In this document: piece by piece, positions 1-64,000 of the stretch
Layout of the letters: every line of letters starts with the position of its first letter
How positions within the stretch are numbered: the stretch's first letter is position 1
Translations under genes and position numbers: made by a program
The notes under the pieces: generated by a model
What the model was told of the DNA's origin: nothing
Seen by the model: the letters and a program-made list of their open reading frames with translations, nothing else
Databases searched by the model: none
Assembly (NCBI GenBank): GCA_949300515.1
Contig: CASGEP010000007.1
Location: forward strand, 1-64,000
Direction of reading: 5' to 3'
DNA: 64,000 nucleotides
From: an uncultured bacterium
Lineage (GTDB): Bacteria; Cyanobacteriota; Vampirovibrionia; Gastranaerophilales; Gastranaerophilaceae

Positions 1-355
1 ATGCAGGCCGCGCGGATGTTGCGCGTTACCAACAATCAAAAAAATAAACGCTAATAACGTTGTAAAAGCTGACTTTGCTCCCAGAGCAATCGCTGCATAA
101 GTTGCGCGACAGCCACTCTATTTTGCCAGCTTGCCGCAATTTAGGGTCAATTATGCAAGCCTTGGCGTTTGCAGCTTGAGGCGCAAACGTTTAAGTATTT
201 AGCCTTAAGGGGTTGCCTTTCCTTATAAAATAGGCTCTGGCGATTAATTTGGTTGAAGATATCTTTCCGATTTTTCGCCGAGATTAAAAGATTCTAAGCT
301 TGTAGATTCGCGCTTGTTATCATTTTGGACGCGGGTTCGACTCCCGCCGTCTCCA
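1..355 (+). ncRNA. ssrA: tmRNA (ssrA), 5' end outside the window
   Basis: Rescues stalled ribosomes by acting first as tRNA-Ala and then as a short mRNA. The tag reading frame runs from GCT at 50 to TAA at 98-100 and encodes ANNVVKADFAPRAIAA, ending in the usual small hydrophobic degron. The 3' end has a T-arm (GGGTTCGACTCCC) followed by the acceptor strand GTCTCC and discriminator A at 355; CCA is not encoded. The ANNVV start resembles cyanobacterial tags (ANNIV). Only the first few dozen nucleotides are missing. It is directly followed by a structured repeat also found after tRNA-Ser at 54234. Antisense reading frames across it are artefacts. Confidence 0.93.
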
Positions 356-397
356 AACTTTCGAAGCTTGAGCCATACTCCGACGGAGTAGGCGAAA
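340..397 (+). repeat. 58-bp direct repeat, copy 1 (ssrA 3' end plus stem-loop)
   Basis: Starts in the tmRNA T-loop, runs through the acceptor strand and continues into a 40-nt imperfect hairpin (CTTTCG at 358-363 pairing with CGAAAG at 393-398, inner ACTCC-gac-GGAGT). It is repeated at 614-671 with one mismatch. The arrangement resembles the attL/attR duplication left by elements that integrate into tRNA 3' ends. Confidence 0.85.
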
Positions 398-469
398 GCA
401 AGAAAGCATAAGGATGTGAGAGCGTGACGGTTTTGCGAAGGCAAAAGCGGACAGCTCGACACTGGACTA
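357..469 (+). ncRNA. tRNA-tail structured element, L unit (ssrA locus)
   Basis: Begins two nucleotides after the mature tmRNA end and closely matches 54324-54437 after tRNA-Ser. Shared blocks are the ACTTTCGAAGC stem-loop, GCAAGAAAG, AGGATGTGA, ACGG, GAAG, GCGG and GACACTGGACTA. Between the blocks are two helices: GAGC(420-423)/GCTC(454-457) and TTTTGC(431-436)-GAAG-GCAAAA(441-446). The tRNA-Ser copy has different bases in both helices yet keeps them paired, which supports a selected RNA structure. Function unknown; no coding potential seen. Confidence 0.6.
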
Positions 470-613
470 AATATTGTAACGCGCGGGAGGAGAACACGCA
501 CAAGGCTTTAGCCTTGTATCAAGGGTTCGGCGGATTTTGCGGGGCGTGTAACGAAGTGAACGCCCATTGCGAGCAAACCCGTTGAGGGTTGCGAGTCCGC
601 AATAATCCAAGAC
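470..613 (+). other. variable spacer of the tail element, no gene
   Basis: Not alignable with the equivalent stretch after tRNA-Ser (54438-54578), but also rich in short hairpins, for example GGGCGT...ACGCCC near 540-565 and AACCC...GGGTT near 575-595. No credible reading frame, promoter or terminator is visible. Confidence 0.5.
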
Positions 614-671
614 ACTCCCGCCGTCTCCAAACTTTCGAAGCTTGAACCATACTCCGACGGAGTAGGCGAAA
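614..671 (+). repeat. 58-bp direct repeat, copy 2 (partial ssrA 3' end)
   Basis: Second copy of 340-397, 274 bp downstream, with a single difference (GAACC for GAGCC). It contains the T-stem 3' strand and acceptor strand of tmRNA but no complete RNA gene, like the right-hand attachment site of a tRNA-targeting element. Confidence 0.85.
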
Positions 672-790
672 TGCGCAAGCCGGAGTGAGCCTTAAGGGCT
701 TGCGATGAGCAAGACCGTAAGGCGCAACTGTCGATAGGCGACGTAGGATAATCGAGCGCATTGGCGCGAGATACCCACAGGAGCCATGCG
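631..790 (+). ncRNA. tRNA-tail structured element, R unit (ssrA locus)
   Basis: The stem-loop is followed by a roughly 77-nt block (672-748) that differs at only two positions from 54633-54709 after tRNA-Ser. The block folds as CGCAAGCC...GGCTTGCG. Next comes a hairpin whose sequence differs completely between loci (here TCGAGCGC-attg-GCGCGAGA, 752-771), inserted between the same flanks GACGTAGGA and ACAGGAGC. Function unknown. Confidence 0.55.
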
Positions 791-828
791 CAAGCCGAGG
801 CGATAGCGCGCGGCGTTGAGTTTAGTAG

Positions 829-848
829 GTTGGGGTTTCTACCCCAAC
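829..848. repeat. GTTGGGG hairpin repeat
   Basis: Perfect inverted repeat GTTGGGG-TTTCTA-CCCCAAC. A related hairpin in the same context (TAGGTTGGG...CCCAAC, then ATAAA) occurs at 2332-2350, so this is a small dispersed palindromic repeat. It could also end transcription from the ssrA region. Confidence 0.6.
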
Positions 849-936
849 ATAAAGTGTCCAAAAAATAAACTTAGCATGACAGCTTGACGACAATATTGCA
901 CTTGCGGCGTTAAAAGGAGAAATTTAAATAATAAAT

Positions 937-960
937 TGTCATCCTGAACTCGTTTCAGGG
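937..960. repeat. TCATCCTGAA palindromic repeat
   Basis: TGTCATCCTGAA followed by TTTCAGG, an imperfect palindrome. Related copies or half-copies lie near 2466, 3200, 54775, 59013, 59451, 59556 and 61640. The rest of 849-1030 shows nothing else beyond a segment near 982-999 that resembles 59342-59359. Confidence 0.6.
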
Positions 961-1031
961 GCTTAACAGTGGAGAATGGTAACATGTAACGTTGTGCAAG
1001 TTACTAACAACATATAAACACAATTTACACC

Positions 1032-1060
1032 TTAACCTTGTAAAATATATTTGATATAAT
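1032..1060 (+). promoter_or_regulatory. putative promoter of the kelch-like gene
   Basis: TTAACC (1032-1037), a 17-nt spacer and TATAAT (1055-1060), 41 nt before the start codon. The -10 is a perfect match and the -35 is weak. Confidence 0.45.
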
Positions 1061-1100
1061 AACACTGTTATTGTGCTTAGTTAAATAAAGGGTAAAAAAG

Positions 1101-2294
1101 TTGGGTATTTTTAAAAATTTTATGCTGTCAAGAAAAGCTGTAGTTTTGCTTGCAGTTTTTATTGCTTATGCATTTTTTTCAGTTAACAATGCCTATGCGT
1201 TATTTGAAGTTAGTATAAAAAAATTAAGAAATTTACCAAAGACATATCAATATCCTGCATACATTGGTGATAACAAGTTATTTTTTGCGGGGGATTATAA
1301 AGAAAAAAAATCCAATAAGCCCGAAAAAATAACATGTGCTTCTGTTTATGATATGAAAAAGCAAAAAAATATTCCGCTAAACTCATGTATGAATATACCA
1401 AGAAGTATGTATGTTTCAATAGCTCTACCTGAAGACAGGGTGCTTGTGCTTGGGGGGGATAATAGAAGAAACACAAAAGAGTTGCGACAGACAGACAGTA
1501 GAAATGCAGAAATATATGATATTAAAACTAATAAATTTAGAGTGATAGGAAATAGTAATTTTGAACATAGATATTCTTCAGAATACCTAAAATTATCAAG
1601 TGGAAAAATACTTATACTTGGCAATGCATCACAAGTAGAAATTTTTGATCCAAAAACAGAAAAATTTGAAATACCTGGCGAGCTATTATTCAAAACACAC
1701 AACACCATCCCCAAAGCATTAATAAAGGAAAAACCTTATTACAATTACTACAATATACCGGGTTGTTGCTATGCATCACAGCCGGTTGAGCTCAATGACG
1801 GAAAAGTATTTTTTGCAGCACATGGATGTAGTTCATATGATGATGACAGTAAAAATACAGCAATATATGACCCAAAAACAAATAAAATTACCGTTGGGCC
1901 AAGCCAAATAAATCTAAGCTCAAACTCAACAAGAGGCGTCTCTAAGCTGAGTGATGGCAGAGTAATTTTAATAGGGGTGCGCAATTATAAAGATGAAAGA
2001 GAATGTGAAATATATGACCCAAAAACTAATACCTTTACAAAGACAGGAAAACTAAAACATGGCAGAAAAGGGGCCTGCGCTTTTAATTTAAAAGGTAAAA
2101 CATATGTATATGGAGGATGGACCGGAGAGACTTTTTTTGAAAGATACCAAAAAACTTTAGAAGTTTATAACGAAAAGACAGAAAAATGGAAAACCGTATG
2201 GAATCTTGAAGCAAGAAATGCTGGTTGTCCTGCGGTTCAAATTAGTGACAAAGAGGTGTTTCTTGGATGGGGTGTTTTAATTAAAGCAAGATAA
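1101..2294 (+). CDS. secreted kelch-repeat beta-propeller protein
   Basis: 397 aa with an N-terminal hydrophobic segment at about residues 14-33 ending in NNAYA, so it is probably exported. At least five kelch-like blades follow, visible as repeats of the type 'DGRVILIG ... CEIYDPKTNTF' (EIYDIKTNKF, EIFDPKTEKFE, AIYDPKTNKIT, EIYDPKTNTF, EVYNEKTEKW). Such propellers usually bind proteins or glycans or form a galactose-oxidase-like fold, but I see no catalytic residues that identify an enzyme. The start is TTG with AAAGGG about 9 nt upstream; an internal ATG at 1122 is an alternative. The gene stands alone between repeat-rich spacers and is more AT-rich than its neighbours. Confidence 0.75.
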   Translation: MGIFKNFMLSRKAVVLLAVFIAYAFFSVNNAYALFEVSIKKLRNLPKTYQYPAYIGDNKLFFAGDYKEKKSNKPEKITCASVYDMKKQKNIPLNSCMNIPRSMYVSIALPEDRVLVLGGDNRRNTKELRQTDSRNAEIYDIKTNKFRVIGNSNFEHRYSSEYLKLSSGKILILGNASQVEIFDPKTEKFEIPGELLFKTHNTIPKALIKEKPYYNYYNIPGCCYASQPVELNDGKVFFAAHGCSSYDDDSKNTAIYDPKTNKITVGPSQINLSSNSTRGVSKLSDGRVILIGVRNYKDERECEIYDPKTNTFTKTGKLKHGRKGACAFNLKGKTYVYGGWTGETFFERYQKTLEVYNEKTEKWKTVWNLEARNAGCPAVQISDKEVFLGWGVLIKAR

Positions 2295-2331
2295 AAAATG
2301 TTAAATATTTTATCCTATAAGGAGCCTGTAG

Positions 2332-2350
2332 GTTGGGCTTTCAGCCCAAC
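2332..2350. repeat. GTTGGGC hairpin repeat, possible terminator
   Basis: Perfect inverted repeat GTTGGGC-TTTCA-GCCCAAC, 38 bp after the kelch-like gene and related to 829-848. The following T-tract is weak, so a terminator role is only possible. Confidence 0.55.
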
Positions 2351-2465
2351 GATAAAACTTAGCTTCCGACTTGTAAATTGGCTAAAAGGCGCATTATTAT
2401 TAATTCCTGTGCTTTGTAAGAATAATATCTTGTTAACGTGACATATATATAATATTACCCCACTG

Positions 2466-2495
2466 TTGTCACCCTGAATTTATTTCAGGGTCTTA
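2466..2495. repeat. TCACCCTGAA palindromic repeat
   Basis: ACCCTGAA...TTTCAGGGT palindrome of the TCATCCTGAA family. The rest of the 2351-2714 spacer is AT-rich with no reading frame. Confidence 0.6.
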
Positions 2496-2714
2496 AAAAT
2501 TTTGGGTCACTTTGTCAAACAAGCTAAGGATGATATTATGCGTTGTATGGATTACTCACGCGGCGGTGTTATGTAAATAATATTTATATACTATAAAACT
2601 GCAAAGTCGTTTAATTTGTTGCAAAGGGTAATTTATTTTGTTCGGGATAACAAATAATAAGTAAATATAATTATACATAATAGTATAATTATATTTATAT
2701 GTTAAAATCAGTCT

Positions 2715-3008
2715 ATGAACAGAGCATATTGTGTCTATATAATGACAGATTGTTTGCAGACCGGCTTATACATCGATGTTACAAACGATTTAAAAAAGAG
2801 AGTCTGTGAACACAAAAATAAAACAGCTGAAGGATATACACAACATTGCAACGCGGACAAGCTCGTCTACTATGAGCTTGCAAGCACAGAATATGCTGCA
2901 CGGGAGCGCGTGGAACAGTTAAAGCGTTTGCATCCTGCGTGGAAAATGACTTTAATAAGGAAGTTAAACCCGGAGTTTGAGGACCTATCGCTCGGCTGGA
3001 AGAATTAA
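2715..3008 (+). CDS. small GIY-YIG domain protein (YhbQ/UPF0213-like)
   Basis: 97 aa, a stand-alone GIY-YIG domain. The usual 'YIG-T-DL--R---H' core is recognisable as YIDVTNDLKKRVCEHK and the C-terminal part as ERVEQLKRLHPAWKMTLI. The central Gly of YIG is Asp and the first strand reads CVYIM. Family members of this size are thought to act on branched or damaged DNA, but the substitution makes activity uncertain. No Shine-Dalgarno is visible; a TAAAAT box at 2703-2708 lies 6 nt before the ATG, so it may be leaderless. Repeats surround it on both sides. Confidence 0.75.
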   Translation: MNRAYCVYIMTDCLQTGLYIDVTNDLKKRVCEHKNKTAEGYTQHCNADKLVYYELASTEYAARERVEQLKRLHPAWKMTLIRKLNPEFEDLSLGWKN

Positions 3009-3119
3009 TTGCCGGATTTAGATGACCAGGGCGATTTTGTTTGTCAACAACGCACTTTTATTTGCATATCCACGACATGTTTACATGTTCATGGCAATTG
3101 CATTTGCGCATTAACGCTA

Positions 3120-3206
3120 TTAAGCCCCTGCGCTGTGCAAGGACAGGCTCACACAAAATTTTAAGACTAAAATTTTACTTCGCTTTATTAACCAAGTTCA
3201 GGATGA
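3120..3206 (-). repeat. dispersed intergenic repeat, copy A
   Basis: Read on the minus strand it contains CTGTCATCCTGAACTT, AAAGCGAAGTAAAATTTTA and TTTTGTGTGAGCCTGTCC. The same series of blocks occurs on the plus strand at about 59013-59080. The central AAAATTTT segment is palindromic. No gene is seen in 3009-3257. Confidence 0.6.
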
Positions 3207-3257
3207 CAGTTGTACGTATATAATTTACTCCCCAACGGCGCAATGGTAAGTTCGGCA

Positions 3258-3431
3258 GTGCAAAAGTCGATGTCGTGCCAAAAGTTGGAGCAGCATTAAA
3301 AATCAAAAGTCGCGGTAACATTAAAAGTCAGTGCTACGGTGTTAAAAGTCGCGGCGACGCCAAAAGTTATTACTGCAGCGGTAAAAAATAAAAGTCAGTG
3401 CGGCAGCCTTAAAAGCAAGTGCAGCAAGCTG
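3258..3431. repeat. degenerate tandem repeat of about 20 bp
   Basis: About eight imperfect copies of a unit like AAAAGTCRRTGCNNCGG with spacings of 18-25 bp (starting near 3262, 3280, 3303, 3323, 3344, 3362, 3388 and 3411). Several frames stay partly open, but stops interrupt them and no start with a ribosome site is visible. It lies directly downstream of the fliN-like gene on the minus strand. Confidence 0.55.
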
Positions 3432-3455
3432 TTGGCAAAATCCTGCAGGCGGGAG

Positions 3456-3746
3456 TTATTCCCCCTCTTTTACAATCTCCGTTATTTTCACCCCGTAACA
3501 GTTATCCAGCGCAACCACCATCCCGCGCGCAACAAGAACATTATCAACAAAAATATCCACCGGCTCGTCTTCTTTATTGTCAAGCATTACAAGACTTCCC
3601 GTTTCATACCTTAATATATCCCTCAGAGGAACTTTCGTCTTGCCAAGCTGCGCCGTGAGCTTAACTTCAACATTTGCAATTTTGGCAAGATTTGCAAAGT
3701 TAAAATTAGGATATGAGTTTTTCAGTTCTTTTAAATTCTCACTCAT
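3456..3746 (-). CDS. fliN: FliN/SpoA-family protein
   Basis: 96 aa, almost entirely one SpoA (surface presentation of antigens) domain. It has the family pattern IANVEVKLTAQLGKTKVPLRDIL, then GSLVMLD, PVDIFVDNVLVARGMVVALDNCYGVKI. FliN forms part of the flagellar switch C-ring, and the same fold occurs in type III secretion. No other flagellar gene is nearby, so whether this is a true FliN or an orphan SpoA protein cannot be decided. No Shine-Dalgarno is visible; TAAAAT lies 6 nt before the ATG. Confidence 0.8.
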   Translation of the reverse strand: MSENLKELKNSYPNFNFANLAKIANVEVKLTAQLGKTKVPLRDILRYETGSLVMLDNKEDEPVDIFVDNVLVARGMVVALDNCYGVKITEIVKEGE

Positions 3747-3769
3747 AATATTATTTTACAACAACATAA

Positions 3770-3789
3770 CCCTCTTTGTCTAAAGAGGG
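3770..3789 (-). terminator. terminator-like hairpin
   Basis: Perfect hairpin CCCTCTTT-gtct-AAAGAGGG between the 3817 gene and fliN. On the minus strand it is followed by a moderately T-rich run, so it probably ends the 3817-4026 transcript. Confidence 0.6.
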
Positions 3790-3816
3790 TCAGTTATTAA
3801 CATTTTTTAATAAAAA

Positions 3817-4026
3817 CTACATAAGCACGCGCCGAGTATCCGCACAGGGCATTGCCGTTGTCCAGATAACAAAATCATTGAGAGGGGTCATGTACTTTCG
3901 TATAAAATCCTTGTTTTTAATGGGCTCATAGCAAATAGTAGAAGGCAAAACGCCTTTTAAATACTCAACCAGCTCTCTTTGATCTTCTGTTTTGGAATAA
4001 TCATCGAGTACTTTTACAATATTCAT
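3817..4026 (-). CDS. small hypothetical protein
   Basis: 69 aa, beginning MNIVKVLDDYSK and ending ADTRRVLM. I recognise no domain; it is predicted to be soluble and mixed helical. It sits 92 bp downstream of acpS on the same strand and is followed by a hairpin at 3770-3789, consistent with being the last gene of that operon. There is no strong Shine-Dalgarno. Confidence 0.5.
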   Translation of the reverse strand: MNIVKVLDDYSKTEDQRELVEYLKGVLPSTICYEPIKNKDFIRKYMTPLNDFVIWTTAMPCADTRRVLM

Positions 4027-4118
4027 AACATGCTGAGTTTAACTCTTTTTTTTGTCAATCTCATCATGTTTTGGCAAAATTTTTACACAACTTTATAAAA
4101 AATTACAAAAGTATATAT

Positions 4119-4490
4119 TCAGTTAATAAATACTATAACCGTGGCAGCGGCAAAAGTATCCGTGTGCGATAGTGATAATTTGAAAGCAAAATTATCTCCT
4201 CTTTTTGAGCCTATAAAGTTAATCCTGGGCGCTCCGGAGGGCAAATTCTCGACTTCAAAATCTCTGCAAAAATACCCCTCTATACCAAGACTGTATAGCG
4301 CTTTTACGCAGGCTTCTTTAGCGCAGTATCTCGCACAGAGGTGATGGGCAAAATTTTTTGACTTATACGAATACTCTATTTCTTTTTTTGTAAAAATCCT
4401 GTTTATAAAAGGGTTGTCCTTGTCGGCATATTTTTTAAAACGTTCAACATTTTCTACATCTATGCCAAGACCTATGTTTTCAAATTTCAT
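4119..4490 (-). CDS. acpS: holo-[acyl-carrier-protein] synthase
   Basis: 123 aa, the normal AcpS size. It transfers 4'-phosphopantetheine from CoA to the serine of acyl carrier protein, activating fatty acid synthesis. Visible motifs are GIDVENVERF near the N-terminus (Mg-binding Asp), RYCAKEACVKAL (the 'F-AKEA--KA' signature) and LSHTDTFAAATV at the C-terminus. It lies 9 bp downstream of the isocitrate dehydrogenase-like gene, so the two are probably co-transcribed. Confidence 0.92.
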   Translation of the reverse strand: MKFENIGLGIDVENVERFKKYADKDNPFINRIFTKKEIEYSYKSKNFAHHLCARYCAKEACVKALYSLGIEGYFCRDFEVENLPSGAPRINFIGSKRGDNFAFKLSLSHTDTFAAATVIVFIN

Positions 4491-4499
4491 AAAATATTT

Positions 4500-5513
4500 T
4501 TACTCTAAATTTTTAATTATTTCATCCCTAAATTCGGTAGTTTTTGCTTGTCCGCCCAAATCACGCGTGAGCACTTTTCCTTCGCTCAAAGTTTTAAAAA
4601 GCGCCTTTTGAATTTTATTTGCAATTTCAAATTCGCCAAGATATTTTACCATCTCAATCGCACTGAGTAAAAGCGCCGTCGGGTTTGCGATATTTTGTCC
4701 TTTAATATCGGGCGCACTCCCGTGGACAGGCTCAAACACCGCACAATTTTGCCCGATATTTGCCCCCTGTGCAACGCCAAGACCGCCTATTAAGCCCGCG
4801 CACAGGTCGGAAACTATATCCCCGTAAAGGTTTGGCAAAACAAGAACATCAAACTGCGACGGGTTTTGCACAAGCTGCATACAAAGGTTATCCACAAGTA
4901 TTTCTCTTGTCTTAATATTCGGATACTCTTTTGAAACTTCTCTGAAACACTCCAGAAACAAACCGTCCGAAAGTTTGCAGATATTAGCCTTTGTAACCGC
5001 ACAAACTTCACTTCTGTTATTTTTTTGCGCATAGTCAAACGCCCATTTGCAAATTCTCTTCGAGCCTTGACGGGTGATTAATTTTATCCCCTCAACTCTG
5101 TCATCGTTTATTTTATTCTCAATTCCCGCGTATAAATCTTCGGTATTTTCGCGCACTACAATTAAATCAACATTATCAAAAGGCGTTTTAATCCCCGGGA
5201 GATTTTTTGCGGGTCGAAGATTTGCAAACAAATCAAGCTCGCGCCGAAGCTGTACGTTTACAGAGCGGAACCCTTTTCCGATGGGCGTTGTGACGGGAGC
5301 CTTAAGAGCGACTTTATTTTTTTTAATAGAGTCAATCACGCGCTTTGGCAGCGGTTCGCCTTCGCTCAGTGCGACATCGGCGCCTGCGCTCTGTAAATCC
5401 CAGTTAATTTTAATTCCCGAGGCTTCTAAAATTTTTACAACAGCGTCTGTTATTTCAGGTCCAATACCATCCCCGTTTATTAAAGTTACATTATACAAGG
5501 TCAAAATCTCCAT
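4500..5513 (-). CDS. NAD-type isocitrate dehydrogenase (IDH/IMDH family)
   Basis: Up to 337 aa. Beta-decarboxylating dehydrogenase with the N-terminal LINGDGIGPE motif, GKGFRSVNVQLRRELDLFANLRP, VVRENTEDLYAG, DNLCMQLVQNP, NLYGDIVSDLCAG and the NAD-binding region HGSAPDI near 265. The NTEDLYAG and SVNVQLRR signatures fit isocitrate dehydrogenase rather than LeuB, whose loop normally reads ELTGGIY. It would convert isocitrate to 2-oxoglutarate. The start overlaps the upstream small-subunit gene. The ATG at 5513 lies inside that gene's last codons, and TTG codons at 5504 or 5498, preceded by GGAG, are good alternatives that place LYNVTLINGDG at the N-terminus. Confidence 0.85.
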   Translation of the reverse strand: MEILTLYNVTLINGDGIGPEITDAVVKILEASGIKINWDLQSAGADVALSEGEPLPKRVIDSIKKNKVALKAPVTTPIGKGFRSVNVQLRRELDLFANLRPAKNLPGIKTPFDNVDLIVVRENTEDLYAGIENKINDDRVEGIKLITRQGSKRICKWAFDYAQKNNRSEVCAVTKANICKLSDGLFLECFREVSKEYPNIKTREILVDNLCMQLVQNPSQFDVLVLPNLYGDIVSDLCAGLIGGLGVAQGANIGQNCAVFEPVHGSAPDIKGQNIANPTALLLSAIEMVKYLGEFEIANKIQKALFKTLSEGKVLTRDLGGQAKTTEFRDEIIKNLE

Positions 5514-5997
5514 GTTTTTTTAAGTGTTCAATTAAGCCGCCGTCATTTAAAAGTTTAATCATAACGTCGGGCAGCGGGGTTATTTTAATTGTTTCGCCTT
5601 TTGTAAGGTTTTTTAAAATACCGTTTTTAATATCAAGCTCAAGTTCGTCGCCTGCTTCAATGTTATCCGTGTTGCATTCTATAGCTAAAAGCCCTATGTT
5701 TATCGCATTTCTGTAAAAAATTCTTGCAAAACTTTTTGCAATAACGGCGCCCACGCCCGCAATTTTTATTATCTGGGGGGCATGTTCGCGCGAAGAACCG
5801 AGTCCGAAATTATTTCCCGCAACGACAAAATCTCCTTTTTGCATTTTAGAGGCAAATTCAGGGTCTGCATCTTCAAGGACATGTTTTGAAAATTCTTCCA
5901 GGTTACTCCTCAGGTGAAAAAGTCTTCCGGGCGCAATGTGGTCTGTAGAGATGTTATCGCCGAATTTAAAAGCGCGCCCCTTTTTAACTGATTCCAT
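5491..5997 (-). CDS. aconitase/3-isopropylmalate dehydratase small subunit
   Basis: 168 aa swivel-domain subunit of a two-subunit hydro-lyase (LeuD/HacB family). Motifs are GDNISTDHIAPGR, GNNFGLGSSREHAP (substrate-binding SSRE loop), GVGAVIAKSFARIFYRNAINIGL and C-terminal LNDGGLIEHLKKHGDF. It pairs with a large [4Fe-4S] subunit encoded elsewhere. Because its translationally coupled neighbour is an isocitrate dehydrogenase, the complex may act on citrate/isocitrate rather than isopropylmalate; this is inference. I prefer the ATG at 5997 because a GGAGG lies 5 nt upstream; the open frame extends to 6033. Confidence 0.85.
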   Translation of the reverse strand: MESVKKGRAFKFGDNISTDHIAPGRLFHLRSNLEEFSKHVLEDADPEFASKMQKGDFVVAGNNFGLGSSREHAPQIIKIAGVGAVIAKSFARIFYRNAINIGLLAIECNTDNIEAGDELELDIKNGILKNLTKGETIKITPLPDVMIKLLNDGGLIEHLKKHGDFDLV

Positions 5998-6059
5998 TTT
6001 TACCTCCAAAAATACTTTATTTTTCTTAACCATTATAATACAAAAAGCAAATTTTATAC

Positions 6060-6065
6060 TATAAT
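6060..6065 (+). promoter_or_regulatory. -10 box 7 nt before the tyrA ATG
   Basis: TATAAT followed by 7 nt and the ATG at 6073, with no Shine-Dalgarno between. This suggests transcription starts at or next to the start codon. No convincing -35 is visible. Confidence 0.4.
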
Positions 6066-6072
6066 ATATACT

Positions 6073-6870
6073 ATGTTAAAAATCGCAGTTATAGGTTTAG
6101 GGTTGATTGGCGGTTCGATTTTAAAATCGCTCAGCGAGAGCGACTGGGAAATTGCCGCAATTTCAAAATCGAGTTATGATAAAGCAAAGAGCTACACGCC
6201 GTACGCTTCGGATATGATTGAAGATGTAAGAGGCGCCGATGTTGTTTTTGTCTGCACTCCGATGAATGAGGCAAAAAACACTTTAAAGAGGCTTGAAAAT
6301 ATTGTTTCTCCAAAGTGTATTGTCTGTGATGTTTGCTCGCTCAAAGGTTTTTTGGAGGGGGGATATAAGTTTAACTACATCGGAACCCATCCTATGGCAG
6401 GCACTGAAGAATCAGGTTTTGACGCGTCAACAAACGATTTGTTTCAGGGTGCAAAATGGGTTATAACAAACCATAATGCCATACTGGAAGAAATTATAAA
6501 ATTTATGGGCGCAACGCCTGTTTTAATGAATGCAAAAATCCATGACATTGCAGCTGCGCAAATTTCACACCTTCCTATGCTGATTTCTTTTGCGCTTTTT
6601 AATTCCGTTAAATCAGACGAGGCAAAAACAATTGCCGCAAGCGGATTTCGCGACACAACAAGACTTGCGATGACAAATGAAGTCCTTGCTGCCGATATGC
6701 TCAAGTTGAACAAAAAAAATATTGATAAAAGTATAGATTTGTTTCTTGAAGCGCTTAATTACTTGAAAAACCTTAAGGATGATGAGAGAATAGAGGTGCT
6801 TAAAAACATAAGTCAACAAAGAGCGCAAATGTATGACAAAAAAGGCAAAAACAAGTTTAATCCTCAGTAA
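6073..6870 (+). CDS. tyrA: prephenate/arogenate dehydrogenase
   Basis: 265 aa. NAD(P)-dependent oxidative decarboxylation in tyrosine biosynthesis. The N-terminal Rossmann motif is VIGLGLIGGSILK, followed by VFVCTP, GTHPMAGTEESGFDAS (the family HPMAG signature, catalytic His), AQISHLPMLISFAL and ASGFRDTTRLA. It is a single-domain protein with no chorismate mutase fusion and no ACT domain. No ribosome site precedes the ATG, and a -10 box sits 7 nt upstream. It diverges from the IDH/acpS operon and overlaps the following lptF-like frame by 38 nt. Confidence 0.92.
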   Translation: MLKIAVIGLGLIGGSILKSLSESDWEIAAISKSSYDKAKSYTPYASDMIEDVRGADVVFVCTPMNEAKNTLKRLENIVSPKCIVCDVCSLKGFLEGGYKFNYIGTHPMAGTEESGFDASTNDLFQGAKWVITNHNAILEEIIKFMGATPVLMNAKIHDIAAAQISHLPMLISFALFNSVKSDEAKTIAASGFRDTTRLAMTNEVLAADMLKLNKKNIDKSIDLFLEALNYLKNLKDDERIEVLKNISQQRAQMYDKKGKNKFNPQ

Positions 6871-8008
6871 TATAAAAAACTATATTTATCAAAAATACCG
6901 CCAAATGCCTATTTTAGATAAATATATCCTAAAACAGCTTCTTGAAGTGTTTTTGATGGGTGTAATTATTTTCACGTCAATCATTTTCGCCTCGGAAACT
7001 TTTACCCAGCTTATTAAACAAATAACCCTGTACGGCATACCTTTTAACATCGCCTTTATGATGATTATTTTAAACCTGCCGCAGGTTTTTGTAATGACAA
7101 TACCCATTTCAACCCTTTTTGCAACGGTTATGACCGTTAACAGATTGAGTTTAAATTCTGAAATTACCGTCTTAAAGGCTTGCGGGATAAGCATTTCAAG
7201 GATTGCACGACCCATATTTGTTTTTGCAATAGTTATGACTTTTGTAAGCTTTTTTATAAGCGAACTTATTGTGCCGGCAACGAGCATGACCTCAAAACAC
7301 CTTGCCATTTATTCGCTTCAAAATAAGCACGTGCCCGAGGGCAGAATGAATTTTACAATAAAAGATGCGGATAAAAATAACGTCCTAAAAAGGCTTATAT
7401 ATGTCGAGGAGTGCAAAAACAAAACCCTGAATAACGTTACTCTGGTGGATTTGTCAGACAAAGATGCAATTCAAATCGTTCAGGCAAAAGCGGGAAGAAC
7501 AGGGGAACTCGGCTGGATATTTAACGGCGGAGTAATTTACACCATATCAAGGAGCGGAAAAGTCTTTAATACCAGCCTTTTTGATGATTCGACCGTAAGT
7601 TTTGGCATTGAAAACGCTGACGGACTTGTAAAAGAAACGGCAAGCCAGTACAATTTCTTCAAACTTTTAAAATATATAAACAAAAACAAGGTAAACAAGG
7701 AATTTGTCGAAAAACTGAAAATAAAGTATCAGGTGGATTTATATGACAAACTGGCGCTTCCCGTTACGACAATAGCGCTCACAATCGTCGGTATTCCGCT
7801 TGCAATAACGCCTCCGCGGGTAAGATACAACAGGGGATTTTTGTTCAGTGTCATAATAATTTTCATCTATTACTTAATTCGCGCCTTTTCGCTTAATCTG
7901 GGCGAAACAAAGACAATAAGCCCCTTTATGGCAGCGTGGCTTCCTGTCATTTCAATATTTATAATTGGCTCGCTCTTGTATTACAAAAAAGCCTACACAA
8001 TAAGCTAG
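6833..8008 (+). CDS. LptF/LptG-family LPS transport permease
   Basis: 391 aa YjgP/YjgQ-type inner-membrane permease of the lipopolysaccharide export ABC system. It has an N-terminal helix (LLEVFLMGVIIFTSIIFA), two further helices around 95-150, a periplasmic beta-jellyroll-like middle and three C-terminal helices. The conserved 'PLAITPPR---N-GF' motif reads GIPLAITPPRVRYNRGFLF. Only one such gene is present here, as in Cyanobacteria, where one protein seems to serve both LptF and LptG roles. The frame opens inside tyrA; an internal ATG at 6905 (MPILDKYILKQLLE) matches the usual N-terminus and may be the true start. It ends by overlapping the convergent gene's stop. Confidence 0.87.
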   Translation: MTKKAKTSLILSNIKNYIYQKYRQMPILDKYILKQLLEVFLMGVIIFTSIIFASETFTQLIKQITLYGIPFNIAFMMIILNLPQVFVMTIPISTLFATVMTVNRLSLNSEITVLKACGISISRIARPIFVFAIVMTFVSFFISELIVPATSMTSKHLAIYSLQNKHVPEGRMNFTIKDADKNNVLKRLIYVEECKNKTLNNVTLVDLSDKDAIQIVQAKAGRTGELGWIFNGGVIYTISRSGKVFNTSLFDDSTVSFGIENADGLVKETASQYNFFKLLKYINKNKVNKEFVEKLKIKYQVDLYDKLALPVTTIALTIVGIPLAITPPRVRYNRGFLFSVIIIFIYYLIRAFSLNLGETKTISPFMAAWLPVISIFIIGSLLYYKKAYTIS

Positions 8009-8901
8009 AGCGCTATTTTTGAGAGCACGTCGGGAAAATCGTTGATTAGTATCTGTGCAAAAACTCTGGGGTCAATTTGTGTTGCGACCACCTGCAGCAA
8101 ATCAGGCGGCAGCTCCTCTACCATGGGTATTAAAAACTCCGGATCCAAAACATCCATGCAATTCAGTATGTCTTGTTTTTCCATAACCCGCATGGGACGG
8201 GTAATATTTTCGGGGCTGATTTGTTCCATAAGTTCGGGCTTTTCTTTCACAAGACCTATCATAAGCCCTACCTGATCGTATCTTTCCATATTTTGAAGCA
8301 TTTTTGTAAAATCTCTGTCGCGCATTGACTCAAGAAAAGAAAGCTGTTCTTCCTGTGTTTTATCTTTTATGGAATTGCCGAACTGATACATCAAAATTCG
8401 CTCTAAATCGGCAGGATTTAGCGATTCAAAATATTTCATGACTTCTTTGCGCTCGACTTCGGGGTTTTCAAAAAATTTATCTATATCCTCCTGAGGCATT
8501 AAAAGGAAAATATCCTTCAGAGAAAAGCGCTGCAGCACAACGCGCATAATCTGCTCCGTCGGGAGTTTGTTCAACATCTCAATAATTTTATCCACTCTAA
8601 AATACCTTAAACCCCACAGCAAATCCTCCTGTTCCAGATAGGGCAAGAGTTTTTTGAGGTCGGTTTGTGATAAATTTGTAATAATTAAATACCTGTTTTT
8701 GGGGTCAAGAAGCAGCAGAAGATTTACAAGCTTATCGGGGTTCTTCATTGCAGAGGCAATAAGATGTGCGGCCTGATTGCCCTCTTGCGCCTCAAGCTCT
8801 ATTATCTCCTCAATACTTTTTGAACTGTACTCATTTAGCCTGTGAGTATTAATATTAAAGTACTGAGTCAAATAATTCAAATCTAAATTGAGTTGAATCA
8901 C
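8005..8901 (-). CDS. helical protein with MgtE-N/FliG-like repeats
   Basis: 298 aa, all helical, cytoplasmic, without membrane segments. Repeating motifs such as LLLLLDPKNRYLIITNL, LLPYLEQEDLLWGLRYF, MLNKLPTEQIMRVVLQRF, FESLNPADLERILMYQFG and MVEELPPDLLQVVATQIDP resemble the superhelical MgtE N-terminal domain and the FliG middle domain. There is no MgtE channel part, so this is not a Mg transporter by itself. The GTG at 8901 is preferred over the far-upstream TTG at 8943 because GGGG lies about 6 nt before it. Its stop overlaps that of the convergent lptF-like gene. Function not assigned. Confidence 0.6.
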   Translation of the reverse strand: MIQLNLDLNYLTQYFNINTHRLNEYSSKSIEEIIELEAQEGNQAAHLIASAMKNPDKLVNLLLLLDPKNRYLIITNLSQTDLKKLLPYLEQEDLLWGLRYFRVDKIIEMLNKLPTEQIMRVVLQRFSLKDIFLLMPQEDIDKFFENPEVERKEVMKYFESLNPADLERILMYQFGNSIKDKTQEEQLSFLESMRDRDFTKMLQNMERYDQVGLMIGLVKEKPELMEQISPENITRPMRVMEKQDILNCMDVLDPEFLIPMVEELPPDLLQVVATQIDPRVFAQILINDFPDVLSKIAL

Positions 8902-8989
8902 TGTTAACCCCGTAAAAATTTTTGCTGCTATATAAATTAACAAAAATTTTTACAATAAATTACACAATGTAACTATATTGTAACATGAG

Positions 8990-11803
8990 TTAACATTTTA
9001 TAGCCTGTGCGCAGTCCTCGCAAATGCCGTCGCTGTTGAGTTCGCGGTATTTCCAGCAGCGCTCGCACTTTTGTCCTGCGGCTTTTTGAACTTTTACGCT
9101 GTAGCCGTCCTGTTCAAATTCGCTTATAGTTTCAAATTTAGCACTCTTGTCCGCAAAAACATGCGAAACGATATACAAATCTCCAAGCTCGTTTTTGTAT
9201 TTTTCCAGCAGTTTTTGATTTTGTTCGTTTTCGCTGCAAATCAAAATATCTACCTCTAAGGAGCTTCCGACAATTTTTTCATCTCCCGAGCGCAATGGCT
9301 CAATCGCATGAGATACGATATCGCGGGTTTTTAGAAGTTCGCCGAATTCTTTTTCCAGCTCCTCATTATCCCACTGCGGCTTAACTTCAACCCAGTCGGA
9401 GAGCAAAATACTCTCTAAACCGCCTCTTTGGCACTCAGGCATATTTTGCCAGATGTCCTCCGCCTGATGCGGCATAACAGGAACCAAAATACGCGAAAGC
9501 GTTTGCAGGATTTCATACATAACGCTCTGGCAGGCGCGGCGGGAGAGAGATTTTTTACCCGAAGTGTAGAGTCTGTCTTTTACAATATCAAGGTAAAAAG
9601 CGCTCAGGTCAACTGCCGCAAAGTTTTGCAGATATTGAAAATACTTATAAAACTCATAATTTTCAAATGCTTCATTTACATTTTTTACAAGAGCATTTAG
9701 CCTTGAAAGTGCAAATTTATCAATACTTTTAAGCTCGTCATAAGCAACGTAGTCGACCTTGGGGTCAAAGTCAAACAAGTTGCCGAGCAAAAATCTTGCG
9801 GTGTTTCTTGTTTTTTTGAAAATTTCAACAAGCTGTTTTATGATATTTTCGCCGATTTTAATGTCGTTTCTGTAATCCACGCTTGCCGCCCAGAGCCTTA
9901 AGACATCCGCACCGTAGACTTTTGTAACCTCTTGAGGCAAAATAACATTGCCCAATGACTTTGACATTTTTCTTCCTTCGCCGTCAAGCACAAATCCGTG
10001 GGTCAAAACGGTTTTATAGGGAGCAGTGTTTCTTGTTGCAACGCAGGTCAAAAGGGAAGATTGGAACCAGCCGCGGTGCTGATCCGAGCCTTCAAGATAC
10101 ATTTCAACAGGGATTGTACCAAGCTCGTCGGAGCGTTTTTCAACAACGGCAGACCAGGATGAACCGGAGTCAAACCAAACGTCCATGATATCCGTTTCTT
10201 TTTCAAATTCGCCGCAGCCGCAGTCGCACTTAAAGCCTTCCGGCACAAAGTCTTTAGCCTCATATTTAACCCATGCGTCAGAGGATTCTTTTTCAAATTT
10301 ATCCGCAATTATATTTATTGTTTCATCAACTACAATTGCCTTGCCGCACTTTTTGCAGTACAAAACGGGAATGGGCACGCCCCAGGCTCTCTGGCGTGAA
10401 ATACACCAGTCAGAGCGGTTTTCAACCATGTTAGAAATTCTTTTTTCGCCTGCCGCGGGAATCCATTGCACGTTTTTAATTGCTTCAAGAGTTTGGTCTT
10501 TAAATTCGCCGACACGCACGAACCATTGCGGGGTTGCCCTGTACATTACGGGGTTTTTACATCTCCAGCAGTGCGGGTAGCTGTGGGTAATGGGCGCTTC
10601 TTTTATAAGCGCGCCGAGTTCTTTCAGTTTATCTATAACAATTCTGTTGCCCTTATAATACGGTGTTCCTTCAAGTTCTTTTACCTGAGATGTCCAGCGC
10701 CCTTTTGAATCAAAAGGCGAGAAAGTTTCAATGCCGTACTTTTGGCAAATTTCCCAGTCCTCAAGACCGTGTCCCGGGGCTGTATGTACGGCGCCCGTAC
10801 CTGCTTCAAGGGTTACATGCTCGCCCGTTAAAATAGGAGAAAATCTCTCGTGCATAGGGTGTTTTGTTTTAAGATTTTCAAGCTGTGAGCCTAAAAGTGT
10901 CGAGCCTGCAAGTTTTATGTTTTCCCACTCAACATCATTTGTAAAGTTTTCAAGCAAACCCTTTGCTACAATATAGTTTGCGCCTTCGTATTCAAAAATT
11001 TGGTATTCAAAATCAGGGTGCAGACTTATTGCCATATTTGAAGGGATTGTCCAGGGGGTTGTTGTCCAGATTATGCTGTATAGCGCTAAATCAGACTCAA
11101 TGTTTGCCATTTTATATATTTTTTTGCAATCTTCATCGACAAATTTAAACTTTACATAAATTGATTCCGACGTGTGCTCGGCATATTCAACTTCCGCCTC
11201 GGCAAGCGCTGTTTCACAGCTGGCGCACCAGTAAACAGGCTTAAGACCTTTTTGAATGTAGCCTTTTTTATACATTTCATAAAAAATTCTTATCTGCTGC
11301 GCTTCATAATCTGGAGCAATTGTCAAATAAGGATTTTCCCAGTTGCCCAAAACACCGAGGCGCTTAAAGTTTGCTTCCTGACCTTTTAAATTTTCAAGGG
11401 CAAATTCTCTGCACTTTTGTCTTAGTTCATAAGGGCTTATCGCCTCTCTGCCGCCTTTTATTTTTTTTACAACAGCGTTTTCGATAGGCAGCCCGTGTGC
11501 ATCATACCCCGGTACATAAGGGGCATAACAGCCTTTTTGAGCCTTATATTTAATAACAATATCCTTTAAAATTTTATTTAGTGCAGTTCCTATATGGATT
11601 TTATCCGAGCTTAAATACGGAGGACCGTCGTGAAGAACAAATTTATTTTTTTTGTCACGCTTATTTACCATTTTTTCATAAATTTTGTTATCTTCCCAGA
11701 ATTTTTGAATTTCAACTTCTCTAACCGGAGCGTTTGCACGCATTGCAAGTGTTGTCTGCGGCAGGTTAAGCGTATTTTTAAACTCTTTCTTTTCCTCTGT
11801 CAT
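8990..11803 (-). CDS. ileS: isoleucyl-tRNA synthetase
   Basis: 937 aa class I synthetase charging tRNA-Ile. The HIGH motif is HIGT within GPPYLSSDKIHIGTALNK and the KMSKS loop is GRKMSKSLGN. The CP1 editing domain lies between them, with TTPWTIPSNMA and DAHGLPIE nearby. A C-terminal zinc knuckle CERCWKYRELNSDGICEDC marks the bacterial form. The frame opens at 11824, but that upstream ATG overlaps the GAGAGGA that serves as ribosome site for the ATG at 11803, whose product starts MTEEKKEFKNTLNLP as usual for the family. No T-box leader is visible. Confidence 0.96.
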   Translation of the reverse strand: MTEEKKEFKNTLNLPQTTLAMRANAPVREVEIQKFWEDNKIYEKMVNKRDKKNKFVLHDGPPYLSSDKIHIGTALNKILKDIVIKYKAQKGCYAPYVPGYDAHGLPIENAVVKKIKGGREAISPYELRQKCREFALENLKGQEANFKRLGVLGNWENPYLTIAPDYEAQQIRIFYEMYKKGYIQKGLKPVYWCASCETALAEAEVEYAEHTSESIYVKFKFVDEDCKKIYKMANIESDLALYSIIWTTTPWTIPSNMAISLHPDFEYQIFEYEGANYIVAKGLLENFTNDVEWENIKLAGSTLLGSQLENLKTKHPMHERFSPILTGEHVTLEAGTGAVHTAPGHGLEDWEICQKYGIETFSPFDSKGRWTSQVKELEGTPYYKGNRIVIDKLKELGALIKEAPITHSYPHCWRCKNPVMYRATPQWFVRVGEFKDQTLEAIKNVQWIPAAGEKRISNMVENRSDWCISRQRAWGVPIPVLYCKKCGKAIVVDETINIIADKFEKESSDAWVKYEAKDFVPEGFKCDCGCGEFEKETDIMDVWFDSGSSWSAVVEKRSDELGTIPVEMYLEGSDQHRGWFQSSLLTCVATRNTAPYKTVLTHGFVLDGEGRKMSKSLGNVILPQEVTKVYGADVLRLWAASVDYRNDIKIGENIIKQLVEIFKKTRNTARFLLGNLFDFDPKVDYVAYDELKSIDKFALSRLNALVKNVNEAFENYEFYKYFQYLQNFAAVDLSAFYLDIVKDRLYTSGKKSLSRRACQSVMYEILQTLSRILVPVMPHQAEDIWQNMPECQRGGLESILLSDWVEVKPQWDNEELEKEFGELLKTRDIVSHAIEPLRSGDEKIVGSSLEVDILICSENEQNQKLLEKYKNELGDLYIVSHVFADKSAKFETISEFEQDGYSVKVQKAAGQKCERCWKYRELNSDGICEDCAQAIKC

Positions 11804-11982
11804 GTTCTTAAAAAATCCTCTCATTTACGAAAATATTCTACAATAAAAATGCTAATTTTCAAAATTCAGCCGTCTTTAAAAAAATTAAGAATTGTAAAAA
11901 ATCCGGAAATACATGGCAACGCGAAATTTTCACAGGCATTATAGAACTATATTCGCATGACTGAGAAAGGTATAAAAGCATT

Positions 11983-13041
11983 ATGCCTGCAATAGCATCC
12001 ATTTTTAACAACAGTTTTACCGTACCCAAAACCGCATACGCGGCATCGCCCGTAAAAAGCAATGCGCCCGCATTTACAGGCGGTAATTACGAGCTTGAAG
12101 GCCCGCAAAAAGATACTTTTGAACTGTCAACCCCGGCACTCAGCGCAAGAAAGAGTATTAAACAGTTAAGCGAAGAAGAAAAAAATATTTTAGCCGATAC
12201 TCTGGCTCAGGCAGGTTGCAGCGCCTTTGAAGCGGGAAAATATCAATCCTGCATAAATAATCTTGATAAATCCCTTGAACTTAATCCCGACAATGCAGGA
12301 GCATATCATGCAAAAGCAAGTGCGCAGAAGGAATTAGGACTTTTTGAACAGGCAATTGAAAACTATGCAAAAGCTGCCCTGCTAAGACCCGACAGCGCAA
12401 ATACACTGAGGCTCAGCGCCCTTACAAAAGAAAAATACGCAAAAGAACTTGAACGGTCGGATAAACAGGCTGCGAACTCAATGCGCTTAAGTGCGGCTGC
12501 CGATTACAGCAAGTTTATAAGCATTATGCAGGCTGATAATTCCCTCGACTCCCAACTTAAAACCGCTGACGCGTACAGCAGAAGGGCGAAAATTTTAGCA
12601 GATACAAAATCCTATGAAACGGCAATCGGCGATTTTAACAGCGCAATTGAAATATATTCAAAACAGCTTGAACAAGAGCCGCGAAATGTAAAATTAATGA
12701 AAAAAATCGGTGAAGCCTATCATATAAAAGGCAGATGTTATCAGCATTTAAGCAAAAACCCCAGCTCAAGAGAAGCACAGGAAGCCATAGCATCATACTC
12801 AAGCGCACTGAATTACATTCCAAACTCTGCAAATACGTATTTCAGAAGGGCACAGCTTAACATAAAACAAAATACCGAAGCTGCTATTGACGACTTGAAA
12901 AGCGCAATAGACCTTGCGCCCGAACGCTGCCAATACTGGCAGACTCTGGGCGAGATTATGACAATGAGCGACGATGCGGCACAAAGAGAATTAGGTTTTG
13001 AATTTTTAGCTAAAGCTATACAGCTTAAAATGAAAAAATAA
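11983..13041 (+). CDS. TPR-repeat protein with FTG-type N-terminus
   Basis: 352 aa. The N-terminal 60 residues are low in structure and contain PAFTGG, a motif also seen in the 32319 gene (VSFTGT). This is followed by at least five tetratricopeptide repeats, e.g. GCSAFEAGKYQSCINNLDKSLELNPDN, KELGLFEQAIENYAKAALLRPDS and SALNYIPNSANTYFRRAQL. TPRs act as protein-binding scaffolds; the partner is unknown. There is no clear signal peptide. TATAAA lies 6 nt before the ATG, but AGAAAGG further upstream could also serve as a ribosome site. Confidence 0.75.
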   Translation: MPAIASIFNNSFTVPKTAYAASPVKSNAPAFTGGNYELEGPQKDTFELSTPALSARKSIKQLSEEEKNILADTLAQAGCSAFEAGKYQSCINNLDKSLELNPDNAGAYHAKASAQKELGLFEQAIENYAKAALLRPDSANTLRLSALTKEKYAKELERSDKQAANSMRLSAAADYSKFISIMQADNSLDSQLKTADAYSRRAKILADTKSYETAIGDFNSAIEIYSKQLEQEPRNVKLMKKIGEAYHIKGRCYQHLSKNPSSREAQEAIASYSSALNYIPNSANTYFRRAQLNIKQNTEAAIDDLKSAIDLAPERCQYWQTLGEIMTMSDDAAQRELGFEFLAKAIQLKMKK

Positions 13042-13062
13042 TTCAAAACCAACCGTAAGAAC

Positions 13063-13094
13063 ACTCCCTTTTAAGTTTTAAAGGGAGTTTTTCC
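13063..13094 (+). terminator. rho-independent terminator
   Basis: ACTCCCTTTTAA...TTAAAGGGAGT followed by TTTTT, 22 bp after the TPR gene. Confidence 0.85.
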
Positions 13095-13122
13095 TTGCAT
13101 TTAAGGTTTTTTGTGGTAGATT
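13095..13122 (+). promoter_or_regulatory. putative hisG promoter
   Basis: TTGCAT (13095-13100), a 16-nt spacer and TAGATT (13117-13122), 7 nt before the hisG ATG. No Shine-Dalgarno follows, so a leaderless transcript is likely. Confidence 0.45.
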
Positions 13123-13129
13123 TTAAGCT

Positions 13130-13999
13130 ATGGACAACGCACTAAAAATAGCCATTCCAAACAAAGGAAGGCTTTCAAGCAAAATTTACGAACTTTTAAA
13201 CAACGCGGGACTGAGCTTTGGAACAAAAGACGAGAGATGTCTTAAAATTGCAACCAAAGACGGCAAATACTCTTTAATTTTTGTCAGAACTCAGGACATA
13301 CCGCGATTTTTGGAGGCAAATGTCGCCGATGTGGGTTTTACCGGCTGGGATGTTGTCGTGGAATCTCAGATTGAGCTTGAAAAAGTAAAAGAATTTGACT
13401 TTGGCGCCTGCGAAATGGTTGTTGCGGTTAAAGATGACGACCCTTACAAAAGTGCAAAAGACTTGCCCGAGGAGATTAACATCGCTACATCCTTCCCGAA
13501 CATTGCAAAAAAATATTTTGAAAAATTGGGCAAAAAAGCTCACATAATAGAAGTTTCGGGCGCGGTTGAGATTACCCCTTCCCTTGGTTTGTCAGATGTT
13601 GTAATTGACATAACATCAACCGGGTCAACGCTAAAATCAAACAGATTGAGAATTATAGATAAAATTTTAAAATCCAGCGCAGTTGTGGTCGCAAGAAAAA
13701 ATCTTGAAGATGACAAGAGGAAAAAATTAAACTCTCTGATGAGGGCGCTGAATTCGGTTATAGATGCGGCGGATAAAAAATATTTAATGGTGCATGTGCC
13801 AAAAGATAAAGTTGATGAAGTAAGAAGCTTCATGCCGGGGCTTTCTTCGCCCACCGTAACGCAGCTTTGGGGCGACAGTGAAAATGTCGTAATTCATGTT
13901 GTCGTAGACAAAGACAAAGTCTATGACAGCATAGACCACCTGAAAGCAATAGGCGGCAAAGGTATTTTAATTTTAACGGTTGATCAAATGGTGGAATAA
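13130..13999 (+). CDS. hisG: ATP phosphoribosyltransferase, long form
   Basis: 289 aa. First committed step of histidine biosynthesis, joining ATP and PRPP. The N-terminal catalytic part has IAIPNKGRLS and DVGFTGWDVVVE; the PRPP loop is VVIDITSTGSTLKSN. The C-terminal 80 residues (VHVPKDKVDEVRSFMPG...VIHVVVDKDKV) form the ACT-like regulatory domain of long HisG, so HisZ is not needed and feedback inhibition by histidine is expected. The stop TAA overlaps the mazG ATG by one base. Confidence 0.95.
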   Translation: MDNALKIAIPNKGRLSSKIYELLNNAGLSFGTKDERCLKIATKDGKYSLIFVRTQDIPRFLEANVADVGFTGWDVVVESQIELEKVKEFDFGACEMVVAVKDDDPYKSAKDLPEEINIATSFPNIAKKYFEKLGKKAHIIEVSGAVEITPSLGLSDVVIDITSTGSTLKSNRLRIIDKILKSSAVVVARKNLEDDKRKKLNSLMRALNSVIDAADKKYLMVHVPKDKVDEVRSFMPGLSSPTVTQLWGDSENVVIHVVVDKDKVYDSIDHLKAIGGKGILILTVDQMVE

Positions 14000-14757
14000 T
14001 GCAGAGTAATATTGAAAAACTCCTTGAAACAATGCGTATTTTAAGGGGTGAAAACGGCTGTAAATGGGACAGAGAACAAACACACAAGAGCATTCGCGAA
14101 AATATGCTGGAAGAAGCTTATGAAGCAATTGATGCCATAAATGCGGATGATATGAAACATTTAAGAGAAGAGTTGGGCGATGTGCTTTTGCAAGTTGTAC
14201 TGCACGCTCAAATTGCGGATGATGAGGGCTTTTTTAACTTTGATGACGTTGCGGGGACAATTAATGAAAAGCTTATTCACCGCCATCCGCACGTGTTTTC
14301 GGACACAAAAGTAAAAGATACAAAAGAAATTCTTGCTAACTGGGAAAAATTAAAACAAGAAGAAAAACCGCACAGGAAAAGCATTTTGGACGGCATTTCA
14401 AAATCCCAGAGCGCACTTATGAAAGCGCAAAAAATTTCTAAAAAAGCAGTGAGAGCGGGTTTTGAATGGCAAAATATAGAACAGCTTAAAGAGTGCGTTA
14501 AAAGTGAATTTACAGAGTTTGAAACAGCAAAAACGCAGCAGGAAAAAGAGGAGGAGTTCGGAGATATCCTCTTTGCCCTTGTAAATCTTGCAAGGTGGAA
14601 TAAAATTGATGCGGAGCAGGCGCTCAACATTGCAAACGAAAAATTTATAAAAAGATTTAAAAAAATGGAGGAGTTAACCAAAAAACCGCTTGACTGCCTG
14701 ACTTTTGAGGAGTGGGAAGAACTCTGGGCAAAGGCAAAAGCCGAATGTGCAAAATAA
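13999..14757 (+). CDS. mazG: nucleoside triphosphate pyrophosphohydrolase MazG
   Basis: 252 aa with two MazG domains. The first contains LRGENGCKWDREQTHKSIRENMLEEAYEAIDAI and ELGDVLLQVVLHAQIA; the second contains EEFGDILFALVNLARW. The EExxE...ExxD metal-binding clusters are complete. It hydrolyses (d)NTPs to monophosphates, cleaning nucleotide pools. It is translationally coupled to hisG. Confidence 0.93.
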   Translation: MQSNIEKLLETMRILRGENGCKWDREQTHKSIRENMLEEAYEAIDAINADDMKHLREELGDVLLQVVLHAQIADDEGFFNFDDVAGTINEKLIHRHPHVFSDTKVKDTKEILANWEKLKQEEKPHRKSILDGISKSQSALMKAQKISKKAVRAGFEWQNIEQLKECVKSEFTEFETAKTQQEKEEEFGDILFALVNLARWNKIDAEQALNIANEKFIKRFKKMEELTKKPLDCLTFEEWEELWAKAKAECAK

Positions 14758-14765
14758 AATATGCG

Positions 14766-14794
14766 TTTACACAGGGAAGCTTTTAGCGTATAAT
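14766..14794 (+). promoter_or_regulatory. promoter, leaderless configuration
   Basis: TTTACA (14766-14771), a 17-nt spacer, TATAAT (14789-14794), then 6 nt to the ATG at 14801. A strong promoter placed so that transcription should start at the start codon. Confidence 0.65.
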
Positions 14795-14800
14795 CAGCCT

Positions 14801-15622
14801 ATGAGAAAGTTGATTTTATTCTTCATTTTCATAGTGTTTTTACAGGGTGCTGCAAACGCTAAAAGTGTTGAGTTTTCAGCAGTTTCAAATTTAAGTCTTG
14901 AAGTTGACAAATCGGTTAAATACGCGGATAAAATGACCCCGTCCATTAAAAATCTCCTCGATGTTGTTGAGCAGATTAACAACAACCAAAGCGAGTTTAC
15001 GATTTTTCTCGGGGACAATTTAAAAGGACCCGATAAATATAATCTTGTTATGTTTGCAAAGATTATAAGAAAGCTTAAAAAGCCCGTATATGCGCTTGTG
15101 GGTGACAAAGACGTATCTCAGACAAAAAATCTTGATAAAAAAGAATACTACAGAGTTTTAAATATTTTCTCAAAAAACAGAATTAAAGATTATCCCTATA
15201 CAAAGAAAATTAACGGTTTCATCTTTGTATTTTTAGACGGCGTAAACCAGTTCATACCGACACAATACGGATATTACAAAGAAGACCAGACGGCACTTTT
15301 GGATGAAATATTAAACAAGTACAAAAATAACCCTGTTATAATTGTCGGACACTATCCGATTTTTCAATCGGATGAAATAAAAGAAAATATGCTCCCCAAC
15401 AACATAGGCGCCATGCAGGAAGTAATTTTGCGCCACAACAATGTAATTGCAATAATCTCGGGACATCACAACATCGATGACGAGTACACAAAAGAAGGCA
15501 TTTACAACATCAGTGTGCAGGGACTGGACAAAGCGGGCGAGTATAAGAAAATATATATTGATTACAATGAAAAAACAAAAAGTACTTTTGTAAAAACAAG
15601 AATTTACGGTGTAGATAATTAA
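14801..15622 (+). CDS. secreted calcineurin-like phosphoesterase
   Basis: 273 aa with a signal peptide (residues 1-17, ending QGAANA). The metallophosphatase fold is recognisable from IFLGDNL, ALVGDKD (normally GNHD), VGHYPIF and ISGHHN (normally GHxH). The first D-x-H motif near VEFSAVSN is not conserved. Several metal ligands are thus replaced and activity is uncertain. The frame opens at 14705 inside mazG, but the ATG at 14801 begins the signal peptide and follows a strong promoter. It lies 16 bp upstream of the ArnT-like gene. Confidence 0.75.
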   Translation: MRKLILFFIFIVFLQGAANAKSVEFSAVSNLSLEVDKSVKYADKMTPSIKNLLDVVEQINNNQSEFTIFLGDNLKGPDKYNLVMFAKIIRKLKKPVYALVGDKDVSQTKNLDKKEYYRVLNIFSKNRIKDYPYTKKINGFIFVFLDGVNQFIPTQYGYYKEDQTALLDEILNKYKNNPVIIVGHYPIFQSDEIKENMLPNNIGAMQEVILRHNNVIAIISGHHNIDDEYTKEGIYNISVQGLDKAGEYKKIYIDYNEKTKSTFVKTRIYGVDN

Positions 15623-15638
15623 GGGTCAAGGAGTCACG

Positions 15639-17363
15639 ATGGAGCAAATTTATCAAAAACTTAAAACCATTTGCCAAAGACATTCAAGCGTATTGAATGT
15701 AATTATTCTGACGCTTTTTTGTTATTTATTTTTATTTCACAATCTCGGATTTTATCCGCTGATTGACATTGACGAAACAAGATATGTCAATATGTCGCGT
15801 GATATGTATTTTTTGAGGGATTATATCACGCCGTATTTGAATTTTGAAAATTTTCTCGAAAAACCGCCTCTGTATTTTTGGTTTAATGTCATTGCCTACC
15901 ACATATTTAACGACACGGGTATTTTTGTGTCGCGCCTTACAACGGCTATGTGTGCGGCGTTTAGCATATTTTTCACATACTTTTTTGCCTCGAGTGTTAT
16001 GCGCTCAAAATCTTACGGATTAATTTGCGCTTTTGTGCTTCTCTCCTCCGTGTGGTTTCTGCTCTTATCGCACATTGCAATACTTGATATGGGTTTTATG
16101 ACCTTTTCTATGGCTGCAATATACTGTGCAATCTGGAGTGAGTTTGTAAAAGAAGAAAACAAGAAATACTGCTGGTATTTTGCATATTTCTTTATGGCGC
16201 TCTCCGTCCTTGCAAAAGGTTTAATCGGTATTATTATCCCTGCTATGGTAGTATTTTTAAGCTTTCTGGCTTTCAGAAAAACAAAAGAGCTTTTTAAACC
16301 GCTCTACATCATCCCCGGGATTTTAATCTTCCTTCTTGTAAGCGCACCATGGCATATTCTGGTATACAAAGCGCACGGCGCCGTGTGGTTTGGCGACTAT
16401 GTCATCAAACACCACTTTGCAAGGTTTATAGACTCCTCTATGGGTCTTGGAAGAAAACAGCCGTTTTTGTTTTATGTTCCCATTGTTCTTGCAGGTATAA
16501 TGCCCTGGACAATTTCATTTATTTCTCAAATCATAAGAGGGATAAAGTCCGCATACAAAAACTTTAAGGCTGCAAAATCCGTAAAAGTTTGGTTTACATC
16601 GGATACGACAGACAAAAAAATAATCCTTTTTTCGGTAATTTACGCCCTGTCGACTCTTATATTTTTCTCAATATCAAGTTCCAAACTCCCGACATACGCC
16701 CTTGCCATATTTCCGGCGCTTGCGCTTATTATAGGCTATTTCTGGTGGGGATATGTTTGTTTTGATAAATATATCAAAAACATAGAGATATCAAGCATTA
16801 TAACTTTTGTTATCCTGATTTTATCCGGCGTTGTCGGAGCAGCTCTGCTGTATTATCCGCAGGAAATAATGTTTGCGTATATGGACAAAATAAGCGTTTT
16901 CGGACGTTTTGCCTGCTTGTGGCTTATTGTAATGCCTTTAATCGGATTTTTGTGTATTTTAAACAAAAACCGCGCTCTGCTCTTTGTTTCAAACGTCATT
17001 TTTATGCTCGGTACAATAATGATTTCAACCGTGCATGTGCTGCCGATAGTCGCAAGCTACGGACAGGACGAGCTTGAAAAATACGCGGGCATTGCCGCCG
17101 CAGAAAGAAGTAACGAGCTTGTAACGTTTGGTTTTGCAAGAAAATACTCTCTTATGAATAATTACGATAAGAAAATTATTTACATAATTAACGCCGACGA
17201 AAAAGGAGCAGACTCGTTTAAAGACGTTATTGACAGCAAAAAAGACAGGCATGTATATGTAATCGTAAGGAAAGATACATACGATTACTTCAAGCCAAAA
17301 GCTCTGTTCGACGGGCTGGGCGTGGTTGAAAAGGGTAAAAAATACATCCTGCTTGTAAAATAG
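15639..17363 (+). CDS. ArnT/PMT-family membrane glycosyltransferase
   Basis: 574 aa, GT-C fold, about 12 membrane helices. After the first helix comes DIDETRYVNMSRDM, the acidic loop that binds the polyprenyl-phosphate sugar donor in ArnT/PMT enzymes. NFLEKPPLYFWF is the typical 'KPPLYFW' motif, and KLPTYALAIFPALALIIGYFWW the second family signature. It would transfer a sugar from a lipid carrier to lipid A or another periplasmic acceptor. A soluble periplasmic-type tail follows residue 470. The ribosome site AAGGAG precedes the ATG. Confidence 0.88.
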   Translation: MEQIYQKLKTICQRHSSVLNVIILTLFCYLFLFHNLGFYPLIDIDETRYVNMSRDMYFLRDYITPYLNFENFLEKPPLYFWFNVIAYHIFNDTGIFVSRLTTAMCAAFSIFFTYFFASSVMRSKSYGLICAFVLLSSVWFLLLSHIAILDMGFMTFSMAAIYCAIWSEFVKEENKKYCWYFAYFFMALSVLAKGLIGIIIPAMVVFLSFLAFRKTKELFKPLYIIPGILIFLLVSAPWHILVYKAHGAVWFGDYVIKHHFARFIDSSMGLGRKQPFLFYVPIVLAGIMPWTISFISQIIRGIKSAYKNFKAAKSVKVWFTSDTTDKKIILFSVIYALSTLIFFSISSSKLPTYALAIFPALALIIGYFWWGYVCFDKYIKNIEISSIITFVILILSGVVGAALLYYPQEIMFAYMDKISVFGRFACLWLIVMPLIGFLCILNKNRALLFVSNVIFMLGTIMISTVHVLPIVASYGQDELEKYAGIAAAERSNELVTFGFARKYSLMNNYDKKIIYIINADEKGADSFKDVIDSKKDRHVYVIVRKDTYDYFKPKALFDGLGVVEKGKKYILLVK

Positions 17364-17369
17364 CACCTG

Positions 17370-19073
17370 CTAATAAGGAATAACAACACAAAACTCGGTA
17401 CAAAAAGTATCGGGTTTTGTTTTATCCTGTTTTTGAGATGTGAAAAACATCTCTCCTTTGTGTTTTTCTACGATTTTTTTACAAATCGCAAGCCCGAGCC
17501 CCGTTCCTTCGCCCGCTTTTTTTGTTGTGAAACCCGCCTGAAAAATCTTTTTTTTGCTCTTTTCATCAATGCCCAGTCCGTTGTCTTTTATTGAAACGAA
17601 AAGTTTGTTTGCCTGTGCCCTTGTCGTAATTTCAATAGCCGGAGCGTAACCGCCGATTTTTTGCATTTTCTTTTCAAGCGACTGTATGGAGTTCATTAAA
17701 ATATTTAAGAAAACCTGATTAAGCATATTGGGGTAGCACTTTACAGGCTCAAGGGTGTCGTAGTTTTTTATGATTTTTATCCCTTTTTTTGTCTTGTGTT
17801 TCAGCAGGTCAAGTGTCAAATCAAGCTCCTGATTTATGTTTGCCTCCTGCAGAACCATCTCATCAAGCCTTACAAAGCGCTTTAGCGAGCGCACAAGGTT
17901 GGTTATGCGCTTTATCGCTTCCGTATCAATCGAGTTTAACTCCTTTAAAATCTCTCTGTCGATTTCCTCTGATTCATATATTTTCTTTGCTATTTCATTG
18001 TTTGCGCTGATTGAAGCAAGGGGAGTGTTTATTTCATGCGCAACAGAGGCTATAAGTTGACCCAAAGATGCCATTTTTTCCGCATTTATAAGCTGCAGCT
18101 GGGTTTCTTTAAGTTCTTTTATTGCAGCCTCAAGCTCCTCTTTCTTTTTTGTAACCTGATTAAAGAGAATAACCTGAAAAATAGCGCTCGAGATTTGTCC
18201 TGAAATACCGACCAGAAGCTCTTTTTCAATCTCGCTGATTTCTTTTTTGGGCGTAAATATTACAATTATCCCCAGAACCTCCGAGCTTTTTATAATGGGC
18301 ATAATAATACGATTTAGCGGCGCCCTGAGGGGTTCTTTCGAGTCGTTATGCTCTTTCAGGCAAAACTGAAAAGAGTTTTTGCCTTCGTAAATATTTTTTA
18401 AAACATTTTTGTCATAAGAGAGCAGCTCTCCCGTTTGATTTAAAAAAGAGGAGGGGTAAACATACTCGACCCTGAATTTTTCTTTTGTTTCGTTTGCATA
18501 GTAAGCCTTGTGCGCGCCAAATATTATACTCAACTCTTTAAGCGCCGTTTTGATAAGGCTTTTAACGTCCAGCGTTTCCCTGATACTTGTTGATATTCTG
18601 TTTAAAAGCGCCATTTTAAGCGCCTGATTTTGCGCTTTTGAGTTGGTGTTTGAAAATTCAAGATTTTGAATTTTCAAAGCCTCGTTTTCCCTTCTCAGTT
18701 TTTCAAGCTCGAGCTCTTTTGTAACGTCATAAAAATAAACAACTTTGTACTTTTTAAAAGTGAAAGATTTTATGACATAATACAAAAACTTTCGCTCCTC
18801 AAGCTGATAGAGCGCATAAGTCGTAAAGTCGGTATTTGCCCTTATAGCTTCGACAATCGGCGAATAAGACATAAGCTCGCTTGTTTCCAGAAGGCAAATA
18901 TCGCAGTAGAATTTATAATTAATTTTCTTTAGAGCATCCTGACCCAAAGACCCGTCCAAACGGGCGAAAGCCTTTGCAAAAGCCTTATTATAGTGCAAAA
19001 AATTCTCGTTAATATCATAAATTATTACAGGTTCTTTTAAATTATGATAAAAACTTCTTAAAATTTTGCTCAT
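17370..19073 (-). CDS. PAS-GAF sensor histidine kinase
   Basis: 567 aa, cytoplasmic. The N-terminal PAS-like domain contains EPVIIYDINENFLHYNKAF. Then come a coiled coil (about 135-165), a GAF domain (about 165-305), a second coiled coil, HisKA with the phosphorylation site SVAHEINTPLAS, and HATPase motifs N (FLNILMNSIQSL), G1 (DNGLGID), F (IFQAGFTTK) and G2 (GTGLGLAICKKIVEKH). No response regulator is adjacent. The downstream partner may be encoded elsewhere. It is converged upon by the glycosyltransferase gene and follows the MerR-like gene by 16 bp on the same strand. Confidence 0.92.
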   Translation of the reverse strand: MSKILRSFYHNLKEPVIIYDINENFLHYNKAFAKAFARLDGSLGQDALKKINYKFYCDICLLETSELMSYSPIVEAIRANTDFTTYALYQLEERKFLYYVIKSFTFKKYKVVYFYDVTKELELEKLRRENEALKIQNLEFSNTNSKAQNQALKMALLNRISTSIRETLDVKSLIKTALKELSIIFGAHKAYYANETKEKFRVEYVYPSSFLNQTGELLSYDKNVLKNIYEGKNSFQFCLKEHNDSKEPLRAPLNRIIMPIIKSSEVLGIIVIFTPKKEISEIEKELLVGISGQISSAIFQVILFNQVTKKKEELEAAIKELKETQLQLINAEKMASLGQLIASVAHEINTPLASISANNEIAKKIYESEEIDREILKELNSIDTEAIKRITNLVRSLKRFVRLDEMVLQEANINQELDLTLDLLKHKTKKGIKIIKNYDTLEPVKCYPNMLNQVFLNILMNSIQSLEKKMQKIGGYAPAIEITTRAQANKLFVSIKDNGLGIDEKSKKKIFQAGFTTKKAGEGTGLGLAICKKIVEKHKGEMFFTSQKQDKTKPDTFCTEFCVVIPY

Positions 19074-19089
19074 AAACTAATCTTTTGTA

Positions 19090-19767
19090 CTACAGAACAA
19101 AGTCATCAGTGTTCTTTTTTATGTAAAGACCCAAACCCACGGGCTTGTAGCTTGCATTTTCATTTTTTAAACTGAAGTTTTCTTTGTTCAACTCGTTTAA
19201 TCTCTGCCTCAACGCTTCGTTTTCGGTTTTGGAGCGTATTAACTCAACAATAACTTCGTCCAGTCCGTCCATTTTTTCGCTTAAGACATCGGAAATCTTT
19301 GAAACAATATTATTTTCCAGATTTTCAAGCTTTGCGCTGACGTCCAGAGCCTGATAAGATGCTAAAGATGCAACTGCGTTTTCTTTGTTATATCTTGATT
19401 TTGCGCGAGTTAAAAAATTACCTTCGCTTAAATTAACAACAGATGCGTCGAAATCCTGTCCTTTCATTTTTTCCTCACGCTTATTTAACTTCATACGCTC
19501 AACAACTCTATCCACCTTTTCTTTTTTAACGTCACGAACCGAGCGTGTGTGTTCGTAGAGTTCCTTTACCTTTTTCAGCACGTCTATATCGCTTTTTGAA
19601 AAATATACGTTTCCAAAGCCGTCTTTTTTAGGCTTTAAACAAGCTTTTTGACACCAGCTGGACACTTGAGCCGCGCTCGTGTTTAAAATCTCCTCCAGCT
19701 GATTTGCGTTAACAATTTCTTCAACGCCGTTGTCTTGTGTTGTTTGATTGGCTGTATAACTTCCCAC
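19090..19767 (-). CDS. MerR-like DNA-binding protein with coiled coil
   Basis: 225 aa. The N-terminal region (VNANQLEEILNTSAAQVSSWCQKACLKPKKDGFGNVYFSKSDIDVLKKVKEL) has the layout of a MerR winged helix: helix-turn-helix, wing, then a 'Y-x-x-x-D' helix. A long charged segment and a C-terminal coiled coil (about 140-205) follow, which could mediate dimerisation. There is no effector-binding domain. The start is GTG with GAGGA about 10 nt upstream. It probably shares an operon with the histidine kinase gene. Confidence 0.65.
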   Translation of the reverse strand: MGSYTANQTTQDNGVEEIVNANQLEEILNTSAAQVSSWCQKACLKPKKDGFGNVYFSKSDIDVLKKVKELYEHTRSVRDVKKEKVDRVVERMKLNKREEKMKGQDFDASVVNLSEGNFLTRAKSRYNKENAVASLASYQALDVSAKLENLENNIVSKISDVLSEKMDGLDEVIVELIRSKTENEALRQRLNELNKENFSLKNENASYKPVGLGLYIKKNTDDFVL

Positions 19768-19900
19768 CTTGATAAATTCCTCAAAAACTAGATACCAATA
19801 TTATAAATTAAATTTTTTAAAAAAGCAGTTTTATTATTTAATTTTTACAAAAATTGTAATATAATTTTAAAAGTATTACAGTTAGTGGGTTTTAGTAATA

Positions 19901-20524
19901 ATGAAGCTTAAAAAAGGGTATTTTATAACCTTTGAAGGAATTGACGGTTGCGGAAAAACAACCCAGATAGAGCTCTTGGACAATTGGCTTAAAAGCCTCG
20001 GCAAAGAAACGCTTTTAACGCTCGAGCCCGGGGGAAGCAATCTGGGAAAAGATTTAAGACAGATACTCCTTCACTATGAAAAGCCCGTCGCGGACACGGC
20101 GGAGATGTTTTTATACCTTGCAGACAGGGCGCAGCACGTAAATAATGTAATAATGCCCGCACTTTGCGAAGGCAAAATTGTTCTGTGCGACAGGTACACG
20201 GACTCAACCGCGGCTTATCAGGGCTATGCCAGAGGGTGCGATATTAATCAAATAAACATGTTGAATGATATTGCAACAGGTAATCTGCAAAGTGATTTGA
20301 CCATTGTTTTTGATATTGACGTTCAAACGGCGCAATTGCGCCTCGGAAAAACAAAAGACAGACTTGAAAAAGAGAGTGTCGACTTTCATACAAAAGTTAA
20401 AAACGGCTATCTTGAGCTTAGCAGGCTCTACCCTCAAAGAATTAAAACGGTAAACGCCAACAGGACGATTAAGGAAATATTTTCAGATGTTAAGAAACTT
20501 GTCGGAGAGCTTTTAAATATATGA
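19901..20524 (+). CDS. tmk: thymidylate kinase
   Basis: 207 aa. Phosphorylates dTMP to dTDP. P-loop FEGIDGCGKTTQ, then LTLEPGGSNLGKDLR, YLADRAQHV and the signature VLCDRYTDSTAAYQGYARG. Its ATG follows a TATAAT-containing AT-rich region, and its stop overlaps the next gene's ATG by 4 nt. Confidence 0.95.
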   Translation: MKLKKGYFITFEGIDGCGKTTQIELLDNWLKSLGKETLLTLEPGGSNLGKDLRQILLHYEKPVADTAEMFLYLADRAQHVNNVIMPALCEGKIVLCDRYTDSTAAYQGYARGCDINQINMLNDIATGNLQSDLTIVFDIDVQTAQLRLGKTKDRLEKESVDFHTKVKNGYLELSRLYPQRIKTVNANRTIKEIFSDVKKLVGELLNI

Positions 20525-22233
20525 AAAAAATTATAATATCTCTTTTTGTATTTTTTGTACTTGTTTCAAAAGCATGCTGCGCCGAGATAATGGACGGTAT
20601 AAAACTTTTGAATTCAAACAAACTCAACAGCGCATGTGAGTTTTTTAAAAACTATACCGACAATCACCCCAATGACCCCGACGGACACTACTGGCTCGGG
20701 CTGTGCTACAAACGCGCGGGGCAAAATGAACTCAGCGCATATCACCTGCAGAAGTCTTTTGACCTGTCGCAAACAATTGAAGAAATAGACATTGTAGAGC
20801 CTGCCGGTTTTAACAATCAAAACGACTATCTTGACATAGCACTTATGTATCTTGAAAACGGCGAGTATGACAAAGCGCACACTTATTGTGATATGACAAT
20901 AAAATTAAACCCTAAAAACGCTCAGGCTTATGTTATGAGGTCTAAAATTTTTCTTGCACAAAATGATAACGATAACGCCCGAAGCGCCGCAATACGCGCA
21001 ATTCAATATGATAACGAGCTTTTAGACAGCGAAATTGCCAGACGTTTTGATATTGCGGAAGTTCCGCCTTTTGACTTTGAATACTACAACTCTCAGGGGG
21101 TGGAAAACTTTTATCGCGGAGAAATCGAGGCTGCAATAACCTGTTTTAAAAAATCTCTCGATATGAATTTTAAAAATGTTGTTGCGCTGAACAATCTGGC
21201 AAAAGCCTACATAAAGCTCCAAAATTATGACGAGGCAAAATCCGCCCTTAAAAAAGCAAGAGTCCTGAGCCCGAAGTATTTTGATACGTACTTAAATCTG
21301 GCTCACATTGCAAAACTTGAGAGCAGTGCAGCCGATATCGGCAGTTTTGCCAGAAAAAAATATTTAAAAGAGCAGCAAAAATATCTGAAATCAGCAATAG
21401 ATGCAAACCCCAACGACAAAAGAGCCTATCTTGAAGCGGGCAGCTATTATTTAGAACAAAAAGACTACGAAAATGCAATTAAAAACTTTGAAACAGCCCT
21501 TGTTTACGATGATGAATATTACGAGGCGTATTTAGGTCTTGCGGTTTCATACCTTGAGTCGGGCAACTCTCAAAAAGCACTTCTGGCGCTGAGAAATGCC
21601 GGCGCGCTAAATTCAAAGTCGGACGAGATTTCTTATTATCTTGCAAAAATGTGCCTTTTGGAAGAAAGATATGACGAGGCAAAAGACTATCTTGAAGATG
21701 CGCTTTCAAAGGCGCAAAATCCGCAATATTACCTTGAAATGGGAAAAATTTATTACTATAAAAACGACTATGCAAGTGCGATTGACAGCTTTAAAAGTGC
21801 AATGTCGCACGATGTCAGGCTGAAAAACACGGCGGAGTTGCACAATTATCTGGGTCTTTGCTATTATCATACAAAAGAGCTGAAAAAAGCGCTCGACAAC
21901 CTTGTTAGGGCAAACGAGCTTGAACCCGATAACGTGATTTATATGTACAATTTATCTCTGGTCTATAAAACCACAAGACAGGATAATTTATACGATAAGG
22001 TTTACAAAAAAATATTAAGCTTTAACCCCAAAACCGCACAGGATTTTATAAATCTCAGCACAATTTACTACGACAGGGGTCAAAGCGACGTCGCAAGGAC
22101 ACTTTTGGATGAAGGTATAAGGAAAATGCCGGAGCAAAAGGCTCTCTACAGCGCAAAATTAAAGCTTTTAAAATCCCTTGGCGACACACAGGGCGAAGAA
22201 AAACTTAAAGAGCTTATGGAAAAACTTTTTTAG
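20521..22233 (+). CDS. exported TPR-repeat protein
   Basis: 570 aa with a signal peptide (residues 1-21, ending KACCA). The rest is about 12-14 tetratricopeptide repeats, e.g. LDIALMYLENGEYDKAHTYCDMTIKLNPKN, NNLAKAYIKLQNYDEAKSALKKARVLSPKY and AELHNYLGLCYYHTKELKKALDNLVRANELEPDN. It is probably a periplasmic or membrane-associated scaffold. It is translationally coupled to tmk (ATGA overlap) and ends before a shared bidirectional terminator. Confidence 0.83.
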   Translation: MKKIIISLFVFFVLVSKACCAEIMDGIKLLNSNKLNSACEFFKNYTDNHPNDPDGHYWLGLCYKRAGQNELSAYHLQKSFDLSQTIEEIDIVEPAGFNNQNDYLDIALMYLENGEYDKAHTYCDMTIKLNPKNAQAYVMRSKIFLAQNDNDNARSAAIRAIQYDNELLDSEIARRFDIAEVPPFDFEYYNSQGVENFYRGEIEAAITCFKKSLDMNFKNVVALNNLAKAYIKLQNYDEAKSALKKARVLSPKYFDTYLNLAHIAKLESSAADIGSFARKKYLKEQQKYLKSAIDANPNDKRAYLEAGSYYLEQKDYENAIKNFETALVYDDEYYEAYLGLAVSYLESGNSQKALLALRNAGALNSKSDEISYYLAKMCLLEERYDEAKDYLEDALSKAQNPQYYLEMGKIYYYKNDYASAIDSFKSAMSHDVRLKNTAELHNYLGLCYYHTKELKKALDNLVRANELEPDNVIYMYNLSLVYKTTRQDNLYDKVYKKILSFNPKTAQDFINLSTIYYDRGQSDVARTLLDEGIRKMPEQKALYSAKLKLLKSLGDTQGEEKLKELMEKLF

Positions 22234-22267
22234 AGGCAAATAAAAACTCTGCGGAGGATAAATATTG

Positions 22268-22305
22268 AAAAACCGCCCGAGCACAAAGCACGGACGGTTT
22301 TATTA
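22268..22305. terminator. bidirectional terminator
   Basis: AAACCGCCCGAGC-acaaa-GCACGGACGGTTT, 11 of 13 positions pair, followed by TTATT. It lies between the ends of two convergent genes. Confidence 0.75.
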
Positions 22306-22316
22306 TAAGCTTTAAA

Positions 22317-23966
22317 CTAGGCGTTTGCCTCTTTAATAACGGCTTCAAGAGCTTCAAGCGCATCGTCGGGAAGTTTGTCAATTCCCGCTTTTTCGACTTC
22401 TCTTGATTTAACAAACTCGATACGATCCTGCATACGCGCAACGAACTGTTTTGCGTATTCTTTATCGCTAAATGAAGCATCAAAGCCTTCAATGTCCATA
22501 ATCTCAATATCAGAGAATTTTTCCCATTTATGGAATTTTGCACTTCCTTCAACAATTGCTTCAATAATGCCCAGAGTGTGCTTAGGCTGCACTTTTTTGC
22601 CCATAAATTCACCCGTATTTAAGATGTAGCAGTCAACTCCGTCTTTAATAAGCTGTTTAAACCTTGTGTAATCCATCTCAAGAGGATAAACCCTGAAGGG
22701 GTTCGCGTAAGGTTCAACTACAAGAGCATTGGGATCAACGCCTTTTGCAAGTCTTTCCGCGCTTGAGCGTTTTGTAGCAAGTGTTGCACCCATTGCCGAG
22801 CCGAGCGATGCGCCCGATAACTTAAGGACCGGGGGAATTGTAGGATCTTTCATAAGCCAGAAAATAGCGTTAATAGGTTCGTCAATCCTATCCACGCGGT
22901 TTGGCGACCAGAGTTTTGACTTAACCGCGCGCCCGTTGCCGTTTCTGATATCTTCCGTAATAGAGTATACTTTTCCGTCCGCCCCCTGAATTGCGCCCGC
23001 GTTTTGCTGGGTCAAAATGTATTTATTATCATCGCAGCCCATCGGATAATCTGCCGTTTTGTCAAAATAAGCGGGCTCAAGAGCGATTGTGTATTTATCA
23101 TGAACGTTAATTACAAAAGCGTCATCATGAAGCACCGTGATATTATATTTATTGTTGTGTTTAGCGTGGGTAATTGTTGATTTACCCGAGCCTGAAAGAC
23201 CAAAAACTGCAACCTGGAAGGATTTTCCGCCGTCAAGATTGTAGCGTTTCATACCGCCGTGGCATGAAGCGTATCCGTTTCGTGCGGCACAGCCCCAGGC
23301 AAGGGTAAGAGTTCCTTTTTTGTGTTCGCCGAAATATCTCATACCCAAAATCGCCGCACAGTTGTGTTCGGGGTCAAAGAAGGTTAAACCGTAAGGAAAA
23401 TCAGGGTGTGACCAGTCGGGATCAGAGAATACAAAAATATCTCCGTCGGGCAATTTTCTTGAATTTTCGTACATATTCGCATAGCATTCGTTGATGTATT
23501 GGAAATTTAACATCCAGGAATACATAATATTTTCAAAGCCTTCGGGGATTAGAAGGTGCGCTTTTACCATAAAATCTTGCTCTAAGCCCACAATAGCTTC
23601 CGTTTTATACATTAATCTGTCGCGGGTATTGTACACCGCTTCGCGGATAATCGGCAGCAGATAAGCCAAATCACAGTTTGGTTCACCGACTATTTTTCTT
23701 GCAGCCGCGCAGCGCCCTACAACCGTGCCGTCGTTAAACAAAAGCTGGTTTGCACCCTTGGGCAGTCCGATTTTTTCGGGCATATATACGGGCATGCCCG
23801 TAAGTTCAATTGTTCCGGGGCTGTTTTTAGCCAGTTTATATGCTTCTGATACTGTTTTTACATCTTCAACATTGTTACCGTAGAAAGGAGCAGTAATTGT
23901 TGCACGTGCGGCAGAATAGAGTTTTTTCAGCTCATCTGAATTTGTAAAATACTCAACTGTTGACAT
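22317..23966 (-). CDS. pckA: phosphoenolpyruvate carboxykinase (ATP)
   Basis: 549 aa. Interconverts oxaloacetate and PEP using ATP. Visible are the substrate-binding RDRLMYKTE region, GMRYFGEHKKGTLTLAWGCAARNGYASCHGG, the kinase P-loop VFGLSGSGKST, the metal motif LHDDAFVIN and LWSPNRVDRIDEPINAIFWLM. The length is near the usual 530-540. It is divergent from ahcY. Confidence 0.93.
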   Translation of the reverse strand: MSTVEYFTNSDELKKLYSAARATITAPFYGNNVEDVKTVSEAYKLAKNSPGTIELTGMPVYMPEKIGLPKGANQLLFNDGTVVGRCAAARKIVGEPNCDLAYLLPIIREAVYNTRDRLMYKTEAIVGLEQDFMVKAHLLIPEGFENIMYSWMLNFQYINECYANMYENSRKLPDGDIFVFSDPDWSHPDFPYGLTFFDPEHNCAAILGMRYFGEHKKGTLTLAWGCAARNGYASCHGGMKRYNLDGGKSFQVAVFGLSGSGKSTITHAKHNNKYNITVLHDDAFVINVHDKYTIALEPAYFDKTADYPMGCDDNKYILTQQNAGAIQGADGKVYSITEDIRNGNGRAVKSKLWSPNRVDRIDEPINAIFWLMKDPTIPPVLKLSGASLGSAMGATLATKRSSAERLAKGVDPNALVVEPYANPFRVYPLEMDYTRFKQLIKDGVDCYILNTGEFMGKKVQPKHTLGIIEAIVEGSAKFHKWEKFSDIEIMDIEGFDASFSDKEYAKQFVARMQDRIEFVKSREVEKAGIDKLPDDALEALEAVIKEANA

Positions 23967-24024
23967 AAAATATTCTCCTATTACTATATGCGCGCTAAAT
24001 TTGCATAAATTTCCATTTTCTATG

Positions 24025-24053
24025 TTACCACAAACATTTTTTTATGATACAAT
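24025..24053 (+). promoter_or_regulatory. putative ahcY promoter
   Basis: TTACCA (24025-24030), a 17-nt spacer and TACAAT (24048-24053), 29 nt before the ATG. The short leader leaves no room for an SAH riboswitch. Confidence 0.45.
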
Positions 24054-24079
24054 TTTTATCGATTACAGTATGAGGTTAA

Positions 24080-25354
<1,275 letters not shown>

Positions 25355-25370
25355 GAACAGTTTTATAAAT

Positions 25371-25405
25371 AAGGCGCCGACTGTTTTTGCGTGCGGCGCC
25401 TTTAA
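25371..25405 (+). terminator. ahcY terminator
   Basis: AAGGCGCCG...CGGCGCCTT hairpin followed by a T/A-rich run, 16 bp after the stop codon. Confidence 0.8.
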
Positions 25406-25466
25406 ATTAAAAAAGCTGTTGCCAAAGCCGCGCCTTGTAGTTATAAGTTAAACAATCGGAGGGATT

Positions 25467-25871
25467 ATGAAAAAAATTTTAGCTGCCATGTTATTTTTCG
25501 GATGTTTAAGCTGTGCCAACGCTCAAAATTTAAGCGTGTCCGACGATGTTGCAAAAGTTGCGCCGCAGCAGCAGACAATTGAATACTACAACAATCTGTG
25601 TGAACAAAAAGTACAGGCAAACTGGCAAAAATCAGACATAAAACATGATGAAGCCACAATTAAAATAACTTTTAAAACTTTGCAGGACGGAAGTGTCGAG
25701 GATATAGAAATACAAACGCCTTCGCAATATGAGCAAAATAATCAGGCTGCGATAAAAGCAATCGAGGATGCAGCGCCTTTTGATGCCATTCCTGCCGAAC
25801 TAAACGCTCAATATGCACAGCACACAATGTTTTTCCCTTGCAAAAGATTTGCACAACTGAAAACATTTTAG
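25467..25871 (+). CDS. exported TonB C-terminal-like small protein
   Basis: 134 aa with a signal peptide (about 1-19, ending SCANA). The mature part (YNNLCEQKVQANWQK...IKITFKTLQDGSVEDIEIQTPS...NNQAAIKAIEDAAPFDAIPAEL) matches the TonB/TolA C-terminal fold: a helix, then strands carrying a 'G-V---I---S' pattern and an 'A--A---A-PF--LP' helix. It probably works in the periplasm. Ribosome site GGAGG. A lone domain without a membrane anchor is unusual for TonB but common among TonB_C family proteins. Confidence 0.65.
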   Translation: MKKILAAMLFFGCLSCANAQNLSVSDDVAKVAPQQQTIEYYNNLCEQKVQANWQKSDIKHDEATIKITFKTLQDGSVEDIEIQTPSQYEQNNQAAIKAIEDAAPFDAIPAELNAQYAQHTMFFPCKRFAQLKTF

Positions 25872-25887
25872 GGGTTTAAATTAAAAA

Positions 25888-26181
25888 TCAGTCAAAAACA
25901 ATTTGAATGTTTTGTTTTTGTTCATCTGCGCTCGGGGCGAGCTTTTTGTACATATAAAGCGGTACCGGCTTATTTGTCGTTTTTCTCTGGGAAATTTTAT
26001 CATCAAAGTCATTTTTCTCAACAACATAAAGCTGCTTTACAAAAGTTTCACTGTTTTGAACTTCTGAGGGCATTTCATCGAACTGCGCGCTTATAATCAG
26101 TTTTTCTTTTGCAATAGCGCTGTAAGCGCCTGCGTAAATACTAAAGAGCACCATAAGTGCAAATGCGCAAGTTTTTTTCAT
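25888..26181 (-). CDS. small exported protein, unknown
   Basis: 97 aa with a signal peptide (about 1-24, ending YSAIA). The mature part is short, charged and lysine-rich with no recognised domain. It is convergent with the TonB-like gene, 16 bp away. Confidence 0.6.
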   Translation of the reverse strand: MKKTCAFALMVLFSIYAGAYSAIAKEKLIISAQFDEMPSEVQNSETFVKQLYVVEKNDFDDKISQRKTTNKPVPLYMYKKLAPSADEQKQNIQIVFD

Positions 26182-26282
26182 AACAAAATCTTTCTTCTTT
26201 CACTACCTTCTTATATATATAAATCCCCGTAATTAAAAATAATCACAGGGATTTACAAAATTATTTACTAAAGTTAATATTT

Positions 26283-26702
26283 TTAGTAGCCGAGAGCTTT
26301 TAATTTTGCATCATAGATTTTATTTATGTTGTCTTTTCTTGTGTTCAGTGATTGAAGCTGTCTTTCGTACGCTCTCAATTTGATTGTTTTTTGCGTTTGC
26401 AGCATTGTTTTGTCGCTGTTTACTTCTTTGATGTTCTTTTCGACTTCGTCGATTTCACTCTCAACAGGAGCCAGAGCTTCTTTTCTTTGTTTTTCTATTT
26501 CGCTTTTCTTAGCTTTGTTTTGTTCTTGTCTTTGTTTTTGAGCAGCTTCTTTTTGAGCTTGAATATCTTGTTTTGCAGCGTTTTTAACAGCGTTTAAGTC
26601 GCTTTTTACCGCATCTTTAAATGCACTGCCAAAACTTGTTGCCGCAAAAACGGAACTAACGCTCATACATAGTGCAAGTGCTAAACCCAGATATTTTTTC
26701 AT
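26283..26702 (-). CDS. exported coiled-coil protein
   Basis: 139 aa with a signal peptide (1-20, ending SVFAA). The mature part is one long charged helix (about 45-135) rich in K, E, Q and A, like small periplasmic coiled-coil proteins. No OmpH/Skp signature is certain. GGAGTG lies about 8 nt before the ATG. It ends GY. Confidence 0.65.
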   Translation of the reverse strand: MKKYLGLALALCMSVSSVFAATSFGSAFKDAVKSDLNAVKNAAKQDIQAQKEAAQKQRQEQNKAKKSEIEKQRKEALAPVESEIDEVEKNIKEVNSDKTMLQTQKTIKLRAYERQLQSLNTRKDNINKIYDAKLKALGY

Positions 26703-26764
26703 AAAACAACACTCCTTTTTAACTACCCCCTAATGATAGCACTAAAAAATATTGTTGTAAACCG

Positions 26765-26800
26765 AAAAAGAGCTGCAAGTTTGTACGTTGCCGCTCTTTC
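26765..26800 (-). terminator. orphan terminator-like hairpin
   Basis: Inverted repeat AAAGAGC-t-GCAA...TTGC-c-GCTCTTT; on the minus strand it ends in GCTCTTTTT. It lies upstream, not downstream, of the minus-strand gene at 26283-26702, and no minus-strand gene is seen in 26801-27006. It could close a small RNA. The rest of the 305-bp gap shows nothing else. Confidence 0.4.
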
Positions 26801-27006
26801 AGGATTGTTCTTTTATCCCCCGATATATTCAACCAGAGTCACTCTGTATCAATATTTCAGCGCTTATATATAAAACAAAAATTTCCGTGTTTGCAAATTT
26901 CAAAAGTTAAAATATTTTTTACAATTCTTAATAGAAAAGCAGAGTTGCATTTATCCCTCTAAGGTGTTAGAATTCTTGTGCTATATATCTTTTTAAGGTT
27001 TGTTTA

Positions 27007-27768
27007 ATGGTAGTAAAAAGACCCCAAAATGCAACCGAAAGGTTAATACTTGCACTTGACGTAGACACGCTTGAGGAGGCAAAAAACCTTGTAGTTCAGC
27101 TAAAAGACTACGTCGGATACTTCAAAGTCGGTCTGCAGCTTTACACCGCGTGCGGATATGACTCGGTTAAGATGATTCATGATATGGGTGCAAAAGTGTT
27201 TTTTGATGCCAAGTTTCACGACATCCCGAACACCGTGGCACGTGCCAGCGCAAATCTTGTAAAAAATGACGTCGACTTTTTTGATTTGCACATAAAAGGC
27301 GGCTCAAAAATGCTCTCTACCACATGCAGACTCTGCAGGGAAGTTGCAAAAAAATACAACAAACCGACTCCCGTAATCTTAGGTGTTACGCTCTTATCCA
27401 GCTTCGGGCAAAAAACGCTCAATCAAGAGTTAAATGTTAATATGAACATTGACGAATATGTTTCAAGATTGGCTAAAGTGGCTCTTGAAGCCAAGCTCGA
27501 CGGAGTTGTCGCCTCCGCCTCCGAAGTAGGTGCAATAAGGCGTGTCTGCGGGGATGAGTTTATAATAGTTTGTCCCGCAATCCGCCCGACATGGTCTGTT
27601 GTGGATGATCAGGTGCGCGTTGTTACACCGACGGATGCCATAGAAGCGGGCGTTGATTACATGGTCGTGGGCAGACCGGTAATTTCCGCCAAAGATAAAA
27701 TTGAGGCGATAAGGCTTATTATAGATGAAATTGAAGAAGCAAAAGAAACAATAGGGGAAAGACTTTAG
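27007..27768 (+). CDS. pyrF: orotidine 5'-phosphate decarboxylase
   Basis: 253 aa. Last step of UMP synthesis. LILALDVDTLEEAKNLV at the N-terminus, the catalytic FDAKFHDIPNTV (Asp-Lys-Asp motif), DLHIKGG and the phosphate-binding YMVVGRPVISAKD. Ribosome site AAGG. It starts a close-packed run pyrF-ald-proB-proA-nadA. Confidence 0.94.
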   Translation: MVVKRPQNATERLILALDVDTLEEAKNLVVQLKDYVGYFKVGLQLYTACGYDSVKMIHDMGAKVFFDAKFHDIPNTVARASANLVKNDVDFFDLHIKGGSKMLSTTCRLCREVAKKYNKPTPVILGVTLLSSFGQKTLNQELNVNMNIDEYVSRLAKVALEAKLDGVVASASEVGAIRRVCGDEFIIVCPAIRPTWSVVDDQVRVVTPTDAIEAGVDYMVVGRPVISAKDKIEAIRLIIDEIEEAKETIGERL

Positions 27769-27773
27769 AATAT

Positions 27774-28910
27774 ATGAAAACAAATTTTGGCATATTAAAG
27801 GAATTAAAAGAAGGCGAAACACGGGTTGCACTTACTCCCGATTCGGTCGGAATGCTTACACGCGAAGGACTATCTGTCGCGGTAGAGTCGGGTGCCGGTA
27901 ATCTGAGCGGTTTTGACGATATACAATATGAAAAAGCCGGTGCAAAAATCATACAAAATGCAGAAGAAATTTGGGAAAAATCAAGCGTAATAGTAAAGGT
28001 TAAAGAACCCCAAAAGTCAGAGTTTAAATACTTTAGAGAAGATTTAGTCATATTTTCCTACCTTCACCTTGCGGTTGAAGAAGAGCTTGCAAAAGAGCTT
28101 TTAAGGAAAAAAGTCTGCGCAATAGCAGCCGAAGCGGTGGAAACCCAGTGGGGCGAGCTGCCGCTTTTAAGACCTATGAGCGAAGTTGCGGGCAGGGTCA
28201 GTATTCAGCTCGGTGCAAGGTTTTTAGAAAAACAAAACGGCGGCAGGGGTCTGCTCTTAGGCGGAGTCCCCGGTGTCGCGCCCGCAAAAGTCGTAATTTT
28301 GGGCGGCGGGGTTGCAGGCTCAAACGCAGCTCAGGCGGCTCTCGGTATGGGGGCGGATGTTTCCGTTCTGGATGTCAATTCAAAAAGACTCTCAAATCTT
28401 GATATGTTTTTCGGCGGACAGATAAAAACTTATTACTCAAACTATTCAACCATTGCAAACCATGTTCAGGAAGCCGATTTGCTGATAACTGCGGTGCTTA
28501 TACCCTCTGCACGCGCGCCTAAACTTGTGAGCGCGGATATGATTAAGAGCATGAATAAAGGCTCCGTTGTTATAGATATCGCGATAGATCAGGGCGGAAA
28601 CGTCGAAACAATTGACAGAGTAACAACTCTGGACAAACCCGTTTTTGAAAAGTACGGAGTGCTGCACTGTGCCGTGCCAAATATACCTTCCTACGTTCCA
28701 AAAACGTCATCTTACGCCTATTCTTACGCTATTTTGCCGTTTTTACAAGACCTTGGCGAAAAGGGCACATTTGTGGCGCTGAAAGAAAATGAAGCGCTCT
28801 GTGCCGGCGTGTCGACATTCAGAGGAGCCGTTACAAACGAGGCTCTGGCGCAGTCGGTCGGCTGTGAACATACCGAAATCTCACTTTTGATAGGTTTTAA
28901 GGTCAAATAA
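27774..28910 (+). CDS. ald: alanine dehydrogenase
   Basis: 378 aa. NAD-dependent interconversion of alanine and pyruvate. N-terminal GILKELKEGETRVALTPDSV with KELKEGETRVAL typical of the Ald/PntA family, then MSEVAGRVSIQLGARFLE, the NAD-binding VVILGGGVAGSNAAQAALGMGA, and VIDIAIDQGGNVET. Starts 6 bp after pyrF and overlaps the proB ATG by one base. Confidence 0.95.
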   Translation: MKTNFGILKELKEGETRVALTPDSVGMLTREGLSVAVESGAGNLSGFDDIQYEKAGAKIIQNAEEIWEKSSVIVKVKEPQKSEFKYFREDLVIFSYLHLAVEEELAKELLRKKVCAIAAEAVETQWGELPLLRPMSEVAGRVSIQLGARFLEKQNGGRGLLLGGVPGVAPAKVVILGGGVAGSNAAQAALGMGADVSVLDVNSKRLSNLDMFFGGQIKTYYSNYSTIANHVQEADLLITAVLIPSARAPKLVSADMIKSMNKGSVVIDIAIDQGGNVETIDRVTTLDKPVFEKYGVLHCAVPNIPSYVPKTSSYAYSYAILPFLQDLGEKGTFVALKENEALCAGVSTFRGAVTNEALAQSVGCEHTEISLLIGFKVK

Positions 28911-30025
28911 TGAACAGAATAAACGGCTCAAAGAGAATAGTCTTTAAATTCGGGACAAATATTTTAAGGAACGACGACGGCGAAATATCCCTTACTCGCC
29001 TGTACTCTTTTATTGAGGACATCTCTACCCTGAAAAAGAGAGGCAAAGAAGTTTTAATTGTTACCTCGGGCGCTGTAGGGCTCGGGGCAAAAAAATTAAA
29101 CGTGGACACAAGCGCAAGCACTGTTTTGAAGCAGGCTGCAGCCTCTGTCGGACAGCAGATTTTAATGTCTATATGGCAGGACGGATTTGAAAAATACGGT
29201 TTGTGCGTGGCTCAAATTATACTTACCGAAGAAGATTTTTCTAACAGAAAAAAATATTTAAGCCTGAGAAACACTCTCTCAAAGCTTTTAGAGCTGGGTA
29301 TTGTTCCCATAATCAACCAGAATGACGCTGTTTCACCCTCGGAGCTTGAACATGCCTGCTTTTCCGATAACGATAAACTGTCTGCAATAGTGGCTTCAAA
29401 GCTTGATGCAGACCTGCTTGTAATGGTATCGGACATCGACGGACTTTTTGACAAAAACCCCAAAGAATATCCCGATGCCAAAAAGATTGATGTAGTTGAA
29501 AAAGTCACATCTAAAATAGAAAAACTTGCCTCGGGCGCTTCTCTCGGGGGCAGGGGAGGAATGATAACAAAACTTCTGGCAGCAAAAGTCGTTACCTCGT
29601 CAGGACTTTATGCAATGATTGTTAACGGCAAAAAACCCCAGATAATAAAGAAAATCTTTGAAGAGGACAACATCGGCACAATATTTTTGCCGACAAAAAA
29701 TCTCTCGCATAAAAAGCGCTGGATTGCCTATGCCACAAACATTATGGGCGAACTAACGGTAAATGCGGGCGCCAAGTCTGCGCTTATCGACAAGCAAAAA
29801 AGCCTCCTTGCGGTAGGTATCACAAAAGTTGAGGGCGAATTCAGAGCCGGAGAAATTGTAAGCATTTTTGATGAAGAAGGCGCCGAGTTTGCCCGCGCTA
29901 TGGTAAATTACAACTCTGATGACTGCAAAAAGATTATAGGCGCCCACAGTGATGAAATAGAGAGCATTCTGGGCTATAAAACAGACGACGACGTAATAAC
30001 AAAAGACAATCTCGTATTGTTATAA
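28910..30025 (+). CDS. proB: glutamate 5-kinase
   Basis: 371 aa. First step of proline synthesis. Amino-acid kinase domain (FKFGTNILRNDDGE, VTSGAVGLGAKKL, NQNDAVSPSELEHACFSDNDKLSAIVAS, GASLGGRGGMITKLLAA) followed by a C-terminal PUA domain (about 275-371). It is followed 9 bp later by proA. Confidence 0.95.
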   Translation: MNRINGSKRIVFKFGTNILRNDDGEISLTRLYSFIEDISTLKKRGKEVLIVTSGAVGLGAKKLNVDTSASTVLKQAAASVGQQILMSIWQDGFEKYGLCVAQIILTEEDFSNRKKYLSLRNTLSKLLELGIVPIINQNDAVSPSELEHACFSDNDKLSAIVASKLDADLLVMVSDIDGLFDKNPKEYPDAKKIDVVEKVTSKIEKLASGASLGGRGGMITKLLAAKVVTSSGLYAMIVNGKKPQIIKKIFEEDNIGTIFLPTKNLSHKKRWIAYATNIMGELTVNAGAKSALIDKQKSLLAVGITKVEGEFRAGEIVSIFDEEGAEFARAMVNYNSDDCKKIIGAHSDEIESILGYKTDDDVITKDNLVLL

Positions 30026-30034
30026 AGGGAAAAA

Positions 30035-31282
30035 ATGGACATAAAAGACATTGCAAAATCGGCAAAAGAAGCTTCGCTTGAACTTCTTGGCACAAGCGGG
30101 GACTTAAAAAATCTGGCTTTAAAAAATATGCTAAAAAGCATAGAAGAACACCAAAACGAGATTTTTGAAGCAAATAAAAAAGATTTACTGGAAGCCCAAA
30201 CCCTTGTGGATAACGGCGAAATAAGCAAATCTACATATGCGCGTTTAAAACTTGACGAAAATAAAATGCGCGATATGTTAAAGGGCATTGAAGATGTCAT
30301 TTCGCTGGATGACCCCGTTAATAAAGTTTTTTGGACAAAAGAACTTGATGAAGGCTTAATTTTAAAAAAAGTTTCATGCCCCATCGGCGTGATAGGGGTG
30401 ATTTTTGAGGCGCGTCCGGATGTAATTTCCCAAATTGCCTCTCTTGCAATAAAATCGGGCAACGCGGTTATTCTGAAAGGCGGAAAAGAGTCTAATAATA
30501 CAAATGCCGCCATTTTTAAAGCGATAAATGAAGCGCTTGAAAATACCGAAAATTTCCCGAAAAAAGCCGTAAATCTCGTATTTTCAAGAGAAGATATAAA
30601 AGGGCTTTTAGAGCTTGATGAGTACGTGGATTTGATTATTCCGCGCGGCTCAAATAAACTTGTAAAATACATTCAGGAAAACACGAAAATTCCCGTTCTG
30701 GGTCATGCTTCGGGCATTTGCCACATATTTGTGGATGAGAGTGCAAAGCCCGGGCTTGCGGCAAAAGTCTGTGTTGATGCAAAAGTACAGTACCCGAGCG
30801 CCTGTAACGCCCTTGAAACAATACTTGTGCACAAAAACTACCCCGCAATCGACGAACTTAAAAAAGCTCTCTGCGATGCGGGAGTAAAAATCGTTGAAAA
30901 CCCTGAAAACTTTTCACACGAATGGGGCGACAAAATTGTATCTTTTAAAATAGTTGAAAATACCGACGAGGCAATTAAACACATAAACAAATACGGCTCG
31001 GGACATACGGATTCAATTTTGAGCGAAAACAGTGAAAATGTGAAAAAATTTATGGACTACGTCGACTCCGCAGGGGTATATCACAACAGCTCAACCCGTT
31101 TTTCGGACGGTTTTCGATACGGTTTTGGCGCGGAAGTCGGCATTTCAACAAACAAAACCCACTCGCGCGGCCCTGTCGGTCTGGATGGTCTTACAATATA
31201 CAAATACAAGCTTTTTGGCTCCTATCACACCGTTGAACCGTACGCAAAAGGTGAAAAAACTTTTAAGCATAAGTTTATTTAA
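30035..31282 (+). CDS. proA: gamma-glutamyl phosphate reductase
   Basis: 415 aa. Second step of proline synthesis. Aldehyde-dehydrogenase fold with CPIGVIGVIFEARPDV, LKGGKESNNTN, DLIIPRGSNKLVKYI, the catalytic Cys in KVQYPSACNALETILVH, and VYHNSSTRFSDGFRYGFGAEVGISTNK. A complete match to ProA. Confidence 0.95.
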   Translation: MDIKDIAKSAKEASLELLGTSGDLKNLALKNMLKSIEEHQNEIFEANKKDLLEAQTLVDNGEISKSTYARLKLDENKMRDMLKGIEDVISLDDPVNKVFWTKELDEGLILKKVSCPIGVIGVIFEARPDVISQIASLAIKSGNAVILKGGKESNNTNAAIFKAINEALENTENFPKKAVNLVFSREDIKGLLELDEYVDLIIPRGSNKLVKYIQENTKIPVLGHASGICHIFVDESAKPGLAAKVCVDAKVQYPSACNALETILVHKNYPAIDELKKALCDAGVKIVENPENFSHEWGDKIVSFKIVENTDEAIKHINKYGSGHTDSILSENSENVKKFMDYVDSAGVYHNSSTRFSDGFRYGFGAEVGISTNKTHSRGPVGLDGLTIYKYKLFGSYHTVEPYAKGEKTFKHKFI

Positions 31283-31338
31283 TTTTTTTCTGTTATAATA
31301 AAATAATCTAAATAAAAAACAAAAAGACATTTTTTAAG

Positions 31339-32247
31339 ATGCAGGATATTATAGAAAAAATTAATAAACTCAAAAAAGAGAAAAAGGCAATAATTCTGGC
31401 GCATTGCTACCAGAATGTTGAGATTGACCTTGTCGCCGATTATGTCGGGGATTCTCTGGGTCTTTCAAAAATTGCCGCAAAGACAGATGCTGAAATTATT
31501 GTTTTTGCAGGTGTTTACTTTATGGCGGAAACGGCAAAAATTTTATCTCCGAATAAAAAAGTGCTTTTGCCAAACTTAAACTCCGGCTGCCAGATGGCAA
31601 ATATGATTGATTTAGAGCGTATGAAGCAATTCAGGGCGCAACACCCCAATGTGCCCGTTGTCTGCTATGTTAACTCCACGGCAGAAGTAAAAGCGCAGGC
31701 GGATGTTTGCTGCACAAGTTCAAACGCTGTTGATATCGTGCGCTCTCTGGGCGTTAAAAAGGTGCTCTTTGCGCCCGACTGCTACCTTGGTTCTTGGGTT
31801 GCAAAAAAACTCCCCGAGGTCGAAGTAATCTCATACAACGGTTTTTGCCCCACTCATTTAAGGCTTATGCCCGATGAGATTAAAAAAATGCGCATTTTAT
31901 ACCCCGATGCCGCCGTTTTGCTTCATCCCGAGTGCCATCAGGAAGCGGTAAAACTTGCGGACTTTGTAGGCTCAACAACACAAATTATGCAGTATTGCGA
32001 GAGAAGCAAGAAAAAAACTTTCCTTATAGGAACGGAAAAAGGCGTAGTAGACAGACTTTCGCGTGATTTTCCCGAAAAAGAATTTATACTCATTTCAGAC
32101 AGGTTAATTTGCCACAATATGAAATATAACACGCTTGAGGATATTTTATACGTGCTTGAAACCGGAAAAAACGAGGTTTTTGTGGAAGAATCCCTGAGAA
32201 TACCCGCTTACAGAGCAATTGAGCGCATGGTCGAGTGCAAGGTATAA
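31339..32247 (+). CDS. nadA: quinolinate synthase
   Basis: 302 aa. [4Fe-4S] enzyme condensing iminoaspartate and dihydroxyacetone phosphate in NAD synthesis. AHCYQNVEIDLVADYVGDSLGL, FAGVYFMAETAKILSPNK, LPNLNSGCQMA (cluster Cys), YVNSTAEVKAQADVCCTSSNA (cluster Cys), HPECHQEAV and GTEKGVVDRL. TATAAT near 31293 with an extended leader could provide its own promoter. Confidence 0.95.
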   Translation: MQDIIEKINKLKKEKKAIILAHCYQNVEIDLVADYVGDSLGLSKIAAKTDAEIIVFAGVYFMAETAKILSPNKKVLLPNLNSGCQMANMIDLERMKQFRAQHPNVPVVCYVNSTAEVKAQADVCCTSSNAVDIVRSLGVKKVLFAPDCYLGSWVAKKLPEVEVISYNGFCPTHLRLMPDEIKKMRILYPDAAVLLHPECHQEAVKLADFVGSTTQIMQYCERSKKKTFLIGTEKGVVDRLSRDFPEKEFILISDRLICHNMKYNTLEDILYVLETGKNEVFVEESLRIPAYRAIERMVECKV

Positions 32248-32251
32248 AAAA

Positions 32252-32269
32252 ATCCCGCAGATGCGGGAT
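32252..32269. terminator. bidirectional terminator
   Basis: ATCCCGCA-ga-TGCGGGAT. It has seven T residues downstream on the minus strand and TCTTTT on the plus strand, and lies between convergent genes. Confidence 0.8.
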
Positions 32270-32318
32270 AGTCTTTTAGGTTGTTATTGCTTTTCGTATT
32301 TGAATGAGGAAGTTATTC

Positions 32319-33068
32319 TTAGTCAAAAACAAGTTTGCCGATAGAGAACAGACCGCCGATTACCGCGCCGCCTAATGCGCCTACAGTTGAGGTAAGAGGA
32401 GCCAAAGGACCTCCGCAAAGCCCCAGTGCAGCACCTGCCGCAGCGCCTGAGCCTATGCCGGATGCAAGCGTACCTATAGCTTTAAGGGCTGTAGAGCTTG
32501 CGGGTTTGTTTACGCCCGTGACTTCCGAAATCATATCTTCTTTGGAGTTGCCCTGAGCAAGCAAAGTACCTATTATCGGAATGCCGGCTTTTAATCCCTG
32601 TACAAAGGAGCCCGAGGCATTTGTATCAATGTCATCTACCAGATTTGTTCCTATTGTTTGAGAGTACAACCTTTGTGCCAGAGCTTTTATTTGGCTTTCG
32701 CTGTAGCCTTCGTACTGCTGGGCTTCAGACATCGATTTTACAAGTTTGTCATACTCGTCAATCGCATCATCCGTTCTTCCCTGTGACAAAAGGGTTGAAA
32801 TGTTTGCGCATAACTGCGACCAGTCGAGAGTTTGAACACTTTGTTTATTTGAATAAGACTGTTGGAGTGTTGATAAATCATAATTATTTTGCAAATACTC
32901 TTCGGCAACGGTAGGATCCATACCGTAATAATAGCCATAAAAACCGTTGTAAGAGTTAAACAGCGGTACGGAATAATTTGTACCCAATCCGCCGTAAGAG
33001 CCTGCAATGCCGTTTAGTGCAGAATAATCAGTATACGCGGATGTACCTGTAAAACTAACTGAACTCAT
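32319..33068 (-). CDS. hypothetical protein with C-terminal glycine zipper
   Basis: 249 aa starting MSSVSFTGTSAY. The N-terminal 65 residues are rich in G, Y, S and N; the middle is helical (about 70-150). The C-terminal 90 residues hold a Gly/Ala-rich segment (ASGIGSGAAAGAALGLCGGPLAPLT...GALGGAVIGGLFSIGKLVFD) like glycine-zipper membrane-associated domains. The FTG motif near the start is shared with the TPR protein at 11983. No signal peptide. Function unknown. Confidence 0.6.
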   Translation of the reverse strand: MSSVSFTGTSAYTDYSALNGIAGSYGGLGTNYSVPLFNSYNGFYGYYYGMDPTVAEEYLQNNYDLSTLQQSYSNKQSVQTLDWSQLCANISTLLSQGRTDDAIDEYDKLVKSMSEAQQYEGYSESQIKALAQRLYSQTIGTNLVDDIDTNASGSFVQGLKAGIPIIGTLLAQGNSKEDMISEVTGVNKPASSTALKAIGTLASGIGSGAAAGAALGLCGGPLAPLTSTVGALGGAVIGGLFSIGKLVFD

Positions 33069-33289
33069 CTTGTAAACTTCCTTCCAATAAATTATTTAAA
33101 CTAACCTACACTTTAATAAAAAATTTTTATTTGCAAAAATTGCCCGGCTTTTAAGTTTTATTTAATATTTCTTAACATATTTTTAAAAAATCTGTTAAAT
33201 GGATGTGTTGCATTGCCATTTGTTGTTATATAATTGTATTATCGGCGAAAAACGTATAGAATATATTTGTATTGCTTTATGGAGGTATT

Positions 33290-34393
33290 TTGATTTCTGA
33301 ATTTAATTTTGAGGACTTTTTATTAAAAGCGCACAAGGCAAACGTTTCAGATATACACTTTAGAGAAGGCAAACCCCCTTCATTGAGGGTTGACGGCAAA
33401 ATCCTGAAAACGGCAATTGCGCCTTTAAGTGAAAATGATTTTGAGAAAATATTAACCAAAATAACAAAAAGGGACATTTTGGAAAGTATCAGAATGTCCA
33501 ATAATATTGACTTTACATATGAAATACCAAACCTTTCAAGATATCGTGTAAACTATTGCAAAGATCTCGGAATGCCTAAGCTGACTCTAAGGGTTATACC
33601 CTATGATATCCCTACTATCGAGGAGCTGCATTTGCCCCTGTTTTTAAAGGAACTTACAAAGTATAACAACGGGATTGTTCTTGTAACGGGTCCTACGGGT
33701 TCGGGTAAATCAACAACTCTTGCCTCCATGGTGGATTTAATAAACAAAGAACAACAAAAACACATAATAACAATTGAAGATCCTGTTGAATTTTTATATA
33801 CGGACAAAAACTCACTAATAACACAAAGGGGTTTGGGCACAGATACGGAAACTTTTGCTTCAGGTATAAAATATGCGCTCAGGCAAGACCCTGATGTTAT
33901 TCTTGTAGGTGAGATAAGAGACAGAGAAACTCTTGAGGCGGCAATTGAAGCATCTGAAACAGGTCATCTTGTTTTATCTACCATGCACACAAACTCTTGT
34001 ATACAAACACTAAACCGTATTTTAGGATTTTTTGAGGACAAATCATCCTCCCTTATTGTTCAAAGGGTAATAAATACCCTGCGTGCAACGATTTCTCAAA
34101 AACTTTTACCAAAAAGCGAGGGCGGGCTTGCTGCCGCAGTTGAGATTTTAAGTGTTACTCCGGCTATTTCGGATTATCTTTTAAAAGGTAACTTTGATGA
34201 CGTTTATCTTTTAATGCAAAAGAGCAAATCTCACAATCTTGTGACAATGAATGCTTCAATTTATGCACTTTTAAAACAGGCTCAAATAAGCAAAGAAACA
34301 GCCCTTAAATACAGCGACAGCAGAACGGAGCTTGAACAGATGATAAGGGGAATTTATCACGGGGCAAAGAATATGAACGACAGTCTAATTTAG
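33290..34393 (+). CDS. pilT: type IV pilus retraction ATPase PilT
   Basis: 367 aa. Hexameric ATPase that disassembles type IV pili (twitching motility). N-terminal VSDIHFREGKPPSLRVDGKI, Walker A GPTGSGKSTT, Asp box TIEDPVEFLY, Walker B VILVGEIRDRETLEAAIEASETGHLVLSTMHTN. I choose the TTG at 33290, which follows GGAGG by 5 nt; the frame opens at 33272. A TATAAT at 33239-33244 may be its -10. No other pilus gene is adjacent. Confidence 0.92.
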   Translation: MISEFNFEDFLLKAHKANVSDIHFREGKPPSLRVDGKILKTAIAPLSENDFEKILTKITKRDILESIRMSNNIDFTYEIPNLSRYRVNYCKDLGMPKLTLRVIPYDIPTIEELHLPLFLKELTKYNNGIVLVTGPTGSGKSTTLASMVDLINKEQQKHIITIEDPVEFLYTDKNSLITQRGLGTDTETFASGIKYALRQDPDVILVGEIRDRETLEAAIEASETGHLVLSTMHTNSCIQTLNRILGFFEDKSSSLIVQRVINTLRATISQKLLPKSEGGLAAAVEILSVTPAISDYLLKGNFDDVYLLMQKSKSHNLVTMNASIYALLKQAQISKETALKYSDSRTELEQMIRGIYHGAKNMNDSLI

Positions 34394-34408
34394 TTTTAAG
34401 GAGATAAG

Positions 34409-35668
34409 ATGGCGCCATTTCCGGAATCAGAGTCCATGACAATAAAACGTCTTGAAGTTGCTTTAAGAAAAAAAGACATGCATCTTCTAAAAGACGGGGC
34501 GTATAAACTGCATGAAAAATTCCACACGGGTCACAGATTTGAGTTTACCCCGGAACTCGAGCAGATATTAAACTACGTAAAAGATAACGATATTCCGGAT
34601 GAAATAAAAGAAATTCTCTGCCCTACAATAGAGGAAATTTTATCCCAAGACTCTTACGGAAATTCCCCTGACAGCCGGCTGCAAACCCCGCAAAATCCTT
34701 CGAACACCCCGGGCGAAATAACCCTTAGAGAGGAGGATATTAAACTGCAGGGACAGGCTTATGAGGATTATTTAGCCTCAAGGGGGCAAAACACCTCCCA
34801 TCAAAAGGAAGCAGACAAGCAGCCCCGAAAAGAAACAATAACACTAAGGCAAGAGGCGCGGCAGGGAGATGTTCTGGTTTTTTATGACGACAATTCCCGC
34901 GACATCAGCCACAACGAGATAAAAAACTACAGAAATAAGCTGAATAACCTATTTTCCATGCAAAACCACGACGGCGATTATAACCTTTTAAGGGATATTG
35001 CCACTCTTAACAATATTGTAGACACTAAAGTTTTTGACATAGATAAAGTTATTGCCATGTTAAAAACTTCAAAAAGCAATGTTTCATTTGTCACAACTTC
35101 GCAAAGTCAGGAACTTACAAAGATTTTGTGCAATATGGGTATAGATTTCAGCATTCCCTATGTAAAAAATTCGGCGGATGAAAATACCAAGTTTAATTTC
35201 ATTCCCATGCTCGGTCTGTCTAATATTTACGTGTGTTCGCACTGCAATATGAGAAGTTTAAAAACAGATTTTGCAACAAAAACTCTCTCGGTTCAATGCC
35301 CGAACTGCGACAACGCTGCTTTTCCCGACCTTTATGCAATTAATTCCTACAATCCTGATTGCAACCCGATTTTCTGGCACAGGGCAATGAAAGCGTTTAT
35401 AAAATCAAAAATTTGGATAATTATTAACCCGCCTTTGGATGAAAACAAAGAAATAATATTTGATTTTATAAAAACGGCGGGCGAGTGCAGCGAACCTGCA
35501 AAAATTTATATTTTCACAAAAGAAAACGACAAAAAGGAATTTTACACAAATCTGTTTTCAAAAATACTTCCCAAAGAGCAGATATATGCAGATTTTTCAA
35601 GTGTGGAAGAACTTTGTGCAAACTATATAAAAGAACAAATCACAAATAAAATTAATGAAAAGTATTAA
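34409..35668 (+). CDS. unknown protein with possible degenerate Sir2-like domain
   Basis: 419 aa. Residues 1-75 are helical, 80-155 look disordered (Pro, Gln, Ser, Thr-rich). From about 200 the chain reads like the second half of a sirtuin: SFVTTSQSQELTKILCNMGI, a four-Cys zinc ribbon (CSHCNM...QCPNCDN), then PIFWHRAMKAFIKSKIWIIINPP. The catalytic His and NAD-binding GAGxS motif of true sirtuins are not visible, so deacylase activity is doubtful. It lies 15 bp after pilT and overlaps recO by 14 nt, which suggests one operon. Confidence 0.5.
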   Translation: MAPFPESESMTIKRLEVALRKKDMHLLKDGAYKLHEKFHTGHRFEFTPELEQILNYVKDNDIPDEIKEILCPTIEEILSQDSYGNSPDSRLQTPQNPSNTPGEITLREEDIKLQGQAYEDYLASRGQNTSHQKEADKQPRKETITLRQEARQGDVLVFYDDNSRDISHNEIKNYRNKLNNLFSMQNHDGDYNLLRDIATLNNIVDTKVFDIDKVIAMLKTSKSNVSFVTTSQSQELTKILCNMGIDFSIPYVKNSADENTKFNFIPMLGLSNIYVCSHCNMRSLKTDFATKTLSVQCPNCDNAAFPDLYAINSYNPDCNPIFWHRAMKAFIKSKIWIIINPPLDENKEIIFDFIKTAGECSEPAKIYIFTKENDKKEFYTNLFSKILPKEQIYADFSSVEELCANYIKEQITNKINEKY

Positions 35669-36434
35669 AGAGAGTTTTACAACAGAGGCAATAAACATAA
35701 AAACATACCCTCTTAGCGACTATGACAACATAGTCGTTATGTTCTCACGCCAATACGGACTTATAAAAGGCATCGCAAAAGGGGTAAAGCGCCCCAAATC
35801 CAAACTTGGAGCAAGAATGCAAATGCTTGTGGCAAATAAAATCATGCTAAAAAACGGGAAGAATTTTGACACAATTTGCGAGGCTCAAGCGCTTAATACA
35901 TTTAATAAATTACGCTCCAACCTTGATAAACTTACCTATTCAATGTATTTAACCGAGGTCATAAGTGCTATTTGCACGGACTGTGACGAGGACAGCGAAA
36001 ACAACGAAAAAATTTACGAACTTTTCTACTGTGCGCTCGACGGAATTTCAAACTCGGACAATATAGTCGAAATACTGCTCCATGTAATCAGATTTCAGCT
36101 TAAATTTATGGCGCAGACGGGTTATGGCATAGAGCTTAAAAAATGTCTGAAATGCGGCTGCAACATAGAAGACAGCGCATATTTTTCAACGGCTTCGGGC
36201 GGAGTTGTCTGCAGGGAGTGCAGATACGCCTCAAATGTCTATATCGGAATACACAAAAAGATAAGAGAGTTTCTGATTGCGCAGCAAGACTGTAAAAACA
36301 ACGAAAAAACAAGCTACGACGACCTTGTCGATGAAAATTTCTGCCTGAAATGTTTTCTGTTTTTAAAAAAATACACTGACTCCCACTCACAAAGACCCTC
36401 AAGGTCTATAAAAATATTAAAAGAAATAACTTAA
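35655..36434 (+). CDS. recO: DNA repair protein RecO
   Basis: 259 aa. Works with RecF/RecR to load RecA on gaps. N-terminal OB fold (EAINIKTYPLSDYDNIVVMFSRQYGLIKGIAKGVKRPKSK), a helical C-terminal part and a zinc finger KCLKCGCN...GGVVCRECR. Length matches the family. It overlaps the preceding gene by 14 nt. Confidence 0.92.
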   Translation: MKSIKESFTTEAINIKTYPLSDYDNIVVMFSRQYGLIKGIAKGVKRPKSKLGARMQMLVANKIMLKNGKNFDTICEAQALNTFNKLRSNLDKLTYSMYLTEVISAICTDCDEDSENNEKIYELFYCALDGISNSDNIVEILLHVIRFQLKFMAQTGYGIELKKCLKCGCNIEDSAYFSTASGGVVCRECRYASNVYIGIHKKIREFLIAQQDCKNNEKTSYDDLVDENFCLKCFLFLKKYTDSHSQRPSRSIKILKEIT

Positions 36435-36477
36435 ACTCCCAAAAAGCCCTCTGTTTTGCGTATATCAAGACATATAC

Positions 36478-36505
36478 TTGAAAAATCTCCATTTTAGGGT
36501 ATAAT
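36478..36505 (+). promoter_or_regulatory. promoter of the CorC-type gene
   Basis: TTGAAA (36478-36483), a 16-nt spacer and TATAAT (36500-36505), 26 nt before an ATG preceded by AGGGAG. Confidence 0.65.
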
Positions 36506-36531
36506 ATTAACTGTCACTTTAGGGAGATAAA

Positions 36532-37866
36532 ATGGATATAGACCAGAGTTTGATATTTAATTTGCTAGTGGTGGCATTTTTATTATTTTCAAACGGATTT
36601 TTTGTAGCAAGCGAGTTTGCCTTTGTAAGTATCAGGAAAACCAGAATTTCCCAGCTTACAAACGAAGGGAATACGGATGCTAAGATTGCTCTTGGCGGCA
36701 TTGAGCACCTTGATAAGACAATCGCTGCGGTACAGCTCGGTATTACGATTTCAAGTATAGGTCTTGGCTGGGTCGGCGAATCTACTCTTGTAAGGCTTAT
36801 TGAGCCTGTGTTTACGTTTCTTCCCGAGGCATGGCGCGGTTTTGCAACGCACTCTCTTGCGGTAACGCTGGCTTTTTCGTTAATTACGTTTATGCACGTT
36901 GTAATAGGCGAACTTATGCCAAAGTCAATCGCGCTGCAGTTTCCCGAGCGTACAACACTTTTTGTTGCACGCCCGATGTATGCGATTACAAAAATTTTCA
37001 CACCGTTTATATTCCTTTTAAACGGGCTTGGCAACTGGCTTTTATCGCTCATTAAAATCCCTCCGGCACACAGTGCGCATATTGTGCACTCTGTTGAAGA
37101 ACTGGATATGATAATAAACGAGTCTCACAAAGAGGGCGTTTTAAACGACACCGAAAAAGAAATTTTGCAAAACGTCTTTAAATTTTCAGACACCCTTGCA
37201 AAACAGGTCATGGTGCCGCGTCCTGATGTGGTAAGTGTCCCCATTGATATTTCAACGGATGATTTAAACAAACTTATTATAGAAAACCAGTATACGCGCT
37301 ATCCCGTTTACAATGACGATTTAGACCATATTATGGGCATTTTGCATGTAAAAGACGTCTATCCGCTTATGGTCGAGGGGCGCGAAGTCAACCTCAAGGA
37401 GATAATCCGCGAGCCGATTTTGGTTCCCGAAACAATGACTATGGATAACATGGTGCTTGAATTTAAAGAGAAAAAATCACAGATGGCTATTGTAATTGAT
37501 GAATTCGGCGGTGTTTCGGGTCTTATAACTCTTGAGGACGTTTTAGAAGAAATCTTTGGCGAAGTGCAGGACGAATTTGACGAAGAAGAAGCCGATATAA
37601 GACAGATTTACGATAATGAATATGTCGCAAATGCAATGATGAGGCTGGATGAGTTCAGCGAATATTTTGACATAAAATTTGATGATGAAGATGTGGACAC
37701 TATCGGCGGACTTGTTGTTAAGTATCTCGGACACATTGCAAAAGAAAACGACATTACCACAATCGGCGATTTTACTTTTAAAGTTCTTGAAACAGACGGC
37801 GCAAGAATTGTGAAATTAAAAATTAAAAGACAGGAGCCTGCGCTCAATACACAGGAAAACGAATAG
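36532..37866 (+). CDS. CNNM/CorC-type membrane protein with CBS domains
   Basis: 444 aa. The N-terminal CNNM (DUF21) membrane domain (about 1-180) contains SNGFFVASEFAFVSIRKTRI and ISSIGLGWVGE. Two CBS domains (about 205-330) contain VMVPRPDVVSVPID and IVIDEFGGVSGLITLEDVLEEIFGEVQDEFDEEE. A CorC_HlyC domain (about 345-430) closes it. The family exports Mg/Co or senses ions; the hemolysin name is historical. Confidence 0.92.
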   Translation: MDIDQSLIFNLLVVAFLLFSNGFFVASEFAFVSIRKTRISQLTNEGNTDAKIALGGIEHLDKTIAAVQLGITISSIGLGWVGESTLVRLIEPVFTFLPEAWRGFATHSLAVTLAFSLITFMHVVIGELMPKSIALQFPERTTLFVARPMYAITKIFTPFIFLLNGLGNWLLSLIKIPPAHSAHIVHSVEELDMIINESHKEGVLNDTEKEILQNVFKFSDTLAKQVMVPRPDVVSVPIDISTDDLNKLIIENQYTRYPVYNDDLDHIMGILHVKDVYPLMVEGREVNLKEIIREPILVPETMTMDNMVLEFKEKKSQMAIVIDEFGGVSGLITLEDVLEEIFGEVQDEFDEEEADIRQIYDNEYVANAMMRLDEFSEYFDIKFDDEDVDTIGGLVVKYLGHIAKENDITTIGDFTFKVLETDGARIVKLKIKRQEPALNTQENE

Positions 37867-37875
37867 GATATAAAA

Positions 37876-38121
37876 ATGGTTGAATCACTTTTTGTATTAA
37901 TGTTTTATTTTATGCTTTTTTGGATTATTATGGGCGTTTTTGTTGCTCTGGCGCTGTATTTTCTGCCGCTTATAATTGCCGCGGCAAGAAAACATAATCA
38001 AATTTTGCCCATAACCTTAATTACCATATTTTTAGGCTGGACTTTTTTGGGCTGGCTTGTTGCGATAATCTGGTCGTTCAGCCCCGATGTACAAAGCCCT
38101 TCCGATAATCAGGAAAGCTAA
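37876..38121 (+). CDS. Imm-like (superinfection immunity family) membrane protein
   Basis: 81 aa with two membrane segments (about 8-33 and 46-67). The PLIIAAARKHNQILPITLITIFLGWTFLGWLVAIIWSF pattern, with a helix end, conserved N and 'LGWT-LGW--A-IW', matches the superinfection-immunity (T4 Imm) family. Many bacterial members are not phage genes. It is 10 bp downstream of the CorC-type gene and probably co-transcribed. Confidence 0.75.
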   Translation: MVESLFVLMFYFMLFWIIMGVFVALALYFLPLIIAAARKHNQILPITLITIFLGWTFLGWLVAIIWSFSPDVQSPSDNQES

Positions 38122-39245
38122 AGCCTGCTTTTTACTTTCATGATTTTTTCATACGCCTCATCAATTCTTTTGGGGTCAATTTTACCTTCAACTACGGCAT
38201 TAAAAACGGTGTCGTTAAATTTTTGTGCGCTGTCTTTGCCGTCATTTATAAGATTGTTCCCGAGAATTATAATATCGCAGCCTGCATTAATAGAAGAAAT
38301 AATTGCATCTTCAAAGCTGTAATTATCGGAAATTGCCTTCATCTGCATATCATCCGTTATAACAAGCCCGCCAAAGCCCAGTTTGCCCTTTAGTAGCCCC
38401 GTTACCGTTTTGTATGAGAGCGAAGCGGGATATTCATCGTCAATATTTTTATTAAAAATGTGCGATACCATAACATTTTGCGCAGCCGCGCTTGAAATCA
38501 GCGCCAGATAAGGCTCAAGCTCTTTTTGTGTCCAGCTGTTTGTGGCATCCGAAAAACCTTTGTGAGTGTCCGCACTCAGCGAGCCATGACCCGGAAAATG
38601 CTTTAATACTGTTAAAATTCCGTATTGATTATGCGCCAGAATATAAGCATTAGCATGTTTTATAACCTTCAGGGGATCATCCGAAAAAGCCCTTTGCGCC
38701 TTAAAAATCACGCTTGAATTGGGATTAAGCGCCAAATCAACACAGGGGGCAAAATTCATGTTAAAACCCAAGTCTTTAAGAGTTGAGGCAATTTTTTTTG
38801 CCTCAAGGTATGTTGTCATCTCGTCATTTTTGTCGCCAAGCTCTTTGTGCGACAGCGTTTGTGTGTCAAAACCCCTATCCGAAGGCAAACGGCTTATGCG
38901 CCCGCCTTCTTGATCAATTGTTATAAAGAGCTTTGTTTTAGAAGCTTTATTGATGTCCGAGATAAGTTTTTTTAACTGTTTCGGACTCTCTACGTTTTTA
39001 TATTTCGAGCCGTCCGCAGCACCTTGTGAGAATATTATTACGCCTGAAATTCTGTCATTTATCAAATCATCGGTAAGCGGGTTTTGCTTGTCGAGTTTTG
39101 TGCCCTCAAAACCGACTATCACCATCTGGGCTATTTTGTGGCGAAGATTTGTGTTGTTATAGTCTATATCCTCATTTGCGGCGCTTGCAGTCCCGATAAT
39201 CAACAATAAAAACGATAACAGACATATTACTTTTTTCATCTTCAC
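38118..39245 (-). CDS. GH3 beta-N-acetylhexosaminidase (NagZ-like), exported
   Basis: 375 aa with a signal peptide (about 1-22, ending GTASA). GH3 motifs are IDQEGGRISRLP, NMNFAPCVDLALNP, KHFPGHGSLSADTHKGFSD (the 'KHFPGHG--DSH' signature with His-Asp acid/base dyad) and VITDDMQMKAI (catalytic Asp nucleophile). It would remove N-acetylglucosamine from peptidoglycan fragments. NagZ of E. coli is cytoplasmic, so export suggests a periplasmic or cell-surface role. Confidence 0.88.
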   Translation of the reverse strand: MKMKKVICLLSFLLLIIGTASAANEDIDYNNTNLRHKIAQMVIVGFEGTKLDKQNPLTDDLINDRISGVIIFSQGAADGSKYKNVESPKQLKKLISDINKASKTKLFITIDQEGGRISRLPSDRGFDTQTLSHKELGDKNDEMTTYLEAKKIASTLKDLGFNMNFAPCVDLALNPNSSVIFKAQRAFSDDPLKVIKHANAYILAHNQYGILTVLKHFPGHGSLSADTHKGFSDATNSWTQKELEPYLALISSAAAQNVMVSHIFNKNIDDEYPASLSYKTVTGLLKGKLGFGGLVITDDMQMKAISDNYSFEDAIISSINAGCDIIILGNNLINDGKDSAQKFNDTVFNAVVEGKIDPKRIDEAYEKIMKVKSRL

Positions 39246-39248
39246 CCC

Positions 39249-39974
39249 TTAAAACACGTAGAAATTAGTTTTTAAATTAAGCGACTGCGACTGCATATTG
39301 TTATCCAAAATCGTAGCACCCGCGCCCATCCAGATAGAGCTGTTTTTAATGTATTTGGGTTTATAGTCTATACCCACCATAGGCTCATATTTGTTTAATT
39401 TTTGACCGCTTATTTTATTTTTAAAAGAAATTGAAGCCCGCTTGCCAAGCTTTATACTCGGGGTAATAAAAGCGCCTCTTGAAGCGGAGGTGATATTTGT
39501 CGTATCGTAAGTTGTTTCAAGCCCGCCCGTTAAGCTTAAGTATTTTCCCCTGACGGTTGCGCCAAGCTCCTGACGGAGGTTTTTGTTTAAAGTGTTGGAG
39601 TCGTTATACTCGTTTGACTTTGAAGTAAGCGAAAACTTCGAGTTTCCGATTTTTACATCCTCCGCCTGCGGCATTTCAAGGGTTTTTGAATATGTCGAAA
39701 CTTTTTTTATCTGATTAACCCTGTAGGTCGGATTAAAATCCGTTTCCAAAAGGATTTCATCCTCCGCATATTCATCTTCAACCTCTATAAAATCGCTTAA
39801 GAACGGCTTCTCCTCGGTTATTTCAATACTGCCCTCAAGCGCCTCATCCGCTTCATCGATTGCAAACACAAAGCGCTGCGCCTCACCTTCTTGTTGTTCT
39901 TCTTGTGCCGGAGTGCTTACGGGAGCTGCGAAAAAAAATAATATAAAAAATATGAAAAATTTTAGTAAATTCAT
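39249..39974 (-). CDS. exported protein, probable outer-membrane beta-barrel
   Basis: 241 aa with a signal peptide (about 1-24, ending STPAQ). An acidic segment (25-85) is followed by alternating polar/apolar strands (SKFSLTSKSNEY, ELGATVRGKYLSLTGGLETTYD, ISFKNKISGQ, SIWMGAGATILDN, SLNLKTNFYVF) ending in a C-terminal Phe, as in outer-membrane proteins. The 100-150 residue strand region would form only a small barrel. It is 3 bp upstream of nagZ on the same strand. Confidence 0.6.
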   Translation of the reverse strand: MNLLKFFIFFILFFFAAPVSTPAQEEQQEGEAQRFVFAIDEADEALEGSIEITEEKPFLSDFIEVEDEYAEDEILLETDFNPTYRVNQIKKVSTYSKTLEMPQAEDVKIGNSKFSLTSKSNEYNDSNTLNKNLRQELGATVRGKYLSLTGGLETTYDTTNITSASRGAFITPSIKLGKRASISFKNKISGQKLNKYEPMVGIDYKPKYIKNSSIWMGAGATILDNNMQSQSLNLKTNFYVF

Positions 39975-40059
39975 ATCTTTTATATTATTACCCTTTCGGG
40001 CTATTTTTTCAAGTTTTTTGGAACAAAAGGGGGATAAGAGTGTCTAAATGCATAAATAA

Positions 40060-40215
40060 CTATCGTCCAAATGAATTAAGATAGCTTTTGGACAAATGTT
40101 TGAAATATGAATTAGCAAATTCTTCAGAACCAAAGTATTCAATAACAGCAGGTACAACAACCAAAAATAAATATACTACCGCTGCAAAAAATACTAAACC
40201 GAATGCTTCGAACAT
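40060..40215 (-). CDS. small membrane protein (51 aa)
   Basis: MFEAFGLVFFAAVVYLFLVV begins a single membrane helix (about 5-26), followed by a short polar tail ending LNSFGR. GAGG lies about 6 nt before the ATG. The clean helix, good ribosome site and lack of overlap support a real gene. It has no recognised family. Confidence 0.55.
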   Translation of the reverse strand: MFEAFGLVFFAAVVYLFLVVVPAVIEYFGSEEFANSYFKHLSKSYLNSFGR

Positions 40216-40332
40216 AATTTGCCTCGCTTTCTAAACAACCTATTCTTATATTCATATAATCGACAGAAACACATCACAACTTTATGATTTTAGAAAATAT
40301 TGTAATAAAAATTAATAATGGGGATTTTAAAT

Positions 40333-40650
40333 ATGTCTGAAATTAACGCTATAAAAAAACTCATAATAAATATGCACTGCTGCCGCTGCAAAAGCAATTT
40401 TGACGAAAATTCGATTAAAATAATGCGAAGCGAAAAAGGACTTCTTGTTTTCCAGATAAAATGCGAACATTGCAAAAAATGCTTTGGTATGGCAACTTTG
40501 GGAATAGGCGCACAAGAGCTTGAAAATTCTTTTGAAATCGACGAAGAAGCAAGAAACAAAAGCCTTGAGCCGATAAATTACGATGATGTGCTTGATGCGC
40601 ACAATTTTTTTCAAAATTTGGATGAAAATTGGTCAAAATATATAAAATAA
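40333..40650 (+). CDS. zinc-ribbon hypothetical protein
   Basis: 105 aa. Two CxxC pairs (CCRCKSNF and CEHCKKCF) form a probable zinc ribbon in the first half; the second half is acidic and helical. The ATG at 40333 (MSEINAIKK) follows GGGGA by 8 nt; an upstream in-frame ATG at 40318 overlaps that site. It ends 1 bp before the rnpB P1 helix on the opposite strand. Confidence 0.6.
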   Translation: MSEINAIKKLIINMHCCRCKSNFDENSIKIMRSEKGLLVFQIKCEHCKKCFGMATLGIGAQELENSFEIDEEARNKSLEPINYDDVLDAHNFFQNLDENWSKYIK

Positions 40651-40651
40651 A

Positions 40652-41123
40652 AAGCGAAAAGCCTGCAATAAGCCGGATTCCGTTTTTCAGACAATCATCT
40701 GTCTAATGCGTTTTTTTATGTAACTTTCACAAAGGAAACGGGAAAAGGCACCCTTTTTACAAATTCAAACTTGCATCCGGTTGGGGTTTACCATGCCTGA
40801 AACCTCACGGTTTCAGCGGTGGGCTCTTACTCCGCCGTTGCACAATCGCTTAGTATCAAGATTGCTGCTGCGGGTATTTCGGCAGTACTCACTTGCAATG
40901 GCAAGTTCGCTGCCTCAATTATCCTGCGCCGCTCATCTGAAGTTACGCCTTTTGCACTTGCAAAAGCAAGCACGCAAGGGCTTCACCAAGCATTCTACTT
41001 TTCTGTGGCACTGTCCTCACGCTCGCGCGCACTTGAATTTCTCAAGCAACCTGCCTTTTGGGATGTCCGGACTTTCCTCACAAAATTTAAAACTTTGCGC
41101 GATTGTCCGCCTGCTTTTCGCTT
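40652..41123 (-). ncRNA. rnpB: RNase P RNA
   Basis: Catalytic RNA of tRNA 5' maturation. On the minus strand the universal GAGGAAAGTCCGG lies at 41079-41067, and CCGGCTTAT lies near the 3' end (about 40675-40667). The ends pair as P1: AAGCGAAAAGC (41123-41113) with GCTTTTCGCTT (40662-40652). Its 472-nt length fits a bacterial A-type RNA. Open frames on the plus strand here are artefacts. Confidence 0.93.
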
Positions 41124-41129
41124 AAAAAT

Positions 41130-41135
41130 ATTATA
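41130..41135 (-). promoter_or_regulatory. rnpB -10 box
   Basis: TATAAT on the minus strand, ending 6 nt before the rnpB P1 helix. The tatD start lies 34 bp beyond on the other strand, so the two divergent promoters overlap. Confidence 0.5.
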
Positions 41136-41168
41136 CCTTAAATGCCGATTTTTTGGTATTATATAGCT

Positions 41169-41945
41169 ATGATAATTGATACCCACGCACATCTTGATAT
41201 GCTTGATGACCCGAAGCTTGCGATAGAGGAGGCTTTAAATCTCGGCGTTGAAAAAATAATCATCCCCGGGGTTGAGCCTGATACTTTTGAAAAAGTTTTA
41301 AATCTGGCGCACGAATACGAAAACGTCTATGCTCAAATAGGCGTACACCCGAGCGAGGCGCAAAAGTTCAGTGATGATGTTGCAAAGAAGATGATTAAGC
41401 TTGCGGACGATAAAAAAGTGGTCGCAATAGGCGAAATCGGGCTTGATTACTACTGGGACAAGACATTTGTCGATATACAAAAAAGAGTTTTTAAAACTCA
41501 GATTGAAATTGCAAACATGCTTAATTTGCCCATAGTTGTGCACGATAGAGAGGCTCACAAAGATACGTTTGATATTTTGGAGCAAATGGGAGCTAAAAAA
41601 GTCCTTATGCATTGTTTTTCAGGCTCTTTAGAGTTTGCTCTCGAGTGTATTAAAAAAGGTTGGTTTATTGCGCTTGGCGGCGTTGTAACTTTTAAAAACG
41701 CAAAAAAAGTCCGAGAAGTTGCGCTTAAAATACCTTTAGAAAATATAATGCTTGAAACAGATACCCCTTATCTAACCCCACACCCGCACAGAGGGGAGGA
41801 AAATGCGCCAAAATACATTATCTTCACCGCAAAGGAAATTGCAAACTTAAAAGACACAGCCCTAAGTGAAGTTGAAAACATTACAAGCAAAAATGCAACA
41901 GAATTTTTCAGTTTAGAGGAGAGCCAAAGTGAGTCAACAGTATAA
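41169..41945 (+). CDS. tatD: TatD-family metal-dependent DNase
   Basis: 258 aa TIM-barrel hydrolase. IDTHAHLDM (H-x-H metal ligands), EIGLDYYWD, VVHDREAHKD, MHCFSGS and LETDTPYLTPHPHRGEENAP. Acts as a 3'-5' DNA exonuclease in family members. The ATG at 41169 gives the canonical N-terminus. TATTAT lies 6 nt upstream and no ribosome site is seen. Confidence 0.92.
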   Translation: MIIDTHAHLDMLDDPKLAIEEALNLGVEKIIIPGVEPDTFEKVLNLAHEYENVYAQIGVHPSEAQKFSDDVAKKMIKLADDKKVVAIGEIGLDYYWDKTFVDIQKRVFKTQIEIANMLNLPIVVHDREAHKDTFDILEQMGAKKVLMHCFSGSLEFALECIKKGWFIALGGVVTFKNAKKVREVALKIPLENIMLETDTPYLTPHPHRGEENAPKYIIFTAKEIANLKDTALSEVENITSKNATEFFSLEESQSESTV

Positions 41946-42177
41946 TTCAAATATAAAAGTTAAAACGGCAGTGCTTGTGTTTTTAAAAAACCTTGCGGCG
42001 CCGCTTGTTTTGTATTTTGACAATCCGCTTGAAGTTTATGAGCAGATAAAGGAGGTCATAAATACTCCTTCAAATAAAGTTTTTGAATTTTTGCCAAACG
42101 GACCGATTAAAAAAGTCTGCGTAAGCGCCTCTCAAATTTCATCCGTTGCAATTCAGGAAGAACAGTATTTTGCATAA
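41929..42177 (+). CDS. small hypothetical protein
   Basis: 82 aa, GTG start overlapping the end of tatD, and a stop overlapping the tlyA ATG. It reads LVFLKNLAAPLVLYFDNPLEVYEQIKEVI then PSNKVFEFLPNGPIKKVCVSASQISSVAIQEE, a compact alpha/beta protein. The tight coupling on both sides argues that it is real. No function assigned. Confidence 0.65.
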   Translation: MSQQYNSNIKVKTAVLVFLKNLAAPLVLYFDNPLEVYEQIKEVINTPSNKVFEFLPNGPIKKVCVSASQISSVAIQEEQYFA

Positions 42178-42956
42178 TGAAAAAGCGTCTTGATTTAATA
42201 CTTTTTGAAAAAGGATTTTTTGAAACAAAAAACGCCGCAAGCAGTGCGATTTTGGCGGGAAATGTCAAAATTGACGACACACCGGTTACAAAAGCGGGGC
42301 AGCTTTTTGATGAAGAAAAACTTTTCAGCGAAGAAAAACCACACAAAATTGAAATCAAAACCCTTCCCTACGTTTCGCGCGGCGGTCTGAAGCTTAAAGG
42401 CGCCGTTGATTTTTTTAAAATAGATTTAAAGGATAAAATCTGTATTGATATGGGCGCATCTACGGGCGGTTTTTGCGATTGTATGCTGCAAGAGGGCGCA
42501 GCCAAAGTCTTTGCGGTCGACTGCGGAACAAACCAGCTTGCATGGAAGCTGAGGTGCGATAAAAGAGTTATCTCGAGAGAAAACGTAAATATTAAAACCT
42601 GCTCTTTTGAGGATATTTTCGGCGAAAATTATAAGGGAGAGCTGCCCGAGTTTTTGAGTATGGATTTGTCGTTTATATCAATCAAAAAAGTTCTTGAAAA
42701 TTGCAAAAATTTTATAAGCAAAGACGCCGGACTTGTAATACTTATTAAGCCGCAGTTTGAGGCAAAAAGAGAGGATATTGCAAAAGGCGGGGTTGTAAAA
42801 GATATAAAAATCCGCGAAAAAATTATTGATGACATTAAGGATTTTTGCACGGGTTTAAACCTTGAAACACAGGGAATAATCGAAAGTCCCATAAAGGGTG
42901 CAAAACAGGGAAATACGGAGTACTTAATTTACCTTAAAAGAAAGGAAAATCAATGA
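42177..42956 (+). CDS. tlyA: TlyA-family RNA 2'-O-methyltransferase
   Basis: 259 aa. N-terminal S4 RNA-binding domain ([31 protein letters not shown]), then an FtsJ-like methyltransferase: [55 protein letters not shown], and [21 protein letters not shown]. Homologues methylate 16S/23S rRNA riboses. It overlaps the SEC-C gene start by 4 nt. Confidence 0.92.
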
Positions 42957-44215
42957 GTTTAAGCATTGTAGATAAATTAAACGCACTGTCTGTTGAAATG
43001 GAGTCACTTTTGGATTTTATAGCCACAAATGCCAAGCTGGGAGAGGATTTTCAGGCATACGTAGAAGAAAATAAATTAAACATAGAAAAGCAATCCCAGC
43101 TGAATATAGTGCTCATTGAGTATCTTCTTGACGGCAAAATGCAGGATGACACAAGGGTTTTGGACTATTACTCGCAAAGCGGGGCGCAAAAAAACCCTGA
43201 CGTAACAAAATCTCTCAGAGAAAGTATTACATCGGTTTTTGAGATAAAAAAAGTCCTCAGACACGCCTATGAAGCGTATTCTCTTACCTGCGAAAAGGAT
43301 TTTTGCCTTATTCCGCTTGTTAAAATGGTAAATTTAAGGGGAATATCGCGCGGGGATTTCATTCGGGCGAGAGCTATAGAGTTTGAAGGAGAGTATTATT
43401 TACTTGAAATTTACGATGTTATATCTTCGCTTAACTTGTACAAAGCAGCCTCAGAAGCCATAAAGTGCCTCATTTCAAATTCTAAATGTGCGACATTTAA
43501 AAATGAAGAAAAAAATCAAAAAATAAAAAATTCTATAGCGGACTTTAAAGACAACTGGGAAAAAACTTTTAAGGACTCTAAAATGGGCGTTATTACAACA
43601 AATAAGCTTGCAGATGACCTTATAAGCGCCCTTAACGACGGCACGGACGCGCAAGAATACATCCAAACGCCGCAGGAGTACAGATTTTTTGACATTAAAG
43701 AATTTGAGCAGAGCGACGACTTTATTCAAAATGCTATCGGCGGTTTTTCAAATCATAAATGCACCTATGACGTCGGATTATACTTTGACGAACTCGAAGG
43801 GCTTTATGTAGTGCCGTTTTTGGGTACTTTTTATAAAATATTTGAAACTTTTGAAAATTCAAATTCCGAAATTGAAGGGGCAAAGGAGTGCATAAGAGAA
43901 TTTTTAAAAAGCGATAAAGTCCCCTATGGTCTGGTTGCTGCGGCGGCAAAAAAATATGAAAATTTCCTTCAGGTCATAAATTTTGCGCTCGATACAAATT
44001 TTTGCTCAACATCAGAGGTGCTTGAAAAATTCAAAGGCAAACAGGGTGGAAAATACAGCCCCACGCAGATTTTGTACAATTCAAAAGTATTTACGGATAT
44101 TTTAGGTATAAAAGAAAACGAGGGCGAAGTAAAACATGAAAAAATCGGCAGAAACGACCCGTGCCCGTGCGGCAGCGGCAAAAAGTACAAAAAATGCTGC
44201 GGTGCTAATTCCTGA
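42953..44215 (+). CDS. SEC-C motif protein, otherwise unknown
   Basis: 420 aa, mostly helical, with no recognised enzyme domain. The C-terminus carries a canonical SEC-C zinc-binding motif, [18 protein letters not shown], as at the end of SecA and many nucleic-acid-associated proteins. It is translationally coupled to tlyA. Confidence 0.7.
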
Positions 44216-44278
44216 AAAGATTTGCCTCTTTTGAAATTTATATAGTAAAATGAAATCATAGAAAACGGAGAGAAAATT

Positions 44279-44800
44279 ATGAGTGAAGAAAATAACGAAA
44301 AAAAATGTCATAAAAAAATGCTGGCTGCAGGAGTTATCGTTTCTCTGGTACTCTCGGCTGCGGCTTTAATACTTTCTCTTGTTACATTCCTCGGTGTAAA
44401 CGGCTACATTCCTTCTCTTTCAATGGGTTCGGATTTGCCCATTTCAAAAAAATATGACCGCGGACGCTCGCTTGAAAAAGCATTGAAGAAAGATAAACCC
44501 GTTATAATCTGGTTTTACGTTGACTGGTGCGGCTATTGCCAAAAATTCGCCCCTGTCTTTGATGAGGTAATTAAAACAAAAGAAGTAAAGAAAAAATATG
44601 CCGTTGCTTTTGTCAACTGCGACAACAAAGACAACCAGAAACTTATTCAGGATTACAATGTAATGGGCTTTCCGACTGTTTTCCTTTTTAACCCCGAAAC
44701 AGGCGAGAAAAAACAGCTTGATAACTACAAATTCTTTATTCCTGCGGCAAAAGAAGAAATTATCCGCGATTTAAAAGACTTTGTAAGACCGAAAGAATAA
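44279..44800 (+). CDS. membrane-anchored thioredoxin-like protein
   Basis: 173 aa. A single N-terminal membrane helix (about 14-42), then a thioredoxin fold with the active site WCGYC at 83-87 (VIIWFYVDWCGYCQKFAP) and the cis-Pro loop MGFPTVFLF. It is probably a periplasmic thiol reductase or oxidase. GGAG precedes the ATG. Confidence 0.88.
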   Translation: MSEENNEKKCHKKMLAAGVIVSLVLSAAALILSLVTFLGVNGYIPSLSMGSDLPISKKYDRGRSLEKALKKDKPVIIWFYVDWCGYCQKFAPVFDEVIKTKEVKKKYAVAFVNCDNKDNQKLIQDYNVMGFPTVFLFNPETGEKKQLDNYKFFIPAAKEEIIRDLKDFVRPKE

Positions 44801-44801
44801 G

Positions 44802-45725
44802 CTACATCCAGTCATTTGCCTGATTTTTACTGAAATGTTTTATACATTTTGAACATATATTTGTGTCCAAAAATGTTCTTTTTGAATAATTTGACATATC
44901 GGAGCCTGACCTTGCGCGAAAGTCGTTTGACAGCGCAGGGCAGGAGTAGACTCCGTTTGCGCTTAAAATGCGGGAGTTATAACAGTCGAGCTTTTCGGCA
45001 TCAAAGTTATAATCTTCAATGGGTTCGCACTGCGAGTTTTTCTCAAAATAAGGCATAATTTTTAAATTGATATTCTCGATTTCAAAATTATACTTTTCAA
45101 AAAGGGCAGAAAAGCCTTCAAACAGGTCTTTTTGCGACTCCCGATAGTAGTTGCAGACACTTATTATAGGGTTGAATTCGTATTTTGCAAGGTTCAAAAC
45201 CGCACCGAGAGCTTTTCTGAAGCTTCCGCGCCCTCTTATTGCGTCGTTTTTGAGCTCGTCAAAGTGGTCTATGCTTATTCGATAAATTGTTTCAAAGTTG
45301 TTTTCGTCGTCAATTTTCCTTAAAAAACGGGCTTTTTTGTCATTTATTAAAAATCCGTTTGAGATAACGGTAACGTTTGAAAACTTTAAACACATCCTTA
45401 AAATTGTATTGAAATCAGGGTGCAAAAGCGGCTCCCCGCCTGTTAAATAGATTGAAGTTAAATTTTCTCCTCTTGTATCCAATAATGCCTGTTTTATTTT
45501 ATCAAGCGCTATAAAGTCTTTTTCCTGTTTATAGGGATTTTTCTCGATATAGCAGTGTTTACACTTTAAATTGCATGCTTTATAACAAAGCTCAAGAAAC
45601 AAATTATTAAGCTCTTTCATTTCGACTTTCGGCGCAGCCATAAACATCTTCGCAAACATCTCGCTTTGCGCTTGTCCCTCAATATTTTGCACGGTTTTCT
45701 CCTTTTTTAACTCAATCCTTCGCAA
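44802..45725 (-). CDS. radical SAM protein
   Basis: 307 aa. The [4Fe-4S]/SAM motif C-x3-C-x2-C lies in YKACNLKCKHCYIEK (about 50-58), followed by YLTGGEPLLHP. Near the C-terminus CYNSRILSANGVYSCPAL and NICSKCIKHF give extra cysteines, like a short SPASM/twitch auxiliary cluster. Such enzymes often modify peptides, but no precursor peptide gene is seen nearby. It is convergent with the thioredoxin gene. Confidence 0.85.
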   Translation of the reverse strand: MRRIELKKEKTVQNIEGQAQSEMFAKMFMAAPKVEMKELNNLFLELCYKACNLKCKHCYIEKNPYKQEKDFIALDKIKQALLDTRGENLTSIYLTGGEPLLHPDFNTILRMCLKFSNVTVISNGFLINDKKARFLRKIDDENNFETIYRISIDHFDELKNDAIRGRGSFRKALGAVLNLAKYEFNPIISVCNYYRESQKDLFEGFSALFEKYNFEIENINLKIMPYFEKNSQCEPIEDYNFDAEKLDCYNSRILSANGVYSCPALSNDFRARSGSDMSNYSKRTFLDTNICSKCIKHFSKNQANDWM

Positions 45726-45802
45726 TCGTTAATTTAATATTAGTTTTTAAATCAAAAATGAAAATTACCCAACAGAGCATGATATTTAACACAAAATAAA
45801 AA

Positions 45803-45822
45803 CCCTTCCAAAAAAGGAAGGG
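45803..45822 (-). terminator. rho-independent terminator (minus strand)
   Basis: CCCTTCC-aaaaaa-GGAAGGG followed on the minus strand by TTTTTATTTT. It closes a 200-nt transcribed stretch after the exonuclease gene. Confidence 0.8.
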
Positions 45823-46000
45823 CAAACTTGGTTTTTAATCCTCAAGTTCTTGTGTGGTGTGATCTCTCTCATCGCTTCTCTCGTGTATGTGTGGTATAAA
45901 ATGTCTCTCGTGTGGTGGTTTTTTCTCTTTATCTCTCTCGTACTTATATAAAAAATTTCATGCAAAAAATATTGCCTTTTTATATACAAAATAGACAATT
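45823..46000 (-). ncRNA. candidate small RNA with ACGAGAGA repeats
   Basis: On the minus strand, between the exonuclease gene and the terminator, the motif ACGAGAGA or ATGAGAGAGA occurs four times (near 45955, 45917, 45893 and 45880) separated by CA-rich stretches. An AACTTG...CAAGTT hairpin follows just before the terminator. It is either a long 3' UTR or an independent RNA. An open frame crosses it, but its composition is unlike a protein. Confidence 0.4.
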
Positions 46001-46027
46001 TTTATTTACATTTCTTAATAATCAAGG

Positions 46028-46951
46028 CTAAGAACCGCTGTGCTCGGGCTTTTTCACCTGCAGGGTTTTATTTTCACTAATAGCAATCCGCGCGGCTTTA
46101 ATTTTGTCTTTAGTTTCTTCATCCAGCGCGTTACCCATAACGAGCCTGTCGACAAATGCGTTATTCAACCTCACAGCCTTCGGAAGCGCGCCTATATCGT
46201 CCAAAATGTCTTTTATCTGTAAAAAGTCATAAGAAAAAGTCTTTTTGGAATTGTAAGAGAGCACCTCGCCCGAGTTTGCGACAATGTCTTTGCCGCCCTT
46301 TTCAAAATATATCTTAAAAATAGACCTCAGGTCCTGAATTTCCGACTGCATAACGCTAATTGCATTATGAAGCCTTAAATACCTTTCAAAAAGGTAATCC
46401 GTATTTTGGATTTGGGATAATTGCCAGTCGTACTTTTGAAAATACATTTCTTTTAATTTCGGGTAGCACTGTGCAAGCCCCATGGCATCCGCCATTGCTC
46501 TGTGGCGGGTTGAAAAATCAACATTAAAAGTATTCATAAGACACTCTAAACCGCAGGATTCCATTTGCGGATAAACTTCTTTAAACATCATCTGGGTATC
46601 CACATAGCGATTTTCAAGGGGCTTATCATAAAGTCTTTTTGATGTTCTGTTTAAAAAACTAAAGTCAAAAACAGCGTTATGTGCAACAATTACCCCATCC
46701 CCTATGAATTCAAAAATTCTGGGGAAAATCTCCTCCTCCTCGGGTGCGCCTTCAAGCGTTTCTTCACTAATCCCGTGAATTGCCTGGGAAGATTTTCTGA
46801 TGTGCTGATGAGGGTTAACAAGGGTTTCAAAACTGTCTGTGACAACACCGTTAACAAGCTTAACACCTGCAAATTCAATTATTTTTTCTCTTGTGTAATC
46901 AAGTCCTGTCGTTTCAACATCAACTACTACTTCAACTAAATTTTCTGCCAT
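46028..46951 (-). CDS. DnaQ-like DEDDh 3'-5' exonuclease
   Basis: 307 aa. The N-terminal exonuclease domain has VVVDVETTGLD (Exo I), VIVAHNAVFDFSFLN (Exo II) and STRHRAMADAMGLA (Exo III with His). A helical C-terminal domain of about 130 residues is not recognised. It resembles the proofreading epsilon subunit family, but the size suggests a separate nuclease. The ATG at 46951 gives the family N-terminus; the frame opens at a TTG at 46978. Confidence 0.87.
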   Translation of the reverse strand: MAENLVEVVVDVETTGLDYTREKIIEFAGVKLVNGVVTDSFETLVNPHQHIRKSSQAIHGISEETLEGAPEEEEIFPRIFEFIGDGVIVAHNAVFDFSFLNRTSKRLYDKPLENRYVDTQMMFKEVYPQMESCGLECLMNTFNVDFSTRHRAMADAMGLAQCYPKLKEMYFQKYDWQLSQIQNTDYLFERYLRLHNAISVMQSEIQDLRSIFKIYFEKGGKDIVANSGEVLSYNSKKTFSYDFLQIKDILDDIGALPKAVRLNNAFVDRLVMGNALDEETKDKIKAARIAISENKTLQVKKPEHSGS

Positions 46952-46995
46952 TGATTTTTTTAAATCTCCATTTTGCAAAAATATATCACAAAAAA

Positions 46996-47700
46996 TTATT
47001 TTTTTAAATAAGAGTCAATTTTTTTGGTATTAATGTTAATTTTATCAAGAGTTTTTTCGAGTTTTTTCTCGCTTTCGATAATGTTTTCAACTCTCCTGTT
47101 AAACTCATGGTATTTTGAACTTCCCTCGCTTACCGTTTTATCCGCATTTTTAAGGATGGGCGATGCCTCGTCTATGGCGCTGAAAACTTTTAAAATTGTG
47201 TCCTGATTAATCGCATCCACAAAGTCTTTAAGTGAGGCAAAGGCTTTTCCTATGTACATATACTCATCCAAAACATCGGTCAATCTGAGGGTATCCTTTG
47301 TTACAATGCCGATATCGCTTAAATTGTTCTTTGGCGGCATAATTTCAATTGACTTTGAGCCTGCTATACCGCTGAACTCAACCGAGGCAACAGAACCGGA
47401 GGGGATTTTTACACCTTTTTTTGTTATAATAATTTGCACCTCAATTGAATCTTTGTGATACTTTAGCTCTCTTACATGCCCGCAAACAAGCCCCATAAAC
47501 CTGATGGGGGAGCCTTTTATAAGCCCGTCGGTATCTTTAAAGTATATGGTATACAAGTTTGGCTTTATAAATTTAAAATAAAAATATGTATATGTGGCGC
47601 CCGAGATTAAACCGATTACGGCAATCCATATGACAAGTTCGATAAACACCGCATTGTTCAGCTTTTTTTTAAGTTTTTGCCACTTTTCTTTTCTGCTCAA
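46996..47700 (-). CDS. MCE/MlaD-domain lipid transport protein
   Basis: 234 aa. One N-terminal membrane helix (about 20-42), then an MCE domain (YTIYFKDTDGLIKGSPIRFMGLVCGHVREL...VKIPSGSVASVEFSGIAGSKSIEI) and a C-terminal coiled coil. MCE proteins form periplasmic hexamers that bind phospholipids for MlaFE-type ABC transporters; the permease and ATPase are not here. The TTG at 47700 is chosen because GGAG lies 6 nt upstream and it overlaps the cobO stop as TTGA. Confidence 0.85.
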   Translation of the reverse strand: MSRKEKWQKLKKKLNNAVFIELVIWIAVIGLISGATYTYFYFKFIKPNLYTIYFKDTDGLIKGSPIRFMGLVCGHVRELKYHKDSIEVQIIITKKGVKIPSGSVASVEFSGIAGSKSIEIMPPKNNLSDIGIVTKDTLRLTDVLDEYMYIGKAFASLKDFVDAINQDTILKVFSAIDEASPILKNADKTVSEGSSKYHEFNRRVENIIESEKKLEKTLDKININTKKIDSYLKK

Positions 47701-48263
47701 TACTCCATACCTTCTCTTGCGCTTACCCCTATATCCCAATAGTGCTTGACGGGAACAATTTCCGATACCAGATGTGCAATTTCGATGATTTCTTTTTTTG
47801 CATTTCTGCCCGTAAGTACAATTTCCATATCATTCGGTTTGTTTTTTAAGACTTCAAGCACTTCATTTAAGTCAATAAGACCTAAATCTATCGCTATATT
47901 TATTTCATCCAGAATTACAAGCTGGTATTTATTGTTTTTAATGGCATCAAGCGCGATATCCCAGCCTTTTTGGATTTCTTTTCTGTCAATCTCGTCAATG
48001 TTATCGCGGTATACTATTCTATCCGCTCCGGCGTTTACTATCTTAAAACATTTTTTAATCTCATCAGACAAATTTGCAAAAGAATACAATTCGCCGTAAT
48101 CCGAACCGCCTTTTGTAAACATTATAATAAGCACGCACCAGCCGCGCCCCAGTGCCCGAAGCGCAAGACCCAGCGAGGCTGTTGTTTTGCCTTTGCCATT
48201 TCCGGTATATACCTGTATATAGCCGTGTTTATTAAATCTCGGATTGTGTAGTTCGTTCTGCAT
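47697..48263 (-). CDS. cobO: corrinoid adenosyltransferase (CobO/BtuR)
   Basis: 188 aa. Transfers the adenosyl group of ATP to cob(I)alamin-type corrinoids. P-loop VYTGNGKGKTTASLGLALRALGRGW, VILDEINIAIDLGLI (Walker B-like) and VLTGRNAKKEIIEIAHLVSEI. No other cobalamin genes are nearby. It is coupled to the MCE gene. Confidence 0.92.
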   Translation of the reverse strand: MQNELHNPRFNKHGYIQVYTGNGKGKTTASLGLALRALGRGWCVLIIMFTKGGSDYGELYSFANLSDEIKKCFKIVNAGADRIVYRDNIDEIDRKEIQKGWDIALDAIKNNKYQLVILDEINIAIDLGLIDLNEVLEVLKNKPNDMEIVLTGRNAKKEIIEIAHLVSEIVPVKHYWDIGVSAREGMEY

Positions 48264-48361
48264 TACAAAATTTATTATACACTATATAAAAAAATCATAA
48301 AATAGTGTTATTTATACACAATATCGGGGAATAATAAAAGTATAAGGTAAGGAAAAGAACT

Positions 48362-48883
48362 ATGGCAATTTCTCCTATCAGCTCAATTACAAATTATTCA
48401 TATCTTTTTAATATAACCTCGCAAGATGAAAAAGCTGAACAAAAAGACAAGCTTAATCTTCTTATGAGCCAATATAACCTTGTTTCAACAGATGATTATG
48501 ACAAAGATATTGAAAGATTAAGAGCCGCCATAATTCAGGAACAAATCGAAAGAGCAAGTCAAGAACAGGAAAAAAGCCAAGAAACAGAAGGCTATGAAGA
48601 GCGCCCGTGGTATGAAATTATGTGGAAGTTGGGACTTACACAAAACGACTCTATAAGAGAAGATTATGACGACATTATGGATGAGCTTGACTATCGCATA
48701 ATGAATGCCGAAAATGAAGATGAGTATAATAAGTACAACAATATGAGAATTCGCGCCGAGGAGTACTTTAACGAGTACAGCGAATTTTCGGCTTCAAGAA
48801 TTGATACCGGCTCATCGGATTTAATAGGGCTTTCCATGCTTGCGACTATGAATATGGTAGATATGAATTTGAACTTAATCTAG
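48362..48883 (+). CDS. hypothetical acidic helical protein
   Basis: 173 aa starting MAISPISSITNYSYLF. The rest is strongly charged and helical, with a Q/E-rich coil around 60-80. No signal peptide or domain. GGTAAGGA lies about 8 nt before the ATG. It is convergent with the next gene, overlapping it by 4 nt. Confidence 0.6.
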   Translation: MAISPISSITNYSYLFNITSQDEKAEQKDKLNLLMSQYNLVSTDDYDKDIERLRAAIIQEQIERASQEQEKSQETEGYEERPWYEIMWKLGLTQNDSIREDYDDIMDELDYRIMNAENEDEYNKYNNMRIRAEEYFNEYSEFSASRIDTGSSDLIGLSMLATMNMVDMNLNLI

Positions 48884-49374
48884 TAAAATTCTTCATCCTC
48901 ATCATACTCTTCATCTTCGCTTATGACAGGCTCCGGCTCTTTAATTTCAATACCCATCTCGGCGAGCACTTCACGCGCTTTCGGACCGTATGCCGTATCC
49001 GAAAAGTTCTCTATGACTGTTTTTAAGCAGTCAATGCACTCTGCTCTCATGCCTCTTAATTTATATAATGTGCCCAATTTATAGTAAAGCGGCGCATAAA
49101 CAGGCTCGGGTGTAGTATTCATAATCTCATCAAGCTGTAATTTTAAATTTATTAAATTATCGCTGTCCTCGGGTGAATAAAGCTCGCGCGTGTAAAATTT
49201 CCTTGTTAAAAGGTCGATTTTCTGCGTCATATCCTTAAGCTGTTCTTCATCAACCTTTGGAGCTTCCTGTTTTTCTTTTGTGTTTTTTCTTGCGGCATCG
49301 GCAGGCATGGTGTAGTTAATAATACACAACATACCGAACATAACAAGACAAATAACTGTTATTATTTTTCTCAA
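48880..49374 (-). CDS. exported TPR-like small protein
   Basis: 164 aa with an N-terminal export helix (MRKIITVICLVMFGMLCI). Residues about 85-135 form one or two TPR-like hairpins (YAPLYYKLGTLYKLRGMRAECIDCLKTVIENFSDT), and the tail is very acidic (DEEYDEDEEFY). The TTG at 49374 follows GAGAGGAG by 8 nt and gives a clean signal sequence; the frame opens at 49425. Confidence 0.6.
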   Translation of the reverse strand: MRKIITVICLVMFGMLCIINYTMPADAARKNTKEKQEAPKVDEEQLKDMTQKIDLLTRKFYTRELYSPEDSDNLINLKLQLDEIMNTTPEPVYAPLYYKLGTLYKLRGMRAECIDCLKTVIENFSDTAYGPKAREVLAEMGIEIKEPEPVISEDEEYDEDEEFY

Positions 49375-49467
49375 AACTAAAACTCCTCTCTTATATAGTA
49401 CAATAACGCATAAATTCTGCCTCAATCCAAAGTATGATATTTGTAAAAAAATTATTATATTTTAGAT

Positions 49468-49959
49468 ATGAGAAAAATTTTAATTGCACTTATTTTACTG
49501 TTTACGATTAACTGCGCACAGGCAGAGGTTTTACGCGCAAGTGTGAGCAAGGATGAAATCCCCAAGGGATTTTTTGGCACATGGCATGTCACATCAAAAT
49601 TAAGTGAAACAAACAATCCGGAACTTTTTAATACAATAAGCGTCGATATATGGACATTAGGAGGATATGGTAACACTTTAATTTTAGAAAACGTGCACAC
49701 AGGTGCAAGTTCTTCTATTCAGGTCGAATCGCAAAAAAACTTGGACGGCAAGACCTTGAAATTCCAAAGGGTAAAATCAAATACCCGCGGGAATATGAAA
49801 ATAGTCCAAAAAGAAAGCCCCGAGTTTAAATTAAACGGGAATATTTTTGTCGGTTATGATACATATATTATAGAAAAGTACTTAAATAATAAGCTAATTC
49901 AAAAAGATGTAGTAAAATATAAAGTAGTAGGACAAAAAATATCAGGAGATTTGGGATAA
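49468..49959 (+). CDS. exported hypothetical protein
   Basis: 163 aa with a signal peptide (1-19, ending NCAQA). The mature part is beta-rich (GFFGTWHVTSKLSETN...VDIWTLGGYGNTLILENVHTGASSSIQVES), compatible with a small lipocalin-like barrel, but I cannot assign a family. TATATT lies 6 nt before the ATG without a ribosome site. Its stop touches the start of the broken trxB. Confidence 0.65.
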   Translation: MRKILIALILLFTINCAQAEVLRASVSKDEIPKGFFGTWHVTSKLSETNNPELFNTISVDIWTLGGYGNTLILENVHTGASSSIQVESQKNLDGKTLKFQRVKSNTRGNMKIVQKESPEFKLNGNIFVGYDTYIIEKYLNNKLIQKDVVKYKVVGQKISGDLG

Positions 49960-50867
49960 ATGGAGAAGATTTTTGATACCACGGAGTGTATTGCGCAAGA
50001 GGGAATATAGACTGCGCGATAATTGACACGTCTTTGTTGGGCGGGCAGCCGACAAATTACCTTGAGATTGAAAATTATATAGGTTTTCCCTCGATTGAAG
50101 GGTGGGAGTTGAGTGAAAAATTTGAAGAACATCTTGATAAATTTAATGTTCAAAAATTCCCCATGGAAGAAATCCAAAGCGTGGATTTAATTTCAAACCC
50201 TAAAGTTATAAAAACACTGAAAGACGAGTATAAGGCGCACAGCGTAATTATTGCAACAGGAGCAAAGTCAACAAAATTAGGCGTTAAGGGGGAAAGAGAA
50301 TTTACTGGCAAAGGTGTAAGCTACTGCGCTGTGTGCGACGGCGCTTTTTATAAAGATAAAATAGTTGTCGTAGTAGGCGGGGGCAATGCCGCTGTTGAAG
50401 AAGGCAATTATTTAACAAAATTTGCAAAAAAAGTTTATATAATCCATCGCAGAGATTCCCTTCGCGCGGATAAAATCGTACAAAAGAGAGCCTTTGACAA
50501 TGATAAGATTGAATTTATCTGGGACAGCGTCGTTGAAGAAATTAAGGGCGAAAATAAAGTAGAAAAAGTTGTTATCAGAAACACCAAAACAAATGAAACC
50601 CGAGAACTTGAAACAGACGGCGTTTTCCCCTACATCGGCTTCAGCCCCAACTGCGAAAGCTTTAACGGACAGCTAAAACAAGACAACAGAGGTTTTATTC
50701 TGACCGATGAAACAATGCAAACTTCAATCCCCGGAGTTTTTGCGGCGGGGGATGTGAGGGTAACGCCTCTAAGGCAGGTAATTACAGCAGTTGCAGACGG
50801 AGCCGTCGCGGGTGTGAGTGCAATAAAATATGTAGAAGAAGTTTCAAAGCAAAAAGTGGAAGCATAA
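49960..50867 (+). pseudogene. trxB: thioredoxin reductase with N-terminal deletion
   Basis: Flavoenzyme that reduces thioredoxin with NADPH. The gene starts normally (MEKIFDT) after GGAG, but the next bases jump to YCARGNIDCAIIDTSLLGGQ. The segment encoding the FAD-binding 'GAGPAG' loop, about 34 nt, is missing, and the frame is lost until a GTG at 49986. The rest is intact: the redox site CAVCDG, NADPH loop VVGGGNAAVEEG, HRRDSLRADKIVQKR and FAAGDVRVTPLRQVITAVADGA. Without the Rossmann FAD loop the product should not bind FAD normally. A sequencing or assembly error is possible. Confidence 0.8.
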
Positions 50868-50893
50868 AAGAGATTTGGAGGATTTTTTAGCAA

Positions 50894-51862
50894 ATGAAGG
50901 CAGTAGTATTTGATGAAAACTTAAAACTTGTTGATAACTATGAAACACCAATGCCAAAAAAAGGCGAAGTGCTTATTAAAACTCGCATGTCAGGTATTTG
51001 TAATACCGACCTTGAAATTACAAAAGGGTACATGGGCTACAAGGGTGTTTTAGGACATGAGTTTGTAGGTGATGTGGTAAAAGTCGGCGATGAGTGTGAT
51101 TTTAAATGGATGGGCAAAAGAGTTGTAGGTGAAATTAACTGCGGCTGCAACAATGACCCTTGGTGCGCACAAAACCTGCAAAGACACTGCCCCAACCGTC
51201 AAACTCTGGGCATTTGGCAAAAAGACGGCTGTTTTAGCGAATATTTTACCTTGCCTGTTGAAAATTTACTTGAAGTACCCCAAAATTTAAGCGACGAGGA
51301 GGCAACATTTGTCGAGCCTGTGGCTGCTGCTATGGAGATAACCGAACAGTTGCACATAAAACCTGCCGACAAAGTTGCACTTTTGGGCGATGGTAAGCTG
51401 GGGCTTTGTATAGCGCTTGTGCTAAATGCCCTAAATGTTGATTTGCTGCACATAGGCAAACACCAAAACAAGCTTGAAATCTCGCGCAAGGCGGGTGTAA
51501 AAACAAAAATGCTGCAAGATTTAAGACCCGAGGATAATAAAACTTTTGATATTGTAATTGAGGCAACAGGCTCAACAGGCGGATTTGAAACATCTTTGGC
51601 ACTGACAAGACCAAGGGGCGTGCTTGTTTTAAAAAGTACAATCGCCGCTAAAGAAGGGCTTAATTTAGCACCCGTTGTTGTGGATGAGATAACAATCTTA
51701 GGCTCGCGCTGCGGACAATTTGCCCCCGCCGTAAGGCTTATGGGCTCAAAAAAGCTCGATATTAAACCGCTTATAAGCGAAATTTACCCTATTGATAAAG
51801 CCCTTGAAGCTTTTGAAAAGAATAAGGAAAAAGATGTATTGAAGATTCTTTTGAAGTTTTAA
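50894..51862 (+). CDS. zinc-type MDR alcohol dehydrogenase family protein
   Basis: 322 aa. GroES-like domain with the zinc-site pattern GICNTDLEITKG and GHEFVGDVVKVG, and a structural-zinc-like lobe with several Cys (NCGCNNDPWCAQNLQRHCPNR). Rossmann motif VALLGDGKLGLCIALVLNALN, then VIEATGSTGGFE. It is close to sorbitol/threonine dehydrogenase-type enzymes; the substrate cannot be told. GGAGG precedes the ATG, 26 bp after trxB. Confidence 0.87.
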   Translation: MKAVVFDENLKLVDNYETPMPKKGEVLIKTRMSGICNTDLEITKGYMGYKGVLGHEFVGDVVKVGDECDFKWMGKRVVGEINCGCNNDPWCAQNLQRHCPNRQTLGIWQKDGCFSEYFTLPVENLLEVPQNLSDEEATFVEPVAAAMEITEQLHIKPADKVALLGDGKLGLCIALVLNALNVDLLHIGKHQNKLEISRKAGVKTKMLQDLRPEDNKTFDIVIEATGSTGGFETSLALTRPRGVLVLKSTIAAKEGLNLAPVVVDEITILGSRCGQFAPAVRLMGSKKLDIKPLISEIYPIDKALEAFEKNKEKDVLKILLKF

Positions 51863-51892
51863 ATGTGATAAATGCTACTGTTTAAATAAAAT

Positions 51893-51923
51893 CATTTGCC
51901 CGATAGTTTTTATCGGGCAAATG
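51893..51923. terminator. long perfect hairpin between convergent genes
   Basis: CATTTGCCCGATA-gtttt-TATCGGGCAAATG, a 13-bp stem. On the minus strand it is followed by ATTTTATTT. Probably a bidirectional terminator. Confidence 0.75.
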
Positions 51924-51935
51924 TATGTCTTGGAG

Positions 51936-52256
51936 TTACTCGCCATATACCGTTGTTGTTATTTTTTTGAAAAATATAAAAACAGTCTTTTCGCGCACAT
52001 CAATATAACTTATCTTTTTAATATTTCCGTTTTTTGCAGCCTTATCAACCCCCGCATCGCCAACTTCAACTACCCACAAAACATTAATAGCCTCTGATTT
52101 ACCTTCCTTTAATTCCGATAAGTCATTTACCTTAACCCCCGTTGCCGTAACCGGATAATTTGCATCTGTATAGAATAAACCCATGGAATAACATTTTGCA
52201 TTTTGAAATAATAAAATTCCAAAAACCAACAAAAATAAAGTAATAATTTTTTTCAT
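51936..52256 (-). CDS. TRL-like exported protein 1
   Basis: 106 aa with a signal peptide (about 1-22). The mature part has the TRL-like pattern: short N-terminal strand, ELKEGKSEAINVLWVVEVGDAGVDKAAKNGNIKKISYIDVREKTVF, ending TTVYGE. A paralogue lies directly upstream at 52268. The family is of unknown function, named after a tRNA-associated locus. Confidence 0.7.
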   Translation of the reverse strand: MKKIITLFLLVFGILLFQNAKCYSMGLFYTDANYPVTATGVKVNDLSELKEGKSEAINVLWVVEVGDAGVDKAAKNGNIKKISYIDVREKTVFIFFKKITTTVYGE

Positions 52257-52267
52257 ATTTCACCTTT

Positions 52268-52666
52268 CTATTCGCCATAAACAACTGTTTCAACCTTATC
52301 AACATGAATTGGAAAAAATAACAAAGGAATAAAAACTTTGTTCTTTTTTGTTTCTACATAATGAATTTTAGTTATATTTCCGTTTTTTGCAGCAGCACCA
52401 ATTCCTGCATCACCTATCTCAACAAGTTTTAAGATATTTGTTTTGTAGGACTTTCCGACCTTTAGTCTTGACAAGTCAACATTTGAAACATTTACAAAAT
52501 TATCTTCACTATCTTTATATTTTGTAGCACACAAAGGAATAACCGAATTTGTATAAATGCCGCCGCCATCAACATATTTATATCCAGCGCCGTAACCTTG
52601 CGCAAAAACAGAAATATTTATTGCAAAGATTAAGGCAAATGTAAGTATTATAGCTCTTAATTTCAT
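52268..52666 (-). CDS. TRL-like exported protein 2
   Basis: 132 aa with a signal peptide (about 1-22, ending VFAQG). It shares with its neighbour RLKVGKSYKTNILKLVEIGDAGIGAAAKNGNITKIHYVETKKNKVF and the ending ETVVYGE, so the pair arose by tandem duplication. A GG-Y-rich segment and 'VIPLCATKYKD' precede the core. Confidence 0.7.
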   Translation of the reverse strand: MKLRAIILTFALIFAINISVFAQGYGAGYKYVDGGGIYTNSVIPLCATKYKDSEDNFVNVSNVDLSRLKVGKSYKTNILKLVEIGDAGIGAAAKNGNITKIHYVETKKNKVFIPLLFFPIHVDKVETVVYGE

Positions 52667-52675
52667 AGCACACCT

Positions 52676-52870
52676 CTAATTGCAACCACAGGCAGGACTT
52701 AATGTACCGTCACAACACAATGCCCGACCTGCCGAACAACCGCAAACACCTCCATGATAAGAACAACAACCGCTTTTTTGTGTTTTATCCCCTGATGCAA
52801 AAGCACTATAAATAGGTATTGCAAAGGATAAAGAGGAAACAATAAACGCAAGAAGAACAACTTTTTTCAT
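52676..52870 (-). CDS. Cys-rich exported peptide
   Basis: 64 aa with a signal peptide (about 1-25, ending YSAFA). The mature 39 residues hold nine Cys in CCSYHGGVCGCSAGRALCCDG...SPACGCN, a pattern found at the ends of some exported bacterial proteins. It could form disulfides or bind metal. Directly upstream of the two TRL-like genes on the same strand, so one operon of three exported proteins is likely. Confidence 0.65.
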   Translation of the reverse strand: MKKVVLLAFIVSSLSFAIPIYSAFASGDKTQKSGCCSYHGGVCGCSAGRALCCDGTLSPACGCN

Positions 52871-53037
52871 AATCCGCCTTTCATTGTACTTTTTAAGTAA
52901 TTAAATTAATTTTTCTTAACCTAATACATAGCATGATTATAATATAACATAATAAATAGATTTCAAGCCAATTATATAACCTTAAACAATGTTCAATAAT
53001 CATGACATTACATTTAACATTGACTAAGAGGTTAAAA

Positions 53038-53355
53038 ATGGGCATTAAAGAACAACTTGGCTTAAGGATAAGAGAGCTGAGACTAAAAAATAATTTAAAA
53101 CAGTCTGAACTGGCAGAAATGGTAAACATTGCAACCAAGCACCAGAGCTGCATTGAAACAGGTAAAAATTACCCTTCTGCCGACTTAATTGAAAAGTATG
53201 CAAAAGTGTTTCAACTTGAACCTGCAGAAGTTCTAAACATATCGCACAAAAAAGATATAAAATTAATCATCCCCGAACTGAACAAAATTCTCAAAAATGC
53301 CGATGAAAACCGCCTGCGTTTGATATATAAAATAGTAAAATCAATCACACAGTAA
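53038..53355 (+). CDS. XRE-family transcriptional regulator
   Basis: 105 aa. N-terminal helix-turn-helix (LGLRIRELRLKNNLKQSELAEMVNIATKHQSCIETGKNYPSADLIEKYAKVFQLEPAEVL) and a short helical tail. GAGG precedes the ATG at 53038. It is divergent from the Cys-rich/TRL operon, which it might regulate; this is inference. Confidence 0.87.
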   Translation: MGIKEQLGLRIRELRLKNNLKQSELAEMVNIATKHQSCIETGKNYPSADLIEKYAKVFQLEPAEVLNISHKKDIKLIIPELNKILKNADENRLRLIYKIVKSITQ

Positions 53356-53400
53356 AATCATGCGTTAAATTTTTATCCGCGGAATATTATAAACATTAAA

Positions 53401-53422
53401 AAACCCGCCGTGCGGCGGGTTT
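53401..53422. terminator. bidirectional terminator
   Basis: AAACCCGCCG-tg-CGGCGGGTTT between the convergent regulator and transglycosylase genes, flanked by A-runs and T-runs. Confidence 0.88.
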
Positions 53423-53427
53423 ATAAC

Positions 53428-53928
53428 TTACAGAGTACTTGAAACTACGCTTTTAATTTCAGGGTCAGCCTTTAGGGCATTGTATTCCTGTTTAATCCTT
53501 GAAATAAAAGCTCTTGTTTCTTTAAAAGGAGGGACGCCTTTGTATCTTGCGACGTTACCCGGACCGGCGTTATAAGCGGCGAGAGCCAAATCCATCGAGC
53601 CGTATTTTTTGTACATCATTTGATAGTACATAATTCCGCCTTTGATGTTTTCATGCTGTACGTGCGGATTTACGCCCAGTCTGCGCGCCGTATCGGGCAT
53701 TAGCTGGAACAATCCGACTGCGCCCGAGGGGTTTTTCTTATTTGGATTAAAATTAGATTCAAGTTTTGCAATGCTGAGCGCAACAAACGGGTCTACGCCC
53801 ATTTTAAGCGCGGTTTGGGCAATTGCTTTTTGAACTTCTTGCGGCGATTGTGCTGCCTGTGCTTTGCCGTGAGAACCTAAAAAAAGGCAAAAACTCATTA
53901 GCAAAGCTGCCATTAGCTTTTTCGTCAT
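53428..53928 (-). CDS. SLT-type lytic transglycosylase
   Basis: 166 aa with a signal peptide (about 1-25, ending AQAAQ). Goose-lysozyme-like SLT domain: IAKLESNFNP (catalytic Glu), SGAVGLFQLMPDTARRLGV and LALAAYNAGPGNVARYKG. It cleaves peptidoglycan glycan strands with anhydro-MurNAc formation. It is a short, single-domain form. Confidence 0.92.
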   Translation of the reverse strand: MTKKLMAALLMSFCLFLGSHGKAQAAQSPQEVQKAIAQTALKMGVDPFVALSIAKLESNFNPNKKNPSGAVGLFQLMPDTARRLGVNPHVQHENIKGGIMYYQMMYKKYGSMDLALAAYNAGPGNVARYKGVPPFKETRAFISRIKQEYNALKADPEIKSVVSSTL

Positions 53929-54035
53929 GGTTTCATCCTCATTATTCTCTTTTTTTTAAACAGGGTAAAAATCGAGTTTTGCTTACTTACTACACATTAA
54001 CTTCGCGAAACCGACATAACCCTAGTTTCAACTCT

Positions 54036-54063
54036 ACTATACAATAAAAATAAAATTTTGCAA
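54036..54063 (-). promoter_or_regulatory. promoter of the transglycosylase gene
   Basis: On the minus strand TTGCAA (54063-54058), a 16-nt spacer and TATAGT (54041-54036), about 108 nt before the ATG. The leader is long for this window. The remaining gap up to the tRNA shows only AT-rich sequence with a TTGACA at about 54151. Confidence 0.5.
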
Positions 54064-54233
54064 CCCCTTAATTTTTCTACATACGGTTGTATCCCTTATG
54101 CCGTATGCGATACAGCTATTACTACAAATATAGAACATGGCAATATTTTGACATATTTTTTACAAAATCGAATTATAAAATCTTGATTGTTTTGAGTATT
54201 TTTGATAGGATTTTATTATTGAGATTTATATTT

Positions 54234-54322
54234 GGAGAAATGGCCGAGTGGCTGAAGGCGGCACCCTGCTAAGGTGTTATGTGGAGAATTCTGCATCGAG
54301 GGTTCGAATCCCTCTTTCTCCG
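54234..54322 (+). tRNA. tRNA-Ser (anticodon GCT)
   Basis: 89 nt with a long variable arm. Acceptor GGAGAAA pairs with TTTCTCC, discriminator G at 54322, D-arm GGCCGAGTGGCTGAAGGC, anticodon loop CTGCTAA (anticodon GCT), T-arm GGGTTCGAATCCC. CCA is not encoded. A structured repeat starts 2 nt downstream, as at ssrA, and an accessory region follows. Confidence 0.95.
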
Positions 54323-54364
54323 TACTTTCGAAGCTTGAGCCATACTCCGACGGAGTGGGCGAAA
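54311..54364 (+). repeat. 54-bp direct repeat, copy 1 (tRNA-Ser 3' end plus stem-loop)
   Basis: Covers the T-stem 3' strand, acceptor strand and the 40-nt stem-loop. Repeated without mismatch at 54579-54632. The part beyond the tRNA end matches the ssrA locus (358-397) with one difference. Confidence 0.9.
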
Positions 54365-54437
54365 GCAAGAAAGTTTTAGGATGTGAGAAATTAGACGGCT
54401 TGTCGAAGGACAAGGCGGCAATTTCGACACTGGACTA
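54324..54437 (+). ncRNA. tRNA-tail structured element, L unit (tRNA-Ser locus)
   Basis: Same order of conserved blocks as 357-469. Here the two helices are GAAAT(54387-54391)/ATTTC(54421-54425) and CTTGTC(54399-54404)-GAAG-GACAAG(54409-54414). Compared with ssrA, three base pairs of the inner helix and two of the outer helix change on both strands together. The 54438-54578 spacer that follows differs from that at ssrA but also forms hairpins (GAAATC-ttt-GATTTC). Confidence 0.6.
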
Positions 54438-54578
54438 CACTGTTTTAGCTTGAGGGGTGAGAACCCTCGATGTGAGGGTGAGAATCCTACGACAAATCCG
54501 AAATCTTTGATTTCGTGATTTGACGGATGCAATAAGCGTAAAATTTCAAGGGCGAAGCCCGTAGAAATTGAGCGTTTG

Positions 54579-54632
54579 CCTCTTTCTCCGTACTTTCGAA
54601 GCTTGAGCCATACTCCGACGGAGTGGGCGAAA
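54579..54632 (+). repeat. 54-bp direct repeat, copy 2 (partial tRNA-Ser 3' end)
   Basis: Exact copy of 54311-54364, 268 bp away. It holds only the last 12 nt of the tRNA, as in an attR site. Confidence 0.9.
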
Positions 54633-54745
54633 TGCGCAAGCCGGAGTGAGCCTTAAGGGCTTGCGATGAGCAAGACCGCAAGGCGCAACTATCGATAGGC
54701 GACGTAGGAGTTTTGGAACAAAACTCTACAGGAGCAATGCGTAAG
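54592..54745 (+). ncRNA. tRNA-tail structured element, R unit (tRNA-Ser locus)
   Basis: Stem-loop, then the 77-nt conserved block, then the hairpin GAGTTTT-ggaac-AAAACTC (54708-54726) in the place of the unrelated hairpin at ssrA, then TACAGGAGC and ATGCG. Replacement of a whole hairpin between identical flanks suggests the pairing matters more than the sequence. Confidence 0.55.
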
Positions 54746-54773
54746 ATAGAACATACCAACATACACAATTAAT

Positions 54774-54899
54774 AAGATCCTGAAACAAGTTCAGGATGAC
54801 AAAATATCGGGTTCAGGATGACAGTACATTGAATTCAGGATGACGGTACATTGGGTCGGGATGACGGAATAAAAGAATTCAAAATGACAAAATTAAACG
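54774..54899 (+). repeat. 22-bp tandem repeat array
   Basis: A palindromic AAGATCCTGAAACAAGTTCAGG unit leads into five 22-bp units starting at 54790, 54812, 54834, 54856 and 54878 (consensus TTCAGGATGACRGTACATTG plus 2 nt), with decay towards the end. The unit is one arm of the dispersed TCATCCTGAA palindrome. There are no spacers, so this is not a CRISPR array. Confidence 0.8.
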
Positions 54900-54910
54900 T
54901 TCTAAATTTT

Positions 54911-55012
54911 AACGGGGCGCAGGTGCGCTCCCCGGGTTTCGTATCTTAATTCTTTCGGGGCGCACTCCAGGTAGATATACAAAAGTATCCGGCAACAGTG
55001 CCCCGTTTTTTA
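54911..55012 (+). ncRNA. candidate structured RNA ending in a terminator
   Basis: ACGGGGC (54912-54918) can pair with GCCCCGT (55000-55006), closing an inner helix GCGCtCCCCG/CGGGGCGC. Alternatively CGGGGCGCACT (54956-54966) pairs with AGTGCCCCG (54997-55005), followed by seven T residues, a rho-independent terminator on the plus strand. The competing pairings resemble an attenuator. No coding gene on the plus strand precedes it closely. No known RNA family recognised. Confidence 0.5.
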
Positions 55013-55047
55013 AGATAAACGAAATTTCACAATAAGCCCGTATATGG

Positions 55048-55647
55048 CTATTTCAACTTTGCGAGTTCTTTTTTTATGTTTTTATCTTCAAGCACGCATT
55101 GAAAAAGCCTTTCTTCCCCGTTTTTGTAATACTTTTTCAGATAATAGTTAAATTTATCTTTTTCTTCTTTTCTATATAACTGTTTTATGCCCTTAAGAAT
55201 GGCTTCTTTGAGCACGTTTATATCATAAGCCAGATTTTCAAAAAAGAGTTCTTCGCTGTCTTGTGCCGGGTTTAAAATTTCATACAGAACATCGGGGTTA
55301 TCGTTCACTTTAATCATTCTGTTTTTGCCCGCGCCGTAATACACTTGTATAAGGCCGTCCGCTTGCAGAGTTTGCAGAATAAGTCTTTGTTTATGGGGGG
55401 ATATGCCTAAATCTTCGCTCATTTTCTCGGTATTGAGCGCAAAACAGTTTAAATCGTAAAAAAGATAGTTTTCCCGCCCCCTGTTTGCGGATATCTGCAT
55501 ACTAACAAGCTCACAATATACACAAGCCGTTTCAATACCGTATTTTGCGATAAGTTTTCTGTTTACTTTTATATGTCCGCCGTCATTTGTAATTAATTTC
55601 AACAGGGAATTATACTTTTGACTTTGCATAAACCGTTCCTTTGACAT
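55048..55647 (-). CDS. winged-helix replication/regulator-like protein
   Basis: 199 aa. The N-terminal half resembles the winged helix of phage and plasmid replication initiators (KLIAKYGIETACVYCELVSMQISANRG...FALNTEKMSEDLGISPHKQRLILQTLQADGLIQVYYGAGKNR). The C-terminal half is helical and lysine-rich. It is divergent from the CBASS operon, about 300 bp apart, and could regulate it or be a relic of the integrated element. Neither is proven. Confidence 0.55.
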   Translation of the reverse strand: MSKERFMQSQKYNSLLKLITNDGGHIKVNRKLIAKYGIETACVYCELVSMQISANRGRENYLFYDLNCFALNTEKMSEDLGISPHKQRLILQTLQADGLIQVYYGAGKNRMIKVNDNPDVLYEILNPAQDSEELFFENLAYDINVLKEAILKGIKQLYRKEEKDKFNYYLKKYYKNGEERLFQCVLEDKNIKKELAKLK

Positions 55648-55745
55648 TCCTTTTGGGGCAAAAATATAATATCAGAAATTAAATTTTTTAACAACTATTT
55701 TCAATTTTTTTTAAAATTTCTTTAAAAATAGAGTCATAGCGCTAA

Positions 55746-55769
55746 AATTTTTTTCCATGGAAAAAAATT
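55746..55769. promoter_or_regulatory. 24-nt perfect palindrome, putative operator
   Basis: AATTTTTTT-CCATGG-AAAAAAATT (dyad centre 55757/55758). It ends 5 nt before the -35 of the CBASS promoter and lies about 100 bp before the divergent gene. Length and symmetry suit a dimeric DNA-binding protein. Confidence 0.6.
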
Positions 55770-55774
55770 ACATG

Positions 55775-55804
55775 TTGACCCATGCTTACAATTTGATGTA
55801 ATAT
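55775..55804 (+). promoter_or_regulatory. putative CBASS operon promoter
   Basis: TTGACC (55775-55780), an 18-nt spacer and TAATAT (55799-55804). It predicts a start near 55811 and a leader of about 135 nt. Confidence 0.5.
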
Positions 55805-55817
55805 AAAAAAATAAAAA

Positions 55818-55907
55818 CAGGGTCGGCAATAAAATTGCCGACACAAATAATTCTTCATTTACAGTGTACTTTTTATGTACAAAAATGTCAAGGCAGGCCG
55901 ACTCTGT
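55818..55907 (+). promoter_or_regulatory. CBASS leader with two exclusive foldings
   Basis: GTCGGCAAT (55822-55830) forms a 9-bp hairpin with ATTGCCGAC (55834-55842). Alternatively CAGGGTCGGC (55818-55827) pairs over 10 bp, one of them G-U, with GCCGACTCTG (55897-55906), enclosing a small TGTAC/GTACA hairpin. The two cannot form together. The ribosome site is at 55931-55937. The minus-strand reading of the first hairpin is followed by T-runs, so it could also act as a terminator in that direction. Confidence 0.45.
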
Positions 55908-55945
55908 TTTATACATAAAGTTACGATACAGAGGAGGATATTATT

Positions 55946-57136
55946 ATGCCAAAAGACACTTCAGGCACCAACGCCAAAAACAACAAGAAAACAAGAGGGA
56001 GAATTAAAGCCGGCACGGTTTTTGAACTGTGGTCTAAAGCCGGCGGGCGCTGCGAATTTAGAGGGTGCAACAAACCGCTGTGGCAGGAAGATTTGACCTG
56101 TGTTAAAGTAAATACTTCAAATATTGCCCACATTATTGCGGCGAGCAAAAACGGCCCGCGGGGTGATAAAGACCTTTCGCCAAAACTTGCGGGAGATATT
56201 ACAAACCTTATGCTTTTGTGCAAAGAGCACCACACTGACATTATAGATAAAGCACAGGTTGATATTTATACGGTTGAGAAGCTGCGCCTTATGAAAAAAG
56301 AACACGAGGATAGAATTCTTACAGTCACAAGCATTATACCCGAAGCAAAATCAAAAATTGTAAAATACTGTTCTTCAATAGGAGAAAGGGCAATTCATAT
56401 AAGCGGCAAAGAGCTTGCCTGCGCTCTTTTGCCCGACAGATACCCTGACGGGGATATAATAGAGCTGAGCCTTAAATCTCCTTGGGATGACAGCGAAAAA
56501 ATATTTTGGGATGTTGAAGAAAAGAGCCTTAGAACACAGTTTAACAAAAAAGTAAAACCATATCTTCAAGATAATACAATAAAACACCTTAGCATTTTCG
56601 CCCTTGCCCCGCAGCCGCTTTTAATTCTTCTGGGCTCTTTATTCACCGATGTATACGGCGCGGAAGTTTTCCAATTAAAAAGAACAAACAACAAACAGGA
56701 TTGGTGCTGGGAAAAAGAATTTGAAGAGCCCGATTTTATTTTTGAAAAACCTGAAAAACTCCGCAAAAAAACGCCCGTGCTAAATCTTTCTTTAAGCGGG
56801 TTAAATCACAACGAAAGGATTGAAAAAATTCTTGGAAATGATTGTGATATTTGGACTATAAAGGTAAAAGAGCCTAATACAAACGTTATAAAGGCAAAAA
56901 ATCAGCTTTGCGCATTTAAAGAAATTGCAAGGAAAGCTCTTGAAGATATTAAATACAATTACCCTCAAGGCACACCTCTCAATGTTTTTCCTTTAATGCC
57001 CGTAAGCGCAAATGTTGAATTTGGCAGACTCATTTTGCCAAGGGCGGATATGCCGATGAAAATTTACAATATGAATGATAAAAGCAAAGATTTTGAATAT
57101 GCACTGACAATTAATGACAAAGGGAGAGATAAATAA
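55946..57136 (+). CDS. cap5: CBASS effector, HNH nuclease-SAVED (Cap5-like)
   Basis: 396 aa. The N-terminal HNH nuclease domain has C36-x4-C41 (CEFRGC), H62 (NIAHIIAASKNGPRG), N87 and C92-x2-HH (NLMLLCKEHH). The C-terminal SAVED domain (about 190-390) shows FALAPQPLLILLGSLF, PVLNLSLSG and the characteristic FPLMPVSANVEFGRLILPRADMPMKIY. In known Cap5 proteins the SAVED domain binds a cyclic oligonucleotide and the HNH domain then degrades DNA, aborting phage infection. GAGGAGG lies 8 nt before the ATG. The next gene's ATG overlaps its stop region. Confidence 0.9.
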   Translation: MPKDTSGTNAKNNKKTRGRIKAGTVFELWSKAGGRCEFRGCNKPLWQEDLTCVKVNTSNIAHIIAASKNGPRGDKDLSPKLAGDITNLMLLCKEHHTDIIDKAQVDIYTVEKLRLMKKEHEDRILTVTSIIPEAKSKIVKYCSSIGERAIHISGKELACALLPDRYPDGDIIELSLKSPWDDSEKIFWDVEEKSLRTQFNKKVKPYLQDNTIKHLSIFALAPQPLLILLGSLFTDVYGAEVFQLKRTNNKQDWCWEKEFEEPDFIFEKPEKLRKKTPVLNLSLSGLNHNERIEKILGNDCDIWTIKVKEPNTNVIKAKNQLCAFKEIARKALEDIKYNYPQGTPLNVFPLMPVSANVEFGRLILPRADMPMKIYNMNDKSKDFEYALTINDKGRDK

Positions 57137-58239
57137 TGTTGACAAAAGAGAATTGTGAAATTGAAAAGAAATTAAATCAAATAGCGCAGGATATCGCCAT
57201 TCCAGAGGATAAATACAAGGATGCCGAAAAAAGATATGAAGCGCTTGGCGAATGGCTTGCGGGAGAAAATTCCGAGTTAAAAGAATACAACCCCAAAATA
57301 TATCCGCAGGGCTCATTTGCGCTTGGCAGCGCAATTAAGCCGCAAGAAGGGTGTGAATATGATGTTGATTTAATCTGTTTGTTCCAAAAAGGGCTAAATA
57401 CCTCAAATATCAGCCAAAAAGAGCTTAAAAGGCTTGTCGGCGACAGGATAAAAGCCCATGGCACATATTCAAAACTTCTTGACCCCAAAGAAGGTTCAAG
57501 AAGATGTTGGACGCTGAAATATAATGATGAAAGCAAATTTCATTTGGATATTTTGCCTGCGATACCTGACGAATGGACACATTTTAGTGAAGAAAAATAC
57601 AGAGCAGGCGCCATAAACCAGGCTATTTTTATCACGGATAAAAAGCACAGAGAATACGAAAATATAACTAAAGACTGGCTCAAAAGCAATCCGCAGGGCT
57701 ACATAAACTGGTTTTACAGCCAAATGCACGAGAAAATGATGAGAAATCAAAAATCGCTCCTTGCGGCAAGCGAATCCGTTAAAGAATTTCCCTCTTATAA
57801 AAGGGGCACAACCCTTCAAAAGGCAATTCAGCTTCTTAAATATCACAGGGATATAAACTTTGGGCACGACGAAGACAAGCCGATTTCAATAATTATAACA
57901 ACGCTTGCAACAAAGGCTTACAACGGCGAAGATAATCTTTTTGACGCGCTTAAAAACATTTGTGCAAATATGCAAAATTATATTGAAATAAGCGAAAACA
58001 ATGTATACAGGGTGGAAAATCCGGTAAACAGCAAGGAAAATTTTGCCGATAAATGGCAGGAAAACCCGAGAAAAAGAGAGATTTTCTTTAAATGGCTCAA
58101 TTCTTTAAATCAGCTTTTTAAAGAATTGCTGAAAGAAAATGCCGACATCTCGCAAACCCTTGATAATGCTTACAGAAGAAAAATTGTACCCAAGAAAAGC
58201 GTTGTATTAAGCGATACCGTTAAGCCGTGGAGCCTGTGA
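57136..58239 (+). CDS. cdn: CD-NTase (cGAS/DncV-like nucleotidyltransferase)
   Basis: 367 aa. Makes the cyclic oligonucleotide alarm signal of CBASS. Polymerase-beta-like active site: PQGSFALGSAIKP (G59-S60), EYDVDLICLF (D76 and D78) and third acidic residue in KFHLDILPAIPD (D138). A helical OAS1-like C-terminal domain follows. The exact clade and product cannot be told from sequence alone. It is coupled to the effector gene before and lies one base before the E2-like gene, so all three form one transcript. Confidence 0.9.
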   Translation: MLTKENCEIEKKLNQIAQDIAIPEDKYKDAEKRYEALGEWLAGENSELKEYNPKIYPQGSFALGSAIKPQEGCEYDVDLICLFQKGLNTSNISQKELKRLVGDRIKAHGTYSKLLDPKEGSRRCWTLKYNDESKFHLDILPAIPDEWTHFSEEKYRAGAINQAIFITDKKHREYENITKDWLKSNPQGYINWFYSQMHEKMMRNQKSLLAASESVKEFPSYKRGTTLQKAIQLLKYHRDINFGHDEDKPISIIITTLATKAYNGEDNLFDALKNICANMQNYIEISENNVYRVENPVNSKENFADKWQENPRKREIFFKWLNSLNQLFKELLKENADISQTLDNAYRRKIVPKKSVVLSDTVKPWSL

Positions 58240-58240
58240 G

Positions 58241-58927
58241 ATGAGATATTATAATATAAAGGGCGAATTTAAGGCGCTGCAAAAAGAGTATCCTTGCCTT
58301 GAATTAAAGTACGGTGACGATTTTTATGTAATTGAAGGGTTTATAGGCTTTTCTACCGTTATTTCGGACAAAAAAATCGAAGATGAATACAAGATAAAAC
58401 TTCATATACCGAAAAATTACCCGAAGAATATGATATCCGCCTATGAAGCAGGGGGAAGGATTTCCCCCTCCCCCGACAACCACAGAAACTCCGACGGAAC
58501 TCTTTGCATTGGGCTCCCTGTTGAAGTTGCAAGAATTCTTGCACCTAATTACAGATTGATTGACTATGTTGAAAAAATTTTAATAGGGTATCTGGCGCAG
58601 TATTCATATTTTGAAAAATTCAAACATTGGCCCTTTGGGGAGGCTGCACACGGAACGGAAGGGATTGTTGAATATTATAAAGAGAGATATAATCTGCCGG
58701 ATACAAAAAGCGTGCTTGATTTCCTAAAAATACTGCAAAGCTGCATACAAAACCGGCAAAAAGGATATGAAAGGTGCCGCTGCGGCTGCGGGAAACTCTA
58801 TAAAAACTGTAAACGGCAAAGGAAAATTCTTAAATACGGACAGAAAAGTTATGATTATTTAAGCGATATAAAAGCAATAGAAGATTGGCTAAAATCTGCC
58901 GCTACGCCAAGTTATCCGTCGTTTTGA
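58241..58927 (+). CDS. E2-like protein of type II (short) CBASS, with SEC-C tail
   Basis: 228 aa. Residues about 25-135 have the layout of bacterial E2-like (ubiquitin-conjugating) proteins: YKIKLHIPKNYPK (the E2 PxxYP strand), then DNHRNSDGTLCIGLP with a His and the presumed catalytic C89, and GYLAQYSYFEKFKHWPFGEAAHG. A C-terminal extension carries a SEC-C zinc motif, CRCGCGKLYKNC (179-190). No E1 domain and no JAB protease are encoded nearby, matching 'short' type II CBASS, where the E2-like protein is thought to act on the CD-NTase. The SEC-C fusion is notable. Confidence 0.8.
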   Translation: MRYYNIKGEFKALQKEYPCLELKYGDDFYVIEGFIGFSTVISDKKIEDEYKIKLHIPKNYPKNMISAYEAGGRISPSPDNHRNSDGTLCIGLPVEVARILAPNYRLIDYVEKILIGYLAQYSYFEKFKHWPFGEAAHGTEGIVEYYKERYNLPDTKSVLDFLKILQSCIQNRQKGYERCRCGCGKLYKNCKRQRKILKYGQKSYDYLSDIKAIEDWLKSAATPSYPSF

Positions 58928-59012
58928 ACTTGTTTGACAAAGTGTTGAACTTGAAATGACCAAGTGTAATTGTAATGACATACCAAGGATGTCAACTATG
59001 CAGTGTGCAGCT

Positions 59013-59098
59013 GTCATCCTGAATTTATTTGACAAAGCGAGGCAAAATTTTAAGCTAAAGTTTTGTGTGAGCCTGTCCGATTAAAGCGCAGAATCTTA
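59013..59098 (+). repeat. dispersed intergenic repeat, copy B
   Basis: CTGTCATCCTGAATTTATTTGACAAAGCGAGG..., then the 35-bp TGTGTGAGCCTGTCCGATTA... segment (59064-59098), which recurs exactly at 61662-61696. The first part corresponds to copy A at 3120-3206 on the other strand. No gene is seen in 58928-59655. Confidence 0.7.
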
Positions 59099-59143
59099 GA
59101 AGTGGTGCAGTACAAATACAATCAAGATTCACCATAAAAAAAG

Positions 59144-59158
59144 CCCCTGAAGGAGGGG
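59144..59158 (-). terminator. terminator-like hairpin (minus strand)
   Basis: CCCCT-gaagg-AGGGG; on the minus strand it is followed by CTTTTTTT. It may end the DMT transporter transcript, 500 bp downstream of that gene. Confidence 0.6.
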
Positions 59159-59450
59159 TTAACTTACATGTTATATAATTATTTAACAAGTATAACTATC
59201 ATAAATGTATTTGCACAGAATTCTAACAAGTTGTATTACTTTTGTCAAATGGTTATTTTTTTATTTATAATATTTTATTGCAATATTAATACCATACGGT
59301 TATTCTAAAATAAATTTTAGAGTTCTGGTCACAAACATGATAACATGCAATGTTGTGCAGAAACTTAATATATTTTCCGAGGTTAAGGTGTAAATATATG
59401 ATAACATTTACAACAGGGCGCAACATTACAAGCTGACTTTCCGCATTAAT

Positions 59451-59504
59451 AAGATCCTGAAACACCGAGTAGGGGCGTAAAATCTCGTTTCGGCTTCGCC
59501 TCAA
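59451..59504 (+). repeat. 54-bp inverted repeat, left copy
   Basis: Starts AAGATCCTGAAACACCGAG and ends CGGCTTCGCCTCAA. Its reverse complement lies at 61600-61653 with a single mismatch. The interval between them holds the DMT transporter, exonuclease and truncated NTF2-like gene. Further TTCAGGATGACA units follow at about 59520 and 59556. Confidence 0.9.
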
Positions 59505-59655
59505 CTGATTTTCCAGCCAGTTCAGGATGACAAAAATTTTGGTTCGCTTTGTCAAATAAATTCAGGATGACAGTTGTAAATCATATTTATACATCCATCG
59601 CAGGGAGTCGTCAAATCCTTAGCGGGTTTAAATTTGCGCCATTAATTTGCAAGCA

Positions 59656-60522
59656 TCAGAGCAAAATAACGGCGGCAGAGCCTGCAATCATAATCATCGC
59701 GCCCAAAATTTTCCTTTTAAGATTTCTTTCATTAAAATAGCGCCAGCCAAATAGTACGCTCAAAAGGGATGAGAGCTGAAAGAGAGCAAGCGCGCAGGAT
59801 ACGTTCATTTTCTCAAAAACAATGTTTGTTGAAAACTGCATTAAAAACATACACATACAAAGTGTTAAAAAGCTTGCAGCGTGGCTTTTTGCGGACACAA
59901 AGAAATTTAAAACAATCTTCGACCTTAAAATGACGAGAATAACAAAAGAAAAAAGGGCGCTAAAGAAACACCAGAGCACAAAAGAGGTCAAAATATCAGA
60001 CATTAAAATAATTTTCTTTATAAAAACAGCCTCAAGTGCTGTAAAAACAAGGGCAAGGAGCCTAAATTTTATATCGCGCCTCAGAAAAATTTTAAATGTG
60101 AATTTTTCCCCGCCCGACTCAAAAACAAAATAAGAGCCGAAAATTATTAATAAAATTCCAAAAAACTGCACAAGAGAGGGGATTTCACCGAGTAATAAAA
60201 AGGCGAAAATAACACTTACTATTGATTTATACGAATTAATGGGCCCTAAAACGGAAAGTTCGCCGCACTTTAGTGCCTCGAGCAAAAACCAGTTGCCGAT
60301 GGCTCCTACAACGCCTGCAAGTACCACATTTTCCCAAAAATTAAAATCAAACTGCGCCCAGTTAATGAAAAACGAGGGAATAATGCAAAAAAGACTCAAG
60401 AGAAAATACGCAAAAAAGCTTATCCATAAAGGTTTAAAGCCCTTCTGCCCCAGACGTTTTTGTACAACGTTTGAATACGGATTTGAAAAAATCCTTGTTA
60501 ACAGTGCCAAAATCTCAATCAT
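59656..60522 (-). CDS. EamA/DMT-family transporter
   Basis: 288 aa with about ten membrane helices in two repeated EamA halves, e.g. VVLAGVVGAIGNWFLLEALKCGELSVLGPINSYKSIVSVIFAFLLLGE in the first and NVSCALALFQLSSLLSVLFGWRYFNERNLKRKILGAMIMIAGS in the second. A metabolite exporter or importer of unknown substrate. Confidence 0.85.
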   Translation of the reverse strand: MIEILALLTRIFSNPYSNVVQKRLGQKGFKPLWISFFAYFLLSLFCIIPSFFINWAQFDFNFWENVVLAGVVGAIGNWFLLEALKCGELSVLGPINSYKSIVSVIFAFLLLGEIPSLVQFFGILLIIFGSYFVFESGGEKFTFKIFLRRDIKFRLLALVFTALEAVFIKKIILMSDILTSFVLWCFFSALFSFVILVILRSKIVLNFFVSAKSHAASFLTLCMCMFLMQFSTNIVFEKMNVSCALALFQLSSLLSVLFGWRYFNERNLKRKILGAMIMIAGSAAVILL

Positions 60523-60565
60523 TTTAAAATTATACGCAAAAATTTTTGTATATTATAATAAAATT

Positions 60566-61150
60566 ATGCAATTAAATCTCAATTTTGAAGAAAATATTAA
60601 ACTGCCGCGCGCGCCAAAAAGACCGAAAGGCAAGCTTATCGAGGCTTTGCCGGATAATTTCTGCGTTGTTGATATAGAAACGACAGGCTTTAGCCTTGCA
60701 AATGATGAAATAATCGAACTTAGCGCGATTAAAGTCAGAAATTTAGAGAGAATTGCGGATTTTTCAATGCTTATAAACCCTAAAAAAGAGATAAGCAGCT
60801 TTATATCGGGTTTAACGGGCATAAGCAATGCCATGGTAAAAAATCAGCCCGATATTAAAACGGTAATGAAAAAATTTAAAGATTTTGTTCAAGACGATAT
60901 AATTTTAGGCCACAATGTAAGGTTTGACGCCGGTTTTTTGCATCGCGAGATGAGGATAAATTTTGATGAAAATCTCTCAAATGACCTTGTAGACACGGTT
61001 TCGCTTGCTAAAAAAGCTTACAAACTTGAAAATTATAAGCTCTCAACCGTTGCAAAACATTTGAATATCGACACAAAGGGCGCGCACAGAGGGCTAAAGG
61101 ACTGTGAAATGACTTATTTGATTTATAAAAATATCAGACTTTTTAAATGA
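60566..61150 (+). CDS. DEDDh 3'-5' exonuclease (DnaQ/PolC-like)
   Basis: 194 aa, one exonuclease domain: FCVVDIETTGFS (Exo I), ILGHNVRFDAGFLHREM (Exo II), GAHRGLKDCEMTYLIYK (Exo III). DnaQ-like or PolC-exo-like. The ATG at 60566 starts MQLNLNFEENIKL; the open frame extends far upstream over the transporter's 5' end but is antisense there. TATAAT (60554-60559) lies 6 nt before the ATG with no ribosome site, so it is probably leaderless. Confidence 0.87.
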   Translation: MQLNLNFEENIKLPRAPKRPKGKLIEALPDNFCVVDIETTGFSLANDEIIELSAIKVRNLERIADFSMLINPKKEISSFISGLTGISNAMVKNQPDIKTVMKKFKDFVQDDIILGHNVRFDAGFLHREMRINFDENLSNDLVDTVSLAKKAYKLENYKLSTVAKHLNIDTKGAHRGLKDCEMTYLIYKNIRLFK

Positions 61151-61235
61151 GAAACAGCCTGCAGCACAGACAAACCCTGCGGGCGAGCCGCTTTGTATAA
61201 CGATTATTCAACTTTCGGGCGATGAACCTTTGTGC

Positions 61236-61602
61236 TTAACGCTCGTAAGACAGTGTATCATACACTTTTGCAACGATTTTCCACTCGCCGTTAATTTTAT
61301 TCATTATAAGCAAATCGGTAAATTTGTACCCGTGCCAATTGTCCTCAATGACTCTTACTGCCGCAATTGTTTTCTCAAGCGTAATTACATCGACCCTTGC
61401 AACGTAATCGTCGCCGCATGCACCCATTTTATCTATTGTATCGTAAAAGCCTTGGATAGGGCCTGATTGGTATTCACTTTCGTTTAATTGCCCGAAAAAA
61501 TTTGCCTTTTCGCAAAAGTAAGGTTTTACTATTCCGCTGTTGCCGTTTTTAACAGCTTCAATGAACTTTCTTGCAAACTTTTCGACCGCATTAAATTCTT
61601 TG
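61236..61602 (-). pseudogene. 5'-truncated lumazine-binding/NTF2-like gene
   Basis: The minus strand encodes FNAVEKFARKFIEAVKNGNS...KANFFGQLNESEYQSGPIQGFYDTI...VDVITLEKTIAAVRVIEDNWHGYKFTDLLIMNKINGEWKIVAKVYDTL, the pattern of the putative lumazine-binding NTF2-like family. About 120 residues and the stop are intact, but the coding sequence runs straight into the 54-bp inverted repeat at 61600 without a start codon. The repeat has replaced the 5' end and promoter. The next in-frame ATG would remove half the domain. Confidence 0.65.
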
Positions 61603-61653
61603 AGGCGAAGCCGAAACGAGATTTTACGCCCCTACTTGGTGTTTCAGGATCTT
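61600..61653 (-). repeat. 54-bp inverted repeat, right copy
   Basis: Reverse complement of 59451-59504 with one mismatch. It truncates the NTF2-like gene and is followed by the 35-bp direct repeat at 61662-61696. Confidence 0.9.
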
Positions 61654-61661
61654 AAAAGTGG

Positions 61662-61696
61662 TGTGTGAGCCTGTCCGATTAAAGCGCAGAATCTTA
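61662..61696 (+). repeat. 35-bp direct repeat of 59064-59098
   Basis: Identical copy starting TGTGTGAGCCTGTCC and ending CAGAATCTTA. The remaining 61697-61800 is AT-rich with no gene. Confidence 0.85.
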
Positions 61697-61815
61697 ACAA
61701 TTGTATAAGTTTTAACCAAAGCAAATTTATTTATTACCCGAGTAATTTTGGTGATGTGCATTTACATTTAATTTGCTAACATATAAATATCGCATACATA
61801 TATGGAGGAATTAAA

Positions 61816-63228
61816 GCGGCCGAAAAAGATGTACATGTAAAAAGTTACACGCGTGATGGCGAAAAGATAAAAGAACATTGGCGCTCCCGTCCCGGCTCAG
61901 GCATAGACGATGTTGCATCTTTGGCACCCGAACAAGCGGTTCTAAAGGGCGGAGCAGAATATAGAGAAATTCCTTTTAATTCAATTATGGATACAGTGCA
62001 AGATATTGCAAACAAAGGAAAAGAGACCTGGAATAAAATACCAAAACCTATAAAAACAGCTTTAGTCCGGGCTTTAATACAATCTGTTTTATATAATCCG
62101 GCAAACGCCGCAAGTGCAAACGTTATCTCGGACGGACAAACGCCTCAAAATATAACCGTTAATAATGATTTTGCTTCAATAAAATTAAAAGGAGGAGTGG
62201 AATTTAATGAGTATAAGCAAAAAGAAACACGGGAAAACACGGACAATGTAATAAAAAATGAGAAAATAAGGCACACAAACATTAAGGATAACATACAAAG
62301 CAATCTCCCTCTTAAAAACGCAAATTATACCGAACAAAAATCATTATCAAATTCAAACAAGGCAAATACTCAGCAATATAGTACTGAAATATTTAAAAGC
62401 CAACTAGAAAACATGTATACTAATGCAGGTAAAAAGTACGATATAGACTTAAGAAATAAAGAAATGTGGATTGAAAAACCAAAATTTGAAACATATATAC
62501 CAAGAGAATCATTAGGAATTGTTGACGAAATCATTTCATTTCCTCGTAAAAATTTTAAGAATATATTTGGAAATATGTTCAGTAAGGACCTTTCAAGGAA
62601 GGAGAAAGCATTAAGAATACTAAAACCCTACATAATGAGTAGCCCGCATATTTCAAAAGTAATTCTTGAAAATGCCGGGCAGGTTGTTGATAATATAAAT
62701 TACAACAATGCAAAGCCCGCTGCTAAACTTTTAATGGCTTCTATTGATTTTGGTAAATATGCCAATAGAATTGAATTTGCAAAAGTAGTTTCAGGTTACG
62801 AAGAAACAGGTCCTATACAAGACTTTGTAAAGGAAAAAATAATAAGTCAAAATATGGACCCAAATAACACACCAGGGATTATTCACAGTTACAAAAGCGA
62901 AATGTCACAAGCGCTTGCACAGAGTGAAGAAATAAGACAATACATTTCTAAATACCGCAAAGCACTATTGCAACAGCAGTTGATACCCACAGTTAGTGAA
63001 AAATTTGACTCAACAAAAAACTTGTATTGGGGTATCAACAGAGCTGATATATTATTGTCATATATTGATAACCATAATGACTTAAATATAATCATAATTG
63101 ATACATACGACTTTAATAAAAACGACTCAAGCCTGCTTGTCAATATTGCTTATTCACCACAGAGTGCAAATTTAATTACAAGGTATTTTAATGTATTTCA
63201 AGTCAAAATCCCATATGGCAAATATTAA
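61816..63228 (+). CDS. unknown protein, start codon apparently lost
   Basis: The first standard start is TTG at 61921 (435 aa), but the frame stays open upstream and reads AEKDVHVKSYTRDGEKIKEHWRSRPGSG, a coherent YTR-DG...H-RS motif. GGAGG at 61804-61808 sits 7 nt before codon GCG (61816), exactly where a start codon is expected, so GTG may have become GCG. The rest has a short hydrophobic segment near 45-60, a Lys/Asn-rich middle and an alpha/beta C-terminus (INRADILLSYIDNHNDLNIIIIDTYDFN). No family recognised; a secreted toxin or phage-related protein is possible. Confidence 0.5.
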   Translation, partial: AAEKDVHVKSYTRDGEKIKEHWRSRPGSGIDDVASLAPEQAVLKGGAEYREIPFNSIMDTVQDIANKGKETWNKIPKPIKTALVRALIQSVLYNPANAASANVISDGQTPQNITVNNDFASIKLKGGVEFNEYKQKETRENTDNVIKNEKIRHTNIKDNIQSNLPLKNANYTEQKSLSNSNKANTQQYSTEIFKSQLENMYTNAGKKYDIDLRNKEMWIEKPKFETYIPRESLGIVDEIISFPRKNFKNIFGNMFSKDLSRKEKALRILKPYIMSSPHISKVILENAGQVVDNINYNNAKPAAKLLMASIDFGKYANRIEFAKVVSGYEETGPIQDFVKEKIISQNMDPNNTPGIIHSYKSEMSQALAQSEEIRQYISKYRKALLQQQLIPTVSEKFDSTKNLYWGINRADILLSYIDNHNDLNIIIIDTYDFNKNDSSLLVNIAYSPQSANLITRYFNVFQVKIPYGKY

Positions 63229-63247
63229 ACCGGTTACAAACAGGCAC

Positions 63248-63276
63248 TTGACATGTCAATTGTCAGGTGTTAGACT
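63248..63276 (+). promoter_or_regulatory. promoter, leaderless configuration
   Basis: TTGACA (63248-63253), 17 nt, TAGACT (63271-63276), then 6 nt to the ATG at 63283. TTGACATGTCAA here is also a perfect palindrome covering the -35, a possible operator. Confidence 0.65.
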
Positions 63277-63282
63277 GACTAA

Positions 63283-63813
63283 ATGAAATTTCGCTACAGT
63301 GTATTTGATTTAGAATTTATCTCCTTTGTTTTAATAAATTTTATTTATTTGTTTTGGCTTGTATTTGCCCTGTTCTATGGAATGTTTATAATGATTCCCT
63401 TGCTTTATATTGATGCAAATGCTAAATTTGGCGGGATTGATGTCATTATTGCAAAAATTATTTTTGTTTTAATGGCACTTTTGCCTCTTTTGCATATTTG
63501 TTTAAAAAATTTCTACCTTTATTTTCTTGCAAAGAAAATTCTTAAAAAAGGCGCTTTTAAATACAGAAAACTTATTAAAAAAATTAACGATAACGCTAAA
63601 ATTAAAAGAAATATTTTAACAACTGCCTTTATTGCAGATGTTATTATAATCTTAATTGCAACGGGATGGGCAATGCTCGACGGGAAACACGAAAGCCCGA
63701 TATTGGTGGTATCATCTTTTGCGTTAGCGCATTTTATCTTTGGCGGCTTCTTTTTGCCTTATTTTACTTTGTTTAAGCTGCTTAATGTTCGAAGGAAATC
63801 CGTAGCCGGATAA
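63283..63813 (+). CDS. membrane protein, four helices, unknown
   Basis: 176 aa with four predicted membrane segments (about 10-45, 57-85, 112-134 and 140-165) separated by a basic loop (KKILKKGAFKYRKLIKKINDNAKIKRN). No family recognised. No ribosome site; the promoter at 63248 ends 6 nt before the ATG. Confidence 0.65.
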   Translation: MKFRYSVFDLEFISFVLINFIYLFWLVFALFYGMFIMIPLLYIDANAKFGGIDVIIAKIIFVLMALLPLLHICLKNFYLYFLAKKILKKGAFKYRKLIKKINDNAKIKRNILTTAFIADVIIILIATGWAMLDGKHESPILVVSSFALAHFIFGGFFLPYFTLFKLLNVRRKSVAG

Positions 63814-63855
63814 GTATATTCAGGCTCAGGACTATAAAAATAAATTTATTTCAAA

Positions 63856-63884
63856 TTGACATCCAAAATAATAATTGATACGTT
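63856..63884 (+). promoter_or_regulatory. promoter, leaderless configuration
   Basis: TTGACA (63856-63861), 17 nt, TACGTT (63879-63884), then 6 nt to the ATG at 63891. Same spacing as at 63248. Confidence 0.6.
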
Positions 63885-63890
63885 TAAACT

Positions 63891-64000
63891 ATGTCACAAA
63901 AATTAAAATTCGTTTTTGAAATTATACTTTTAATTTTTATACTTGTATTTATCTTTTACTCCGGCGCATTTTTAGGGCTTGGTTTTTTTATGCTGTGCAA
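63891..64000 (+). CDS. membrane protein, cut by window end
   Basis: First 36 residues only: MSQKLKFVFEIILLIFILVF, then a Gly-rich hydrophobic continuation. It is probably a second small membrane protein like the one before it. Incomplete at the 3' end. Confidence 0.5.
   Translation, partial: MSQKLKFVFEIILLIFILVFIFYSGAFLGLGFFMLC

Follow-up and report, generated by a model that had tools for sequence, protein, structure and literature searches.

What follows the tmRNA gene and the tRNA-Ser gene in this genome of the Gastranaerophilaceae: an RNA that belongs to these genes, or a DNA element that was inserted behind them? The stretch analyzed here (the window, 64,000 nucleotides in total) forms the start of an 81-kb contig within a 1.72-Mb MAG, and its host genus belongs to the non-photosynthetic gut cyanobacteria. 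The first gene, a tmRNA (1-356, forward strand; Rfam RF00023, 81.6 bits), is present without its 5' part, the contig end coinciding with the window start and the RF00023 model matching from position 43. The second is a tRNA-Ser(GCT) (54233-54323, forward strand; ARAGORN and Rfam), the 3' end of which was called at 54322/54323. A sequence-only reading had proposed that both are followed by the same structured RNA of no described family, perhaps a tRNA-linked one (357-790 and 54324-54745), whose helices change in sequence but stay paired. The tails themselves, their coordinates and the paired helices were borne out by the sequence, and Rfam searches at gathering and permissive thresholds returned no credible family in either tail besides tmRNA and tRNA. 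Both tails were predicted to fold far more stably than shuffled sequences (z -5.5 and -8.5). Neither contains an open reading frame of at least 150 aa, and the inserts are too short for a gene such as an integrase.

Along each tail the order is gene, hairpin A, insert, the 3' end of the gene together with the start of hairpin A again, and module R. This layout follows from a feature that had gone unnoticed, namely that the sequence with which the 'L' and 'R' units of the sequence-only reading both open is a direct repeat beginning inside the gene. In the tmRNA tail (all features on the forward strand), the first repeat copy (340-397) comprises the last 17 nt of the tmRNA and the start of hairpin A; its 58 nt are 98% identical to the second copy (614-671), found by repeat search, which opens with the copied tmRNA 3' end, ACTCCCGCCGTCTCCA. 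Enclosed between them are the module B hairpin (411-469, AGGATGTGAG ... GACACTGGACTA; detected by pattern, covariation and the covariance model R1 with E 9e-21), an antisense-like T arm of the tmRNA (481-499, GCGCGGGAGGAGAACACGC; its own gene is the best antisense match among 34 genes, with a score of 9.5) and the core of module C, a hairpin-ended repeat with other copies elsewhere (530-613). The REP-like module R follows at 672-800 and was recognized by its sequence and by further copies. In the tRNA-Ser tail (forward strand), the first repeat copy (54311-54364; last 12 nt of the tRNA and start of hairpin A) is identical over 54 nt (100%) to the second one (54579-54632), which was likewise found by repeat search and opens with the copied tRNA-Ser 3' end, CCTCTTTCTCCG. 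Here the repeats enclose a second variant of the module B hairpin (54378-54437; pattern and covariance model), an antisense T arm of tRNA-Ser that had also escaped notice (54452-54472, GAGGGGTGAGAACCCTCGATG; an inverted repeat with 54294-54314, 86% over 21 nt, the own gene ranking 1 of 34) and the core of unit D (54473-54578, GGGTGAGAATCCTACGACAAATCC ... GCGTTTG). Module R with another hairpin variant (54633-54745; assigned by sequence and by its similarity to 672-790) completes the tail. As had been described, the whole hairpin of module R is exchanged between identical flanks, namely GACGTAGGA, which contains GTAG and precedes the hairpin, and ACAGGAG.

The claim of a conserved hairpin with many double substitutions concerned module B, and it held up well. 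The two copies in the window lie between identical flanks (AGGATGTGAG and GACACTGGACTA) and contain the helices TTTTGC/GCAAAA (431-436/441-446) and GAGC/GCTC (420-423/454-457) at the tmRNA, and CTTGTC/GACAAG (54399-54404/54409-54414) and GAAATT/AATTTC at tRNA-Ser. Among 30 distinct copies, GGATGTGAG and CGANACTGGAC are common to all, arranged around two stems, and the copies split mostly into two classes according to the internal loop. In class 1 (11 sequences), 99.2% of the cells pair and 8 of the 12 pairs show double changes; the covariation score was 0.705 versus a shuffled mean of 0.207, and the signal was lost when the pairing partners were slid. Class 2 (10 sequences) scored 0.588 versus 0.218, and for both classes the shuffle controls ignore kinship. 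The G-U content, considered as a means to distinguish RNA from DNA structure, was not informative (19 of 335 pairs in the B hairpins and 57 of 712 in the tRNAs of the same genome, no clear difference).

The tRNA linkage of this hairpin did not hold up in the form proposed. The proposed covariance-model scan of relatives did retrieve 106 copies of module B in all 15 genomes of the genus, but most of them do not follow a tRNA gene (in the own genome, 2 of 9 come after tRNA or tmRNA); in other genomes they lie at terminators, in intergenic tandem arrays and at the ends of genes that resemble groEL in their GGM-rich C-terminal codons. Since most copies sit away from tRNA and tmRNA genes, an outcome that the sequence-only reading had itself named as refuting, module B is not tRNA-linked in itself: it is a dispersed structured repeat. 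Matches to the B hairpin pattern in named genomes come from Ca. Gastranaerophilales MAGs, gut bacteria and Cyanobacteria bacterium SIG27, with one exception, a match in Boseongicola (L149), which we took as a chance hit of the pattern used. At four loci (L118, L130, L133 and L146) the B hairpin stands directly at an apparent groEL 3' end (ATGGGAATGATGTAA), and some of these elements then show a further copy of that gene end, i.e. regenerated ends also occur beyond tRNA genes.

The tRNA linkage belongs instead to the unit around module B, that is, to types C and D and to the direct repeats. Unit D (54473-54578 plus flanks) gave 19 matches in 14 of the 15 genus genomes, 17 of which follow tRNA-Ser(GCT), tmRNA or tRNA-His(GTG), while the remaining two lie on contig ends beside a copy of such a 3' end. 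An intact unit D terminates in 10-16 nt of the 3' end of its particular host gene; this copy is degenerate in a few cases (e.g. G004, G006 and G001). Unit C follows the tmRNA in five genomes and tRNA-Ala in one, and in tmRNA tails units C and D occur in either order. The core of module C (84-86 nt) has pairing ends and may be a MITE-type element of its own, although the duplications at gene ends, at 38-58 nt, are not the short ones expected of a MITE and no transposase could be connected with the units. This hairpin-ended repeat (GCGGATTTTGCG ... CGCAATAATCCAAGAC) was seen both inside tRNA tails and alone (L062, L052, L064, L066 and window 530-613).

How such units come to stand behind a gene can be read from the direct repeats. 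In the window each insert is bracketed by a repeat of 54-58 nt, made up of the gene end and about 42 nt downstream of it, and each insert closes by regenerating the 3' end of its host gene. The best-preserved duplications at gene ends (38-58 nt) start within the 3' strand of the T arm and extend beyond the gene end; the host gene is thereby left complete, with a second copy of its 3' end behind the insert. The genomes compared, all of them MAGs with assembly gaps in some of the arrays, contain empty and filled versions of the same tRNA-Ser site. In G003 and G013 the site is empty and consists of gene, terminator and flank; in G009 the gene and terminator are followed by two copies of a 169-nt unit (an insert of about 123 nt plus a repeat of about 46 nt of gene end and terminator) and then by the same flank as in the empty sites; G001 contains one unit, and G005 a different insert with a 38-nt repeat. 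At the tmRNA, G005 has a repeat of 43 nt and the window one of 58 nt (98%); in other genomes it has decayed to exact matches of 14-22 nt. The tail units are insertions that duplicated a long stretch of their target and did not disrupt the gene.

Besides the copied gene end, the tRNA-linked tails hold an antisense of the T arm of the gene they follow. Among 34 genes compared, the own gene was the top match for 8 of 10 tails; the clearest case is the tmRNA tail of G003, where GGAGTCGAACCCGCGT is exact over 16 nt, and a weak one is the tmRNA tail of G007, where the own gene ranked 11 of 34. The center of the antisense arm is often altered (TTCGAA to TGAGAA, or TCGAA to GAGAA).

To our knowledge, the combination of a copied gene end and an antisense arm is otherwise found at only one odd locus, tyrT/rtT of E. 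coli. Known since the 1970s, the rtT repeats there have been regarded as a curiosity of a single locus, with neither their origin nor their role clear. In E. coli tyrT/tyrV the last 19 nt of tRNA-Tyr recur at a spacing of 178 nt, and the rtT units each carry an antisense T arm, the first of which reads GGGGAAGGATGAGAAGCTTCG where the exact antisense would be GGGGAAGGATTCGAACCTTCG; the tRNA-Ser units described here show the same TTCGAA to TGAGAA change. In common with rtT (RF00391), the units stand directly behind a tRNA gene, close with a copy of its 3' end and can occur in tandem. With E values up to 5 allowed, the RtT covariance model matched neither tail, and the same search found four units in E. 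coli; as the model matches those four and none here, the units of the window share the layout of rtT units and fall outside the RtT sequence family. They also differ from E. coli rtT in that several tRNA genes and the tmRNA are affected, in that their modules are exchangeable, and in that mirrored units occur on the 5' side of genes. In the literature searched, no paper was found on rtT or on repeats in Gastranaerophilales.

Taking these observations together, we consider it about an even call that the tails are rtT-like tRNA-tail repeats, i.e. short units of exchangeable hairpin modules that contain no protein gene and entered tRNA and tmRNA genes at their ends. The units would arise by insertion or copying at the DNA level at the quasi-palindromic T arm (or, for the mirrored units, at the D arm) and would then grow or shrink via recombination between the direct repeats, while the cores may spread from gene to gene. 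Units ahead of a working terminator would be co-transcribed with the gene and cut away in tRNA processing, and the hairpins may be kept because folding, as RNA or as single-stranded DNA, aids spread or renders the insert harmless. This insertion reading draws on the direct repeats in the window and in relatives, on the empty, single and tandem sites at tRNA-Ser, on the occurrence of units C and D in either order at the tmRNA, on the same D core following three different genes with the end of each particular gene, on the own-gene antisense, on the own-end copies, which are frequent in the two genus genomes tallied and nearly absent from two other genera and from the controls, and on the matching layout of E. 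coli tyrT/rtT, the altered center of the antisense T arm included. On the other side, no mobilizer was found among Y1 transposases, RVT_1 and the viral contigs examined, the strong covariation suggests a constraint on structure, and the insertion reading does not account for how a core gains the antisense of each new host gene. Furthermore, some 5' units are common to the same tRNA genes of two species, which fits a long-lived function as well as it fits old insertions.

These 5' units are absent from the window and were tallied, together with the 3' copies, in two genus genomes and in two outgroups, for which most but not all tRNA genes were included. With the criterion of an exact match of at least 10 nt within 230 nt upstream, a copy of the own 5' end was found at 14 of 32 tRNA genes in G000 and at 15 of 32 in G014; copies of the own 3' end lie downstream of 6 and 4 tRNA genes, respectively. 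In G020 (same family) neither kind was found among 35 tRNA genes, in G045 (same order) the counts were 0 (5') and 2 (3') among 34, and control pairs of a gene with a foreign flank yielded about zero own-end copies. An antisense D arm is usually located between the 5' copy and the gene. The 5' units at the tRNA loci of G000 and G014 (L013-L042, L151, L152 and L153-L202) often contain a repeated leader resembling TTGAAAATTGAATAA. A search for a sequence common to the 5' inserts by MAFFT alignment indicated a shared layout, with little shared sequence between different tRNA genes.

The alternative that survives best is a switch in tRNA maturation, in which an antisense arm in the leader or trailer has two competing partners, the decoy copy of the gene end and the tRNA, so that its choice between them would tune folding and processing of the precursor. 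A regulatory role of this kind is conceivable because the antisense is gene-specific: upstream of the tRNA genes, the own gene ranked first in 11 of 32 and among the top three in 19 of 32. The D-arm antisense usually matches the gene over 8-16 nt and the copy over a shorter stretch (3-8 nt, in one case 13), and unit length varies little (89-101 nt in many cases). When leader and tRNA are folded together, the cloverleaf is predicted to be disrupted, albeit in minimum-energy folds that leave out co-transcriptional folding. We nevertheless regard such a switch as unlikely, given that the units are absent at the other half of the tRNA genes, in two other genera and at orthologous genes in sister species, that several trailers sit behind a terminator-like hairpin (e.g. 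in G009), and that the center of the T-arm antisense is often altered in a way that weakens the pairing.

A second alternative needs neither a regulatory function nor selection on the hairpins. Template switching during replication at the quasi-palindromic D and T arms could have made the pattern of direct copy, inverted copy and direct copy that is seen on both sides of genes, and repeated switching could have kept the hairpins paired and exchanged whole hairpins between identical flanks. Published work (PMC8794818) shows that template switching can both form and mend hairpins in a single step, with compensating changes of several bases. The double substitutions, which the sequence-only reading found hard to explain otherwise, are therefore no proof by themselves of selection on RNA. 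In insertion-prone repeat systems, perfect compensating changes in a hairpin are not enough to call a functional RNA. As an explanation for the units as a whole, template switching seems improbable to us, since the C and D cores recur at different genes, requiring transfer between loci, and since the conserved unpaired flanks and internal loops around the varying stems point to constraint.

Elements that integrate into tRNA genes restore the 3' end of their target and produce a direct repeat, as do the units described here. Miniature elements resembling tiny satellites of these, mobilized in trans by a site-specific recombinase with the tRNA arms as its attachment sites, would accordingly explain the regenerated gene ends, the direct repeats that start in the T arm and resemble attachment-site cores, and the tandem and order-swapped units. 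This is likewise a poor prospect in our estimate: the units measure only about 120-270 nt, far too small for an integrase, the repeats reach far beyond the gene end, consist of sequence from the host locus itself and differ from gene to gene, the 5' insertions mirror the 3' ones, and no viral contig matched the B or D pattern, which speaks against viral spread. Mobilization by a RAYT or by a conserved reverse transcriptase is unlikely, with the Y1 transposase absent in 14 of the 15 genus genomes, the own genome included, and RVT_1 missing in the unit-bearing G003, G007, G008 and G013 and present in other genera.

Two further repeat systems invite comparison. REP sequences with RAYT (Y1) transposases are short palindromes often located downstream of genes (PMC3733652); module R also has GTAG beside a hairpin and may resemble them in this, and the units described here are longer and composite. 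The units also resemble, as modular hairpin repeats between genes with a varying number of modules, the BOX elements of Streptococcus pneumoniae, intergenic repeats of the same modular kind; the blocks differ, as far as a comparison by description goes, and we know of no BOX element that carries copies of a tRNA end.

Returning to the insertion reading and its regulatory counterpart, it is possible, if rather doubtful, that throughout the genus about half of the tRNA genes and the tmRNA are bracketed by units that carry both a decoy of the gene's end and an antisense, specific to that gene, of its D or T arm, either as a new switch in tRNA maturation or as the trace of a novel mode of insertion in which the target end is copied in both orientations. 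If this were true, the E. coli rtT locus would gain a family and a mechanism. The 5' units, present at roughly half of the tRNA genes, could prove the larger discovery. An rtT-like layout at about half of the tRNA genes of one genus, on both sides and with close relatives differing in empty and filled sites, makes origin and function testable by comparison. Elsewhere in the window, an ordinary class A RNase P RNA was found on the reverse strand (40653-41118, 184.6 bits). Another dispersed palindromic repeat, CTGAAACAAGTTCAGGATGACA, adjoins the tails (window 54779-54870 and around 937-963) and also occurs at L011 (1340-1640).
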